Source of the DNA: Pomphorhynchus laevis
Taxonomy: Eukaryota > Acanthocephala > Palaeacanthocephala > Echinorhynchida > Pomphorhynchidae
NCBI GenBank assembly: GCA_012934845.2
Contig: WNNJ02003085.1
Span: 62,001-126,000 of the forward strand
Length of the DNA stretch: 64,000 bases
Direction: 5' to 3'
A model generated the notes under the pieces. That model ran no database searches. It was not told where the DNA came from and worked only from the letters and a program-made list of their open reading frames with translations. Positions 1 through 64,000 of the stretch are shown one piece after another (the first letter of the stretch is position 1; each line of letters opens with the position of its first letter). The position numbers and the translations under genes were made by a program.

Positions 1-790
1 CTAATGGACTCGGTACAGGGTGCTTGTCGAGTAATAATTCCCGAACAGTTTTAGAACCAATCACATCCTCTGGTTGCAAAGGAACGCCATCATAAGAATC
101 GTTGTCTAGAAGATGCATTGCTGTGTTCAGTCGAGAGCTTTCAACCAATGAGACGAATTTTTTGCGCCAATCTCTTGACTTCGAAGGTTGAATTTTTAAG
201 GCTTTCATATTTTGAAGGGCCGAGGCTTCAGCGTATAATCCAGCATAGTCATTATTGAACCACATGTCCAATCGTCGGGATAAAGTTGATTTCAATGATT
301 TGGGAGATTGACGAGAATTACGTTGAAGAATAAGATGTCCAAAGATGATGTACTTAGTAAAAGTTTCCGAATTAGTGAGAGAATCCCTGAATATGCGTGC
401 AAGTTCTGATATAAATTGTTTGGACTCTGAACATTTTGGAAGTCGAAATAAGTTAGGTTTCCATTGTATGACGATCGAGAATATATCCTGTATAGACAAT
501 ACATCGGACTCTTGACGAGTATTCATTGTGTAATTTATATTTATATGGTTGTTAAGAGGACAATGCCGATGATCAGAGTTTTCACAATCTGAATTCGGTT
601 TACTCAATATGGACATAGCAATATTATTGGAAGCTGTTGCGGAGCAATTTACTTCACGATTGGAACAATTCACAGCTGAGCAATTCAAGCATAGGATATT
701 CTGCTTAGCACATCGACATCCTTTACATTTAGCATTCGGGCCGTTGCATGAACAGCATTTCAGAGTTGTCGCAGGCTTGCCCTTGGGCAT
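1..790 (-). CDS. N-terminal part of RTA retroelement protein, runs off the left edge
   Basis: An open frame starts at an ATG at 790 and continues without a stop for 263 codons to the window edge. Residues about 12-43 form a dense cysteine cluster (CCSC, CKGCRC, CLNC, CSN), probably zinc binding. A helical region with the pattern LARIFRDSL and a RRLDMWF motif follows. I recognise this layout from a retroelement protein widespread in cnidarians and other invertebrates, where this part precedes the RT. The RT and C-terminal domain would lie outside the window. The frame looks intact, unlike the neighbouring copy. Family membership is from memory of the pattern and the clade name is uncertain. 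Confidence 0.6.
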   Translation of the reverse strand, partial: MPKGKPATTLKCCSCNGPNAKCKGCRCAKQNILCLNCSAVNCSNREVNCSATASNNIAMSILSKPNSDCENSDHRHCPLNNHININYTMNTRQESDVLSIQDIFSIVIQWKPNLFRLPKCSESKQFISELARIFRDSLTNSETFTKYIIFGHLILQRNSRQSPKSLKSTLSRRLDMWFNNDYAGLYAEASALQNMKALKIQPSKSRDWRKKFVSLVESSRLNTAMHLLDNDSYDGVPLQPEDVIGSKTVRELLLDKHPVPSPL

Positions 791-824
791 TTATTTTGTT
801 TAAGAACAGAATTGAATTGCACTG

Positions 825-847
825 TAATAATAATAGACTTGATAAAA
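825..847. repeat. 23-bp target-site duplication of the truncated RTA copy (left)
   Basis: This 23-bp stretch (four TAA-type units followed by tagacttgataaaa) is repeated exactly at 2618-2640. The two copies bracket the truncated RTA element. The right copy runs straight into the gypsy RNase H coding sequence, so the bases gacttgataaaa belonged to the gypsy copy before insertion. Confidence 0.75.
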
Positions 848-2617
848 TTAATTTTTTTTGATTTAATAATATTTATTCCGAATGTACAGAAAATAAGGTT
901 CCCTCGAATGGGCCACTACTGTCATAATTCGTAAATGTACAAAAGTTATGAAACATTCCAACGTAGAAAGAAAAAAAATAATGCATTCATCCAATTGAAG
1001 CTATTCCAGTCACCGCGTTCCCCATGGGCCGAGTAAATTCACCGATTCGTGATCGTGGAGCCCGCATGCAGCAGGAAATATAACGCGCGAGAATTATACT
1101 AAATCGTGTTCGTATAAGCGAAATCATATCGCTATAGCTTCGTTGCAGTTTGGAGGACATCCTTGCAGCGATTGTCTGCATCAACGGTTTCGCTGTCGGA
1201 CCAAATCCTCCAGTAGCTGCCAGGACAAACGGTATGAAAGACGAGTGTTCAATTTCACTAATTCGTTCCTGATACTTTGCTCTTTTCCGATTCTCGTGGT
1301 ATTCGAAACTTGCATCGACAGTCCTTAGGTGATAAGATGGAGCCAAGTTGTTGAAGACGCAGACATCTATGAATGTCCGCTCCAACCTACCACCGAATAA
1401 ACCGCCGCATACAATATCAGGATGATCATCTTCTCCCCGGGCTGTGGTCGAGCACTGAAATACAAAGTCATTTGTAACGGGCTGAAGTGCGGGTTCAATC
1501 CCGCACTTCGTTGCATATTTCAGATAAGGCGGAGGCCAAAACATCCCTTACCTCATTGTGACGAATAATTGGGAGAGCCCCTCTTTTGCACGACAATGCA
1601 TGGGTTAGACAGATATCATCTCCACATTCGCACTTTTTCGGTAGACTAGATAAGGACCAGTTATACCTTGCAGCAACCGCATCCTGAAATTCGAATTTTG
1701 TCATGTTAAATCCCGACGCTTTAAGAGGACTCGTTTGAAGCCAACTTGAAGCCCCTTTGACCGATGCATACTGTAGAAGCTTGACTGTTTGAATTGAAGC
1801 ACGTTCACGTAAACCAACCAATAGTGATGCAGAACGTAATCTGTTGTCGCTAGCAATATCTTTCAGAGCTTGGGTTTGTAGCCTATCTACTTCGAGAATA
1901 TTATCCGACTGGTCAAAAGCTCTGCACAATTGTTTTGACGCGTTCTGCACGTATGGAGCGTCTACGCAAGGATCTCGAAATCCCATACCTCCGAAACTCA
2001 AAGGGAGACTACAAATCAACTGCTCAGTTTCGTCCAGTGTGTGCCCAAATACATCGAAAGCGAACTGCCCAAATATTAGCTGTCTAATTTCAGAGAACTA
2101 ACCTGGATCACATTGGGTTGTCCTGCATAAATGTAACCACTTTGATTGACAGGCTTTGACAAAGGCGACATATGCTGACTGGGCATCATGCTTTGCCGCA
2201 TTGGCAAGTTTCCTGATCAAACAAGACCATTTGGATATGAGCTCACCACTCATATTCTTGACAAATTCGGCGTCTCCAACAGGTGATCCTAGCAGTTTGA
2301 CACCCCTTGTCTCAATACGGACGTTGTATTTTTCAAATCGTTTTTCGGTTTCTTCTAGCTGTTCAGAATGAATCATCACAATTGATTTATTGGCGTTAAC
2401 AAAGTAGCCATGCTGATGACCAAATGATTCGAGTAGGTCCCAAACTCGAGTAACGTCCTTTAACGACCCCATAAAATTTGCGTCGTCCGCATACCAATAC
2501 TGACTTACGTGCGGAACCGACTCGCGAATTCGATGAATAATTGCCAGCGAGGACACTGCAAAAGCAGCCATAGCTAGAGGATCCCCTTGTGTAAAATTAA
2601 TATCCCCTTGATAAAAT
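848..2617 (-). mobile_element. 5'-truncated RTA retroelement, 3' half (RT plus nuclease-like C-terminus)
   Basis: Coding pieces run 2605 to 2098, 2019 to 1495 and 1544 to 987, in shifted frames. The first piece begins at the RT motif TQGDPLAM and contains the active-site motif WYADDAN. The second ends in a Cys/His motif (CECG, HALSCKRG, RHNEVRD). The third has PDIVCGGLFGG, then FIDVCVFN, a spacing that resembles a PD-(D/E)XK nuclease core. A 3' UTR with an AATAAA-like site near 880-890 follows. The copy starts abruptly inside the RT and is flanked by a 23-bp direct repeat, as expected for a 5'-truncated target-primed insertion. At least two frameshifts make it a pseudogene. Confidence 0.65.
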
Positions 2618-2640
2618 TAATAATAATAGACTTGATAAAA
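2618..2640. repeat. 23-bp target-site duplication of the truncated RTA copy (right)
   Basis: Exact match to 825-847. See that entry for the argument. Confidence 0.75.
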
Positions 2641-3371
2641 GTGCCAAACGTTACGCTTCTGTCGAAAAAGAGGCATTCGCAATCATAAAAGCTGTTCGCA
2701 TTTGACGACATTACCATATAGGACGATTGTTCACGATAATAATCGATCAACGAGAAGTATCGTACATATTTACTCAAATCGGCCGTATTCAAATTAAAAA
2801 CGATAAGATGGAACGCTGGCGTTTTTAATTGTCACAGTACTGCTTTGAGATTTCATATCGCCCACGACAAAAAAAATGTGGCTGCTGATGCATTCTCACG
2901 CTGTTATATGAACACTGTATCCAATGTTCTGTATACCCTTAGGAATCTTTATAAAACCTTGTGCCATCAATAGGTGATGTACGTCAAATAACACAAGAAC
3001 GCGAAAGTTGTGCTGTTTTGAAGCCTCATTTTTACAAACCACCAACTGGTTCACTAATTAAATCATCTTGGCCTTTCGAGCGCCTAGCTATGAATTTTAA
3101 AGGTCCTTTACCTACTTTGAATCAAGACAAGTTTCTGCTAGTAATAGTGGATGAATACAGCAGATTCCCTTTTGCCTTTGCTTGTGTCGACACTTTATCT
3201 GATACAGTAATCCGTTGTCTGAACCAGATATTCTCAATTTTCGGATTTTCGGAAAGTATTCATACGGAAGGAACGTCTTTCACCTCAATACAATTTTGTC
3301 GTTACCTACTACATAAAGGAATATGTTTGTCTCATTCAACACCGTATCACCCTTCATCAAATGGACAATAG
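2631..3371 (+). pseudogene. Ty3/gypsy-type pol remnant: RNase H end and integrase core
   Basis: The start matches the RNase H part of gypsy pol (KRYASVEKEAFAI, then TDQREVSYIF, then a KMERWR motif) with in-frame stops. It is followed by an integrase-core region with WPFERLAMNFKGPLP, VIVDEYSRFPFAF and HPSSNGQ. In the second catalytic block the usual aspartate position reads as glutamate (HTEGTSF), and there are frameshifts, so it is dead. The frame stops at NGQ (3371), where a minus-strand LINE begins. The integrase C-terminus resumes near 4985. It is an LTR-retrotransposon relic. No long terminal repeats were found. Confidence 0.75.
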
Positions 3372-3379
3372 TGGAATAA

Positions 3380-4760
3380 TCAAATAGTGAAATAATCGGG
3401 TTTTTTGAAATTCGGAAATTTATTACAATTAGAAGATACCTTGGTTAATAAGAAAATCGATGGTAGCATGATCACTTGAACCGATTGGAGGGCCGTACTT
3501 AATATTCCCAATAGCATTCTCCTTGACAGTAAGACAAATGTCGAACAAAGAAGACTTATCCTTCCTATATCGCGTATGCTAATGGACATGCTGAAATAAG
3601 TTTAAAGTATTAAAAACTTCTAAGAGTTCACAAGAACCATGATCACATTCACTAATGGGAACATAATCCTTCCAGTTTACTTTTTTTACTTCCAGCTTAT
3701 TTTACCAAATCTCCCTCTTCAGACATTTTTACATGACTAAGCAGAAAGGATTGAATAGAGGCAGTTGACAAACACAGAAGTCGGTAAAATATACCGAACG
3801 TTAGGTTCCTAATCCCTTGGTTAATAGATACCCATGAATAATCACATTCAGACGAAGAATTACTAGATTCGACTATTTTTACAGATAATGAGTCTCTTAT
3901 ATAAAGAACAACACTACCACCCATGTGGCATTGTCTATCACCACGAATGAGAGTATATCCTTCGATACTTATTTCAGAATTAAGTATGCCTATACTTAGC
4001 CAGGTCTCAGTGAGAGCTATTATATCGTAACGCGTCTTCGACAAACGCACCGTCAATTAATCTAATTTATGGTAAATGCTAAGTATGTTTGTGCAAAGTA
4101 TGCGCAAATTGGGAAAGATGTTCGTAGACTGAATTACATCGGAACATCCCCGTAGTAACGGAGGTATAATTTTTCGGATAAAACACCTAGAGGGAGCTTA
4201 TAGGTGGTGCGACATAGAGTAGACGAAGAGCATCCTTGATCACTTCTGAAGGTTTGGAACGGATCCAAAAACGTGTAGAGATTCTGCGCCGCACTACTCG
4301 CAAATTTTTAATAATCAAATTACTTTCACCGTTCGCTTTACGATCCTTAAGTTCAGTGAGTGCCGCGGTCGAATGAATGATATTGCTAAACAAGCGACTG
4401 ATGGTACCTTGACACGATTTCGTCATATGACTGTTTCTATTACAGGTACTAGGATACTGATAGCTGGTCAGCATGTGACTCATCCACAATGACGGTTGAA
4501 GTTTGCTCAGAATGATTGCAATTTGTAGCCAACTGTAGTAATTCGGAAGCACAGAATCCGCAGAGAAATTCCTTTGACAATATGTGCTTAGATCGGCTTG
4601 ACGGACTGCGAATGTTGTCCATACATCACATCCAGATTTACTACACGCAACCTCGTGTCGTTCATAGGCAGGATCAGCGTTTACTTAATCAGAACTACAC
4701 CTAGCGCTATTGTTGTGGGTTTCTTTCTTAGCTCTCGTCTTATTTGTCTTTGCCATTTTT
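3380..4760 (-). mobile_element. LINE (N/R type) fragment: shortened ORF1 and part of the endonuclease
   Basis: Reading leftwards from about 4757, an ORF1 start (MAKTNKTRAKK) is followed by the zinc-finger pattern VACSKSGCDVW, broken by one stop. ORF1 ends near 4187 with the shared motif GESNLIIKNLRVVRRR, so its middle is missing. The endonuclease follows: IIALTETWL and GGSVVLYI in 4056-3697, and the terminal motif SSDHATIDF near 3460-3490 in another frame. No RT is present. The fragment sits exactly where the gypsy pol is interrupted (3371 to about 4985), so it inserted into that element. The loss of its 3' part is unusual for a LINE and suggests a later deletion. Confidence 0.65.
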
Positions 4761-4984
4761 GTATGTTTATTAGATTGTATGTAGTTATGTATAAATATTA
4801 GATCTCAAATGTAAGTAGTTGTTGTTAAAGATAGTTTGATATTGTGTGCCTGTATTAATTTTATATTAATACAGATTTTTCCGCGAGCATAGCGATCTGA
4901 ACTGTAATCTGCAACTGTAATTGTGTATATATTAGATCTCAAACTTTTTTAAGGTTAAACTTTTTTAATCTAACTTTTTTAGGA

Positions 4985-5330
4985 TGGCTAGTGAATTCAG
5001 ACGAAGTGTTCGTTAAGCGTTTCAATCGCAAAACAAAATATGATGCACCAGTAGAGGGCGCAAAATTAATTCATGCAAACCCACATTATGACATCATCAA
5101 GGGATGAAATTGGATTGAGAATACTGTATCCACTCGATACTTATCAAGACCGCCAAGCACCAATAAAATAATCGATGATAATTTGGAGAAACACTTGGAA
5201 AATGTATCTCCAATCAATGATAATCATGTCAATGAAGAAACTCCAGAGTCAAGAGAAAATAATATGAGCGATCCACACGTACAAGGACACATAAATTTCA
5301 GTGACGCAAAAGAGTGCTTGAATGACAAGT
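4985..5330 (+). pseudogene. Gypsy-type integrase C-terminus, separated from its core
   Basis: The frame reads VFVKRFNRKTKYDAPVEGAKLIHANPHY and then VSTRYLSRPP, which is the typical C-terminal end of gypsy integrases. Stops interrupt it. It is collinear and on the same strand as the core at 2631-3371, so both come from one copy split by the LINE fragment at 3380-4760. Confidence 0.65.
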
Positions 5331-5994
5331 GGTGAATGACATGCGATATTTAGAGTTAATTATTGTTGTTTTTACATTCATAGATATTTTGAATAAAGCC
5401 ATTTATCTACGTGTTTCGGTTCGGACAACGATACCATCACACGGAGAAAATTCTAGAAATATGAAATCACCAGAATATCCTGAACTGTCAGCGCTACTCT
5501 ATCGTTCACAAGCGGTGAATAAATTTGTCATACAGGAGCTGCCTGACCGAAATCCACGTTGAACATAGGAAAGGGTGCAATTTTGATCGAGATGATATTG
5601 CAATATTTTAACAATGACCACTCAATAATCATAGCAAATACACATGTTAAACTGATTGATCGAAAATCAGAACTAGTTAAAGCCGGATGCATTTTCGATA
5701 AAGGAACTACGATGGCACGTTTTCAAGGATCGGGAATCCGACAATGAATTAGATTAAATTGAAGAACCTAATGAGATAATCACACACTGCAGGTGCCAAA
5801 GTGCGAACTAGATACGACGAAATGTCATCAAAACCTCAAGACCTGTTGACTCGAAAGAATCAAGATTTGTAGACTCTTTAAAAATTTGGAAGCATCGAAA
5901 TCGTGATATGAGTGCAGGGTAGTGTATTTGCACGGTCGCGAAATAAAACGTTTTAAATCAACAGATATACTTGATGATACAACGAAACTGTCAG
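5331..5994. other. Unassigned stretch downstream of gypsy integrase
   Basis: Two short plus-strand open frames (5329-5562 and 5559-5747) have no recognisable domain. An AATAAA-type site occurs near 5390 and another near 5940. The region could be the 3' end of the gypsy element, but I found no terminal repeat to prove it. Confidence 0.3.
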
Positions 5995-7238
5995 CAACGA
6001 CCTACTTATTTGTCGTGACAAGGCTCTATTTAGTGTTATCACCTCCCTAAACGTATCTTCCGCATTCGAGGAGGATACATTGAGGGAGGCATCCAACTTC
6101 CTTTCTCGCCTTCGTTATGATTGCGGTTTTTCTTCCTTCTCCGCAGCATGGCTTGCCTTATATCTATCCGACCGTTCCTTTCGCGTCTGTTCTAATTCAT
6201 CGTCCTTCCCACCCATCACTATTTTCTGCGGGGTCCCATAAGGTTCAGTCCTAGGTTCTCTCCTTTCTCTCGCTACTTGGCGATCTCTCCGTTTACCAAG
6301 CCTTATTCATTTAATGTCATACAATACGCCGATGACATACTCATCTATGCTCATGCACCCGCACATCGCATATAGTATATCGCAATTTCTGTCTTTAGCT
6401 ATCTTTCTGTTATCTACAAATGTCTCTCCCATTTTCATTTCGTTCTAAACCCCGACAAGTCAAAAAATGTGGATCCTCCCCCGTCAACCTATTATATATT
6501 CCCCTTGTATATTGTGCCTCATCAATTATTCCCATAAACCATAATCTCACTTCCTTCGGTTTCCATTTCGATGATCACCTTTCCATTAAGTCCTTCGTCC
6601 GTGACAAGATCCGCTCGTCTAACTTAATTTTCTATGACATCCGTCGTACCCGTTCCCTAATGACTCCCGATCTTGTATGTATCTTCTTTCATCGCTTCTC
6701 TTCCCTAAAATCGATTACTGCCTCAACCTTTTCGCCAATTCTCCAAAATCCATAATCTTACCCCCGTTCAACGCATCATCAACTATGCGTTCGAGTGCTC
6801 CTACGTCTCCGTCGCTTCGACCACACATTCACACATTTAACCAAACACGCCTGGCCCACAATCAACATCCGCATCCAACTCCGTCTTCTCGTCACTTTTC
6901 GTCTCATCGTTGTTGGCTCCCCATCGTTCATCAACATCCCGTTCTTATACGATACTCACCCCACCTCTCTATCGCTGCGTTCCTGTCATTCCCTATTACT
7001 CTACATTCCCAAATATTCTAACAGCTACGATCGCCGATCCTTCCTCGTCGCCACCCCTCTCCTGGAATCAGCCCCTTCTCGACGTCCGCCACGCTCCCTA
7101 TTTTATCACACTCAAATACCTCCTCCGTGTCCACCTTCTCGACACATGACTTAGATTTTTGTTTCTTTTGTTGCGGTCATGTAAGCGTGTGCCGGCACGC
7201 ATTTGCCACGTAAAAAATATTTTTTTAAAGGTTATTAC
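5995..7238 (+). pseudogene. LINE-D copy, 5'-truncated RT with 3' hairpin
   Basis: The copy begins inside the RT near 6010. It contains a relic of the SAFD region, the block YLSDRSFRVCSNSSS, a GVPQG-like block with a stop, and QYADDILIYAHAP near 6330. The C-terminal part is spread over several frames (6420-6755, 6677-7021, 6795-7154) and ends in a relic of HLLDT at about 7148. The 3' UTR carries the conserved hairpin at 7185-7200 followed by ATTTGCCACGT. Many frameshifts make it dead. It shares its end with element K and the copy at 33112-34860. Confidence 0.75.
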
Positions 7239-7605
7239 CTATTTAAGATTTGTTGTTAAAGACTTACGGCGTTTTATCGAACTTATTCGAGTTGGCAATA
7301 TTCTATTACTCTTTAGGTATGAATAAAATCGTTTAGGGTGAGTTGATGAATTACATGCAATTTTATCTTCAAAGGAACATCGTTTGTGCAATTTTAGTCT
7401 ACTACCTTGATTGAGAGCCGCCGTATATTTGCACTTAATACCAATATTAGATCTTGACTTAAGCCACATGCGATTACACAATCTAATATTCACCATCATT
7501 TCATGATCAAACATGTTAGACAAGATCGACGAGGTTATGACTCAGTCAATGTCGGTAGTACGTTTGAAATTCTCAGTAGCTTTATCGACAATAACTCGAA
7601 ACTAG
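7239..7605 (-). pseudogene. LINE-G fragment (endonuclease-RT linker)
   Basis: The minus strand encodes a relic of the region between endonuclease and RT: LCNRMWLKSR, then RLKLHKRCSFEDKIAC and HPKRFYSYLKSNR. This lines up with RLKFQKRYSYEDSIARD and NPRRFWSYVRNNR in the intact LINE-G protein at 28057-30465. Both ends are truncated. Confidence 0.6.
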
Positions 7606-7613
7606 ACAGTAAA

Positions 7614-7662
7614 TCCACAATGTGTACAGTGTACACAATGTGTACACTGTACACATTGTGGA
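7614..7662. repeat. Perfect 49-bp palindrome (23-bp arms, 3-base loop)
   Basis: The left arm 7614-7636 and right arm 7640-7662 are exact reverse complements around AAT. The arms are themselves built of gtgtacac-type sub-palindromes. It lies directly upstream of the LINE-H 5' end at about 7668. Confidence 0.9.
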
Positions 7663-7698
7663 TACACCTTAAAAAATTTGGTTTCTAATAAACATACA

Positions 7699-7876
7699 AT
7701 TATTCCTGTCAGTTCCAAATTATTCCTGTCAGTTCCAGATTATTCCTGTCAGTTCCAGATTATTCCTGTCAGTTCCAGATTATTCCTGTTAGCTCCAGAT
7801 TATTCCTGTCAGTTCCAGATTATTCCTGTCAGTTCCAGATTATTCCTGTCAGTTCCAGATTATTCCTGTCAGTTCC
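7699..7876. repeat. 20-bp minisatellite in LINE-H 5' UTR
   Basis: About nine head-to-tail copies of attattcctgtcagttccag, the last one partial. Most are identical; one has two substitutions. The array lies between the conserved leader and the ORF1 start, as the 13-bp array does in element K. Confidence 0.9.
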
Positions 7877-7922
7877 GCTCGCTACGCTCGCGGATTGAGC
7901 TCAATCTATCGATAAAAGGTCA

Positions 7923-9200
7923 TGCCTAAAAAAGCGCGATCTCAGATCCCTGTTCCTGATCAAGAATCTTCCACATCGGAATGCAATGATGGTTATACCA
8001 GCTTCGAAATTGGATGCGATTCCAAAGATTGTGATGTATGATCACTTGTTCGTGTTAAAATATCCGACCACTCGGTGTATAAACGTAAACAATTCACATG
8101 CGGTTTTTTTACATCAGTACGACTACTACAGTTATCCTGCTCATCTACTCCTGTATCACACACGACCACTCATACCAATGCTGTTTTAGATGTTTCCCTT
8201 GTATCAACGCCTGACTTCGCATCATATAATCCTATTATTGAACCTACTCTGCCACACACTCCTCGTTCAACTACGTACCAAACTTCTATTAATCTTTCTC
8301 ATTCTAACAATGCTAACGGTAAAGCTTTTCATCTCGTACCTCCTCTTTCCTATTCCTCCCCGAATCTAAATAAATCTCACACTTCTTTATTCTCTTCACG
8401 TACTCCTTACTCGACCTACCCTGTATCACTTCTCAATAATTTACACTCTTCCATCAAAATCATTTCCAGTAACATTTCCGATCAAGTGATTCAACACTCC
8501 ATTCCTGTCACTCATGCCCCAACCTATTTTAATTCTCCTTACTCTACCTCCCACGTAACACTTCCAAATAATTTACATCCTTCATTTAAAATCATATCCA
8601 GTCACATCTCTGATCAACCGATTCAACACCCCGCTCCTGTCACACTTGCTCCAACCAATATTAATTATTTATCAAGTACCCCTGTCATTTCCACTTCTAT
8701 CTGCTCATCTACCTCGAATCCTACAGCTCTGTTCGTCCACCACTTCCACGAAATCGTTTTCCTTCGCGCGATCGCTGTATAATCATATCAAACTTAAAGC
8801 TTTCCAAATCTGCTTCTCCACAATCTCGCCTCGATGATGATGTATCTGCTTTCAGGTCTATCCTAGCAACCATTCTTCCTGATGATAACCCATCCCTCTT
8901 TAATAATATCGCTCCTGTATCATTTATTCGTTTAAACAAATCCAATAAATCCAACCACCTCAGTCCTCCACTCTAAAAAATTGTTTTCCGACATAGTTCA
9001 CATGCCTCTTCGGTACTCTCCCAACGTTTTAAACTTCTAACCACTTCATCTACTTGCCGTATCTTTCCTGACCGTCCCCTTCCGATATTGCCCAGCTCAA
9101 TTTAGCTCGCATTGAGTAACACCGACGTGAAACAAACGGCGAGTCATCCTTATCTATAAGTAAAATCAACGGAAATTTTCACGTTGTTCACACAAGGCTA
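7923..9200 (+). pseudogene. LINE-H ORF1 (zinc-finger nucleic-acid-binding protein), broken
   Basis: From MPKKARSQ at 7923, residues about 31-60 give the finger pattern IGCDSKDCDV then FTCGFF. The expected tryptophan codon is TGA and the last cysteine is lost. A Ser/Thr/Pro-rich middle (8075-8782) follows. The C-terminal part appears in another frame: DDDVSAFRSILATILPDD, FIRLNKSNKSN and HASSVLSQRFKLL. The intact homologue is 14749-15774 in element K. At least three lesions make it non-functional. Confidence 0.65.
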
Positions 9201-9208
9201 AAAATTCG

Positions 9209-10566
9209 ATGGCGTCCCATCTCTCCCCCTTGTCTTCTTCGCTAGTCGATCTCGCTCCTAAGCATACTTTTCGTCTTAGTCTATTCAATAATCGCTCCAT
9301 TATTCATAAAGCTGATATGCTTATCGATATCTTCGATCAATTATCTATCGATATTCTCTGCATTACCGAATCCTGGCACTCTGACTCCGACGATTTTGCT
9401 ATTCGTCGTCTACGTCGCTCTGGTTGTTCTCTAGTTGAATCAGCTTGTCCAATTGCCTCTCATACATCTACTGCTTCTATCATGGCGTTATTCTTGCCAT
9501 TGCTCGTCACCCAATGTCTCTACGTAAAATCAACGTTAACATCCGTTACACTTCGTTCGAATTACTCATATGCATATTAATCAACTCCTTTCCCTCTGGA
9601 ACCTGTGATTGTACACCGTCCAGGTTCAGTTGCCCCCTCACGTATCTTCTTTACCGAACTTGCAGATCTTATGTCTCACTGTTCCTTGTCTTATACTCCT
9701 TCTTTTGTTCTCGGTGACTTTAACATTCGTCTTGATCGCTCGGCTGACTCTATCACTTTAACTAATTTTTTTTCTGATTTTGACTATAAATTACTTTCAA
9801 CAAGCCCAACTCATATTCTCGGCGGTGCTCTCGACATCCTTGATGTCCCTATCTGCTTCAATGACTATACTTCCTTGTCAATTACTGATCCCGGTTTGTC
9901 CGATCATTTCCTTGTCACTCTTACTCTTACTCGTCCCCATCCTCCTTCTCCGCCTCCACCAATATCCACACCAAGTCGACCCTGGAAACTACTCGATATC
10001 CCTATTCTCTGCACATCCTTACTCAATTCTTCACTCTTTTCACGTCCTCTTAACTCTCTCCTGACGATCTCTGCATTCTGTTTGATTCTGAACTTATGTC
10101 TATCACCAATAAACTTCTGCCTAGTCAACTCCGACGCTCTCAGCGCTTGCGTCATGCTCTCTGGTTCGATTCCGACTGTAGTCTTTCTAAGCGTCGACTC
10201 CGTCACTCTTTTCGTGTGTATAATCGCTTTCTTAAACGTTCACCCAACTCACTCCCTCCAAATCTTCGTGATTCCTACTTTTCTCAACGCCGTTCACATC
10301 TCATTCTTATACGTACTAAACGTACTCTCTTTTGGCGAAATCAACTCGAGTCATCTTCCAACTCTAAATCTCATTGGAAAATCTTAAACTCAATTCTTTC
10401 ACGATCATCTACTTCTTGTAATATAAATCCTGATGAATTTTCTTCTTATCTACAAACTAAGCTATCTAATTTACTTTCCCTACTACCCGTAGCCCCCTTG
10501 TACCCACTCTTCTCTTTAGATACTTCCCTCCCAGAACTAATTCCACCTTCTTCCTGTTTCGTCTGA
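9209..10566 (+). pseudogene. LINE-H ORF2, endonuclease and linker, frameshifted
   Basis: The frame from 9209 has LSLFNNRSIIHKADM and CITESWHSDSDDFAIRRL, typical of the N-terminal half of an AP-type LINE endonuclease. The next piece (9605-10387) has VHRPGSVAP, VLGDFNIRLDRS and the terminal motif GLSDHFLVTL. The linker RRLRHSFRVYNRFLKRSPNS continues in the frame of 10096-10566. So all catalytic blocks (NxRS, TESW, GDFN, SDH) remain, but in at least three frames. Confidence 0.7.
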
Positions 10567-10633
10567 TGAAGTTTCTTCGGTTCTGCTGTCATTACCTAAT
10601 AAAACCTCTCCTTCTAACCCAATTCCCACTCAC

Positions 10634-12079
10634 TTGCTTAAAAATATCTGCTCCTTTATCTTACCCTTCCTAACCACATTGTTCAACTCGTCCATCCGTA
10701 GCCGTACATTTCCTTCAATATGGAAATGCGCCACTGTTCGTACTCTCATCAAAAAGCAATCTCTCGACTCCACACTACCATCTTCGTACCGTCCTATTTC
10801 ACTTCTCCCAACCCTCTCTAAACTCCTTAAGCGTCTCGTTCTTAAGCAAGTTAATACATATCTCTATTCCTCTAACTTATTTCCTCCCTTCCAAGCCGCT
10901 TTTCGCTCTAATTACTCTACCGAAATTGCATGTCTTAAAGTTTATAACGACTTACTCATATCGCGCGATCATAAATTATGTAGTGTCATAGTTTATCTTG
11001 ATCTATCGTCTGCTTTTGACATCGTCGATCACTCGATTCTTCTCCATCGCCTTCGTCATGATTATGGCTTCTCTTTACCCACTGTATCATGGTTTTCTTC
11101 ATATCTATCAAACCGTACATTTCGCGTCTATTCTAACTCTTCTCTCTCCCATCCTTCGTCCATTCCGTCCGGTGTTCCACAAGGCTCCGTATTAGGCCCT
11201 ATACTTTTCTCTCTTCTTCTTGGTGATTTGTCTTCGATTTCTCATAAATTTAACTTCCATGTTATGCAATATGCTGATGACATTCTCATCTGTGCTCATG
11301 CACCTGTTTATCGTATTTACGATCTTAGTGTTTCCGCTTCCGACTGTCTTGTCTCAATTTCCAATCATCTTTCTTCCCTTCGCCTTTCTCTGAATCCTGA
11401 TAAATCCAAAATTATGTGGATCCTACCTCGACGCCTCAGCTTCGAACCTCCCTCCGTATCATTAAATTCTACAATTCTTCCTATCGTTGATAATCTCGTT
11501 TTCCTAGGCTTCCATTTTGACAACCGACTTTCACTTAAACCTTTCGTTAGAGATAAAGTACGCTCATCTACCTTGATACTCCGCAACCTCCGTCAAGTTC
11601 GTAGATTGATCGATTTACCTTCTTGTATGACTCTCATATCTTCTCTCCTTTTTTCTAGACTCGATCGTTGTCTTAGTCTATTTTCCAACTCACCTAAATC
11701 CACTCTTCTTCCCCTACAACGCATCGTCAACGCAGCTGTCCGAATTATCCTCCGTCTTCGTCGTTTTGATCATACATCCTACCATCTTGCTTCTCTAATT
11801 CGTCTTCTTATCGTTGCTTTCCGCCTTGTAACTGTTTATACCCCTTCATTTCACAATCTTTCTTTTCTTGTTAATTTTCCTCCTGTTTACTATTCTTTGC
11901 GTACCCGTAATTCCCTTCCCTTACATGTTCTAGACTACTCTACCTCCTTTGGCTTCGGCTCCTTCCTGGTGGCTGCTCCTCTATCGTGGAATCATCTGCC
12001 CATTCATATACGCCAATCAACTTCCCTGCAGTGCTTCAAACGACAAATCCGATCCCATTTAAACAATTTATTTGCTTGA
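10634..12079 (+). CDS. LINE-H RT and C-terminal domain (481-codon open frame)
   Basis: The frame contains the ordered RT blocks WKCATVRTLIKK, SYRPISLLPTLSKLLKRL, FRSNYSTEIACLKVY, YLDLSSAFDIVDHSILL, GVPQGSVLGPILFSLLLGDL and the active site QYADDILI near residue 211. It ends with the LINE-H C-terminal pattern SWNHLPIHIRQSTSLQCFKRQIRSHLNNL. It is the downstream part of ORF2; a stop and frameshifts upstream separate it from the endonuclease, so the ATG at 10634 is probably not a true start. CR1/jockey-like by block order. The domain looks catalytically complete, but the element as a whole is not. Confidence 0.85.
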   Translation: MLKNICSFILPFLTTLFNSSIRSRTFPSIWKCATVRTLIKKQSLDSTLPSSYRPISLLPTLSKLLKRLVLKQVNTYLYSSNLFPPFQAAFRSNYSTEIACLKVYNDLLISRDHKLCSVIVYLDLSSAFDIVDHSILLHRLRHDYGFSLPTVSWFSSYLSNRTFRVYSNSSLSHPSSIPSGVPQGSVLGPILFSLLLGDLSSISHKFNFHVMQYADDILICAHAPVYRIYDLSVSASDCLVSISNHLSSLRLSLNPDKSKIMWILPRRLSFEPPSVSLNSTILPIVDNLVFLGFHFDNRLSLKPFVRDKVRSSTLILRNLRQVRRLIDLPSCMTLISSLLFSRLDRCLSLFSNSPKSTLLPLQRIVNAAVRIILRLRRFDHTSYHLASLIRLLIVAFRLVTVYTPSFHNLSFLVNFPPVYYSLRTRNSLPLHVLDYSTSFGFGSFLVAAPLSWNHLPIHIRQSTSLQCFKRQIRSHLNNLFA

Positions 12080-12108
12080 CTTTTTCATTTTTGCTTGTGG
12101 ACTTGTAA

Positions 12109-12125
12109 GCGTACAGCTTGTACGC
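12109..12125 (+). other. LINE-H 3' UTR hairpin
   Basis: A 6-bp stem GCGTAC/GTACGC closes a 5-base loop and is followed by ATTTACCAC and AATAAA. The same hairpin with GCGTGC/GCACGC occurs at the ends of LINE-D and K, so one stem pair changes together. Confidence 0.7.
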
Positions 12126-12184
12126 ATTTACCACATTAAATAAAGTTGTATTATTACTGTAATATATCATTTGGTTTACTGTTT

Positions 12185-14299
12185 TAGATATGCTGACCAT
12201 TCTTTATAACGTTTTCTTAAATTTGTCAGATAAGTTCGCTCCAAAACGGAGAACTTTCATTAATTCCACTCGCCATCAGTGGTTTGATCATGAACTTCGT
12301 GCAGTGTTGAAACTGCGCAATGCCCTGGGCTATTACTCAAACCCATCCTGAAAACTTAGATAGGTATCGGTACGTGCGCAACTTCTGCAATAGATTGAAA
12401 ATACATAAGCGAATATCATTTGAAGATGGTATTGCAAATTGCATCGGGAATCAACCAAAGCGTTTTTGGTCATACGTGAAAGGTTCAAGGATACTTCGCT
12501 CTAATATAGCATACATTCTTCAAGTGAATATGTTTATTCTACTGAGCCTGAAATTGCTGAATGCCTAGCGGACAGCTTCTATTCTCCATCGACTATTGTT
12601 TCGGATATTTACTCTTTGAAATGGTATCCCATTCACAACGAGATTATATCAATCTTAACGAGATTCACTTAGAATCTCGTTAAGCCAATCAGTGCATCTG
12701 AAGTATTGCACTTGATCAATAGGCTTGACCGATTTGGCTCTCCCGGTCCAGATGATATTTCACCTTACCTAATTAATGCGGTTGGACCTGCCGTAAGTAG
12801 TGTTTTAGCTCATATATTTTCATTTAGCCTGATCAATTCGTGGATTCCTGCAATATGGAAGTCTTCTATTGTTGTGCCAATCCCTAAAAAACAGCCAGCG
12901 ATTTCTTGTTTAGATTTTCGCTTTATCAATTTGACCAGTTTTCTCTCTAAATTACTAGAACGAGTTATTGCCAGAAGGCTACTCGAACATCTAAAATTTA
13001 ACAGCATTCTTGCTGATTCTCAACACAAATTTAGACAAGGCCGTTCATGTCTATCAAATTTGCTTACCGCGAGAGAGTTGGATGGAAGTACTAAGCTCAG
13101 GACTTTGTCTCGACGTCGTATTTCTAGATCTTTCGAAAGCCTTTGATCGTGTTCCACATAAAGGTATTGTGTCACTCTTAATTCACTACGGCGTCCCTCG
13201 TGTAATCTGCTCTTGGATTGAAAATTTTCTTTCATTGCGTACGTTTAAGGTAAGAGTTGGTGAGTCTTTATCTGTAGAAAGAAGTATGTCGACAGGTGTC
13301 CCTCAGGGTTCTGCACTAGGTCCTATATTATTTATCACATTCCTTAACAATTTACTCTTACGTATTGAAAACACTCACTTGGCATTCGCTGATGATCTTA
13401 AAATTTGAACTGCTATACGAGATATCGATGACTGCAATTCTTTACAGACAGACTTGGATCGAGTTCATGATTGGTGCCGCTCTACCGGATTACATCTTAA
13501 CGTTGATAAGTGTATACTTATGAGGATGGGTAAAAAATGCAGTAATTTTACATATCATATCGGCGATGTTCTTCTCACTGAAGTATCACATCATAGGGAT
13601 TTAAGAATTATCGTGCAGGCATCATTAAAAACTAAACTTTATAGTGAAAGAGCAATAAAAAGCGCTACTCGTGCACTATGTATTGTAAAGAACTAATTCC
13701 TTAAGATTACCACTAATGTCTTTAGAAATATGTTTAGCACGTTGGTTCGTGCTCATTAGAGTATGCAATTCAGGCTTCTTTCCCGGTCACCAAACAAGAA
13801 AGGACAGATATTGAATCAGTCCTAAGGCGAGGTTCTCTTTTATGTTCGAATGCAAGAATGGATTATGCATCTCGATTAGATTTGCTATAAGAATTCAACC
13901 GATGTCATCACGATTTTTGTTTCTTGACTTAATAGTTATGTATGCGCTTGTACACCGGTTGCACGGTTATCCGAGTGGTTCGATCACATTACAATCATCG
14001 ATTTTGAGAGGTCCCAGCAAAACTGTCTATAAAACAAGGCATGGTAGATATTTAAAATGCTGGAAACTGTCGCACGGGGTACTTAATATGTGGAATTCTC
14101 TGCCTGAGGAAATTGTTTCCTCCCGGAGTCTGCATTTGTTCAAAAAATTATTAAAGACATGGATCATCAAGAAGACGAGAAACGAGTCATAGACATATTT
14201 GCAGTGATTTGTTTTTTTTTCTGACTTCTTTTTCTTCGTTTCTTATTTTTTAGTTTTATATTTTTAAACTGTGATCAGGCAAAATAGCCTTATGGCTAA
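12185..14299 (+). pseudogene. LINE-G copy, 5'-truncated RT with multiple lesions
   Basis: The copy starts in the endonuclease-RT linker (RNFCNRLKIHKRISFEDGI at about 12375). RT blocks follow in several frames: GSPGPDDISPYL, WKSSIVVPIPKKQPA, FLDLSKAFDRVPHKGIVSLL, GVPQGSALGPILF and FADDLKI, where the next codon is TGA instead of the expected Trp. The C-terminal block MWNSLPEEIVSSRSLHLFKKLLK ends at 14192. The 3' UTR ends in an AGCC/GGCT hairpin at about 14285-14296. Element K sits inside this end, and the tail resumes at 16774 (aagccttgtaagaataataat, twice). Confidence 0.75.
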
Positions 14300-14404
14300 A
14301 AAAATTTTGGTTTCTTATAAACATACAATAAATAACATACACAAATTACAATCAATCCAGTTCCAGATCAATCCAGCAAATTTAACAGTTTTAACGCACA
14401 AGGA

Positions 14405-14745
14405 CAACCATCGACGCACTACGACAACCATCTACGACAACCATCTACGACAACCATCTACGACAACCATCTACGACAACCATCTACGACAACCATCTAC
14501 GACAACCATCTACGACAACCATCTACGACAACCATCTACGACAACCATCTACGACAACCATCTACGACAACCATCTACGACAACCATCTACGACAACCAT
14601 CGACGACAACCATCGACGACAACCATCGACGACAACCATCGACGACAACCATCGACGACAACCATCGACGACAACCATCGACGACAACCATCGACGACAA
14701 CAATCGACGACAACCATCCACGACAACAATCGACGGCAACCATCG
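14405..14745. repeat. 13-bp minisatellite in element K 5' UTR
   Basis: About 25 head-to-tail units. The first 15 or so read atctacgacaacc and the rest atcgacgacaacc, so two homogeneous blocks lie side by side. The array ends a few bases before the ORF1 start at 14749. Open frames on either strand here are only translated repeat. Confidence 0.9.
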
Positions 14746-14748
14746 TTT

Positions 14749-15774
14749 ATGGGTGGACGTAAGAAAACAACTAAGACCGACACCAACTATGGACAACTGC
14801 AAGTACAGTGCTCGATACACGACTGCAGCGTCTGGACAACAATCACCTGCGACAAGAATAAGGCTAAAGAAGACTTCGTATGTGGTTTTTGTGCCAACAA
14901 ACTAATATGCAACCTTTCCAATAAGCACATATCAACATCCAACACGTCAACTCAAACTACCCCCGTCGTTTCTAATGTCCTTTCTCCACCCACCGACCCT
15001 GCCACCATATACACTTCCCATTCCATGTCATCTTCACTCCCCGACACCCCACGTCCCGTCCTTCCTGTCTCGTTTCTCAATAACTTGCATCCATCAATCA
15101 AAATCACCTCCACCAACCTCCACTATCCTTCCACTCATAACCTTTCCTCACATCGCTTGCCACCCTCTTTATTATCATTATCCTCTATGTCTCCCGTCAT
15201 CAAATCAAATCCCTCCAAATCATCAACTGCCAGCTCTTCTATCGTGATCTCACCTACTCACGTCAGTCGTCCTCCTTTACGGAAGCGCTTTGCTTCTCGC
15301 GATCGTTGCGTCATTGTTACTAATATCACGCCTTCTAACTCCTTATCTCCACAAGCACGTCTGGACCACGATGTTTCCGCCTTCAGATCCATCCTCTCGT
15401 CTATTGTTCCTGCGGATAAACCATCCTTTTTCAAGGACATTTCTCCTGTCGCATTCATCCGTCTAAACAAATCTTCTCAATCTAATCCTTCCCAGCCCCA
15501 TCTCCTAAAAATTGTTTTCAAGCATCGCTCTCACGCGTCTTCTGTCCTCTCTCAACGATTCAAACTCATGTCATCTTCAACCACTCGAATTTTCCCCGAT
15601 CGCGCCCCTTCCGAAATCGCTCAAATCTCTTCAGCCCGCATCGAAAAACGCCGTCGCGAGGAAAACGGCGAAACATCACTCTCCATCCGAAACATAGACG
15701 GAAATTTTCAAGTTGTCCACACCCGTCCAAAAATTCAATGGCGCTCCATGTCTCCTATGTGTCTTCTCCACTAG
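14749..15774 (+). CDS. Element K ORF1, intact zinc-finger protein of 341 residues
   Basis: A basic start (MGGRKKTTKTD) precedes the finger pattern VQCSIHDCSVW then DFVCGFCANK (residues about 22-53), a Cys4 layout resembling a PHD or RING-like finger. A long Ser/Pro/Thr-rich region follows. The C-terminal third has DHDVSAFRSILSSIVP, FIRLNKSSQSN, HASSVLSQRFKLM and ends with a GETSLSIRNIDGNFQVV block. That last block is shared with the ORF1s of LINE-N and LINE-R as GEKNLIVKNFQVVRRR. The probable role is binding element RNA in the RNP. The end overlaps ORF2 by 37 bases in another frame. Confidence 0.8.
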   Translation: MGGRKKTTKTDTNYGQLQVQCSIHDCSVWTTITCDKNKAKEDFVCGFCANKLICNLSNKHISTSNTSTQTTPVVSNVLSPPTDPATIYTSHSMSSSLPDTPRPVLPVSFLNNLHPSIKITSTNLHYPSTHNLSSHRLPPSLLSLSSMSPVIKSNPSKSSTASSSIVISPTHVSRPPLRKRFASRDRCVIVTNITPSNSLSPQARLDHDVSAFRSILSSIVPADKPSFFKDISPVAFIRLNKSSQSNPSQPHLLKIVFKHRSHASSVLSQRFKLMSSSTTRIFPDRAPSEIAQISSARIEKRRREENGETSLSIRNIDGNFQVVHTRPKIQWRSMSPMCLLH

Positions 15775-16688
15775 TCTCTTTCGCCACAGCACACGGTTTC
15801 CGCCTCGGTCTCCTCAACACTAGATCTATTCTCAATAAATCCGATCTTATCCTCAACCTATTCACCAAGCAATCCATCGATCTCTTCTGCCTCACCGAAT
15901 CCTGGCACTCAGATTCCGACGACCTTTCCATTCGCCGTCTGCTCTCTGCCGGTTGCTCCCTAGTCGAATCCGCCCGCCCCCTCAGCTCATGCCCTTCTAA
16001 ATCCTCTAATCATGGCGGCATCGTCGCATTCGCGCGTCACCCAGCGTCTCTTCGCAAAATCAATCCCCCTTTCAGTCCTTGCTCTTTTGAATTGCTCACT
16101 TGTCGTTATTCTAACCCGATCACTCTAGATCTCGCCATTGTATACCGTCCTGGTTCATCAGCTCCTACAGCCTTATTTTTTACCGAACTCGCTGACCTCC
16201 TTTCTCATTGTTCTTTGTCCTCAATCCCTTCACTCGTTCTAGGCGACTTCAATATCCGCCTAGACCGCCCCTCTTCCACAAAATCCATCATCCTACCCCT
16301 ACAACGAATAATCAACACCGCCGTTCGAGTGCTCTTTCGTCTCCGTCGCTTCGACCACACATCCACATATTTTGCCCAACTCTCCTGGCCCACCATCCAC
16401 ATCCGCATCAAACTCCGCCTTCTTCTCGTTACTTTTCGTCTCATCGCTGTCGGCTCCCCATCGTTCATCAACCTTCCTTTCTTAGACGATACTCGCCCCA
16501 ACTCGCTATCGCTTCGTTCCTGTCATACCCTCTTACTCCACGTTCCTAATTACTCCAACAACTATGGTCTCCGATCCTTCCTCGTCGCCGCCTCACTCGC
16601 CTGGAATCAACTCCCTCTCGACGTCCGCCGCGCTCCCTCCTTTATCACATTCAAACACCTCCTCCGTTCACACCTTCTCGACACCTGA
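15738..16688 (+). CDS. Element K ORF2': endonuclease N-half fused to LINE C-terminal domain
   Basis: An open frame of 316 residues. Residues about 20-185 carry endonuclease blocks LLNTRSILNKSD, CLTESWHSDSDD, IVYRPGSSAP and LGDFNIRLDRP. At about residue 180 the sequence jumps to the region just after the RT (SIILPLQRIINTAVRVLFRLRRFDHTS) and runs to the normal C-terminus HLLRSHLLDT. The terminal SDH block of the endonuclease and every RT block are missing, so neither enzyme should work. The deletion preserves the frame. The product might act in RNA or target binding, but that is inference. Confidence 0.8.
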   Translation: MALHVSYVSSPLVSFATAHGFRLGLLNTRSILNKSDLILNLFTKQSIDLFCLTESWHSDSDDLSIRRLLSAGCSLVESARPLSSCPSKSSNHGGIVAFARHPASLRKINPPFSPCSFELLTCRYSNPITLDLAIVYRPGSSAPTALFFTELADLLSHCSLSSIPSLVLGDFNIRLDRPSSTKSIILPLQRIINTAVRVLFRLRRFDHTSTYFAQLSWPTIHIRIKLRLLLVTFRLIAVGSPSFINLPFLDDTRPNSLSLRSCHTLLLHVPNYSNNYGLRSFLVAASLAWNQLPLDVRRAPSFITFKHLLRSHLLDT

Positions 16689-16719
16689 TTCACAGTTTTG
16701 TTTTGTTGTGGTCATGTAA

Positions 16720-16735
16720 GCGTGCGCTGGCACGC
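16720..16735 (+). other. Element K 3' UTR hairpin
   Basis: Stem GCGTGC/GCACGC with a 4-base loop, followed by ATTTGCCACGTTAAAATAAA. Equivalent to the hairpins at 7185-7200, 12109-12125, 20185-20201, 33139-33154 (minus), 41051-41065 (minus) and 46547-46563. Confidence 0.75.
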
Positions 16736-16854
16736 ATTTGCCACGTTAAAATAAATCCTTTTTTTATGGCTAAGCCTTGTAAGAATAATAATAAGCCTTG
16801 TAAGAATAATAATAGTATTCAATAATAACAGAATTACTAGCTCTACTTGAATTA

Positions 16855-17695
16855 GCTTAATAATATTTTTTTAATATACAAGTTCTTATTATAAAATAAT
16901 AATAATACAATTAAAAATTACAATCAAAAAGTTACCCGCAAATGGGCCCTAATATAATCATTAAATATTAAATTTAGGACTCTATTCATTAAATCCTCAG
17001 CAGAAGGAATAAACTTAACTTTCCTCGGATAAGTGCGATACACGTCGCATAGTCTGTTTCGCGCTTATTGGCCAACATCATGGCTACTGCCTTCAGAACG
17101 CCATCTCCGGTCTTTCCAACGCCTCTATAAGAGGAAAACACTATCGGTGTGAATTGGGCCCTCTCCATAGTTGCAATACGTTCAAGGTAACGAAAGTTTT
17201 TGCGCGACTCGTGATAGCTGTGGAGTAATGAAGGCGATTTCTCAGATAAGAAGCAGCATGGCAATTGAATACAGCTACGTCCATAAAGACGCGCTCGTTT
17301 TGTCTTCCGAACAGACCCGTGCACACGACATCAAGTCTCGCTTCACTATCACGTGAAGTTGTAGCTGACTCGAACTGAATAGAGGGATCTACATGACTCA
17401 GCGCGGGCTCAATTGCGACACACGGAGTGACTTTAGTCAAGAGGTCGGCAAGTATGTCACGTATTAGGTTATGCCTTATGATTGAGTGCGCCTCTAACGC
17501 ACGAGAGCGAGTGAACTGTGCTATTCTTAGAACCACAACTACAATACGAAGGTGCATCCGTAGGTGTTAGTCCATATCGACCATTCACAGCGTTCCTAAA
17601 CTCGTGGGGGATAAACGGAACCCGTCTGCTTCGATTGGTTTTGTTGTCAACCATTTAAACGCTCCTTTCTCCTTTTAATTCGACGCTTTTTTCTT
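16855..17695 (-). pseudogene. RTA retroelement, C-terminal domain and 3' UTR only
   Basis: Frames 17654 to 17469, 17557 to 17141 and 17324 to 16989 give the RTA C-terminus: YCSCGSKNSTVHSLSCVRGA (Cys/His motif), LDVVCTGLFGRQNERVFMDVAVFN (nuclease-like core), then ERAQFTPIVFSSYRGVGKTG. Frameshifts separate the parts. The 3' UTR has the gggcccatttgcgggtaac motif near 16933-16951. The insert lies between imperfect direct repeats of about 50 bp (16805-16854 and 17696-17744) that begin in a TAA-rich tract. Confidence 0.7.
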
Positions 17696-17745
17696 AATAA
17701 TAATAGTATAGTTAATAACAGAATTACTAGCTCTACTTGAATTAC

Positions 17746-18574
17746 GCTTGGTATATCTTGGCATACATCAACAATCTGATATTCTACTGTGAACCAATTT
17801 AAGATGTGCTTTGAAAAATACACTTTTAATGATTATTAGTGGTGATTAGCTCTATTTAATGGTGATTAATTTAATTGTTTATAATCCCACCTATTAACAA
17901 GCTTTTTGTTCAACTGGTGATAACACAATAATATAATCTAGTATGCGTCTCTGAAAAATAACTTATAGAAGTCAGCAATTTTACTGAAAGAACACAGTGA
18001 TCACTGTTACAAATCGATTGTCCGTGATGTAAACTAGAAACATCATCAATACACTTAGTGAATATTAGATATAATATTAATTAAGATCTAAAAATATAAG
18101 TATGACTACGAAGATAATGTACAATTAGTTTGTCAAGTAAGTCGAAATCTATGAGGTAACGATCCTTCCCAAAAACTTTCATGTATTACGGTTAATCCAG
18201 TCTATATTTGTTAATTTAAAATTCCAGAATACGATGAAGAAATTGAATGAATTTAGGCTAGTCAAGAAATACTTAAGCAAATCGAACTTAGCAGGAACAG
18301 AAGACAAATGATATAGTGCACAAATTGGAACACCTTCACCATGACGTCTACTATGAACAATAATAGTGAATGAAAAAAAATTTAAACGACTAATCGCAAT
18401 GCTGAAATTATATGTCTTACGATACCATTACGAATATAAGCTGAAATCACCACCGCGTTTACTAGATGTGATTTCAAGCAGCAGGTAGTAATTCGGTATG
18501 CGAACACTATCATAAGTAATGTAAGAACGTAACCAAGATTCCAAGAGACAAAATGAATGAAAACGACTCTTAGT
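17746..18574. other. AT-rich stretch without recognisable genes
   Basis: No open frame with a recognisable domain. Short open frames on the minus strand near 18380-18630 are hydrophobic and look like chance. Confidence 0.5.
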
Positions 18575-19084
18575 CGTTTTGACCTCCTTGCCAATTACTG
18601 ATCCTGGTTTGTCCGACAAATTCCTTGTCACTCTTACTCTTAATCGTCCCCATCCCCATCCTCCTTCTCTGCCTCCAACGTTAACTACTCCAAAGTCGAC
18701 CCTGGAAACTTTTCGATATCCCTATACTCTACACTGCATTACTCAATTCTTCACTCTTTTTACTAGCACTTTACTATCTTTCTCCCAATGATCGCTGCAT
18801 CCTGTTTGATTCTGAACTTACGTCGATCCTCAATCACCTTCTGCCTATTCGATTACGACATTTTTAGCGCTTGCACCATGTTCCCTGGTTCGATTCCGAC
18901 TGTAGTCTCTCTAAGTGTCGACTCCGTCACTCTATAAGTATGTTTAATCGTTTTCTTAAACGTTCTCCAAACTCACTCACTCCAAATATCTGTGTTTCCT
19001 ATCTATCTCTCCGCTATTCCCATCTCATTCTTATGCATACTAAGCGTACTCTCTTTTGGCAAAATCAACTCGATTCATCTTGAG

Positions 19085-19476
19085 TCATCGAGTCATCTTG
19101 AGTCACTCGAGTCATCATGTGGAGGTGCTTGACCACCCCCAGGCCACTGTTGCAAGGACACGTTTTAGCTAAGAACCAACGATCTCCTACGTGGTCACAA
19201 CTATATGCTAAAGAGAAGACGAGCCTGCAATAAACGAAATTCAACAATCGATGATAGAATTGTATCTATCTGAAATGGTCTACCTGCTGTGACGATAAAT
19301 GGTAACCAGGGGAGTTTTAAACGACGGTTGCGAAATTACCTCAGGATGCGTTGTCGTCATGACTGAATTGCACATTATTTCGTCTATTTATTTAATTTTT
19401 AATTTTTAATTTTTCTGTTTTCCCTGTTGTGAACCAATATGTTCGAGCTGTTCAAGCTCTTTTGTTGTCGAAATTT
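19085..19476 (+). pseudogene. LINE-N-type 3' fragment
   Basis: Near 19254-19372 the plus strand reads DRIVSI-stop-NGLPAVTINGNQGSFKRRLRNYLRMRCRHD, the usual C-terminal end of a CR1/jockey-like RT, with TGA at the expected Trp. A 3' UTR hairpin GAGCT/AGCTC at 19445-19459 matches the LINE-N hairpin at 23500-23512 (minus). Everything upstream of the C-terminus is missing. The start of the insert has an imperfect gagtcatc repeat. Confidence 0.55.
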
Positions 19477-19582
19477 TTTTAATGGAAAAATTTATTTTAG
19501 TAAAAAATACAGTCGAGGTTACCCGCAAGTGGGCCCAAAAAAAGATAGCTTAATAATATTTTAGGATAGTTTAATAATCTAA
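19477..19582 (-). mobile_element. Solo RTA 3' end (about 100 bp)
   Basis: The minus strand carries the RTA 3' UTR motif gggcccacttgcgggtaac near 19515-19535 and no coding sequence. It is bracketed by gttgtcgaaa on both sides (near 19463 and 19584), consistent with a very short 5'-truncated insertion. Confidence 0.5.
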
Positions 19583-19672
19583 GTTGTCGAAAATATAATA
19601 ATAATCTTCAACTCTAAATCTCATTGGAAAATCTTAAACTCAATTCTTTCAAGATCATCTACCCCTTGTTTA

Positions 19673-20224
19673 AGGCTTGATTACTGTCGTAATAAGACTT
19701 TATTAAGATGACTTTATTAATAAGACTTTATTAATAATACTTTATTAAGTCTTCATAAGACTTTATTACTGTCTTAGTAATCAAGTCTTAGCCTATTTTC
19801 CAACTCACCTAAATCCACTCTTATTCCACTACAACGCATCACAAACGCAGCCGTCGGAATTCTCCTCCGTCTTCGTCGCTTTCCGCCTTGTAACTTTTCA
19901 TACCCCTTAATTTCTCAATCTTCCTTTTCTCGTTAATTCTCGTCCTGTTTACTGTTATTTGCGTTCACGTAATTACCTTATTTTACATGTCCCAAAATAC
20001 TCTACCTGTTTTGGCTTCCGCTCTTCTCTGTGGCTGCTCCTCTCTCTTGAAATCATCTGCCCATTCATATACGCCAATCAACCTCAATGCCGTGTTTCAT
20101 ACGCCAAATCCGATCGCATTTAAACAATTTAACAGATTTATCTGTATAACTTTTGCTGTGTGTTTTTAGTTAGTGAACTTGTAAGCGTGCAGTGGGCACG
20201 CATTTGCCACTTTAAATAAATTAT
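19673..20224 (+). mobile_element. LINE-H 3' fragment with a palindromic leader
   Basis: 19674-19790 is a TTTATTAA-rich imperfect palindrome: taaggcttgattactg at the start, and the inverse ending in aatcaagtctta. It runs into a LINE-H 3' end (SPKSTL-type block at 19800, several frames) with the 3' hairpin at 20185-20201, AATAAA and a ttattattg tail. The insertion interrupts LINE-H copy 2 between 19672 and 20225. The palindromic part is absent from other LINE-H copies here. Confidence 0.6.
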
Positions 20225-20410
20225 TATTGTTGTAGTAACATAAATCCTGATGAATTTTCTCTTATCTACAATCTAAGCTATCTAATTTACTTTCTATTCT
20301 ACCCATATGCCCCTTATATGCTCTTTTCTCTTTGAATATTTCCCTCCCAGAGCTATTCCACCTTCCTCCCGTTTCGTCTGATGAAGTTTCTTCGGTTATT
20401 CTGTCATTAT

Positions 20411-22651
20411 TTGTGATCGATCTGGTCGAAGGGGAGGGGGTGTATTGCTATATTGTAGTTTAGGTATTGATGTAGTGTGTTTGCAGACGATTAGTGATGC
20501 CAATGAGATTGAGGCTTTATACCTCAAATTGTGCCTTGATCAGGTCAATTCTATGGATGTGCTAGTGTTCTATCGTCCTCCTTTGACAAGTAGCGATGAT
20601 TTAATAGAACTTATTGAGCTCTGTGGTCAACAGAAAAAATGCCTAATCTTAGGAGATCTGAATATTCCCTTAATAGATTGGGACTCGTTTTCATTTGCTA
20701 GTCGCATTGCATCGGACTCGGTTTTATTGAGTGTTCTACACAACAGTGGTCTGCATCAGCATGCACGTGAGGCAAACCGTTTCACTAGCCAGTCGTCTGC
20801 CCAGCTATACGTGGTCTTGTCTTCGTTTAAGTCTGATATTGCTCACATAGATTATATTTCTGCACTGGGGATGAGCGATCATTGCGTACTGTCCTTTTCG
20901 TTTAAATGCGCAAGCAATGTAACGTCGGTCAGTCCCATGCATGGTAAGCCTCAGAACTTCTGGAAGGCTGATTTCGACGCAATTATCTACAAATTGAATC
21001 TGGTTAGATGGCCAGATCCGTATAAATGCGGAATAGACGAGGCTTGGTATGTTTTTGAGAGCACACTCTATAACTTACTGATATTGCATTCTCCCAAGTT
21101 TAAAACACATAGGGAAGTTTGTCCTTGGTTTAATGGGCTTCTCCGGTATCACTCACGCGCACGTAAACATGCGTGGATTTCATTTCGTTGTGGACAACAA
21201 TCTTATGATTATTTTAAACAAATTAGGAATAGATTTACCGCTCTCAAGAGAATGACGCGTCGTCAGTTTGAGGAGAAGCTGAGTTCTATGGATGGCAAGG
21301 CTCTATTCTCTTACATTCGCAAAATCAGGGGCTCGAATATTCCACTAGTATCGTTGAGGGATGATTCTCAAGGCGAAGTCATGTGTAAAAGTGTCATGGC
21401 AAACTTATTTGCCCAGGAGTTCTCATCGATATTTTGCTCTTCGCGGACATTGTGTAGTTCTGAATCAGAAAAGGGTTCAGATGCATTCGATCGATCTAAT
21501 CTGTCGTTTTGTGTTGAAGATGTTTTAAAGCTTCTCTGTAAATTAAAACCGAACATCGCTGCCGGTCCGGACGGACTTCCCTCAATTCTTTTAAATAAAG
21601 TTGCTCCTCAAATATATTTATGTTTTCCGTATGTTTCAGTTTTCTATTCTCCAATCTCGAATTCCTTCGCGTTGGAAGGAGTCCATTGTAGTTCCAGTGT
21701 ATAAAATGGGAGATCGACAAGTGTGTAAGAACTATCGCCCAGTAGCCTTGACATGTATTATTTGTAAGTTGCTTGAAAAGCTAATAGTCAAAAACATATC
21801 CTCTGATTTGGAAAGCAACGGTAAACTCACTGACTCACAACACGGTTTCAGACCAAATAGATCAACAATAAGTAATCTTTTGGTTTCTTCCAACGCATGG
21901 CAGTCTTCATTAGATGAACGAGTTCAATATGATGTACTTTTTGTAGATTTCTCTCATGCTTTTGATTCAGTTCCGCATGATCGACTCATTCACAAATTGA
22001 GGTCACTTAGTGTTTGTCCTATGTATGTCGCCTGGATTGCAAATTACTTAAGTTTACGCTCTTTCAAAGTATGTGTAGGTGCAGATATGTCCACCTCATT
22101 CGTTATTCATTCTGGCGTTCCACAGGGTGCTGTTATCTCCCCACTTCTTTTTATTGTATATATCAATGATCTCCCATCTGTAATTCGTTCTGATGTCGTA
22201 ATGTATGCTGACGATGTTAAGATATGGCGGCCTATTAGATACGGAAGGGACATTAAGATCCTTCAAGATGATCTGACATGTCTAGAAAAATGGTCAGCGG
22301 AAAATGGTTTGAGGGTTAACCCCTCTAAATGTGCGCATATGTCCATTGGTTCTTCACTAAACTCATCCTATCAGATAGGTTCGATTCAGATAGGCCGAGT
22401 GGGTGAATTCAAAGATCTTGGTGTGATGATGACCAGTAGCTTAAAAACTAATGTCCACACTAGATATATTTGTAATCGAGGCTATCGTATTTTATGGATG
22501 TTTTTCAAGTCTTTTGATCGGATAAGTCCATCAATGTTCAAGCGACTATTTTGCTCTTATATTCTTCCCATCCTTGAATACGGTTTACCTGTAACTTATT
22601 CACAGACTTTAAGAGAATCCCGTGTAGCTCATTTGCTTCTGTTTGTTATAA
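20411..22651 (+). mobile_element. LINE-M copy, lacking both ends of ORF2
   Basis: A CR1-like LINE that interrupts LINE-H copy 2. It begins inside the endonuclease (GRRGGGVLLYCS) and ends just after the RT, before the usual C-terminal domain, next to ttataataataatta. Apart from one frameshift near 21650, both coding parts are open, so it is young. The missing 3' coding end is odd for a target-primed insertion. A LINE-H stretch (ctaataaaacat) is repeated just beyond the right junction. Confidence 0.7.
20445..21704 (+). CDS. LINE-M endonuclease and linker (partial, 419 codons)
   Basis: Blocks in order: LVFYRPPLTSS, CLILGDLNIPLIDWDS (catalytic D-N region), LGMSDHCVLSFSF (SDH end of the endonuclease), then a Trp/Arg-rich linker with FKQIRNRFTALKRMTRRQFEEKL, FSYIRKIRGSN and the RT entry block LCKLKPNIAAGPDGLPSILLNK. 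The final 35 or so residues are out of frame with the RT, which resumes in the frame of 21601-22665. The N-terminal third of the endonuclease is missing. Confidence 0.75.
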   Translation: MLYCSLGIDVVCLQTISDANEIEALYLKLCLDQVNSMDVLVFYRPPLTSSDDLIELIELCGQQKKCLILGDLNIPLIDWDSFSFASRIASDSVLLSVLHNSGLHQHAREANRFTSQSSAQLYVVLSSFKSDIAHIDYISALGMSDHCVLSFSFKCASNVTSVSPMHGKPQNFWKADFDAIIYKLNLVRWPDPYKCGIDEAWYVFESTLYNLLILHSPKFKTHREVCPWFNGLLRYHSRARKHAWISFRCGQQSYDYFKQIRNRFTALKRMTRRQFEEKLSSMDGKALFSYIRKIRGSNIPLVSLRDDSQGEVMCKSVMANLFAQEFSSIFCSSRTLCSSESEKGSDAFDRSNLSFCVEDVLKLLCKLKPNIAAGPDGLPSILLNKVAPQIYLCFPYVSVFYSPISNSFALEGVHCSSSV

Positions 22652-22665
22652 TAATAATTATCTAA
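21601..22665 (+). CDS. LINE-M RT domain (354 codons)
   Basis: Contains WKESIVVPVYKMGDRQ, NYRPVALTCIICKLLEKL, SQHGFRPNRSTISNLL, FVDFSHAFDSVPHDRLI, GVPQGAVISPLLFIVYINDLP and the active site MYADDVKIW near residue 200. It also has the thumb-like NGLRVNPSKCAHM and FKDLGVMM blocks. All expected catalytic aspartates are present. It stops in a run of isoleucine codons from the ataataat tract, so the usual C-terminal domain is lost. Confidence 0.8.
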   Translation: MLLKYIYVFRMFQFSILQSRIPSRWKESIVVPVYKMGDRQVCKNYRPVALTCIICKLLEKLIVKNISSDLESNGKLTDSQHGFRPNRSTISNLLVSSNAWQSSLDERVQYDVLFVDFSHAFDSVPHDRLIHKLRSLSVCPMYVAWIANYLSLRSFKVCVGADMSTSFVIHSGVPQGAVISPLLFIVYINDLPSVIRSDVVMYADDVKIWRPIRYGRDIKILQDDLTCLEKWSAENGLRVNPSKCAHMSIGSSLNSSYQIGSIQIGRVGEFKDLGVMMTSSLKTNVHTRYICNRGYRILWMFFKSFDRISPSMFKRLFCSYILPILEYGLPVTYSQTLRESRVAHLLLFVIIIII

Positions 22666-23572
22666 TAAAACATCTCCTTCTTTTCTCCGATTCTTCTGTC
22701 ATTATCTAATAAAACATATCCTTCTGACACAATTCCCACTCACTTGCTTAAAAATATCTGCTCATCTATCTCACCCTTTCTAACCACTGTTCATCTTGTC
22801 TATCAGTAGCAGCACATGTCATTCCAACTGGAAATAAACATAAGTTCGTCCTCTCCTCACAAAGCAATATATCGACCCCACACTAATATCTTTGTACCAT
22901 CCTATCTCATTACTCTCAATCCTCTCCAAACTCCTTGAGCGTCTTGTTCTCAAGCAAGTTAATGCATATCTATTTTCCCCAATAATCGAGTGATCGACAT
23001 CGTCGATCACTCGATTATTCTTTATCACCTTCGTCATGATTATGGCTTCTCTTTACCCACTGTATCATGGTTTTCTTCATATCTATCAAACCGTACATTT
23101 CGTGTATATTCTAACTATTCTCTCTCCCATCCTTCGTCCATCCCGTTCGGTGTTCCACAAGGCTCCGTATTAGGCCCTTTGATTTTCTCTCTTCTCAGTG
23201 ATTTGTCTTCTATTTCCCATACATATAACTTCCATGTTATGCAATATGCTGACGGCATTATCATCTATGCTTATGCACCTGCTTATCGTATTCATGATCT
23301 TAGTGTTTATGCTTCCAACTGTCTTGCCTCAATTTTCAATCATCTTTCTTTTCTTCGTCTTACTTTGAATCCCAATAAATCCAAAAAATTGTGAATCCTT
23401 CCTCGACGCCCCGGCTTAGAACCTCCATCCGTGTCATTAAATTCTACAATTCTTTTTATTTAAAAAAATTAAAAAAAATTAAATACAACAGCAGCAAAAG
23501 AGCGTAGAGCTCGTACAGGCTGGGTACAGGGTAAAAAAAAACAAATATCAATGAAAATCAGATTGTTCTAAG

Positions 23573-23923
23573 TCAGCTTTTCCACGTTCGGTTGACAATT
23601 ATGTTAAATCTTCTTCGTGGACGAATGTGGGTTTCTAACGTGAGGTGATGTCCCCTCAATCTGTTTGAATTTTGAAGTTCGAACAGTTTACGACAAACAT
23701 GTTCCCTCTGCCCTTTTTGAACATTAAGCGTTGTCCACACAAACATTAAATCAGATGACTTTAAAGATTTATTCACTGTGGTCACACCAAGTGCGTGGAG
23801 TCGAAAAATGAATGAGAGCTTGCGTTGGCTGGGTACAAGATGTGTGGCCTTGCGTAATATGGATTCGTACAGGTTCATCTCTGTCGTAGTTTGAGGGTGG
23901 CAGGCAGGTGAAGCGTATCTCAT
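23573..23923 (-). pseudogene. LINE-N C-terminal domain
   Basis: Holds MRYASPACHPQTTTEMNLYESILRKATHLV and LRGHHLTLETHIRPRRRFNI, the region after the RT thumb in CR1-like LINEs. A frameshift near 23950-24018 separates it from the RT. Confidence 0.6.
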
Positions 23924-24017
23924 TAAAGATAAGACATAAGCATTGTAAATTAACTTAAAACTGGATGCGTCAAGCTGGCCAATGGTCCTTCTAATAAGTC
24001 CTAAAATTTAACGGCAT

Positions 24018-25046
24018 TTAGCAACTGTGTGACTGGTGTGGGATGGTCGATAAGCTTATATTTACAATCACTCCAAGGTCTTGAAATTGGGGAACTGTTT
24101 CAATTTCTCTTCCGTCAATGGTATATGACGAATTGATGTGTAGATGTCCGATGCGCATATGTTTTGACTTATCGGGGTTTAATACCAGTCCCCGTTGATT
24201 ACACCATACCTTAATATCATCAATGTCTCTCTGGAGTATCATTGGATCTCGGCTATCGATTATTGGTCGCCAAATTTTCAAGTCGTCAGCATATAAACCA
24301 CATGGACTCGAAATAGCTGTAGTAAGCTCGTTGATGTAAATAATGAAGAGCAATGGACTGAGTACCGATCCCTGAGGACCACCGCGTCCAGGAGTTCTTG
24401 TCTTTGACATATGTTTATTGGCCAATACAGTAAACTTCCGATTTCTAAGGAAGGAGTTAATCCAATTTAGGAGAGTTTCTCTAATGCCGTACTGTTCCAG
24501 AGTAATAAGGAGGAGATCATAGTATATCCGATCAAATGCTATGCTGAGGTCGAAAAACAAAACATCAACACTAACTCCAGCCTCGGCATATCTGGTCCAA
24601 TCACTTCTCGCAAGTACGAGGTTTGTGACAGTAGATCTTCCTGGGCGGAAACCATGCTGGTTGTCGCAGAGTACTTGGTTCCCTTCTAGGTGCCCGATGA
24701 TTCGTTTAAAAAGCAGTTTCTCTAGCACTTTACAAGCAACGCAGGTAAGGCTTATTGGCCGATAGTTGCTTGCTAGATTACGGTCGCCTTTTTTGTAGAG
24801 AGGTCGGATTATAGAACATTTCCAATCTGATGGTATACAGCCTGTTGACAAGGAGAAATCGAATATGGTGTGTAAAGGTTCATATATTACTGGTGCAAGT
24901 TCCCGAAGAAGAATTGGAGGAATATTGTCTGGTCCTGCCGCAATTGATCGTGGTAGCTTTAGAAGTTCGTTAAGTACCTTAAATTTATCAAATGGAGTAA
25001 ATTCGTAACACGGATATTGAGCTGTGGAGACTCGGGGGGGGGGCAA
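24018..25046 (-). CDS. LINE-N RT (342 codons)
   Basis: Blocks in order: LPRSIAAGPDNIPPILLRE, WKCSIIRPLYKKGDRN, NYRPISLTCVACKVLEKLL, NQHGFRPGRSTVTNLVLAR, FFDLSIAFDRIYYDLLL, GGPQGSVLSPLLFIIYINELT and LYADDLKIWRP near residue 252. The block GVPQG reads GGPQG. The domain is otherwise complete. The C-terminal domain follows in another frame (23923-23573) with ESILRKATHLVPSQRKLSF. Confidence 0.8.
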   Translation of the reverse strand: MPPPRVSTAQYPCYEFTPFDKFKVLNELLKLPRSIAAGPDNIPPILLRELAPVIYEPLHTIFDFSLSTGCIPSDWKCSIIRPLYKKGDRNLASNYRPISLTCVACKVLEKLLFKRIIGHLEGNQVLCDNQHGFRPGRSTVTNLVLARSDWTRYAEAGVSVDVLFFDLSIAFDRIYYDLLLITLEQYGIRETLLNWINSFLRNRKFTVLANKHMSKTRTPGRGGPQGSVLSPLLFIIYINELTTAISSPCGLYADDLKIWRPIIDSRDPMILQRDIDDIKVWCNQRGLVLNPDKSKHMRIGHLHINSSYTIDGREIETVPQFQDLGVIVNISLSTIPHQSHSC

Positions 25047-26334
25047 TACTGACAGGTAGGACTCTCTAGCGTGAATTGATCCAGGAAAATATTGGCAATT
25101 GCTTTGTCATCAAATGTGAGCTCACCGGTTTCCATAAATATAGAGTTGATCTCAGGCGTAGTTGATTTAAATGAGCTGATATGTTTGAACAATTTACTGG
25201 GATATCTTTTTGATGATCGACAAAGATTGGAAACGAAGCACCTGTGTTTCTGACGTTTGAGTGCCATTACTTGATTTCGTAATTCCTTGTAATCGGTCCA
25301 AGAACAATTCCCTTCTTTGAATTTTTTGTAAATTTTGTCTCTTGTTTTAATCATTTGTTTAATCTGCGAGTCAAACCAAATGGGAGTTTTGTGGGATGTG
25401 CGCTGACGTTTTAAAGGGGAGAAGTAATTTAGAGCATTGATCAAGGTAGATTTGAAATTTTCCCAGCACTGATCTATGCCAATTACATATGAATTAGTCC
25501 ATTGAATGTTTCGAATAGCTTGCGTCATACTTGCGAAATTCGCTTTGAAGGGATTCAATTCGGGTTTTGCCGAGGGGGTTGTTTTAAAGAGACTTACAGA
25601 AAGCGCCAGCCTAATGACACAATGATCACTGTGGCCAATAGGGGGCTGAGAGATTTCATCAATTGTGGGTTCCCCTCGTGATAAGCAGAGGTCTAAAATG
25701 GCAGATGATCGCTTCCTCCTTCTAGTGGGTTCGTGAATATGCTGGGTTAGATTGAGATCGTTGAACGTATCAAGGAGATTGGATGATTCAACATCGCAAC
25801 CATGTGTTGAAGTATATAGGTCCCAATTGACATAAGGCATATTGAAGTCTCCTAGGATAATGATCGGTGATAAGCTTGTTAGGTGATGTCGTAAAGAGAT
25901 GCCAATCTTTTCAATTGCGGAGCGCGGAGAGCGGTAAAACCGATTTTTAGTTTCTGTCTCTCAGGAGAAGATACTGTTGCCCACAGATATTCGTTGTATG
26001 AATCATCTGATACAATGCTGTGCTCGATGATGGTTAACGGTTGCTTGACGTATAATATAACTCCACCTCCTTTTGAGGCGGTTCGATCCGATCGTATAAC
26101 AAAGTAGTCTGAGATTGAGAATTCGTTATCATATATACCGTTGTTGAGCCAGGTTTCGCTCAATGCTATGATGTTTGGGTTCATGAAATTAACGAGACAC
26201 AATATTTCGTCGAATTTGTTGTACATGCGTAAAGAGTTAGAGTGCATGACGGAAATATTATTTTTAGAGTAACGGCAGTGGTGAGGTGTCGCTGTTGGTG
26301 TTGAAAGGGATTGATGTTTACGTGTTAGATGCAC
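24959..26334 (-). pseudogene. LINE-N endonuclease and linker (two frames)
   Basis: The piece 26334-25879 has VMHSNSLRMYNKFDEIL, IIALSETWLNNG (catalytic E) and GGGVILYVKQPL. The piece 25840-24959 continues with PYVNWDL, ILDLCLSRGEP and IGHSDHCVIRLAL (SDH), then a linker with WFDSQIKQMIKTRDKIYKKF. A shift near 25860 separates them. An out-of-frame run near 25040-25000 (ggggggg tract) breaks the join to the RT. Confidence 0.75.
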
Positions 26335-26608
26335 GAATCTGTGCGGCGGAGAGTATCGATGGAGCGGTTAGACGGATTCCGAGGCTGAATCGCGTATTTA
26401 CCCTTCGCCGCACAACTTGAAAATTTTTCACAATTAGATTTTTTTCACCGTTTTGAATTCTTTGTTGAAACTCGTTCCTTGCAGATTTCAATCTGTTTCT
26501 ATCTTCAGTGCTGAGGTCAGGTAGAAGTCTGATACTGGAGCCCCTTAACTTAAAGGAATTCTTGATGATTTGCTTACTAGTCTCGGGGCTATCAACAACA
26601 ACTTTCAA
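26318..26608 (-). pseudogene. LINE-N ORF1, C-terminal part
   Basis: Continues the ORF1 of 27811-27017 after the PLE insertion. It holds LRGSSIRLLPDLSTEDRNRLKSARNEF and the motif GEKNLIVKNFQVVRRR, which also occurs in LINE-R (near 44404-44450), the fragment at 4187-4552, and in looser form in element K ORF1. Its end overlaps the start region of the endonuclease frame at 26334. Confidence 0.7.
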
Positions 26609-26739
26609 GAGCCTTGGTTTGGTACCATCTTGTTTCTTCCCAATGCGAAAGAGGTGTATTACCTGTCTATTTTGTTTGACTGATATCTCTGTTGGGAGAC
26701 AGTTGAAAGTACTTGCTTTACTAAATCAATTAAATCAGT

Positions 26740-27030
26740 TAACTGAGTCTACGTATTGTTATATAATTATAAAATAAACAAAACATAATAATGCTAAATC
26801 AAAATTTAATAATTAAATAATAAAATTAATAATTGTTTTTAGATTTTCTATAATTTAAATCAAGTTAAAAAATAAAAATAAAAATAAAAAATAAAAAATA
26901 AAATTTAAAATAAACGTCATTTTTATGAATTGACTAATAAATAACAGACGTTGTATCAGAATAAGAATTAGAGGTCATCAGGACCTCTAATTAAACATCC
27001 GTATTAAACTTCCGTATTAAACATCATGTT
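26740..27030 (-). mobile_element. Penelope-like element, 3' UTR-only insertion
   Basis: The reverse complement matches the 3' end of the PLE at 39660-39896, from cctgatgacctctaattctt to the terminus ACGTAGACTCAGTTAACTGA. It has no coding part. It lies inside LINE-N ORF1 just after the codons for FRIKHDV. Its 5' side carries a 33-bp palindrome (27009-27041) in which the host sequence ccgtattaaacat is mirrored. Confidence 0.75.
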
Positions 27031-27811
27031 TAATACGGAAGAGACTGTTTAGACTCGGTGATTCGTTTAAATTTACAATGATGAAACATTTATCCCGATC
27101 GAATGTTCGGCGTTTATGTCGTTTAGGATCAGATAGAATAGGTATATTGGGGTTATCATTGTTGTTTACAGTGGAATTGGTATGATTTATCATTTGTTTG
27201 AGTGTTTCATCCATTTTATATAGACTATGGGTTGTTTGATGACAAGAAAAAGCTGGGAGTGCTGTGTGATGTGGTGCTTCTGTGTTTGTTTCCGGCCTTG
27301 GATGTGTTTTCTGGGTGGAATTATTTAGATTTGACGAATTCAGGAAATCAGATTTAAGGTTAGGTAAGGAAGTTTCAAGGGTTGTTGCCTTTACGATTCG
27401 CGATCTTGCATGTCCTCGTGTCCAAACTCGAGTGGGGGTAGATTTCCAGAATATTGAAGTATCAGATGTTGCCATTATGTTAATCGGGGCGATTTCATTG
27501 TCTAGTGATGGTATTGTATCTTGCTCGAATACTTCACATGTATAAGGGATATCTGATCGTAATGGTTTATCAGTGTCTTCGATTAGTGAGCGTAGGTCGT
27601 TAATAGTCTTATTTAAATCTGCAATTGCTAGAGCTGCACAGAAACCACAATAGAAATTGCGACTCGTCATTGCTTGAGAACTGTCTGAGGGGAAGCTTAC
27701 TTTGGTCCATATCGTGCAGCCGTGAGAGTCACATGCCACTTCATTATCTGCGTACCCAACCGACTTTGTTGTATTGTTGTATTTCGCTTGCTTGTTGGTC
27801 TTCTTTGTCAT
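27017..27811 (-). pseudogene. LINE-N ORF1, N-terminal two thirds
   Basis: A basic start MTKKTNKQAKYNN is followed by the finger VACDSHGCTIW then NFYCGFCAA (residues about 26-60), as in element K. Next come a polar Ser/Thr/Asn-rich region, KRHKRRTFDRDKCFIIVN and FRIKHDV. The frame is cut at 27017 by the inserted PLE tail. The rest of ORF1 appears at 26740-26318 with VSQQRYQSNK and the motif GEKNLIVKNFQVVRRRVNTRF. The probable role is RNA binding in the LINE RNP. Confidence 0.7.
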
Positions 27812-27954
27812 ATTTTTGTCATATAATGTGATATTGTACTGGAATTCAAATTTCCATCAATTTTTCAAACGGAAAATTCGTTATTGAATAATGGATCTGA
27901 CCAACATATTTCGTTTATTGCGGTATCAACGGAATTTGATTTAAATTTCAATTT

Positions 27955-30480
27955 TTATTATTATTATTCCAATACATACCAAAGCCAAAAGGCTATTCAG
28001 GCAGAGTCCAAAAAAATAAAAATAATAAAACAAAAGCAAATGGTCAGTCAACGTAGCTAATTAGGGTATTCCAGTGGTAGTGTTGAATGGCGGCATTGTT
28101 CATGTATCCATTTGTAGCATCGTGATTTAAACGTTCTCAAACTGGGGGCTGCAACGACTTCCTCAGGCAACGAATTCCACATGTTAATTCCTCTCCTTGA
28201 GAGTCTATACACTTTTGGTAATCTGCCAAATCTAAATTTATACAAGACTCTGCTATGTCCCCGAAACTGATCTACCCGCCTAGTGATTACATCGGTGGGA
28301 TAACCTACCACATCATTCGACATATGCCATATACATAGCATTTCCAAGGATATAAACCTCTCACGTACCGACAACATCCCAATACGACTTAGACGTACAT
28401 AATAGTCAATACCACTTAAGCCAATACAGAGCCTCGATCCGCGCCTAAGAATAGACTCCAGGTCTAATAGTTCTTGCTTAGTGACAGGGAAACAAGCCTG
28501 AATGCAGTATTCCAAGTGTGGCCTGACGATGGAGATGAATAACCTCTTAAACATGTGACAGCTTAACCTGAGGAATGCATTTTTAATACAATATAACGCC
28601 CTAGTAGCTTTACCTAGAAAGAAGTCGGTGTTCAACATTGTTTTCAAGGATCTATGGACAATAATCCCTAAATCCTTATGATGAGACACTTCCTTTAAGA
28701 CCATATCTCCAATAAAGTACCTTAGAGTTTCAATAGGGCGACCTAGTTGCATTAGGACACATTTATCAACATTCAACCGTAGTCCGGTAGAATCGCACCA
28801 CTTGATCAGGGAGTTTAGATCATTTTGTAACGATACTCGATCAGCAGGACTTCTAATGATCGACCAAATCTTTAGATCGTCTGCAAACGCTAGATGAGAG
28901 CATGATAAGCGGAGTAGCAGATCATTAATGAAGATTATGAAGAGCAGTGGGCTAAGGACTGATCCCTGCGGTACGCCAGAATTAATATTTACCGAATAAG
29001 AAAACACGCCCCCCACACAAACTCGGAAAGACCTATTCGATAGAAATTCCCTGACCCACTCACAAATATATGAATGAAGTCCATAGTGATACAGTAAAGA
29101 CACTATGCCGTCGTGTGGTACCCTATCAAAAGCTTGCGAACAATCAAGGAATACTGTATGAACCTGAAACCCAGCCCCCAGAGCATCAGCCCATTTTTCA
29201 CGCGCAGTTAGTAGGTTAGTAAGGCATGAACGTCCGATCCTGAAACCATGTTGAGATTCAACCAATATGTGATTACGATCCAAATGATCCCTGATTCTAC
29301 TAGCAATGATTCTTTCTAAAAGTTTGCAGAATACGCTAGTTAAGCTAATGGGCCGAAAGTCCGCGCAAAAGCTAGCAGGATGCTTTTTGGGAATAGGCAC
29401 CACAATTGCACACTTCCAACTGTCAGGAATCCAAGATGTATCTAAGCTGTATCTGAAGAACATAGTTAAATCATTGCTCAGTTCGTTCGCTAGGGATTTG
29501 ACGAGGAAGGGGGCAATATTGTCTGGTCCCGGAGATGTAAACGAATCGAGCTTCATTACCTCGTTCAACACCTCATCCACTCTGAGTGGACGAACACAAC
29601 ACCGATGAGCAACCGGAACATACTTCCAACTAAATTCATGCAGTTTGTTAGAGGTCAAAGCCTGTACCAAGAAGCCATCAGCTAAATGTTGGGCGATTAG
29701 AGACGGATCGGTCAAAGTTTCAGTTGGCGTTTGGATTGAGCTAATTGTGGCGACAAGTGTTCTGTTGTTTCTTACATAAGACCAAAACCTCCTAGGATTC
29801 AAAGATGCATCCCTGGCGATACTATCTTCGTACGAATAGCGTTTCTGAAATTTTAGCCGATTGCATAAGTTCCGAGAGTCGATGTAGGCACGTTTTGAAG
29901 CAGAAGAACGCCTAAATTCGCGCCACAATTTGTTGCGGGATCTTATAGCATCAAGAAGCTCTCTGTCGAACCAAGGAGGATGTCCATGCTTGAACTTGCA
30001 GGCACGTAGCGGAGCAAAGATATCAGAAATTCGCATCAATTCATCATGGAGCAGATCAAAGACTACAGGAACCTCCAAACCGAAGTGGATACGAAGACTA
30101 TCACAGATACCTTTTGGGAAGCTTGCAGCTAGTTGACTAGCATCAACACCTACCCAACAACGTTTTTTAAAATTAGAGTTTTGTGAGGCTCTGTTGAACA
30201 GCGACAGCCGCATAGAGAGTACACAGTGATCGCTATTGCCAATTGGTGCGTCATAACGAACACCTGAAACGTCACCCAAACACTTAGTAAAGACCAAATC
30301 GAGTATAGAAGGCGTCCCTGTCACACAAGTAGGTTCTTTAATATGTTGAACTAGTAGCATCTCAAGTAACAGAAAGTCACTCAGTACTTTCCCAATTCCG
30401 TGAATTGGTCGTGAATGACTATTTTTCCAGTCTATTTGGGGGATATTGAAGTCACCCAGGAGCAAAATCAGAGGATACGA
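27955..30480 (-). mobile_element. LINE-G, 5'-truncated but with an intact 802-codon ORF2
   Basis: The 3' UTR ends with the AGCC/GGCT hairpin (27983-27994) and an AAT-type tail at 27955-27968. The 5' end is cut inside the endonuclease at about 30480. It lies in the 5' UTR of LINE-N, between that element's ORF1 start (27811) and its minisatellite (30551-30606). Flanks aatttgatttaaa and aattttgaatttta look like a diverged TSD. Confidence 0.8.
28057..30465 (-). CDS. LINE-G ORF2: partial endonuclease, complete RT and C-terminus
   Basis: 802 uninterrupted codons. It starts at the endonuclease block LLGDFNIPQIDW and has APIGNSDHCVL (SDH at residues 78-80). RT blocks: SFTSPGPDNIAPFL, WKCAIVVPIPKKHPA, DFRPISLTSVFCKLLERI, SQHGFRIGRSCLTNLL, FLDCSQAFDRVPHDGIV, GVPQGSVLSPLLFIIFINDLL and FADDLKIW near residue 527. 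The C-terminus has MWNSLPEEVVAAPSLRTFKSRC. CR1-like. The RT is probably still active in sequence, but the endonuclease lacks its N-terminal catalytic residues, so the copy cannot be autonomous. It is the best-preserved RT in the window. Confidence 0.88.
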   Translation of the reverse strand: MLLGDFNIPQIDWKNSHSRPIHGIGKVLSDFLLLEMLLVQHIKEPTCVTGTPSILDLVFTKCLGDVSGVRYDAPIGNSDHCVLSMRLSLFNRASQNSNFKKRCWVGVDASQLAASFPKGICDSLRIHFGLEVPVVFDLLHDELMRISDIFAPLRACKFKHGHPPWFDRELLDAIRSRNKLWREFRRSSASKRAYIDSRNLCNRLKFQKRYSYEDSIARDASLNPRRFWSYVRNNRTLVATISSIQTPTETLTDPSLIAQHLADGFLVQALTSNKLHEFSWKYVPVAHRCCVRPLRVDEVLNEVMKLDSFTSPGPDNIAPFLVKSLANELSNDLTMFFRYSLDTSWIPDSWKCAIVVPIPKKHPASFCADFRPISLTSVFCKLLERIIASRIRDHLDRNHILVESQHGFRIGRSCLTNLLTAREKWADALGAGFQVHTVFLDCSQAFDRVPHDGIVSLLYHYGLHSYICEWVREFLSNRSFRVCVGGVFSYSVNINSGVPQGSVLSPLLFIIFINDLLLRLSCSHLAFADDLKIWSIIRSPADRVSLQNDLNSLIKWCDSTGLRLNVDKCVLMQLGRPIETLRYFIGDMVLKEVSHHKDLGIIVHRSLKTMLNTDFFLGKATRALYCIKNAFLRLSCHMFKRLFISIVRPHLEYCIQACFPVTKQELLDLESILRRGSRLCIGLSGIDYYVRLSRIGMLSVRERFISLEMLCIWHMSNDVVGYPTDVITRRVDQFRGHSRVLYKFRFGRLPKVYRLSRRGINMWNSLPEEVVAAPSLRTFKSRCYKWIHEQCRHSTLPLEYPN

Positions 30481-30727
30481 AGATAATTTTGAATTTTAAA
30501 TTGTAAGAACTTGTTATAATCAAGACAATTTTAAATTCTTTAATCATTGAAGTAATCGTTGTAATCGATGTAATCGTAGTAATCGTAGCAATCGTAGTAA
30601 TCGTAGTTTGTATGTTATTTATTGTAAGTCATCATCGATAGCCAGACGTAAGCTTCATCATCGATAGCCAGACGAAATGTATTGTATTTACTTTAGATTG
30701 TAAGATGTTTGTTATCAAGAAAATTTT
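30481..30727 (-). other. LINE-N 5' UTR remainder with 9-bp minisatellite
   Basis: This stretch lies between the LINE-G 5' end and the resuming LINE-H sequence. It holds six 9-bp units of gtaatcgta type (30552-30605) and a 19-bp repeat catcatcgatagccagacg present twice (30631 and 30657). Its far end, read on the minus strand, starts with aaaaattttcttgataacaa, similar to the LINE-H and K leaders. I infer it is the 5' UTR of LINE-N. Confidence 0.55.
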
Positions 30728-31394
30728 TACTTCGTTGACAATCTCGTTTTATTAGGCTTGCATTTCGACAACCGACTTTCAATTAAACCCTTCGTTAGAG
30801 ATAAAGTAAGCACATTTACCTTGATTTTTCGCAACCTCCGTCAAATTCGTAGATTGATCGATTTCCATTCTTGTATGACTCTCGTATCTTATTTCCTTTT
30901 CTCAAGACGATTATTGTCTTAATATATTCTACAACTCACCTAAATTCACTCTTCCATTACAACACATCGCAAACGCAGTCGTCCGAATTCTCCTCCGTCT
31001 TCGTTGTTTTGATAATACATCCCGCCATACTGCTTTCGATTTACCTACAATTGATTGTCGTGTTAAAATTCGTCTTCTCATTGCTTTCAGCTTTGCAACT
31101 TTTCATACCCATTCATTTCACAATCTTTCTTTTCTTGTTAATTTTCCTCCTGTTTACTATTCTTTGCGTACCCGTAATTCCCTTCCCTTACATGTTCTAG
31201 ACTACTCTACCTCCTTTGACTTCGGCTCCTTCCTTGTGGCTGATCCTCTTTTGTGGAATCATCTACCCATTCATATACGCCAATCAACCTCTCTTCGTAC
31301 TTCAAACGCCAAATCCGATTTCATTTAAACAATTTAATTAATTTATCTGCTTTACTTTTGTTGTGTGTTTTTTAATAATAAGGAATTTCTTAAA

Positions 31395-33105
31395 TAAATA
31401 ATTAACAACCACTAAATAATTGAAAAAGGGCAGAAAAAAAGCAAAAATAGCAGTTCAGGATGATAACAGAAACATCGATAAATTTAGTTTTCAAAATATC
31501 GTCAAGGCTTCAGGTCCGGCGGGATCTGAGCCCTTCAGACAATCCAACACACCGGTCTCCGACTCAAACACCCAGGGTTTTTCACCCCCGAAGAGCCCAA
31601 TCGAGGCGGACTATGCTCGGTAATCGCGAGATGAAGAGCTTTAGAAACGTTAGTCTTTGCTCTGGATGGCGTCCTCTCGAAAAAAAGACTAATTTCGAGG
31701 GTACGTTTAAGTATATTCAGGTCGGCTTTCGCCGACCAGTTCACTGTAACAGTGAACCCCAGGTATATTTTACTGGACTTGTGAGGATAGGGGCTGGTTG
31801 ATTAGTCAATATGGAAGATAAAGCTGAGAGAGCTAGTCTCTTCAATTTTTCTTTGCAGCAGGAGCGCCATGAAAGACAACAACCTGCGATTTGGAGGAAT
31901 TTAAAAAAATATTGGATATGGGCTACTGATCTTTTAATCTTAAAAAGAAACGGCTTTGTCCGAGACAACATCTTTCCACCTGCGTCCAGAGAACAGAGCT
32001 GTGGTATCATCAGCGTATACCACTAGATGTCGACACGTTTAAAATTATTGAATAGTACAATGGATGCAGCAAGATATAAGATTGAAGAAAGTGGGGATCC
32101 TTGAGGCACACCCGTAATAGGGGTAAAACTGACGCGCATCAGGGTCGTCTTCATAGTCGAACCTTTTGGTGTACAGCAATATCTCCACCCTGTTAACAAT
32201 TCTCGCAGTCAACCCGAGGGACCTTAGAGAGGAGATAACGAAGGGAATGGAGATGCGGTTAAATGCAGCAGAAAAATCGAGGAAAACAGCAACAGCGAGT
32301 TGATGACTGTTATCCTGACAAAGCTGATTCACTTCACCTATTGTTGATTAAATCGAACTCCCTTTGACAAACCCATGAAAACTCGATGGGATCAAGTTAC
32401 GCCTACTTAAATAGTCGCAGATTCTACGAGCAAGCGCTTTATCGTAGATGGAATGAGGGAGTTTTGAATCGAAATAGGCCGCAGGTTTTTAGGATATGAG
32501 ACTGGACTACGCTTGGGTAAAAAAATTCTACGACTAATATTGATGCCGTTTACATCGGATGGTGAGGCTAAAAGCATTGTGACGGCCACTTCTTTTTCTT
32601 GATCAGCTGTCAAAACCTGACAGTCCCAAAAGAGAGTAGAGCGACGGATTTGGAGGTGCACGGAAGTGGACCAAAGGAGTAAAAAATGTCTGTAACAGAT
32701 AAATCCCTGCTCCTAAAGTCACCCAAGATGGGATTGGTTGGGGAGATTGAGTGGCTTTATAGTTATGCAGGTAGTGACTCTTCTTGAATATCTTCCAAAA
32801 GGAAAACTGAGAAGGGTTATGGCGACCAAGGCTTGCCCTATTCCTACTCTGCTGGAACCTAAATCTAGAGCTCCAGTATTCAGTTGAGAGGGCCTGTCTG
32901 GCGGAAACAGATAGATTAGAAAAGTGTAGCAGTTTAGTCAGGACCTTGGGTGAAACAATTGCTCACCGGGCATATCTATATTTCTCTTAAAATTGCCGGA
33001 ATACGCCACAGCTCAAATTCTCGCAAATTTCATGGCCGTTACAGAATGTATAGGTCCAGATCTCTTAGAGGATTTTCTTTATTTGTTCCGCATGACAGTA
33101 GGAGG
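31395..33105 (-). pseudogene. LINE-P copy 1, RT region
   Basis: Minus-strand pieces: QVLTADQEKEVAVTMLLASPSDVNG and RPISIQNSLIPS (32661-32407), FLDFSAAFNRISIPFVIS and FDYEDDPDARQFYP (32332-32045), and NWSAKADLNILKRTLE (31744-31535). They match LINE-P copy 2 at 37108-40915 in order. Stops and frameshifts abound. Its 5' side is cut at about 33105 by the 3' tail of a LINE-D. Confidence 0.65.
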
Positions 33106-33111
33106 AGTTAA

Positions 33112-34860
33112 AAAAAGATTTATTTTAACGTGGCAAATGCGTGCCAGCGCACGCTTACATGACCACAACTAACAAAAATTTAAATCATGTGTCGAGGTGT
33201 GAACGGGGGAGGTGTTTGAATGTGATAAAGGAAAGAGCGCGACGGACGTCGAGAGGGAGTTGATTCCATGCAAGTGAGGCGGCGACGAGGAAGGATTGGA
33301 GACCATATTTGTTGGAGTTATTGGGAAGTGGAGTAAGAGGGTATGACGTGAACGCAGCGATAGCCAGGTAGGGCGAGTGTCGTCTAAGAAAGAAAGGTTG
33401 ATGAACGATGGGGAGCCGACAGCGATGAGACGAAAAGTTACGAGAAGAAGACGGAGTTTGATGCGGATGTGGATGGTATTCCAGGAGAGTTGGGCAAGAT
33501 ATGTGGACATGTGGTCAAAGCGACGGAGGCGAAAGAGCACTCAAACGGCGGAGTTTATTATGCGTTGTAGGTGTATGATGATGGATTGTGAGAATAGGCG
33601 AAAAGGCTAAGACAGTAATCGATTTTAGGGAAAAGAAGCGATGAAAGAAGAGACATACAAGACCGGAAGTCGATAAAGGGGCGTATAAAGCAGATGTTAC
33701 GGAGAATTAAGTTAGACGAGCGGACCTTGTCATAGACGAAGGGTTTAATGAATAGGTGATCATCGAAATGGAAGCCTAAGAAAGTGAGATTGTGTACTAT
33801 GGGGATAATCGATGAGGCAAAATATACAGTAGGAGGAGATATGTTTGGTTTACGGGGCAGGATCTACATTATTTTAGACTTGTCGGGGTTTAGAACGAGA
33901 TGGAAATTGGAGAGACGTTCGTAGATAGAACAAAGACAGTTGGAGGCAGAAATGCCGATGTCGTGTATGCGTTGTGCGGGTGCATGAGCATATATGAGGA
34001 TGTCATCGGTGTATTGCATGACGTTAAAGGAAAAAGGTTTGATAAACGGAGAGAGATCGCCAAGCAGAAGAGAGAAAAGCAGGCGACCCTAGGATTGGAC
34101 TTTGTAAGACTCCTGAAAAAATAGGGATGGGAGGATGATGAATTATAACAGACGCGAAAGGAACGGTCGGATAGATATGATGCAAACCATGCTACGGAGG
34201 ATGAAGAAAAGCCGTAATAATAACGAAGTCGAGAAAGGATAACGAAGTGGTCGACAATGTCGAAGCCGGAGGAGATATCGAAGGAGATCAGAACACTATA
34301 TATAACTTCGTCTCGAGAAATGAGTAAGTAGTCGTAAACTTTCGTGCAGGCGCTTTCTGTGGAGTGATTAGAGCGGAATGCGGATTGGAAAGGAGGATAC
34401 AGAGTGGATGAAGAGATATAAGCGTTGATCTGTATTAAGATGAGGCGTTCTAAGAGCTTAGAAAGAGTAGGGAGTAGTGAAATGGGGCGATAGCTAGAAG
34501 GAAGGGAGGAGTCGAGTGATTGTTTCTTAAGGAGGGGACGAACGATTGCGGATTTCCAGTGTGAAGGAAAGATACGACTGCGGATGGACGAGTTAAACAA
34601 GGTTGTGAGAAAAGGGGATATCGATGAGCATATGGATTTAAGTATGTGGGTAGGCAGGGGATCGGCAGGTGAGGTTTTGCTGGGCAAGGACATGAGAACA
34701 GATGAGACTTCGGAAGGTGAGACAGGGAGAAGATGAAAGAGTTCCGGAAGGTCGAGTCTAGGCGAGGCAGAGTGGGATAGGATGGAGACCGGGTGTGAGT
34801 ATGTGAATGATGGGGGAGGTACTCCCCCTATCCCGAAAATGATGCACTCAATCATCATTA
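33112..34860 (-). pseudogene. LINE-D copy, 5'-truncated RT
   Basis: The frame 34858-33890 has VSSVLMSLPSKTSPADPLPTHILKS, WKSAIVRPLLKKQ, SYRPISLLPTLSKLLERL, FRSNHSTESACTKVY, FDISSGFDIVDHFVIL and YLSDRSFRVCYNS. The QYADD block is out of frame. The C-terminus (33540-33169) is almost the same as that of element K (RLRRFDHMSTYLAQLSWNTIHIRIKLRLLL). The 3' hairpin is at 33139-33154 on the minus strand with an AAATCTTTTTTT tail. Confidence 0.75.
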
Positions 34861-35067
34861 AACCTACGAAACCTACAGCTAAAGATCAGTTGTACAATAC
34901 ATTTTTACGGGATTTTGCTAAAATTTACAAGAAGAGTTCTTTTCAACCAAGTAAAACTTTTCCCAGTGGAGATTAAAATCTCCTTTGTATCTTCAAACCT
35001 ACTAACTACTTATTCTGACTACTCAAAAAATCTCAAATAACAAGGAGATGTAATTATTAAGCCTATT

Positions 35068-35798
35068 ATGGCGTCATTAAAAATAAATAATCTTCCGTGC
35101 TCGTTAGAAGACGAAGACAAAAAAGTACTTATGGACAGATTCCACGTTTTCAATATACGACAAATACTGTGTAGGGGTGGTAACCCTACATTGGTAGGTT
35201 TCTGTTCCGCCTCTGTTGACAGAGCGAAGGTTCTCTCTAAATCCGCATCAAACCCTTTCATGGGATTAAATCTACACTGTTCGATTATGGACATTGACGA
35301 GTTTACCTCCCCCCACTGTAGCCAGTGTCACAAATGGAAGCACTGGGCCTCCGGCTGCAGTGGGACGCCCACATGCAATTCGTGTGGATCCGCCACATGT
35401 TCTTCCCTTTCTTTCAACGACTTCTGCAAGGCTCCTCATCGTGTACTAACGGCGGAGAGAGCCATCCGGATTGGCGCGGGTCCTGTCTTAAGTTTAAGGC
35501 TTACAAAGCTGAATTTGTTCAGCCGTCCAAAACCAAAACATCCACCTCCTATTCAAACATCGCAGGTGAACAGCGGATGGACGACTCTGAGATCACTAAA
35601 ATGGTAGACCTAAAAATAGAAGCACTGCACAAGAGGATAGAAAGCTTCATCCTGATGGCCATTGGAGCCCTTAACACGAATCCTACATTGCCATCGTCAT
35701 CGATTATTCCCATATCGAAGAAAACGGGGAAGGGAGGAGCTCGGCCCATCCCGTCCCAATCAAGATCGGGAAGCTCCTCAAGAGCAAAAAGGGGGTAA
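35068..35798 (+). pseudogene. LINE-P ORF1, gag-like CCHC protein
   Basis: The N-terminal part is MASLKINNLPCSLEDEDKKVLMDRF and is followed by VGFCSASVDRAKVLS. Knuckles: CSQCHKWKHWASGC and CNSCGS in the first frame, then CTNGGESHPDWRGSC in a second frame, so there is a shift near 35430. A short helical end (ITKMVDLKIEALHKRIESF) follows. The probable role is packaging of the element RNA. Confidence 0.65.
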
Positions 35799-35939
35799 AT
35801 GAAGACATTGCCCAGGGGCAAGTACCGACCCTGGATGAAACTAGTGGCGGAGGGGGCATCCTCTCTGCATCTAACTCTGTCTAGGTAGGCAATCCCACGT
35901 TCAACTAATCCATCACAATCCAGAGTACTCGTAATCCTT

Positions 35940-37061
35940 TTTCACTGAATATCCTTCAAAAGGAATTCGGGAGGTGATTTTGCCCTCAGACTTTTATCTG
36001 GTAGAGATGCAGATGTTATTGTCCTTCAGGAGACGCAGCCTATCCGTCTCCTCCAGGACATTACTCGATTTATCCCAAAGCATATCAGTTCCCACTATAC
36101 TCCGTACATAACCCCACCTCACTCCTCTTCATCTCAAAGACTCTTGATCTTAATTAAGTGCTCCTTAAGGTCCTCCCTCTAATTTAATTACTCGTGTTCA
36201 GCCATGTCTTGTTTGGTAGTTTCACTCTGCAAGAACGGTAAACGCCTCAGTCTAGCTAATGTCTACATACGTCCAGGGGAGATTCACAAGAACTGTGATC
36301 TCCTGGATGGTATTATTGATAGCAGCTATGACATGATACTTGAAGACTTCAACGACAGAACGGTCGTTGGATCAACGCAGCACTTCGCAGAGCTTGGAAC
36401 ATTTGTCTTATTCATAAACCACCGCCCCCACCTTTCATTGTACATCAACAAATTCTATCCTCGACATTTTACTGCTTCACTCGAGGTGGTTGCTTAATCC
36501 CCTCTGTAGAGACCAGTCGCACAACAGTTGTCCATTTCTCATGATCTAATTCGTTAAAGAATGGAGGAGGATACGTTGCTTAGAAGGAGGTTTCACTTTG
36601 ATCCGATCAAAGTGGCCATCTTTCAGGCGGCTATCCAATTCTTTCCCCGAATAGGAAATGAGAGTCTTACCGAATTTAATACATACCACTTTTCGCAAGC
36701 TACCGCGATTCTATCGACTACCTATAAAGGTCGCTTATACAATCCCACTTCGACAAAACTCACGGTCCTAGCTAAATTACTGAACCTCCCTAATCTCTTT
36801 GCTTCCGCTAGACATACCCTCTCGAATGAATACTGGAGCACTAGATATAGGTTCCAGCTGAGTAGGGATAGGGCGAGTATTACTCGTATTAACCCTTCTC
36901 AGTCTTCCTTTTGGAAGATATTCAAGAAGGAGAAGTTTGTTTGTTGGAAGGATAGGGCATTGGGTTGGATCGGTAGTGTAGGCCTTGAAAAAGTTTTAGA
37001 GTCACTAGCCTTACAACTATGGAGCCACACAATCACATCAACCAATCCAGCCTTGGGGTAA
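35940..37061 (+). pseudogene. LINE-P endonuclease and linker
   Basis: Endonuclease relics: SLNILQKEFGR, LANVYIRPGEIHKN and DMILEDFNDRT (GDFN block altered to EDFN), all with stops between them. The linker 36561-37061 has FHFDPIKVAIFQAAIQFFPRIG, YWSTRYRFQLSRDRASITRINPSQSSFWKIFKKEK. Not functional. Confidence 0.55.
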
Positions 37062-37482
37062 CTTCAGGAGTAGGGATTTATCCGTCACAGATATCGTTAA
37101 GTACAGGGTGCCTCTTCCGGGCACCTCCAAATCCGTCGCTCCACTTTCTTCTAGTGTCTGTCAACTTTTGACAGCCGATCAGAGAAGAGAGGTGGCCATC
37201 ACAGTGCTGCTAGCATCCTCATCCGATGTAGCAGGATCAATATTAGTAAGCGAGGTTTTATTCCTAATAAATAATCTCGCTCATGCCCTAAAGATCTGCG
37301 ACCCATTTCGACTCAAAATGCTCTCGTGTCGATCTACGAAAAAGCGCTCGCGCGTAAAATCTGCGACCATCTGAGTAGGCGTAATTTGATCCCTCCAGGT
37401 TTTCATGAGTTCTGTCTTAGAAGGAGGTCTTCATGTAAAGACCTCCTTCTAACGTAAAGGTCTTTCATAAAGATCTTTATGA

Positions 37483-38193
37483 AAAGATCTATATGTAAAT
37501 ATAAGAAGTTTTTCTAAAGATATCATATGTTCAATAAATCAAAAATTAATTAACGACTATGATAGGCTAAGTTGTATAATAGACAGTTATTGTAATACAA
37601 AATACTATAATCGTACAATAAATGTAAATAATAACAATAGAAAATATACATTAATCATAAACTTCATTAATAAATGTATAGATAACATAAATATAGCCGG
37701 ACTTTTAAATAATTCTAAAAGTAAAGAAATAATAGGGTCAGATTTAAGTAAATATATTCCTAAAATAAGGTATAAACTCCTACCACCATTAGGACGAAAA
37801 ATTTGTAATTATAATAAAGAATTAAAATCAATATGTAACGATAATATTAGAAACATAATGGAAACAGAATGCAATTGTAAAAGTCTTAGTTTTGATAAAA
37901 TAAATGAACATATATGTACCCATAATCTAGAATTAATTGAAAATTGTGAATTAAGAAAGCTGCTATCAAAAGGGTATAAATATAGATTAAATAATAACAA
38001 CGACAAAAATAAAATTTACAATTCGTTATATAATAACTTAACTGATTACTTTAGTAAGCTGATTAATAGTGAAAGCTCGAATATATCTAAGATAAAAATT
38101 TGGAAAGATTATATATTTGATAAAATTAAAAATAAAATGAAAATAACAGACAATTATAAAAGAAAAGATAAAATCAAAAAAAGATATGTATAA
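37483..38193 (+). CDS. PLE N-terminal region (out of frame with its RT)
   Basis: An open frame of about 235 codons that includes INKCIDNINIAGLLNNS, KYIPKIRYKLLPPLGRKICNYN and the motif HICTHNLELIENCELRKLLSKGYKYR. In related proteins the last motif reads HvvTGDL..i....lr.ll.kGpkyR and precedes the RT. The true start is unclear: the frame is open from 37483 and the first ATG is 37858. The frame ends at 38193, 8 bases past the start of the RT frame, at an A-rich tract (caaaaaaag). One indel there would join both parts. Confidence 0.6.
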   Translation, partial: KDLYVNIRSFSKDIICSINQKLINDYDRLSCIIDSYCNTKYYNRTINVNNNNRKYTLIINFINKCIDNINIAGLLNNSKSKEIIGSDLSKYIPKIRYKLLPPLGRKICNYNKELKSICNDNIRNIMETECNCKSLSFDKINEHICTHNLELIENCELRKLLSKGYKYRLNNNNDKNKIYNSLYNNLTDYFSKLINSESSNISKIKIWKDYIFDKIKNKMKITDNYKRKDKIKKRYV

Positions 38194-39535
38194 AGAACTT
38201 ACTAAATTAAAGGGTAACTATATAATAACAACTATTGATAAAGCTAGTAATAACTTTGTCTTCATATGCAAAAAGCTTTATTACGATATACAAGTGACAG
38301 AGGTTAATTCTAATGATTTAAATGTAAATCCAACATATGAACGTAGTGAGTTGAGTTTAGAAACAATTATTACAAGTCACTGTTCTATAATGGATAAAAA
38401 GGGTATAAAGGTTGAATTAGATAATAAAACTATACCTATATTATATTGGAATCCAAAATTACATAAAAATCCAATAAAACCTAGGTTCGTATGTAGTGCG
38501 TTTAAATGTACATTAAAACCACTTTCTGTCTATATGAATAAAATACTTAAAGTAATCAAAGCACACTTCAAAAAATATTGCAAGGTAATAGAAATTAATA
38601 CTGGTATAAAACACTATTTCAGCATTAATTCTACAAAAGAATTTTTAGAACAGACAAAAGGAATAAATTTTCAAAATATAAATACATACGATTTTAGTAC
38701 TCTTTATACAAATCTAGATTTAGTAGATATTAAAGAAGCGTTAGTAAAATTAATTAATCTTATATTCGGAAAAAGATATACATATATATGTTATAATAAT
38801 TATAACGCCTATCTAACAAAAATTAAACCATCAAGTAAATATAAATATATGGATAAAATTGAATTAATAGAATCCTTAAATATTTTGATAAATCAAAATT
38901 ATTTAAAAGTAGGGACATCTATATTTAGACAAGTAAAAGGTGTTCCAATGGGTGGTAATAGTAGCCCAATTATAGCTGACTTGTTTTTAAGCTTTATAGA
39001 ATATGAATTTGTTCATAACTGTGTAAAAACTAAATCTAAACAATATAAATATATGAAATATATGTTTCGATACATTGATGATATATGTGTATTTAATTCT
39101 AATAATTTTTATTCAATTAGTGAGCACATTTATCCAGAAAGCCTTATTCTTAACAAAACCAATATTAATGATAAAGAAGGTGTATATCTAGATACGAACA
39201 TTAAATTAACATTAACTAAAACTACTATTAATTTATATCGTAAAGATGACATATTTAAATTTACAAGAAACATATTTTTGCGTGAGCATTCATGCATACC
39301 ATATAATATAAAATATAATACATTAAATAATGAAATTTTAAGAATTGCAACAATATGTAATGATATTGGCTTTCTTCAAAATCATTTAAATAATTTAATA
39401 GATACATATTTTAAACTAGGTTACTATAAAAATAACATCAAGCAGAAAATAGTAAAATATATAAATCAACACAATAATATAAAGAATAAATTTAAACTCT
39501 TAAGTGGCAAATTTTTATGGATGGATAATAAATAA
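38186..39535 (+). CDS. PLE reverse transcriptase, 449 codons
   Basis: Blocks: ITTIDKASNNFVFICKKLYY, PILYWNPKLHKNPIKPRFV, NTYDFSTLYTNLDLVDIKEAL (catalytic D), VKGVPMGGNSSPIIADLFLSFIEYEF and the active site FRYIDDICVFN near residue 296. Then IYPESLILNKTN, YLDTNIKL and a C-terminal region ending in KFKLLSGKFLWMDNK. This layout, with YIDD and GGNxSPxIADL, is typical of Penelope-like RTs. All catalytic residues are present. A protein-level match at 52943-53737 differs by only a few residues, so the family moved recently. Confidence 0.8.
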   Translation: MYKELTKLKGNYIITTIDKASNNFVFICKKLYYDIQVTEVNSNDLNVNPTYERSELSLETIITSHCSIMDKKGIKVELDNKTIPILYWNPKLHKNPIKPRFVCSAFKCTLKPLSVYMNKILKVIKAHFKKYCKVIEINTGIKHYFSINSTKEFLEQTKGINFQNINTYDFSTLYTNLDLVDIKEALVKLINLIFGKRYTYICYNNYNAYLTKIKPSSKYKYMDKIELIESLNILINQNYLKVGTSIFRQVKGVPMGGNSSPIIADLFLSFIEYEFVHNCVKTKSKQYKYMKYMFRYIDDICVFNSNNFYSISEHIYPESLILNKTNINDKEGVYLDTNIKLTLTKTTINLYRKDDIFKFTRNIFLREHSCIPYNIKYNTLNNEILRIATICNDIGFLQNHLNNLIDTYFKLGYYKNNIKQKIVKYINQHNNIKNKFKLLSGKFLWMDNK

Positions 39536-39604
39536 TATACTTTGTATTAGAATAAGATACTAGATAGTTATTTCAGAGGAAATACATCATTAGCATGTAT
39601 TTGG

Positions 39605-39680
39605 CCCCGCTGCTATGTTGGGTAGAGGAGTTAGAGGCCGAAACCTGATAGCATAGCAGTTCCTCCTGATGACCTCTAAT
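39605..39680 (+). other. PLE 3' UTR hairpin region
   Basis: Arms ctgctatg and catagcag enclose about 35 bases with gaggagttagaggccgaaac; cctcctgatgacctct follows. At 60105-60175 the arms read tgttatg and cataaca, so stem bases change in pairs. The copy at 53800-53880 keeps the first form. The structured RNA has no known assignment here. Confidence 0.6.
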
Positions 39681-39896
39681 TCTTATTCTGATACAACGTC
39701 TGTTATTTATTAGTCAATTCATAAAAATGACGTTTATTTTAAATTTCATTTTTTTTAACTTGATTTAAATTATTGAAAATCTAAAAACAATTATTAATTT
39801 TATTATTTAATTATTAAATTTTGATTTAGCATTATTATGTTTTGTTTATTTTATAATTATATTAAATACGTAGACTCAGTTAGCTGATTTAATTCG

Positions 39897-40915
39897 TTAA
39901 AGGTCGCTCTGTCCATTCAGCAGTAGGTGAAGTGGAACAGTTTTGTCGGGGGGATAGCCATCGTTTAGTTGTGGCTGTTTTCCTTTACTTTTCTGCTGCA
40001 TTTGACCGCATCTCCATTCCCTTTGTGATCCCTTCTCGCAGGTCCCTCGGGTTGCCTGCGAGAATTGTGAACAGGGTGGAGATTTTTCAGTACACCAAGC
40101 GATTTCACTATGAAGACGACCCTGATGCGCGTCAGTTCTACCCTATTACGGAAGTGCATCAAGGTTCCCCACTTTCTCCAATCTTGTATCTTGCTGCTCC
40201 CATTTACCTATTCAAAATATTTAAACGCGAACAACGTCTAGTGGTGTACGCTGATGACACCACAGCCATGGTCTCTTGACACAGGTGTAAATACGTAGTC
40301 TCTGACATTAGCCGTTTCTTTTTAAGATTAAAAGACTAGCTACCCAATCCAATCTTATATTAAACCTCGCTAAATCGCAGTTGGTCGTCTTTCATGGCAT
40401 CCCTGCTACAAAGCAAATACTTAAGAGATTAGCACTCTCTGCGCTCTCCTCCATATTTGCCCCTGAACCACTCCCCACCTTTACAAGTCGAGTAAAATAC
40501 CTGGGGTTCACTGTTACGGTGAACTGGTCGGCGAAAGCTGACCTGGATAGACTTAAACGTATCCTGAAGAAAGCTTGGTGGGCCTTGAAGCGGGCTTAGC
40601 ATCTGTCGTTTGAAGGGAAAACCCAGATGCTCCTTTGGGGCATCTGAACTATCTCGGGATTAGTCTTCTTTTCTAGAGGACGTCCCCCAGAGCAAAGGCT
40701 AAGGTTTCTTAAGCTCCTCGTCTCTCGTTTACCCAGCATAGTCCGCGCCGATTGGATTCTTCGGGGGGGGGTGAAAGACCCCGGGTGGTTCAGTCGGAAG
40801 GCGGCGTGTTGGATCGGTTGGGGCTCAGACCCCCTGGTTTTGAGGCCATGAAGAAAGGGAAGACGGCAAGAAAGAAATGAATTGAAGTTGTGGTTTCTGT
40901 CTTTAACTGACACTC
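39897..40915 (+). pseudogene. LINE-P RT, second half
   Basis: Continues from 37415 after the PLE. Frame 39932-40279 has VAVFLYFSAAFDRISIPFVI, GSPLSPILYL and VVYADDTTAM near residue 105. Then FTSRVKYLGFTVTVNWSAKADLDRLKRILKKAWWAL (40381-40599), and out of frame RFLKLLVSRLPSIVRADWILRGGV. GVPQG is replaced by VHQGS. Stops occur near 40279 and 40600. Confidence 0.65.
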
Positions 40916-40975
40916 TTTAACTGACTGTTATGACTATTTTTGCATTTATGTTTTGTGATTAAATAAAATCTTTAT

Positions 40976-41130
40976 TATTACGCATTTGCTATTTTAAATA
41001 AATTATTATTGTTGTTAGTATAAAAAAAGATTTATTTTTACGTGCCAAATGCGTGCCGGGCACGCCTACATGGCCAAAAATCTAAATCATGTTGATATGG
41101 TGGGAACAGAGGAGGTATTAGTATCGAATC
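40976..41130. mobile_element. Tail-to-tail LINE 3' ends (LINE-H plus strand, LINE-D minus strand)
   Basis: 40980-41018 is the last 40 bases of a LINE-H 3' end (cgcatttgctattttaaata then ttattattgttg). Directly after it, 41025-41130 is a LINE-D 3' end on the minus strand with its hairpin at 41051-41065. No coding sequence beyond a few C-terminal codons. Confidence 0.6.
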
Positions 41131-42918
41131 TTATAACACTGTAGAGTGTAATAATTTAATTTTAATAGAACACAAAGATTGTAGCTCTGCCAATTGCATT
41201 CGAAAGTACGTGCCATGGTTTAAACTTACAATATTACTAGGATCAGTAATTACTTTATCGTCCATTTAAAGCATGAACGTATGAACTCAAACTCAGCCCA
41301 CTATGATTATAAAACTATAGCGTTTAGAGTGGTAATGTAAAAACTCTGACACAATTATGTCATTCCATAATCATCGTCTCTGTGGAAATGCAGAGATGTG
41401 AATTTTTCACCAATTCATCAGGCATGGTTTCAGCACCTACTCGTTTTCTTTATTGTATGTATCTGTAAGAATTAATATACCGAGTAACATTATCATATTG
41501 AATACGGTTCATGTTTTAGATGTTCCCCAAAAAATATTTGGCTTTGATAAATATGAACCCAGAGGAATATTTGGATTTAGAAAACATTCCGCGATGAGAT
41601 TCGCATTATGTCCTAATGAGAACCATTTGTCATTCCTTTCTCGTCTACATCAATTTAAAAATGTAGGCTAGAAAATACAGAGTTCTCAAAACGTAGAATT
41701 GCGCCTCGAATTCTATACATGGAATCGTGCCACTCTCTTAACAGACCCTGAAAAATAATGTCAATATCAATACATGATTTGCTCTGTAGTTTAAGAACAT
41801 CACTGGGATACATTAATTAAGTATTGCTATGTAGTTTAAGAACATCACTAAAATAAAACTTCTATTAATTTGCATCTTTAGAATAACGATAAAACTGTTA
41901 TTAAAATTGTATGCTCTCCCCTTATTTATGCACAATTGAACGAAAATAATCGTTGTTTGATATGACGCTCTGATTCTATAAAATAGGTCATTATGTGATA
42001 ATCGTATAAAATGCATTCCTTAAAAACCGGCATATACATATCTTGATAAATTCAAGATAAATTTTTGAAGGTTCGTTGTGAGTATTGAATGATTCTTTAA
42101 AAATTTCACGCGCTGCTTAAATCCAATGGTTTGGATTTAGAGATTCGATTAATTGTTTGGAACAGAACCAACAAATAAACAGACAATCGAAAATGATATT
42201 GTAGTTTCCTATTACCACGAAAATATCGATTTACATTGTGCATTTTGGATTGTCATAGATGACATAATGTCTATCATACTGTGCTGATTGATCTAAAAAA
42301 TTTACTTTGAAGTATCAGTACCTTGCTCGAAAGCGCTCACTTTAGTCTTGCATTTCATTATTTGACAATTAATAAATAAGAATATTATAAATCGCTTTAT
42401 AAACACTTGACAAGCAATAATGAGGAATTCGTTCGTATATACAGATTTTGATGTTGATCAATATATTTAAGTCTAAATTGTTGTTATTTTATAAATGTAA
42501 TCACATTTTATATAAAGAAGAGTATTCGGTAACACTTCAGTATACGTAGTACCCATCTAGATCAATTTTTATAATACACTTTATGCCCTTTTATGCTATC
42601 GTTTACAATTTTAATGTCATTTGATAAGTTTTTTTAAGTCATTTAATAAATTGTCATGCCATCCGTTACACTAAAATAAAGATAATATACACAATCAGTT
42701 TCGTTCAACGAGTATTTTCATTGGTATTAACTTGGTAATTTACTTCTGCTGATTTGGGTTTCATTCAACGAGTATTTTCATCGATATTTTCATATTTAAC
42801 ATTCACAATCGAACTACGCTTAACTCAAGGAAGTAGGTGAGACAAATCAGACCAATTAAAAATAAGATTTTTTAACAGAATAAGACAAGAAAGTTCTGTT
42901 TAACATATTCTATTTTAC
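41131..42918. other. Non-coding AT-rich stretch
   Basis: No domain recognised. A short direct repeat (ttcaacgagtattttcat) occurs near 42705 and 42763. Open frames at 41453-41671 and 41813-42016 are short and look like chance. Confidence 0.5.
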
Positions 42919-43920
42919 ATGGTACCTAATAAAGACAAAGAATAAGTCCTTGCCATTATACACAACACTCCAAGTCCAATGTGACACTGACAATTGTGGG
43001 GTGTGGACACCATGCTCAATCTTGGCTGACGAACAAGCGTCCTATTCAAATAAAACGTACTACTGCGGTTATTACTTTTTAGATATAATCAAGCTATTGA
43101 TTAAACGCTGCGAAGCTATTGTTAGAAGACGAGGAAACATTGTGATTTATTTGGTTATAATCCAATATTTCGAAGGCGCTCTGGCACGTCATCTTCAGGC
43201 TTGTATGTTATTAATACCTCAACCTTTTTAGGTCCCAAACCTAATCACAAATTAAATTCTCTTCCTTCTGAACATATCAGCGAGTATCATGTAGCACCGA
43301 CGGGGAAGTCGCATGCAATATTGCCGCACATTTGTGACACAGCAAACACTAATGTATTAGATACTGATGTTGGTTCAACTCAACTAGCGGTGAACGACAT
43401 TTGTAACAGTTCTTACTCAGCAAACAGCAGTGAACCGAATTGTAATGCTGGTTCAACTCAACTAGCGGGGAACAACATTTGTAAGAGCTTATATGTATTT
43501 AACTCATTACAGAATCATCACGAAACAACATTGTCAATACGAAATGAATATAATGACCAGTCTGCAGTCCGTCAGCTGTGGATCTGCTGGGGGGGTCTAT
43601 CTCGAATGTAAATATGAAGGATAAGCTTATCCCTAAATCATGCAATTCACAGAGCAATTCAGTTTCTGTATCCGTTGTACAACAAGATCATAATCGAATA
43701 GATGATATTAATTATAATGATCGTCGATTGGAGACGGAAACGATGGCAGAGAAATCATCTGACCAGGTTCTCTATATTTCAGCTATCATTTAGTGCAGTA
43801 TCAATTGTTTAACATTGATCCGGCAGTTACAACATATGATAATTCAGCAATCGAAACGCTCTACAACAACTTAAGTCGATTCGTTCTCAACGATGATGAC
43901 AAAGCAATTTGCCCAACGGA

Positions 43921-44003
43921 TTAAATCAGCTAACTGAGTCTACGTATTTAATATAATTATAAACAAAACATAATAATGCTGAATCAAAATTTAATAATTA
44001 AAT
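43921..44003 (-). mobile_element. Penelope-like 3' tip inserted in LINE-R ORF1
   Basis: About 83 bp whose reverse complement is the last part of the PLE 3' end, from taattattaaattttgatt to the terminus ACGTAGACTCAGTTAGCTGA. It is the shortest PLE copy in the window. Confidence 0.7.
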
Positions 44004-45046
44004 GTACGCTTTTTCGAATACTAAACTACATAAACGTTCAGATCGATCAAAAAGTGTCATATTTGCGAATAAACCTGAATCAGCATATGTTAGTATTCAA
44101 CATTGCCTAGATGATGATTTGTTGAATGTAAGAAAAGTTTTATCACAAGTTCTTTCAGATTCCTCAAGGGATGTCATTTCTAACGCAAAAGTGGTTTCTT
44201 TATTTCGTGTAGGCAAATAGAACGAAAATACCGACACGCATCCTTAAGTTTATCTTTACGCACGAATCTACGGCTAGCATAGTCCAAGAGTGTTCATTTC
44301 GTTTAGGGTGCAGCCTAATCCGGGTTTTGAAAGATCTGACATATGATGAACACCCGTGTTTGAAAATTGCCAAACAACAACTTAACGAACGAACCAAAGC
44401 AGGGGAGAAAAATCTCACAATTCATAATTTTCAAGTAGTGCGTCGAAGGACTCGTATTCACTGGGTTTAATTAAAACAAGTGTGAAATTTGGTTCTTTTG
44501 CCGCCTCAGCAACTTACAATATGCTGGAAAACATAGACCAACCGACATCTCCTCTATATAATGTTCTGAACAGTTTTGAATATAAATATATTCACAGTCA
44601 CTCTAGTCTACAGCAAGAATGCTACTTTTCTCATACTTTCCATTACACTAACGCGCAAAGCCTAGTTAGTAAAATCGATGAATTACGATTTCATCGATTC
44701 GGGGTACGAGTCCTTGATGTGCGGGAATCACAGAGTCTTGGCTAAGTTTTGATATCCTTGATGGCGAAATTGATATAAATTATTTTTCTTCATATCGTAC
44801 AGACAGATCTATGTGCAGAGTGTGATGTGTTGTTCTGTATGTACACTATGGGTATAAAAGTTTTTTAAAAACAAAACGTCTAGTTTGCAAAATATGAAAA
44901 ATATGTTACTGTTTGCATAAATCAAGCGTAAATTTCATTCTTCGAAAAAAACCTTCTCCCGAAAGTGAATTTAAAATTTTTATTTTGTAATTAAAAATAT
45001 AAAATTTAAAAATTGTAAAATACAAAAAAAACAAGCGGTTTTCTTT

Positions 45047-47335
45047 CTATTCATTATCGTTTGACAATATAAATCTTAACTTCATGTTCTCTTCTTTTAA
45101 CCTCATGTTGCACAAAATTTTTGCTTGATACACTGCTCTTTCGGCACATATATTACTTCGTTCGATATCCATGGAGGACTTATCTCTATTCCAATATTTT
45201 GTTAATGTAGACAAAGCTTTTGGATAATTTGCAAATGCCATCGATAACTCCTCGAACGACGTCTCGTTGTATTTCTGATCACTGAACTAATAGGTACCCC
45301 ACTTTCCACATATTATGTCACAGACACATTTCATTTCCAATCTTTGAGCGGGTATCAATATATATGCCAAAAGCGCAAAAGTTGCTCTACTGTTCCAACG
45401 TGCATATCTCAAATTTGGTAAAGCATGGAAATGTACGAGTGGGAAGCGACAACGGATTTGATAATAGTTGTACACGTCCATCAGATGATGCAAGAAACAC
45501 ATGTCATCTCTCCAACCAGAAAGCGCTTCCGATTCGAATTCTCCCTGTTCAAAATCATGTTTTAGTTTGTCGTAGTCCTTAGTCAGTAGACTAACAAATT
45601 CATAGGAAATTTCTGGAGACACTGTGTACTTTCCAAAATATTCGTCCATAATAATTCTTAATGCTCTGTCTAGAATATGGTGTTGACAACCTATGAACTG
45701 TGGAACCTCATTTGTTTCATTTCGCAATCTTGATTGCAATCTAGTGACTATACAATTTTTAAAACTGACGTTGACACTGGTTGTGTCCGACACGATCATC
45801 TTGATGGATTTCATGATTCCGTATTATTTTGGCGATTCAACGATTCCGTTAACGATCGTTTCGGCTTTTCCATCGTTTAGAAACAACACGTCGATTCTCA
45901 CTTCACGATTATCATTAACCAATACTAATACTTGTATTTCTTTGCCACTATTTTTGAATCCGTCAAAATGTAAACACCAGTTATAGCTCACTTGCGTTTA
46001 TATCAACTTGCAAATACTAATAAATAATAATTAAAGTTAATAATTTATAATTCTAATAAAACAATATAATTGTCAAATATAATTGTCTTTATATAATTGT
46101 CAAAATATAATTATAACAATAAATAAGTATTGTTATTCATTAAAGTGAAATTCAATATAAATGCAAGTGTGCTCTATTGGTGTGTAGATTATCAATCAGT
46201 GTTCTCTTAATTCATTTAGCGTGTCGAATGTTAGCCATATTCAGACCCCTTCTTTTTTGATGGGTACCACTCTTCATACCCCTTCATTTCTCAATCTTCC
46301 TTTTCTTGATAATTCTCGTCCTGTTTACTGTTCCTTGCGTTCCTGTAATTCCCTTCTTTTACATGTCCCAAACTACTCTACCTCCTTTGGACTCCGCTCC
46401 TTCCTGGTGGCTGCTCCTCTATCGTGGAATCATCTGCCCATTCATATACGCCAATCAACTTCCCTGCAGTGCTTCAAACGACAAATCCGATCCCATTTTA
46501 ACAATTTATCTGCTTGACTTTTACATTTTTGTTTGTGGACTTGTAAGCGTACAGCTTGTACGCATTTGCCACATTAAATAAATTTGTATTATTATATAGA
46601 AGGCAGCTTGTCTGGGAGTAGCAATACATACTCCGCATTTTGCTAACGTAACACACATATCAGATGATTTCCTTGATGATGGAGAACATCTTGTAGTTAG
46701 AGCTTTTACCTGATCTGTGCTTTCGTATTTTCTTTTCTTAACCTCGCTGAACACAACATCGTAATCACTAACGCCTTCTGAACCCACATCATCTGTTGAC
46801 AATTCATTTGCCATTTCGGCAATTTTATTCTCTGACTTTCGAATTAACTTAGACGGATGAATTGATCCTTCGCGGATCGAGCAATATCCAAGCTTGCCTT
46901 TGCTTTCCATTTGACTTTCGTAAAATTGCTTGTCTTTAGATGATAGCCAAGTTCCTGATTGGTTAGTAATATCGAATATAGATTTCAATGGATCAAAGCA
47001 CTGCTTACGTACACATTGATCGTAAACTTCAATGTTGAATTGACCTTACTGACTATTCTGCATTTCGAGAGAATTGGCAGATTACATTTTTCCCATAGTT
47101 TTGAAACTTCATTAGTTAAGACTAGAACTCTCTTTCTACATTTTTTCATATAAGCCAGATGCAGATATCTTCTACAAATTTGTGATTTTAATGGTAGTCG
47201 GGTGAATGCGGATAGAGATGTCATCTCGATAGGTAGGGATATTCTACGCTTAGGTCCTTCCCAGAACGACCTCAAGTTCTTTTCCGACGATTTAGACCTC
47301 TTCTGAACCTCGCTTTTGCTCATGGAGAAATTCAT
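45047..47335 (-). pseudogene. hAT-like transposase, broken
   Basis: From right to left: MNFSMSKSEVQKRSKSSE (47335), KLWEKCNLPILSKCRIV, SIFDITNQSGTWLSSKDKQFYESQ (46988-46521), then the LINE-H insertion. It resumes near 45990 with NWCLHFDGFKNSGKEIQVLVL, a TAA after VNGIVESPK, then IKMIVSDTTSVNVSFKN, VPQFIGCQHHILDRAL and FPLVHFHALPNLRYARWNSRA (45814-45287). The D..T and CQHH patterns are in the order seen in the catalytic core of this family, which I know from Hydra and arthropod genomes. One stop, shifts and the insertion make it inactive. Confidence 0.65.
46250..46597 (+). mobile_element. LINE-H 3' end nested in the hAT transposon
   Basis: Encodes the LINE-H C-terminus SWNHLPIHIRQSTSLQCFKRQIRSHFNNL in an open frame that ends at 46517. 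The 3' UTR has the hairpin at 46547-46563 and a ttgtattattat tail. It is nearly identical to 11860-12150. A clean target duplication was not seen. Confidence 0.75.
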
Positions 47336-49404
47336 CTAAAATAAAAAAAAATAATATTCTTGAAAAAAAATTGGGAGAAGGTTTTTTAAATCACTGATTT
47401 TTTTGAGGTGATTATTAGTAATTTTACATGATTCCTCATTATTTAATCGCTAGACGATTAAAATATCTAAAAAGGTTAACATTTATACCCCTAATGTACA
47501 CCCAAGTGCTTAGTCAAGCTGATTGAATCAGTTACCGAAAATGGTGTAGAAATGTTATGGTGTAGGATGTCGGTGAACAATGATACTCCTATTATCATTG
47601 GTCTGATTTATCGTAGCTCTTATGCTGATGTCACATCAATGTTGCGTAATCTTAATAAGTTTGCCTCTAATGGAAATGCTGTCGTAATGGGTGATATCAA
47701 TATGCCTCATATTGATTGGCCATATTGCACAACTCGCTTGCAGAGTAATCTATACTCTGTTGATCTACTTAACACAATAATCGCTTTGGATTTGACCCAG
47801 CCAATCCTTCAACCTACTCGTTTCTATAAGGACAGTCTATCACTGTTAGATGCGTATTTGACTTCCGCCGATCAGACAATATTGAACATTGAGTACTTGT
47901 CGACGTTAGGTAAATCTGATCACTGCATCTTTCACGAGGATTCCATACTGTCTCGCAAAACATGTTTCAAGCGTCATTTTGGACGTGTAAATTGCTTTTA
48001 AACCAATTTTGACTTGGTCCGTCAATACCTAATCCACATTCACAGGCTTAATCCCGTATTAGTTGAGAGAGGTTGATAAAGTGTGGAACCAGTTTTATTT
48101 CGTACTGTATAATTCGCTGATACGATTTTCGCCCAGAATATCACTGTGCAAGGCTTTGTAAGAGAAAATGAAGTCATATACGTATTTCAAGAAACAATTG
48201 ATCTGATTAACTTTAAGATATTCAAAATAATAAGAAATCGTCTCACTATTTTTAAACGAATAAAACGCCGCCAATTTGAAAAAAGCTTTAAGACAAGTCG
48301 GTACATTGCCTAGGTGTCTTGTTCAACTTTAACTACGCTAATCCTAAAAGCCATAGAAATAATGTCTCTTCACTCCTGAATAACGATGGCAAAACCGTAA
48401 CAAATGAAGTCGAAATTTCCAATACATTTGCTGATTTATACACATCATCTACCGATTATGAACATATTAATGTAAATCATTCCCGCCTGATTACGGTCGG
48501 TGACGTGTAGCGTCTATTCTCAGTTGACGATGTCTATCGTGAGCTGAAAAGCATCAAATCACCTTGTTCATTGTGTCCTGATCTTTTGCCTGCTGTATTT
48601 CTGAAAAAGCTTGCGTGTTATATTGCGACACCTCTGCATTGGATATTTATTGCCTCTATTCTGTACTGCCGGGTGCCCAATCCCTGTAGACTGTCAATTA
48701 TTACTTAACTGTACAAAAAAGGTGATATGTCTTCCCCGTCAAATTATAGAACGATCAGCATGAGCTACGTATGTTGCTGTTAGCTTGAAACGATTGTGTA
48801 CATTCGGATCATTGATCACTTGGAACAGAATTCATTATTTTCTGACAGACATCATATCTTTAGAAAGAACCGTTTCACCGTTACAAATCTTCTTGTTGCA
48901 CATAGTGAGTGGTCACAAATCATAGACACTGGTACTGATATTGATATTTTTTTCAAAGTCATTCGATTGTGTGCACCACAACATCTTAATTTCGAAAATG
49001 CATTCACTCAATATTGATCCACTGCTATTCTCTTGGCTAAATGGAATATTACGTAACTGGGCTGGATATAATGTAGAAATCCCACAAGGGTTTGTACTTG
49101 GTTCTCTGCTGTCCTGTATATGTCAACGATCTTCCTTATCTTTTAAATTCAGTTTCGTCACTTTATGCGGACAGCCTTAAAATATGGAAAGCAATTCGTT
49201 CCTCGTCAGATTCGTGTGTCATCCTATCAGATATTGACATCGTTGTAAAGTGGACTCACGACAATAACATGATGATAAATATATCTAAAAAATCAGCATA
49301 CGCATAAAAGGTAGAAAAACATCAGATTCATGTTCATTGCATTTTTTGACGGGAAACCTATAGACAATTTCGATCATATTAAGGATTTGGGATCATATTA
49401 AGGA

Positions 49405-49525
49405 CTTGTGGATGGTGGGCCAGGAAAGTTGAGTAAGATATGTGGATGTGTGGTCAAAGCAACGGAGACGTAGAAGCACTCGAATGGCGGAGTTGATTAT
49501 GCGTTTTAGGATAGGATGATGGATA
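49405..49525 (-). mobile_element. LINE-D C-terminal fragment
   Basis: The minus strand matches the RRFDHTSTYLTQLSWPTIH region of LINE-D and K. It lies directly after the decayed LINE-R RT, next to a doubled gatcatattaagga. Confidence 0.6.
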
Positions 49526-52500
49526 TGATCCCCTTGCCCGTTATTATAAGAAGATAATTCAGCTGAAATCGTATGTTATTACCGTCTTTTCTACTATAAC
49601 ATTTTTATGTATGCATGTATTACATATTTGTTTTATTTTGTTGTTCACATACTTTAAGTATCAGCTAGCAACAATTCGAAAAAACAGTGTACTGTTAATT
49701 ATGAAAAAGATAAACCGAAAGTCGATCGGTTTAATCAATGGATCGGTAAGTTGTGCTCAAATATATATATAGAGAGAGCAAGGCGTTGGAACAACACCAA
49801 TACTGATGGATGTGACATTATGTCAAAACATTATGGTTAAACACATGCGATATTAGTTATATCTAAGATCTCAAAATCTACTAAATAATTTAACGTCAAT
49901 ATAGCGCCGCTTTGACTGCCGTTAAGGACCTTCACCATTGGTTACCTATACAGACCGAAAAGATGGTGACACTATTATTAGCCCTTAAATATAAAACGAA
50001 TTTACTGTAAGTAAATTTTAATTTTGAAATAAAAAAATATTTAAGAACGTGCAAAACAAAAAATATATTATATAAGATATATCATAGCATTTAAATTTGA
50101 AAACACGATGAAAATCGAATTGGTAAAAAATCACAGCATTGCAGTACTATTCTTAGCTAATTGTAAAGTCCAAAAGTTACTCGGTCTCTAAATAAATAAA
50201 GAGAAAACAATATTTATAACCAAAACATCAAAATTGTTAAATATAAAATTGTAATTATACACAAGTATTTATATAAAATATAATTGTAAATGATCTGTAT
50301 ATATATCGACTATAAAATGTGTAATTCCGACGTAAAACTAGATTTTCGGATGTATCTGAATTATATTGTCTACAAAGAATATTTAAGCTAATTCACAAAT
50401 AATTAAAAAGAACATTTCTTTTGATGATTATTATGGATTTTATTCAAATTTTGCTAACAGGAAAACTATCGACAGGCTTTCTTCGAAGAATGCTGACAGC
50501 TTGTACATTAGAAACATGAATTGTTTCTCATTTATATAGATTATAACTTAACTGCCCAAATCGTAAAATTTAGATCTTAATGGTGAGAAATCACCCTTAA
50601 GAACCGAAACATTTCAGTAAACAAATCTACAATTATCGATTATAGTTTATTTTGTAAGGTGCGAAAAGATTCCAATCCAATCTCACCCTTTAAACACTGA
50701 TAGTAATTTTAGATAATACTTACTCACGTAGCAATATTGTCGTTAAACAGGTGTGTTATTCCAGGAATGTTATTAATATGTGAATTAGATGAAATATTAT
50801 CAATGACATATTATTTTTGAATTTTGGTAGCAGAATCAAAATAATATTTTTAATATTTTTCTAACTTTTGTTAGAATCATCAGAAATAATACTTATTATT
50901 AAATGAAATATTAATAATATTATATCATTAATATATTTCAGGAGAGTGAAACCATTCCGCGTGAATTTATTGTAATACATGTAAGCCAGACGCGAATGAC
51001 TCATCAGTGCCAGATCCATCCCACTACTAGGATGGATCTATATTACTTTATTATATTAATATAATATATTAATATATTAATATTATAATATTATATTATT
51101 ACTATATATATTATTAATAATATTAATATTAATATATTAACATTAATATTGTATTTTAGGAATATATAGTAAAAATACAATAGTTTATAATTTCACAAAA
51201 ATTTATTTAAAAATTGCTTATTAGTCAATTGTTTTCAAAATTGTATTTATATCAATACTGATTAGTTCAATGAGAAATTACTAGAATATACTATACGGTA
51301 AATGTTATATTGTTTTAGCAATAAAACTTTGAGCTAAACTACCTATTTCATTATTATTGACACAATTAGATCTGATAACTGAGTTTACGTATTTTGTATG
51401 ATATTTAAATAAAAATAAAGATAAATAATAAATACCGAATTTAAATTACCAAATTTAAAATTAAAAGATTGAATTCCAGTTTTCAAGGTTATGTATATCC
51501 GATATCACTAAACATAATTTAATATACAGTGAAAGTTTACGCATAATATAAAAATGTATAGTGTTATCTTAAAGGTTGTTTTAATATTTTAATGTCAAGT
51601 TAGTTTATTACGTATTTTTAGTCAATTAGTTTTATATCGTGATTCTATGTAACCAATAAATTTTAAATTTTTTTTTATTATTTTAAAGGAAATAAATTGC
51701 ATTACGTATACACTTAACACTGCGGTGGTGTCGGATTGACGAATAGTAGCATAAACCGATAGCAGATTAATTTCCACTGATGATTTTTCTAGATTTCGGT
51801 TACTCGATGTTGATTTATAATCGTTAAAAAATAAATTACAAAATTGAATATTTAAAATGAATATATACAATGAAAGCATGGAAAAAGTTACTTTACAAAA
51901 ATACACGCAATAAGATAAATATATTAAAATTTAAAAAGCTTTTTATATTTGGACAATCTAATAAGGCTGCAGAAATTACGATATAGAAAAATACGTGGAT
52001 TACTCTGAACAATAGATGCGTAATTTCACTATACAAAATACAGATTTTACTTGCAATAAAATAGATTTACACGGCTATTCGAGATTAAGTAGGGGTGTAT
52101 CTATTTGGTTGATTAGCGATGTGTCTGAATTTCCGTCGTCTTTACCTTCTTCGTCAGTTTTGTTCTCGTTCTAAAAAGTTAAGTGCTCATTATAAATTAA
52201 AAAATGCTTTAAATAAAATTTTGCTATAAATTCAAAAATTTATTGTTAAATTCTTTATTTAAATTCATATCAAAGATACAAAGTGCGAGTATATCTCGAT
52301 TTAAAGTCTAAATTACAACATACAATAAACGGTTTGCTATTTTTTTATAATAATTCGTGACGTAATATTATGAAAGAATATGGACATGGAAGAATGTCAG
52401 TGTTGACTCATATTTTTTGTATTTTACTGTAAATAATGTTGCTAAAATACAAACATTGTGCTTGAAAATAAAATATATTTTGAAAAATAAATATTCGATT

Positions 52501-52885
52501 TTGTTTTATAAAAGATAAATATTAATTTACAAAAGGATGTATATTTTTACATCAGGTTTTATAAAGCTTAATGTGAAGGCTTTATCATCCGGAGCTAAAA
52601 GATGTGTGTACACGTTTTTTGATAAAGTATAAAAGCGATAAGTATTTAAACTTCTAGTAATGAAACTTGTATTTCTTTTAAAATAAATATACGATTTATT
52701 CGATGCATATATGTAATTTTCTCAAAATAACTAAAACTACAAGCAGTGTGCGGTTTTAATTAACTCCATAAGATACTTTACGCTAACTATATATGTTCTA
52801 TCAAATAATGTGAAGATTATATAATATAAATAATATAAATACGTAGAATTTTTATAAATACGTATGATATTTTAATAATATAAAT
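49526..52885. other. Long AT-rich stretch with no gene recognised
   Basis: No domain found on either strand. 51045-51160 is almost pure TA with nested TATTAATA palindromes. A hammerhead-like CTGATGA hairpin lies near 50860-50890 (minus). 51365-51475 resembles a diverged PLE 3' tip on the minus strand (aaatacgtaaactcagtta). Confidence 0.5.
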
Positions 52886-54104
52886 ACATACGATTTTAGT
52901 ACCCTTTATACAAATCTAGATTTAGTAGATATTAAAGAAGCGTTGGTAAAATTAATTAATCTTATATTCGGAAAAATATATACATATATATGTTATAATA
53001 ATTATAACGCCTATCTAACAAAAATTAAACCATCAAGTAAATATAAATATATGGATAAAATTGAATTAATAGAATCCTTAAATATTTTGATAAATCAAAA
53101 TTATTTAAAAGTAGGGACATCTATATTTAGACAAGTAAAAGGTGTTCCAATGGGTGGTAATAGTAGCCCAATTATAGCTGACTTGTTTTTAAGCTTTATA
53201 GAATATGAATTTGTTCATAACTGTGTAAAAACTAAATCTAAACAATATAAATATATGAAATATATGTTTCGATACATTGATGATATATGTGTATTTAATT
53301 CTAATAATTTTTATTCAATTAGTGAGCACATTTATCCAGAAAGCCTTATTCTTAACAAAACCAATATTAATGATAAAGAAGGTGTATATCTAGATATGAA
53401 CATTAAATTAACATTATCTAAAACTACTATTAATTTATATCGTAAAGATGACATATTTAAATTTACAAGAAACATATTTTTGCATGAGCATTCATGCATA
53501 CCATATAATATAAAATATAATACATTAAATAATGAAATTTTAAGAATTGCAACAATATGTAATGATATTGGCTTTCTTCAAAATCATTTAAATAATTTAA
53601 TAGATACATATTTTAAACTAGGTTACTATAAAAATAACATCAAACAGAAAATAGTAAAATATATAAATCAACACAATAATATAAAGAATAAATTTAAACT
53701 CTTAAGTGGCAAATTTTTATGGATGGATAATAAATAATATACTTTGCATTAGAATAAGATACTAGATAGTTATTTCAGAGGAAATACATCATTAGCATGT
53801 ATTTGGCCCCGCTGCTATGTCGGTTAGAGGAGTTAGGGGCCAAACCTGATAGCATAGCAGTTCTTACTGATAACCTCTAATTCTTATTCTGATACAACGT
53901 CTGTTATTTATTAGTCAATTCATAAAAATGACGTTTATTTTAAATTTAAATTTTTTATTTTAACTTGATTTAAATTATTAAAAATCTTGAAGCAATTATT
54001 TATTTTATTATATAATTATTAAATTTTGATTTAGCATAATTATTATGTTTTGTTTATTTTATAATTATATTAAATACGTAGACTCAGTTAGCTGATTTAA
54101 TTAT
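52886..54104 (+). mobile_element. Penelope-like element copy 2, 5'-truncated
   Basis: It begins at aatacatacgattttagtac, which matches 38682 of the complete copy, and runs to the same 3' terminus (ACGTAGACTCAGTTAGCTGA). Three near repeats of aatataaatac precede the break. The 3' UTR hairpin is present at about 53808-53862. Identity to the first copy is very high throughout. Confidence 0.8.
52943..53737 (+). CDS. PLE RT, C-terminal 264 codons
   Basis: Open frame with VKGVPMGGNSSPIIADLFL, FRYIDDICVFN, IYPESLILNKTN and the same C-terminus KLLSGKFLWMDNK. It differs from 38186-39535 by only a few substitutions (for example YLDMNIKLTLSK for YLDTNIKLTLTK, FLHEHS for FLREHS). The ATG is internal; the frame lacks the N-terminal RT blocks, so it cannot make an active enzyme. 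Confidence 0.8.
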   Translation: MVKLINLIFGKIYTYICYNNYNAYLTKIKPSSKYKYMDKIELIESLNILINQNYLKVGTSIFRQVKGVPMGGNSSPIIADLFLSFIEYEFVHNCVKTKSKQYKYMKYMFRYIDDICVFNSNNFYSISEHIYPESLILNKTNINDKEGVYLDMNIKLTLSKTTINLYRKDDIFKFTRNIFLHEHSCIPYNIKYNTLNNEILRIATICNDIGFLQNHLNNLIDTYFKLGYYKNNIKQKIVKYINQHNNIKNKFKLLSGKFLWMDNK

Positions 54105-54740
54105 TGATCAATCTCATTTAGATCATAAATCCCTGCCATTGTAATCGTAGAATGTACAGTAGTTTATATTGCAATTATTATGAGAAAGCAATTGGCTATT
54201 TCTAAAAATATGTTTGTAAGTTAGCCAGATAAGGAGAGTTTAGTAGGGAATTTTTAAACATTATAATATTTTGTTGAATATTACCTTTAAATCGACTAAT
54301 CACGTAAATGTCATCAAAATACATCAATATATGACCACAATATATCAGTTTCAAAAAAATCGAAATATGCTCCTGGAGATTGATTTTTACGAACAGAATA
54401 TAAAGATGTATAATATATTTATGTAAATGTTAATATACAATGAATATAAGAACTTAGCATAAGTGCTAGATCACACATTGTTATTTAGCAAATTAAATTA
54501 AGAGGAAGCATAGCGAAATACCCACTGATGACGGTTTAGAACGTGATATATTGTCATTTGGTTGAAAACATAAAGAATATTAATTGCGTGGATATCAAGC
54601 CCGAAACAATAAATTTTCAAGAATATTAGAGATTTTACATATTTTTTCGATACGTAATATTTAAAATACGGTATTATTAATATCAGGGTGTCAGCACCAC
54701 GAAAGAAATTTAACAGTGAAATTGTCGCAAATGACAAAGT

Positions 54741-54824
54741 TCACCATTTCGAACTAGTTGGTTCTCATCAGTAGCCTGTACTCCCCACAACTGGATTGAA
54801 GTTGGAAGAAAGGCTATATGGTGA
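54741..54824 (-). ncRNA. Hammerhead ribozyme, left arm
   Basis: The same fold on the minus strand: helix III 54824-54818 with 54747-54741, cleavage after A at 54817, helix I 54816-54811 with 54776-54771, core CTGATGA 54770-54764, helix II 54763-54760 with 54753-54750, then GAAA 54749-54746. None of the arm differences hits the core. Confidence 0.83.
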
Positions 54825-54903
54825 TTTGAAACAACGAAAGTCTCAAAGTTCCCTCACAAAGACTGGGGTTTGCAAGAGAACAAGGGACTTTCGTTGTTTC
54901 AAA

Positions 54904-54987
54904 TCACCATATAGCCTTTCTCCCAACTTCAATCCAGTTGTGGGGAGTACAGGCTACTGATGAGAACCAACTAGTTCGAAATGGTGA
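54904..54987 (+). ncRNA. Hammerhead ribozyme, right arm
   Basis: Helix III: TCACCAT (54904-54910) with ATGGTGA (54981-54987). Predicted cleavage follows A54911 (context CATA). Helix I: TAGCCT (54912-54917) with AGGCTA (54951-54956), extended by CTCCC/GGGAG and AAC/GTT around a 9-base loop. Core CTGATGA is 54957-54963. Helix II: GAAC (54964-54967) with GTTC (54974-54977) and loop CAACTA. Core GAAA is 54978-54981, its last A pairing with T54910. Helices I and II are closed and helix III is open, a type III layout. Every core base fits the known consensus, with A at the cleavage position, which is allowed. Confidence 0.85.
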
Positions 54988-55047
54988 CTTTGTCATTTGC
55001 GACAATTTCACTGTTGAATTTCTTTCGTGGTGCTGACACCCTGATAT

Positions 55048-56159
55048 CAAATAATTACACGAACAATAGTATTTCTATTTTAAGAAATTTATTGGTATTC
55101 TTAATATCCAAGGGTCTTTCTTAAAGTGTACACGAATAACAAAAATGATAGCACTGAAAAGAATTAGTTAATAAATACTTATTAAATAATTAAATGTTAA
55201 TTATTTAATTAATAATTATATGAACTTATTTAATAAATCAAGGTGACTGAAGTTAACTTTACCTGTGATAAATGAAAGTCTCGCTTAAAATCTAAATATT
55301 TTGCGAAGACGTTGTTGATATCGTCAACTAGACTAAGGATCAATGCTAAAAACAAAAGTCAAATCAGTTATCGCATTAAAATTATATATAGTAGTCAATG
55401 TAGCCAAGGAATTAAAACGTTTGTGCAGGCATTTCTAGAGTGACGGCTATCAAAATACTACTACGATGCAAAAATGGTAGTAATCTGCTAAAATGTCTTT
55501 TACCCAGACACTTAAAAGTGTTTGCTTTGCAAACAACGTTAAACTTTTAGGTTTTTGCTGACACTCAACGTCATTTTAAGGAAAAAATAACAGTATCGCC
55601 ACTTATCCTTCGCCTAAAGCCTAATTCATTAATAGTATTCTTTAATATACTACTACACAGTCCATACTATTCGGTAAATTAAATGATTATATAAGATAAT
55701 TGCCGAAAATGTTCAAATTGCTATACTTTAATTAGCTGAAAAGGGATACACGCTTGCATGATGTACCTGAATTATAAGTGAATTTTTACATTGAAATCAG
55801 AAGATTGCCCACACGTTATGTAAGCTATTTATTTAAATGATTTTGTATGTATACCTAATAGCTCATCATCAACCAATCCAACTATATCCAAAATTCTGGA
55901 ATGCATTTCAATGCAAATAGTGTACAATCGCTAAACACAAAATTCAATATTTAATATTAACAAAATAATAATTTCGTTAATAAAACAATTAATATGTAAC
56001 AATTAGCGCCATATTGACTCATATTGACTCGATTCTTAATACTATGGATTATTTAAAAACATTAAAAAGTAACATAAATATCCAAACAATATAGCAAATG
56101 TCAGAAGAATGCTGGAAAACCTAGTCGAATCTATCAGCTAAAATATCGTATTTCAATCT
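55048..56159. other. AT-rich stretch without recognisable genes
   Basis: No domain, RNA gene or element end recognised on either strand. Confidence 0.5.
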
Positions 56160-57640
56160 TCTTCTTTTTCTTTAGCGTCTTTCACGTGCGTGGATGGGGT
56201 TCGCTGCTTTTGAGAGTTGCCTCGACTTGGCTCTATCGAGGGCGTCTTTGGTTTCCAGTCCAACAATTATCAAATCATGACGTATGACGTCCATCCACCG
56301 TAGTTTCGGCCTTCCTATCGGACGCTTTCCATTCACTGTCACGGCGATGGTTGGCGTTTGCTTTCGCGGATAACGTGGTCGTACCATTGTAGTCGCCTTT
56401 CGCGAATTTTCTCTATTATTGGCACTACGCCAAACTGGTTCCTTATTTCTTCGTTCCGAGCATGATCCTTAAAGGTATATCCTGCTGTCCACCGCAGCAT
56501 CTTTGTCTCCATTGCGGCAACATTGCGTTCTTCATATTTTGATATCGCACAACATTCAGCACATTAGAGGACCACGGGTCGTATTTCAATTTTGTAAATT
56601 TTCGACTTCAGTCAGTCTTTTATCTTTGGATCGCAGAGAATACCTGTAACTGACCTACACTTCATTCAGGTTGCATTTACTCGAGAAGAGACCGCTGCGT
56701 GTAGGTTACCATCTGCCGCTATGGTAGAGCCAAGGTATTTCAACGCAGTTGTTCGGTTCAGTTTGTGACTTTTAAACTGTAATGGCTGATCATAATTCAT
56801 ATTTGTGGTCAGGTATTCCGTTTTACGCGCGTTCAGGCGTAGACCGAACTGCTTGAGTCGATTTCCCCAGCTGTTAATTTGTTGTTGGAGGTCATCTTTA
56901 TCTACAGACGCAAACATGACGTCATCAGCATATAGAATCGTCCATGGAAACTGTCTGTTTAGATTGTTGGATATGGCATCTATAATGAGGATGAATAGCA
57001 ACGGAGATAGCGCAGATCCTTGATAAACTCCAATGGTGGTAGGGAAGTAATCAGTATATCCCACTGTCGTACATACCTGGCTTGCTGATCCTTTGTATAT
57101 TAGCTTGACCCACTCAACAATCTCTTCAGGGACTAAGTGGAATCTCAAAGCGTACCAAATAACTTCATGCGGGACCCGATCGAACGCCTTTTCAAGATCA
57201 AGGAACGCACTGTATATAGTTTTTCGTTTTTCTCGATGTTTTTCAAGAAGGCGAAAGGCATGGATAGCATCGATGGTGTCACAGTTCTTGACAACCCACA
57301 TTGGTTTGGGGATATCTTGACTATACTTCTTATTCTATCGTTTATCACCTGTTCCAAAATCTTGAAGTTGTGAAAAGAGACGAATCGGGCCGTAATTTGA
57401 ACAGTCAGCGGGATTTACCTTCTGTTTCCATATACGTACGGTTGTGCTCCGTCTCCAATCAAGAGGTCTATCCTTTTCTTGGATTATTTGGTTGAAAAGC
57501 TGCACCAACAACCTTGTTGAATCCTGTACACTTGATTTCCAGAATTCTGAAGTTACATTATCAGGCCCCGTAGCTTTTGCGTTTTTCATTTTATGTAGTG
57601 CACTTTCAACCTCGATAGCTGCTATAGACCTAACTGGGCC
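56160..57640 (-). pseudogene. RTE-type LINE, 5'-truncated RT
   Basis: From right to left: MKNAKATGPDNVTSEFWKS and LDWRRSTTVRIWKQK, DCSNYGPIRL (57589-57335), then CDTIDAIHAFRLLEKHREKRKTIYSAFLDLEKAFDRVPHEVIWYAL, GVYQGSALSPLLFILIIDAI, TILYADDVMFASVDKDDLQQQ and LNARKTEYLT (57301-56666), and the end RPIGRPKLRWMDVIRHDL (56387-56172). These are hallmark blocks of the RTE clade. Frameshifts occur near 57340 and between 56666 and 56387. Its 5' side abuts the 3' UTR of a PLE. Confidence 0.8.
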
Positions 57641-58630
57641 TTCGTAATGACGTATTTCCTTTGATTAAATTTGATTATTTAGTATCTTATTCTAATACAT
57701 TGTAGATTATTTATTATCCATTCATAAAAATTTTCCGATAATGATTTTAAATTTATTTTTAATATTATTGTGTTGATTCATATATTTTACTATTTTCTGT
57801 TTGATGATATTTTTACAGTGACCCAGTTTAAAATATGTATTTATAAAATAATTTAAATGATTTTGAAGAAAGCTAATATAATTACATATTTTGGCCATTC
57901 TTAAAATTTCATTATTTAATGTATTATATTTTATATTATATGGTATGCATGAATGCTCATGCAAAAATATGTTTCTTGTAAATTTAAATATGTCATCTTT
58001 ACGATATAAATTAATAGTAGTTTTAGTTAATGTTAATTTAATGTTCATATCTAGACATACACTTTCTTGATCATTAATATTGGTTTTGTTAAGAATAAGG
58101 CTCTCTGGATAAATTTGTTCACTAATTGAATAAAAATTATTAGAATTAAATATACATATATCATCAATGTATCGAAACATATATTTCATATATTTATATT
58201 GTTTAGATTTAGTTTTTACACAGTTATGAACAAATTCATATTCTATAAAGCTTAAAAACAAGTCAGCTATAATTGGGCTACTATTACCACCCATTGGAAC
58301 ACCTTTTACTTGTCTAAATATAGATGTCCCTACTTTTAAATAATTTTGATTTATCAAAATATTTAAGGATTCTATTAATTCAATTTTATCCATATATTTA
58401 TATTTATTTGATGGTTTAATTTTTGTTAGATAGGCGTTATAATTATTATAACATATATATGTATATCTTTTTCCGAATATAAGATTAATTAATTTTACTA
58501 ACGCTTCTTTAATATCTACTTTTGGCATCATATAACGAATTGTAAATTTTATTGTTATTGTTATTATTTAATCTATATTTTAATAGCGTTTTCTTAATTC
58601 ACCATTTTCAATTAATTCTAGATTAATATT
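57641..58630 (-). mobile_element. Penelope-like element copy 3, with internal deletion
   Basis: The minus-strand frame 58531-57722 holds the RT from VDIKEALVKL through VKGVPMGGNSSP and FRYIDDICIFN to NKFKIIIGKF. Upstream (58630-58540) are relics of LELIENGELRK and the bases aaaatttacaattcgttata, which join directly to gtagatattaaagaagcg. So about 0.7 kb between these points in the complete copy is deleted. The 3' UTR stops near aaggaaatacgtcatta, where the RTE begins. Confidence 0.75.
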
Positions 58631-58804
58631 TATTCAAAAAACTAATATTTGAAGAAATTTATTTAAAAACAATTTTAGTAATTTTAGATATGTTTAAGGT
58701 GACTAGGAACCTTATTATTTTTCTTATTTTGAGAGCTTGCAGTTATAAGATTATAAACATTGCGTAATACTTAAATGTAGCCTCTAATGTAATACGGTTT
58801 AAAA

Positions 58805-58985
58805 ACAAGTTTAATAATATGTAATGATATTGGCTTTCTTCAAAATCATTTAAATAATTTAATAGATACATATTTTAAACTAGGTTACTATAAAAATAAC
58901 ATCAAGCAGAAAATAGTAAAATATATAAATCAACACAAAAGTAGTAAAAATAAATTTAAACTCTTAAGTGGAAAAGTTTTATAAA
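58805..58985 (+). mobile_element. Penelope-like fragment (C-terminal codons only)
   Basis: Matches the last 55 or so codons of the PLE RT (CNDIGFLQNHLNNLIDTYFKLGYYKNN) and stops soon after the terminal LSGK codons. The 3' UTR is absent, unlike most other copies. Confidence 0.65.
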
Positions 58986-59954
58986 TGAATATTCACATGT
59001 ATACTTGAATTTTGGTTCATGAATGTCATTAACTAATGTACTGAGAAAAAGTACTTAATTATATTATACTAACATTATTAAATAACTGGTAATACCATTG
59101 TTACATACTTAAAATCCAGTTATTGCTAACCAGATTAGTTGGCTGCGTTAAAATCGAATAATTAAAAAAATCTGATGTAAAATTTTAACTGTATTACGAT
59201 CGCCTTTCATTTAAATTTCAGAGCAAACGCTTTAAATAAGTTATTAAATCGTTAAATGTATCTTTTAATAATTTATATCACACAATCTGTTGAGACTATT
59301 ACTATTTTGTTTATTAAGCAGGCTATCCCTGTAACTATATATTTCCATGATAATATTAAATTTAAAATTTAACATGTAAAAGTAAAAAAATACATAAATT
59401 CGTATTTAGGGTTATCATAATCGTAATATTAAAGTATCGTAATTTTTAGTTTTTTTTTTCCAGAAGTCTGGAAAATAACAACATAACTAATTTTCAAGCA
59501 GTATTTTTCTTCGAAAAAGAACACGGTTGTACCACAAGGAGTGTTTGCATACTTTATAAAAAACGTAGTTTTGCTGTGTTAATCTATATCCTTAAAAGTA
59601 CATGTTTTATCTTTCAAAATACAATTCGTACCATTTATATATTCAGTTCATTTTGACCTTTTAAAGAGTTTTATTCGAAATTAAGTGTTCAATTTTTAAA
59701 CGTTTGGCTTTAATCTTATGGCATTTCACCAAAAATTGTATACTACAATTATAATAATCTATTTATCTGTGAAAATACAAATTATTAGTTGTGAAAGTAA
59801 ATCTTTTAAAGCTGGAACAGTCAGTAAGATTGGATATATTTTTAAAAATGACGTCATCACTTGTAAAGTATGTTTTAAATGACGTCATCCCCTGTTTTAG
59901 CATCACTGCTAAATAAAACATTATACTCAACACATCAATAATTTATGGTATACT
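58986..59954. other. AT-rich stretch without recognisable genes
   Basis: No domain recognised. A doubled atgacgtcatc motif (about 59848 and 59879) is the only small repeat noticed. Confidence 0.45.
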
Positions 59955-60390
59955 ATAAAAGTAAAATTAAAAAATAGTAAAATATATAAATCCAAAAAAT
60001 ATTAAAAATAAATTCAAACAATTAAGCGGAACATTTTATAGATAAATAGTAAATAATGTACATGATAATCAAATTTCATCAAAGGAAATACGTCGTGAGC
60101 ATATATTTGGCCCCAACGATGTTATGTTGGTTCGAGGAATGAGGTTCGAAACCTGATAACATAACAGTTCCTCCTGATGACCCATAATATTAATTCTAAT
60201 GCATCGCGTATTATTTATTAGTCAATTCGTAAAAATTGGATTTTATTTTAAATTTTTATTTAAAATTTTAACTCGATAAAAGCCTAAATTATATAAAATT
60301 CTATATAATAATTATTTATAATTATTTATCTTTATTTTTAATTTATCTAAAATATAAAATGCGTAAACACAGTTAGCTACTCGGATTTCT
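59955..60390 (+). mobile_element. Diverged Penelope-like 3' end
   Basis: Begins with the last RT codons (aaaatagtaaaatatataaa), continues with a 3' UTR that has the hairpin at about 60118-60165 with changed stem bases, and ends in gcgtaaacacagttagct. It is the most diverged copy and so probably the oldest. Confidence 0.65.
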
Positions 60391-60418
60391 TCAATTATAA
60401 AACTAGATATATTATGTA

Positions 60419-60688
60419 GTGGTCAGTGAAGCCTGTGGTCTAGAAATAAATAAAATACCTTCTTTCATAGGAGTGGGTTCCGCTGCGATGTATCTCTTGC
60501 AAAACCCATTAGATAAAAATAAATGCCAGTTAAGCTACCTAAATGTTTTACACAAAACGATTCGTGAAGTAAAGTACACCAGATTAGATGTTGTTGGTCT
60601 TCAGTATATATGTCATACACGAAAAACAATTTATCGAATCATATGTAACGTAAAGGCAGATAAGATCAAAATCCATGTCGATTTGTAA
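60419..60688 (+). other. Unassigned open frame (89 codons)
   Basis: Reads EACGLEINKIPSFIGVGSAAMYLLQN and later LNVLHKTIREVKYTRLDVVGLQYI. I do not recognise a family. It may be a relic of another element or chance; there is no start-site or codon-use argument for a real gene. Confidence 0.25.
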
Positions 60689-60849
60689 AGCAATAACTCA
60701 ATGAGTAATTGATTTACATTGTTAGTTATTGTTTTATTGTACTTTATAAAGTACAATAAAAAAACTGATGCTTATACTTATACTTTTTAAAGTTGGAATT
60801 TTGGAGCAGGATCAATGAACACTAATTTATTCGAATATTTCGCTAGCTG

Positions 60850-60961
60850 CTACTAGCATCATCAGAAACAAAACGTACAATTTGTTCATCAAATTGATGG
60901 ACAAATTAATACAATGATACATTTCGATGAATAAATTGTATTGTTTCTGATGATGCTAGAA
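60850..60961. repeat. Inverted repeat with hammerhead-like core
   Basis: ctagcatcatcagaaaca near 60852-60870 and tgtttctgatgatgctag near 60943-60961 are inverted copies about 75 bases apart. On the minus strand the left arm reads CTGATGAT, then GCTAG/CTAGC with a 6-base loop, then GAAATATT. Confidence 0.7.
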
Positions 60962-61088
60962 ACATATCACAAATAATAAAGACAAAAGTGGTTATAAATC
61001 TTTCTCCAAAATTTCAAACACAAAGTACATATGCAATACACTAAAGCATGCTTTAAATTATCTTATCAAAACCGAGTGCAATACGTAC

Positions 61089-61430
61089 ATCCATCAGATC
61101 AAGGTCATTTTTACGATTTGATAAATAAACAAGTTTGGAATGTGAAGTATTATCGTCATCAGCATTTGCGACTACGGTGGTGTATTGTTGATCTTTCTGG
61201 CTTCCTTCATGTTGTCCAACCTTTGCTGCTGCATTGGTGTCAACGAATGTAAAGCTTTCTATTATTTCATCGAATATTCTAACATGTTCGCAAACAATGC
61301 TGATCTCAGATTTTAGCTTTGTCACTTGCATTTGAGTTAGAAATGTTTTTGCGTGCATAACACTTCGATCGCTTGAGTGCCTGACGGTCTGATCATTCGA
61401 AGGCAACGGAATTTCCGAAAAAGTAGATCC
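61089..61430 (-). CDS. TOM1-like gene, exon with start of GAT domain
   Basis: The exon is bounded by an acceptor tttatccag (ends 61431) and a donor gtacgt (starts 61088). It is 342 bases, 114 codons, phase 0 at both ends. It encodes a linker (GSTFSEIPLPSNDQTVRHSS) and then MQVTKLKSEISIVCEHVRIFDEIIESF, which fits helix 1 of a GAT domain as in TOM1 and GGA proteins. A polar insert of about 50 residues follows, then NDLDLMD, which fits the start of the next GAT helix. The GAT domain binds ubiquitin and partner proteins on endosomes. Later exons should lie further left but were not found. Confidence 0.65.
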
Positions 61431-61569
61431 CTGGATAAACAAAAAAGAGTAAAGCGAAACATGCATTGTCATTTTAAAAAAGTAAATGTAATGATGTGGT
61501 ATTAAAAGTTAATACCACATTTAATTCACTAATTGTCACGCAAGCAGTGAACAAATGAACAAACTTGTA

Positions 61570-62510
61570 AAATTTAATCTCGTATTATAATTTAATGTAA
61601 TTAAATAGATAGTTTTACAAAAACAAAGAAGAAAATAGTTTTCCTTTGAAAAAATTCAATACTTCGATAACCTTTGCTATCATCATCAAGATTACCAAAA
61701 AAATGTTCACAAAATTTCGATTTTTATATTTATGCAAAAATACAAGTATTTATGTGCCTCGCATTTCTACTTAAAAAGGAAAAGAAAATACCGAAAAACA
61801 ACACAAAATTGAACAGCACACATTTTTAAACAAACAAACAAAAAAGAAAAAGACAAAATCATAAAACAAAATAACAGCAAAACCATAAAACAAGTGATAA
61901 AAACATACGAATTGAATAATTAAAATAATATTATAATAAAGTTATTAATTATAATTTAATCTAAACCAAAACAAAATCTTAGAACAATGAAAAAACAAAC
62001 GAATGAAAATAATTTAATCTTAGAAAAATAAATTATAAATTAATTTAAGGTTGAATTGAAATTAGATTTATTATTAAACGTTAAATTTGGTTCTATTTTT
62101 GGATAAAATATGTTTCTTGAATAATGCAAGATAACAAGTTACTTTTAAATGATAATGTATGTTTTTATCACTTTTATATGATTTTGTTTTATGATTTTGT
62201 ATTTTGTTTTTTCTTTTTTGTTTGTTTTAAAATACGTGTTGTTCAATTTTGTGTTGTATGCATGTTTTGTTTTTTCGGTATTTTCTTTTTATTTTTCAGT
62301 AGAAATGGGAGGGGCACATCAATGCATCATGAATTTTTGCATAAATGTTAATTATCAAAATTTTGTAAACATTTTAATTTTCATCCTGATAATCATAACA
62401 GGAGCTATAAAATATTGTACTTTTAAATAAAGGGAAATATTTTCTTCTTCGTTCCTCTAAAACTATATGATCAAAATGTAAGGAGAGATTATGGATTTAG
62501 TCTGTACTAA
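61570..62510. repeat. Large diverged palindrome inside the TOM1-like intron
   Basis: Left arm about 61570-61920 and right arm about 62155-62510 are imperfect inverted copies. Matching blocks include gaaaataccgaaaaa / tttttcggtattttc, caacacaaaattgaaca / tgttcaattttgtgttg and tttatgcaaaaat / atttttgcataaa. The spacer is about 235 bases. Divergence is considerable, with several indels. Confidence 0.75.
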
Positions 62511-63151
62511 TATAATTAATATAATTAAATCTCGCATAACACATCGTCATTTATGTCTAGCGCAGAGTCAGATTGGCAAAACACAGTCATTTTTTAAAAT
62601 ATTTATGCGAGTCTTTTACAAAATAACGTTTGCAACAAAAAATATATCTCATGCAAAAGTAAAAAACAGTCACTAATTGTTTTGCAAAGTTAAATGTGAA
62701 GAGTAAAAGTCACTAATTGTATGGTGTCGTTAAATTTGCACTCAAATTTAAGGAGAATAACTTCATCATTACACGATGAGCTCAACAACATACATCTTGT
62801 TGTATACCCGAGGTATAAGTTAAAAACACAAGTAGGTCATTAAAATAGTTTAGATGTGAGCATAACAATTATATTTGTATTAAACAAGTAAATCAAATAT
62901 TGGTTAGTAAAATTTAAATTTATAATAACCTTCATAAGATTAGATGCTTTTGTCTTGATTGATTCGAACAATGACTATAATGAATATGAAAATATATCAA
63001 AGTATTAAAAATCTTATCACAGTAATACCTTTGAATTATGTTGGGACGACAATAATGACGAATTCTGAGTAGCATGATCTCTTGAGACCTAATATCGTAC
63101 GTAGACACTTAACGTTTAAACATTGTTTTATAAAATGCACATTCTATCTAC

Positions 63152-63292
63152 TTGTTGTTGAGTTGCTTCAACTGGAATCATCGACATTGAAGAATTTAAA
63201 TCAGGAAAAGTGACGTTTTTGGAAACCAATTCAGAATAGAGATCTTTTACAGGTTTGAATTGTTTCTCATTGCGAAATACAAAAGCCCAACA
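63152..63292 (-). CDS. TOM1-like gene, exon with end of VHS domain
   Basis: Bounded by the acceptor acttacag (ends 63293) and the donor gtagat (starts 63151). 141 bases, 47 codons, phase 0 at both ends. It encodes CWAFVFRNEKQFKPVKDLYSELVSKNVTFPDL, which fits the last helix of a VHS domain (usual pattern WadaFr..p.l..v...Y..L...gv.FP). It joins in phase to the GAT exon at 61430 through an intron of about 1.7 kb. Confidence 0.75.
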
Positions 63293-63384
63293 CTGTAAGT
63301 CGAGGATGAAGAATAAAATAAAACAAACTCAAAATAACAATTTGACATCAATAAATGGTTACTTAGAGTATACCTGGATCATAC

Positions 63385-63588
63385 CTAGAATCGCTGTTGC
63401 AAATCAGCCGGCATGTTATTGTTGTCATTGTTACTGTTTTTCTCGGTTATATTAAGCAATACGTCATCAGATGCGTTCTCTTCAATGTTGTGGTTTGTAA
63501 GTAGAAGTCGAAGTTCTCTTAGAAATGCTCGATTCGGAAGCTCTAAATGGAATTTACGGCCACAATTTTTTACCAAGGCTTCAATTAT
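63385..63588 (-). CDS. TOM1-like gene, exon with middle of VHS domain
   Basis: Bounded by the acceptor gactctttag (ends 63589) and the donor gtatga (starts 63384). 204 bases, 68 codons, phase 0. It encodes IIEALVKNCGRKFHLELPNRAFLREL, the characteristic VHS core (LvKNCG..fH.ev....F..eL), followed by an Asn-rich loop and ADLQQRF. The last codon before the donor is TAG (63387-63385). In VHS proteins this position is normally the Gln of the LIQxW motif, so CAG is the expected codon. The intron to the next exon is 92 bases. Proteins of this type sort ubiquitinated cargo at endosomes. Earlier exons lie to the right of the window. Confidence 0.75.
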   Translation of the reverse strand: MIEALVKNCGRKFHLELPNRAFLRELRLLLTNHNIEENASDDVLLNITEKNSNNDNNNMPADLQQRF

Positions 63589-64000
63589 CTAAAGAGTCAA
63601 TGCATACACAAGATGGCTTATTAGTATATTTGTAATTAGGTTTATCAAATTAATACGTTTATACTAGTCGGACAAATTATTATAATATTTTTGTACATAA
63701 ATATTTATATAAAAAATAAATAAATTACTATTTATGTAAATAATAATTTATTAAATAAATTATAATAAATAATAATAAATTATATTAATTCATAAATAAT
63801 TTATTTATGAAAATAAATAAATTATTTATTTACATAAATATTATATTTTGTAAATTTGAATGGGATAGTGTACTTGAAAATGCATTTGTTTAAGGAATCT
63901 GTACTATTAAATAAATCATGACAGTAATTAAAGAAAGAATGAATAAACGTTTAAATCTAATATTTTGGATACACTGAAGGATATGTTGATTGCAAGTAAC
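63589..64000. other. Intron of the TOM1-like gene (AT-rich)
   Basis: Upstream of the VHS exon on the minus strand. Rich in TAAATAAATTA palindromes (63700-63840). No further exon recognised. Confidence 0.4.

What the first reader, a model, noticed from the sequence alone, without database searches (positions are those of the whole stretch)
54680..55047. Foldback element encoding two opposed hammerhead ribozymes
Seen directly: about 163-bp arms, about 98% complementary, and in each arm a complete hammerhead. Right-arm helix III is TCACCAT/ATGGTGA, helix I TAGCCT/AGGCTA, helix II GAAC/GTTC, with the invariant CTGATGA and GAAA in place and a permitted cleavage base (A54911). Known: hammerheads occur in Penelope-like elements, retrozymes and satellites, usually head-to-tail and in animals mostly type I with open helix I. 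Here helix III is the open one, and the copies are head-to-head, so a transcript from either strand carries one sense ribozyme downstream of its antisense partner. The full-length hairpin would compete with the ribozyme fold, which could gate cleavage. This arrangement is not one I know to be described.
Basis: partly seen in the sequence, partly recalled or inferred. Interest (0 to 1): 0.93.

Follow-up and report, generated by a model that had tools for sequence, protein, structure and literature searches.

The report
Mirror-image insertion of hammerhead-ribozyme retroelement
This palindrome is one of many back-to-back insertions of a small, non-coding mobile element that carries a self-cutting RNA, and its ends and target-site repeats suggest that a reverse transcriptase copied RNA into both strands of a broken chromosome, which bears on how such elements move in animals.

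Summary
In detail: a near-perfect palindrome with a complete, type III-topology hammerhead in each arm. It is not a distinct foldback element. The own genome holds 290 matches to the ribozyme core (0 for the reversed control), in insertions of a 366-369 bp unit, mostly head-to-tail or single; 13 of the first 40 loci read are head-to-head like the window's. These were born as units: 14 of 18 tested have flank duplications of 8 bp or more around the whole inverted insertion (P 5e-5). Listed outer ends cluster at two sites 46 nt apart (41 of 52 rows), and 13 of 14 head-to-head insertions with both ends at these sites use one of each (P 0.0009; some ends called by eye). Two adjacent internal start sites, AT-rich targets and extension of both strands were shown in vitro for a Penelope-like element (PMC11167929). 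This genome is rich in an N-terminal GIY-YIG Penelope-like element. Best reading: a type III hammerhead retrozyme, probably in an animal, integrated by Penelope-type reverse transcription on both strands. Ribozyme activity, circles and the helper are inferred; Rfam does not call the motif at threshold.

The parts
54670..54683 (.). left target-site duplication GGTATTATTAATAT; its last 4 bases can also be read as element
   Evidence: 1 mismatch in 14 to 55094-55107; exact-match scan scores it 8
54680..54873 (-). left copy of the 368-nt unit, from end site A (about u180) inward through u1 and 13 bases into the preceding unit (to u356), the last 5 shared with the right copy
   Evidence: 54677-54873 matches u182 to u356 on the minus strand, 95%
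54741..54824 (-). left hammerhead, type III topology; predicted cleavage 3' of base 54817 on the minus strand
54869..54873 (.). TTTGC microhomology at which the two copies meet
   Evidence: read by eye
54869..55093 (+). right copy of the unit, u1 to end site B (about u225 by the duplication; BLAST runs on to 55097, u229)
54904..54987 (+). right hammerhead, type III topology; predicted cleavage after 54911
55048..55093 (+). 46-nt stretch between end sites A and B, present on this side only (PLE-like tail)
55094..55107 (.). right target-site duplication GGTATTCTTAATAT
52869..54103 (+). 5'-truncated copy of the Penelope-like element (candidate helper family); 0.57 kb from the palindrome, not joined to it
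   Evidence: 96% to L049
37482..39894 (+). another Penelope-like copy (RT ORF 38186-39535)
57645..58991 (.). Penelope-like pieces in inverted arrangement: 57645-58520 minus, 58813-58991 plus
   Evidence: (pair I6)

Best explanation
The palindrome is a head-to-head insertion of a short non-autonomous retroelement of the retrozyme kind: a 368-nt non-coding unit with a type III-topology hammerhead. Tandem units are transcribed, the hammerhead cuts the transcript into monomers that circularise (inferred), and a Penelope-like reverse transcriptase with GIY-YIG endonuclease copies circular or multimeric RNA (inferred). It cuts AT-rich DNA on both strands with a stagger of roughly 8-16 bp, primes on both strands, and starts at two preferred internal RNA sites (A, about u180; B, about u226), one per strand. 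One productive strand gives head-to-tail arrays; two give head-to-head insertions whose cDNAs meet at variable places. Shown: the family, helix covariation, two preferred ends, A/B pairing, duplications around inverted insertions, head-to-head as the rule among inverted loci read. Inferred: activity, circles, and the element that supplies the enzyme.
For: Family: 290 core matches with up to 3 mismatches against 0 for the reversed control; 366-369 bp units. Fold: on 50 copies 95.0% of cells pair (93.7% in shuffles), 24 two-sided cells against 6.3, both reached by 0 of 500 shuffles; slid controls at most 4 such cells. Ends: 41 of 52 rows lie at u178-187 or u223-238 (39 of 50 without L010). No end lies within 5 nt of the predicted cleavage site u43, so the cleaved RNA's own 3' end is not what is integrated. 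Duplications: 14 of 18 inverted insertions, 5.6% of mixed pairs, P 5e-5; single-orientation 6 of 21, P 1e-4. A/B pairing: 13 of 14, P 0.0009; without L057, called by eye, 12 of 13, P 0.0017 by the same sum. Model: a PLE protein cuts and extends both strands, prefers AT-rich DNA and starts at two adjacent internal sites that bound the 30-40 bp genomic tail (PMC11167929, parts 1-2 of 4 and passages). Helper candidate: 904-aa ORF with GIY-YIG in a 150-aa N-terminal piece (29 bits, cut-off 22.6) and RT; 26,162 first-look candidates, 94 scored. Units of L006 differ by 0-2.7%, between-locus mean 9.3%, as a circular template predicts.
Against: No RNA, cleavage or circle data. Rfam misses the motif at threshold. 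Two of five covariation measures do not exceed shuffles: pairs with two-sided change 4 against 3.4, further pair types 20 against 19.3. I did not find two matching start sites in the local Penelope-like element: by eye the listed copies mostly part at one place (about 100 listed of 5,077), and most of the listed places of 560 run on past the possible second site. GIY-YIG was not found in the whole ORF or in its first 220 residues, and the PDB comparison is not significant. The two arms are not always each other's nearest relatives. L007 units differ by 3-10%, which one circle does not explain. 4 of 18 inverted insertions lack a duplication of 8 bp, and 15 of 21 single-orientation ones do. Loci were chosen through matches to u1-180 or shorter pieces of it, so ends inside that part are under-sampled. 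Later inverted loci (L047, L048, L053-L060) were picked because they looked inverted.
Confidence: 0.72

Rival explanations
1. A LINE (LINE-like RT ORFs lie in the window) mobilised the unit by target-primed reverse transcription, and the inversions are ordinary twin priming.
For: LINE-like RT ORFs in the window (RVT_1 strong in 2 of the 4 other ORFs tested); duplications of about 10-15 bp also suit LINEs (recalled).
Against: Two preferred internal 3' ends and no shared poly-A tail, though several ends abut AT-rich simple sequence. Twin priming of one linear RNA gives inverted and direct parts that do not overlap (recalled); here both arms hold the same u1-180. The one-A-one-B rule is not expected.
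Confidence: 0.14
2. A satellite whose inverted pieces arose by DNA-level rearrangement after insertion.
For: Long degenerate array on contig C2101, with one short opposite piece in L046.
Against: Duplications bracket whole inverted insertions; the other direction changes in the loci read are head-to-head.
Confidence: 0.06
3. A foldback/MITE-like DNA transposon whose terminal inverted repeats hold hammerheads, with hairpin-gated cleavage.
For: Inverted arms plus target-site duplication in the window.
Against: 27 of the first 40 loci read are not head-to-head; the copies meet at different unit positions; the two outer ends differ (A and B); hairpin beats hammerhead by 117 kcal/mol.
Confidence: 0.04
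4. Hammerhead-like by descent but catalytically dead repeat.
For: No activity data; Rfam below threshold; by eye 7 of 50 aligned rows have a changed core position.
Against: The core is intact in the other rows, and two-sided changes lie in helices I, II and III.
Confidence: 0.1

Closest known systems
Metazoan non-LTR retrozymes (PMC7229834: parts 1-2 of 6 and found passages)
   Same: Small tandem non-coding units (170-400 nt), low GC, hammerhead in each unit, duplications longer than 4 bp when present, PLEs proposed as helper
   Different: Those described carry type I hammerheads; here type III topology. The words inverted and head-to do not occur in that text.
Plant LTR retrozymes (PMC4918200 in a search listing only; described in passages of PMC7229834 and PMC7761336)
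   Same: Type III hammerheads, non-autonomous, circular RNA intermediate
   Different: Plants: about 350-bp LTRs, tRNA primer site, polypurine tract, 4-bp duplications; here no LTR layout seen and longer duplications.
Type III hammerheads of HDV-like circular RNAs of toads and termites (passage of PMC7761336; PMC7936874 in listings only)
   Same: Type III hammerhead in an animal setting, in both polarities of one RNA
   Different: Those are circular RNAs of HDV-like agents; here genomic repeats with duplications, and the two polarities come from an inverted insertion.
Penelope-like elements with tail (PMC11167929, parts 1-2 of 4 and passages)
   Same: Two adjacent internal RT start sites, AT-rich targets, both strands cut and extended
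   Different: Here a 368-nt non-coding unit shows the signature; 46 nt between sites rather than 30-40; the paper saw no start-site difference between strands, while here one insertion tends to use one site of each.
N-terminal GIY-YIG PLEs (Naiad clade; recalled from Craig et al. 2021, paper not held)
   Same: The local PLE has N-terminal GIY-YIG, then RT, high copy number; inverted insertions recalled for the clade
   Different: The clade is recalled as lacking hammerheads; here a separate small element bears one. Clade membership was not tested by a tree.

Membership tests
type III hammerhead ribozyme | core CUGAUGA, GAAA, UH at the cleavage site, three helices, helix III open | tested here: met
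type III hammerhead ribozyme | recognised by a curated covariance model | tested here: not met
   no Rfam family at gathering score; HH9 at 12.6-16.7 of 52 bits
type III hammerhead ribozyme | self-cleavage | not testable with these tools
   no RNA experiment
retrozyme (metazoan kind) | dispersed short tandem non-coding units each with a hammerhead | tested here: met
retrozyme (metazoan kind) | type I hammerhead | tested here: not met
   helix III is the open helix; so a variant, not a member of the type I group
retrozyme (metazoan kind) | circular RNA intermediate | not testable with these tools
   no RNA data held
retrozyme (plant LTR kind) | LTRs with PBS/PPT and 4-bp target-site duplications | tested here: not met
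   where found, duplications of 8-16 bp; no two-LTR layout in the loci read; PBS and PPT not searched for
PLE-type integration | two adjacent internal 3' ends | tested here: met
PLE-type integration | same two sites in the local PLE | tested here: inconclusive
   one clear end; a second is at best rare; by eye on capped lists
N-terminal EN+ PLE (helper candidate) | N-terminal GIY-YIG followed by RT | tested here: met
   GIY-YIG above cut-off in L049 residues 23-172, but no Pfam match in residues 1-220 or the whole ORF; RT 24.7 bits in L049, below its 29.6 cut-off, 30.9 in one window copy

The most novel reading that the evidence does not exclude
In Penelope-type integration the two adjacent start sites of one RNA (or one RNA pair) are used by two reverse transcriptase subunits, one on each strand of the staggered cut; head-to-head insertions record this, the tail is the offset between the two subunits, and a type III hammerhead retrozyme exploits it in an animal whose own abundant PLE may have no ribozyme.
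Probability: 0.45. Interest if true: 0.86.

Novelty: new variant of a known kind. Interest (0 to 1): 0.7.

Why it matters
The enzyme that moves animal retrozymes is proposed but not identified (passages of PMC7229834 and PMC7761336). Here the insertions carry a start-site signature that can be compared with an in vitro PLE reaction, and inverted insertions give a natural record of both strands being primed in one event. It also puts type III topology, reported mostly in plants among retrozymes, into a retrozyme-like element of what is probably an animal, and offers 22 resolved inverted insertions with which to test how PLE tails and inverted copies arise.

Tried and rejected
Rfam at gathering and relaxed thresholds: only weak HH9 core hits; the microRNA hits come from the long hairpin. 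IMG/VR scan for the exact core: 0. Contig-orientation bias of the A/B order (9 of 9 at first) vanished with more loci: L054, L056, L057, L060 run the other way. A second end of the local PLE near TATTATTG, suggested by three ends in L025 and L033, was tested in the genome and dropped. Arms as copies of one RNA: each the other's nearest in 2 of 13 loci compared (L009, L044), not in the rest; left open. RNAalifold gave 12 pairs, helix II and another hairpin, not the whole hammerhead; pair counts on the named structure did better. Hairpins around sites A and B: 92.7% of cells pair, 8 two-sided cells against 3.7, but only 2 pairs with such a change against 2.1. L055 was out of phase in alignment A2; A3 leaves it out, together with L009:4094-4206. 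A pattern for site B alone was no better than its control: 71 against 59. Host: unnamed; size and contig number, GC of fetched loci 31.7% (window 36.3%) and COX1-like pieces resemble the Pomphorhynchus laevis assembly (PMC7310846, passages: 260 Mb, 4,021 contigs, GC 32.9%); an inference, not shown. The 18S search did not complete and was given up.

Counting rules. The 50 rows were picked from 96 full-length hits, 73 distinct. One search lists 52 ends; left out of it were L022 right (u157), L034 right (u112), the first L036 piece (u228) and a short L032 piece (u7), all; with these 42 of 56 lie at the two sites. L008 and L036 share a flank, as do L009 and L010. A/B calls rest on BLAST ends plus reading by eye where simple repeats blur them (L057, L023, L053, C3088). 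Resolved inverted insertions, L010 left out as a flank duplicate of L009: 22, namely 13 A/B, 1 A/A (L044), 0 B/B, 2 A/other (L038, L053), 5 B/other (L022, L034, C1588, C3088, C1075), 1 other/other (L011). L032 (one short 78% plus piece) was not counted. C1588, C3088, C1075 and L011 are not among the 18, whose boundaries I set by hand.

Papers: PMC7229834 parts 1-2 of 6 and passages; PMC7761336, PMC6155905, PMC7310846 passages; PMC11167929 parts 1-2 of 4 and passages; PMC4918200, PMC7936874 and others in search listings only; Craig et al. 2021 recalled. Statements that something is undescribed rest on searches of one open-licence library.

Full report
What is there. The stretch is a palindrome with arms of about 165 bp and a 43-nt loop. 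Each arm holds a complete hammerhead with open helix III; each arm alone folds into it (0 and 8 of 200 shuffles fold as well), and a descriptor written after seeing the motif finds just these two in 64 kb, none in 100 randomised windows. Rfam does not call it: no family reaches its gathering score in the window, and the HH9 core scores 12.6-16.7 of 52 bits.

What it belongs to. The own genome (249 Mb, 3,242 contigs) holds 189 matches to the palindrome (a lower bound) and 290 to the ribozyme core with up to 3 mismatches, against 0 for the reversed pattern. Mapping 39 loci and the window showed a 368-bp unit in insertions of less than one to about 10 units. In the 20 loci compared the flanks are mostly unrelated; L007/L008 and L009/L010 share theirs. 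The 25 full units aligned (366-369 bp) show one ribozyme per unit, plus about 189 bp that the palindrome mostly lacks. 13 of these 40 loci are head-to-head, L010 being a flank duplicate of L009. A long degenerate array lies on contig C2101.

Is the fold under selection? On 50 copies picked from 96, 95.0% of pair cells are standard against 93.7% in shuffles and 24 cells have both sides changed against 6.3; none of 500 shuffles reaches either. Slid structures pair 33-43%. Two measures show no excess: pairs with a two-sided change (4 against 3.4) and further pair types (20 against 19.3). The two-sided changes lie in helices I (inner part), II and III. Most mark one subfamily (L006, L025, L042, L048), so they are few events seen in many copies. 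By eye 7 of the 50 rows have a changed core position.

How insertions end. One search lists 52 element ends: 21 at u178-187 (...CACCCTGATAT) and 20 at u223-238 (...GAAATTTATTGAT), two of these 41 belonging to L010; 11 lie elsewhere, of which L007 and L021 look like the first site by eye. Four ends were left out of that list (u7, u112, u157, u228). The predicted cleavage site is u43; no end lies within 5 nt of it. The 5' ends scatter. So copying starts mainly at two internal sites, A and B, about 46 nt apart, not at the 3' end left by the ribozyme.

Inverted insertions. Direction changes in the loci read are minus then plus, that is head-to-head; the one opposite case is a short 84% piece in L046. 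Of 18 inverted insertions tested, 14 have an exact flank match of 8 bp or more across the whole insertion, mean 10.2 against 5.3 for mixed pairs, P 5e-5; of 21 single-orientation ones 6, P 1e-4. L048, L038, L044 and L034 fell short. The window's duplication is 14 bp with one mismatch. Of 22 inverted insertions with both ends resolved, 13 have one A and one B end, 1 has A/A, 0 B/B, 8 at least one other end. Within the 14 that use only A and B, 13 mixed has P 0.0009 under free choice. The copies meet at a different place in each locus whose centre was read; in the window at a 5-nt microhomology.

Templates. Distances between the two innermost opposed copies range from 1.1 to 12.4%, and in 13 of 13 loci compared are below the median distance of either copy to others; in only 2 (L009, L044) is each the other's nearest. 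L006 units differ by 0-2.7%, L007 units by 3-10%, between-locus mean 9.3%. A circular template explains L006; multimeric or mixed templates are needed for L007.

Who moves it. The window holds several copies of a Penelope-like element, one in inverted arrangement (57645-58991). A copy elsewhere (L049) has an open 904-aa frame with GIY-YIG in a 150-aa N-terminal piece (29 bits, cut-off 22.6) and RT at 24.7 bits, below its cut-off. Pfam scans of the whole ORF and of residues 1-220 found nothing, perhaps through biased composition; a PDB search was not significant. A related protein, P0077, also has a listed GIY-YIG. A first look found 26,162 candidates, 94 scored. By architecture this looks like the Naiad kind, recalled, not tested by a tree. 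A PLE protein studied in vitro cuts and extends both strands of AT-rich DNA and starts at two adjacent internal sites that bound the genomic tail (PMC11167929, parts 1-2). Our element matches these features; edges of inverted insertions are 80% AT. But the local PLE shows one end site only, so the helper is not proven.

Mechanism. Transcribed tandem units would be cut by the hammerhead and circularised (inferred from described retrozymes); a PLE enzyme would cut both target strands with a stagger, start at A on one and B on the other, and copy one or more rounds. The palindrome itself is a by-product: its transcript prefers the long hairpin, -318.8 against -201.8 kcal/mol with the ribozyme enforced.

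Novelty. Animal retrozymes are described with type I hammerheads and plant ones with type III (PMC7229834, PMC7761336). PMC7761336 also mentions type III variants in HDV-like circular RNAs of toads and termites, and insects with type III elements as work in preparation, so type III in animals is not new as such. Searches for type III retrozymes in animals and for head-to-head retrozymes listed no such report. This is a new variant of a known kind, with a possibly new rule of integration.

Noticed in passing
L046 (contig C2101:103000-108000) and C2101 to about 125 kb: Long array of diverged 368-bp units, satellite-like, unlike the dispersed short insertions.
   Followed up: partly
L017:2889-3374: Sub-repeat of 129-130 bp (about u337 to u99), four partial copies, as if from a smaller deleted unit.
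   Followed up: no
window 57645-58991: Penelope-like pieces in head-to-head arrangement next to another RT fragment.
   Followed up: partly
own genome: The Penelope-like 3' end piece ACTCAGTTAGCTGAT recurs 5,077 times, and in the listed places the sequence after CTGATTTRATT mostly varies; at least two subfamilies differ just past TATTATT.
   Followed up: partly
window 14328-14795 and 7659-7896: Tandem arrays with 13-bp and 20-bp periods.
   Followed up: no
L050, L051, L052: Degenerate COX1-like pieces, probably mitochondrial insertions.
   Followed up: partly
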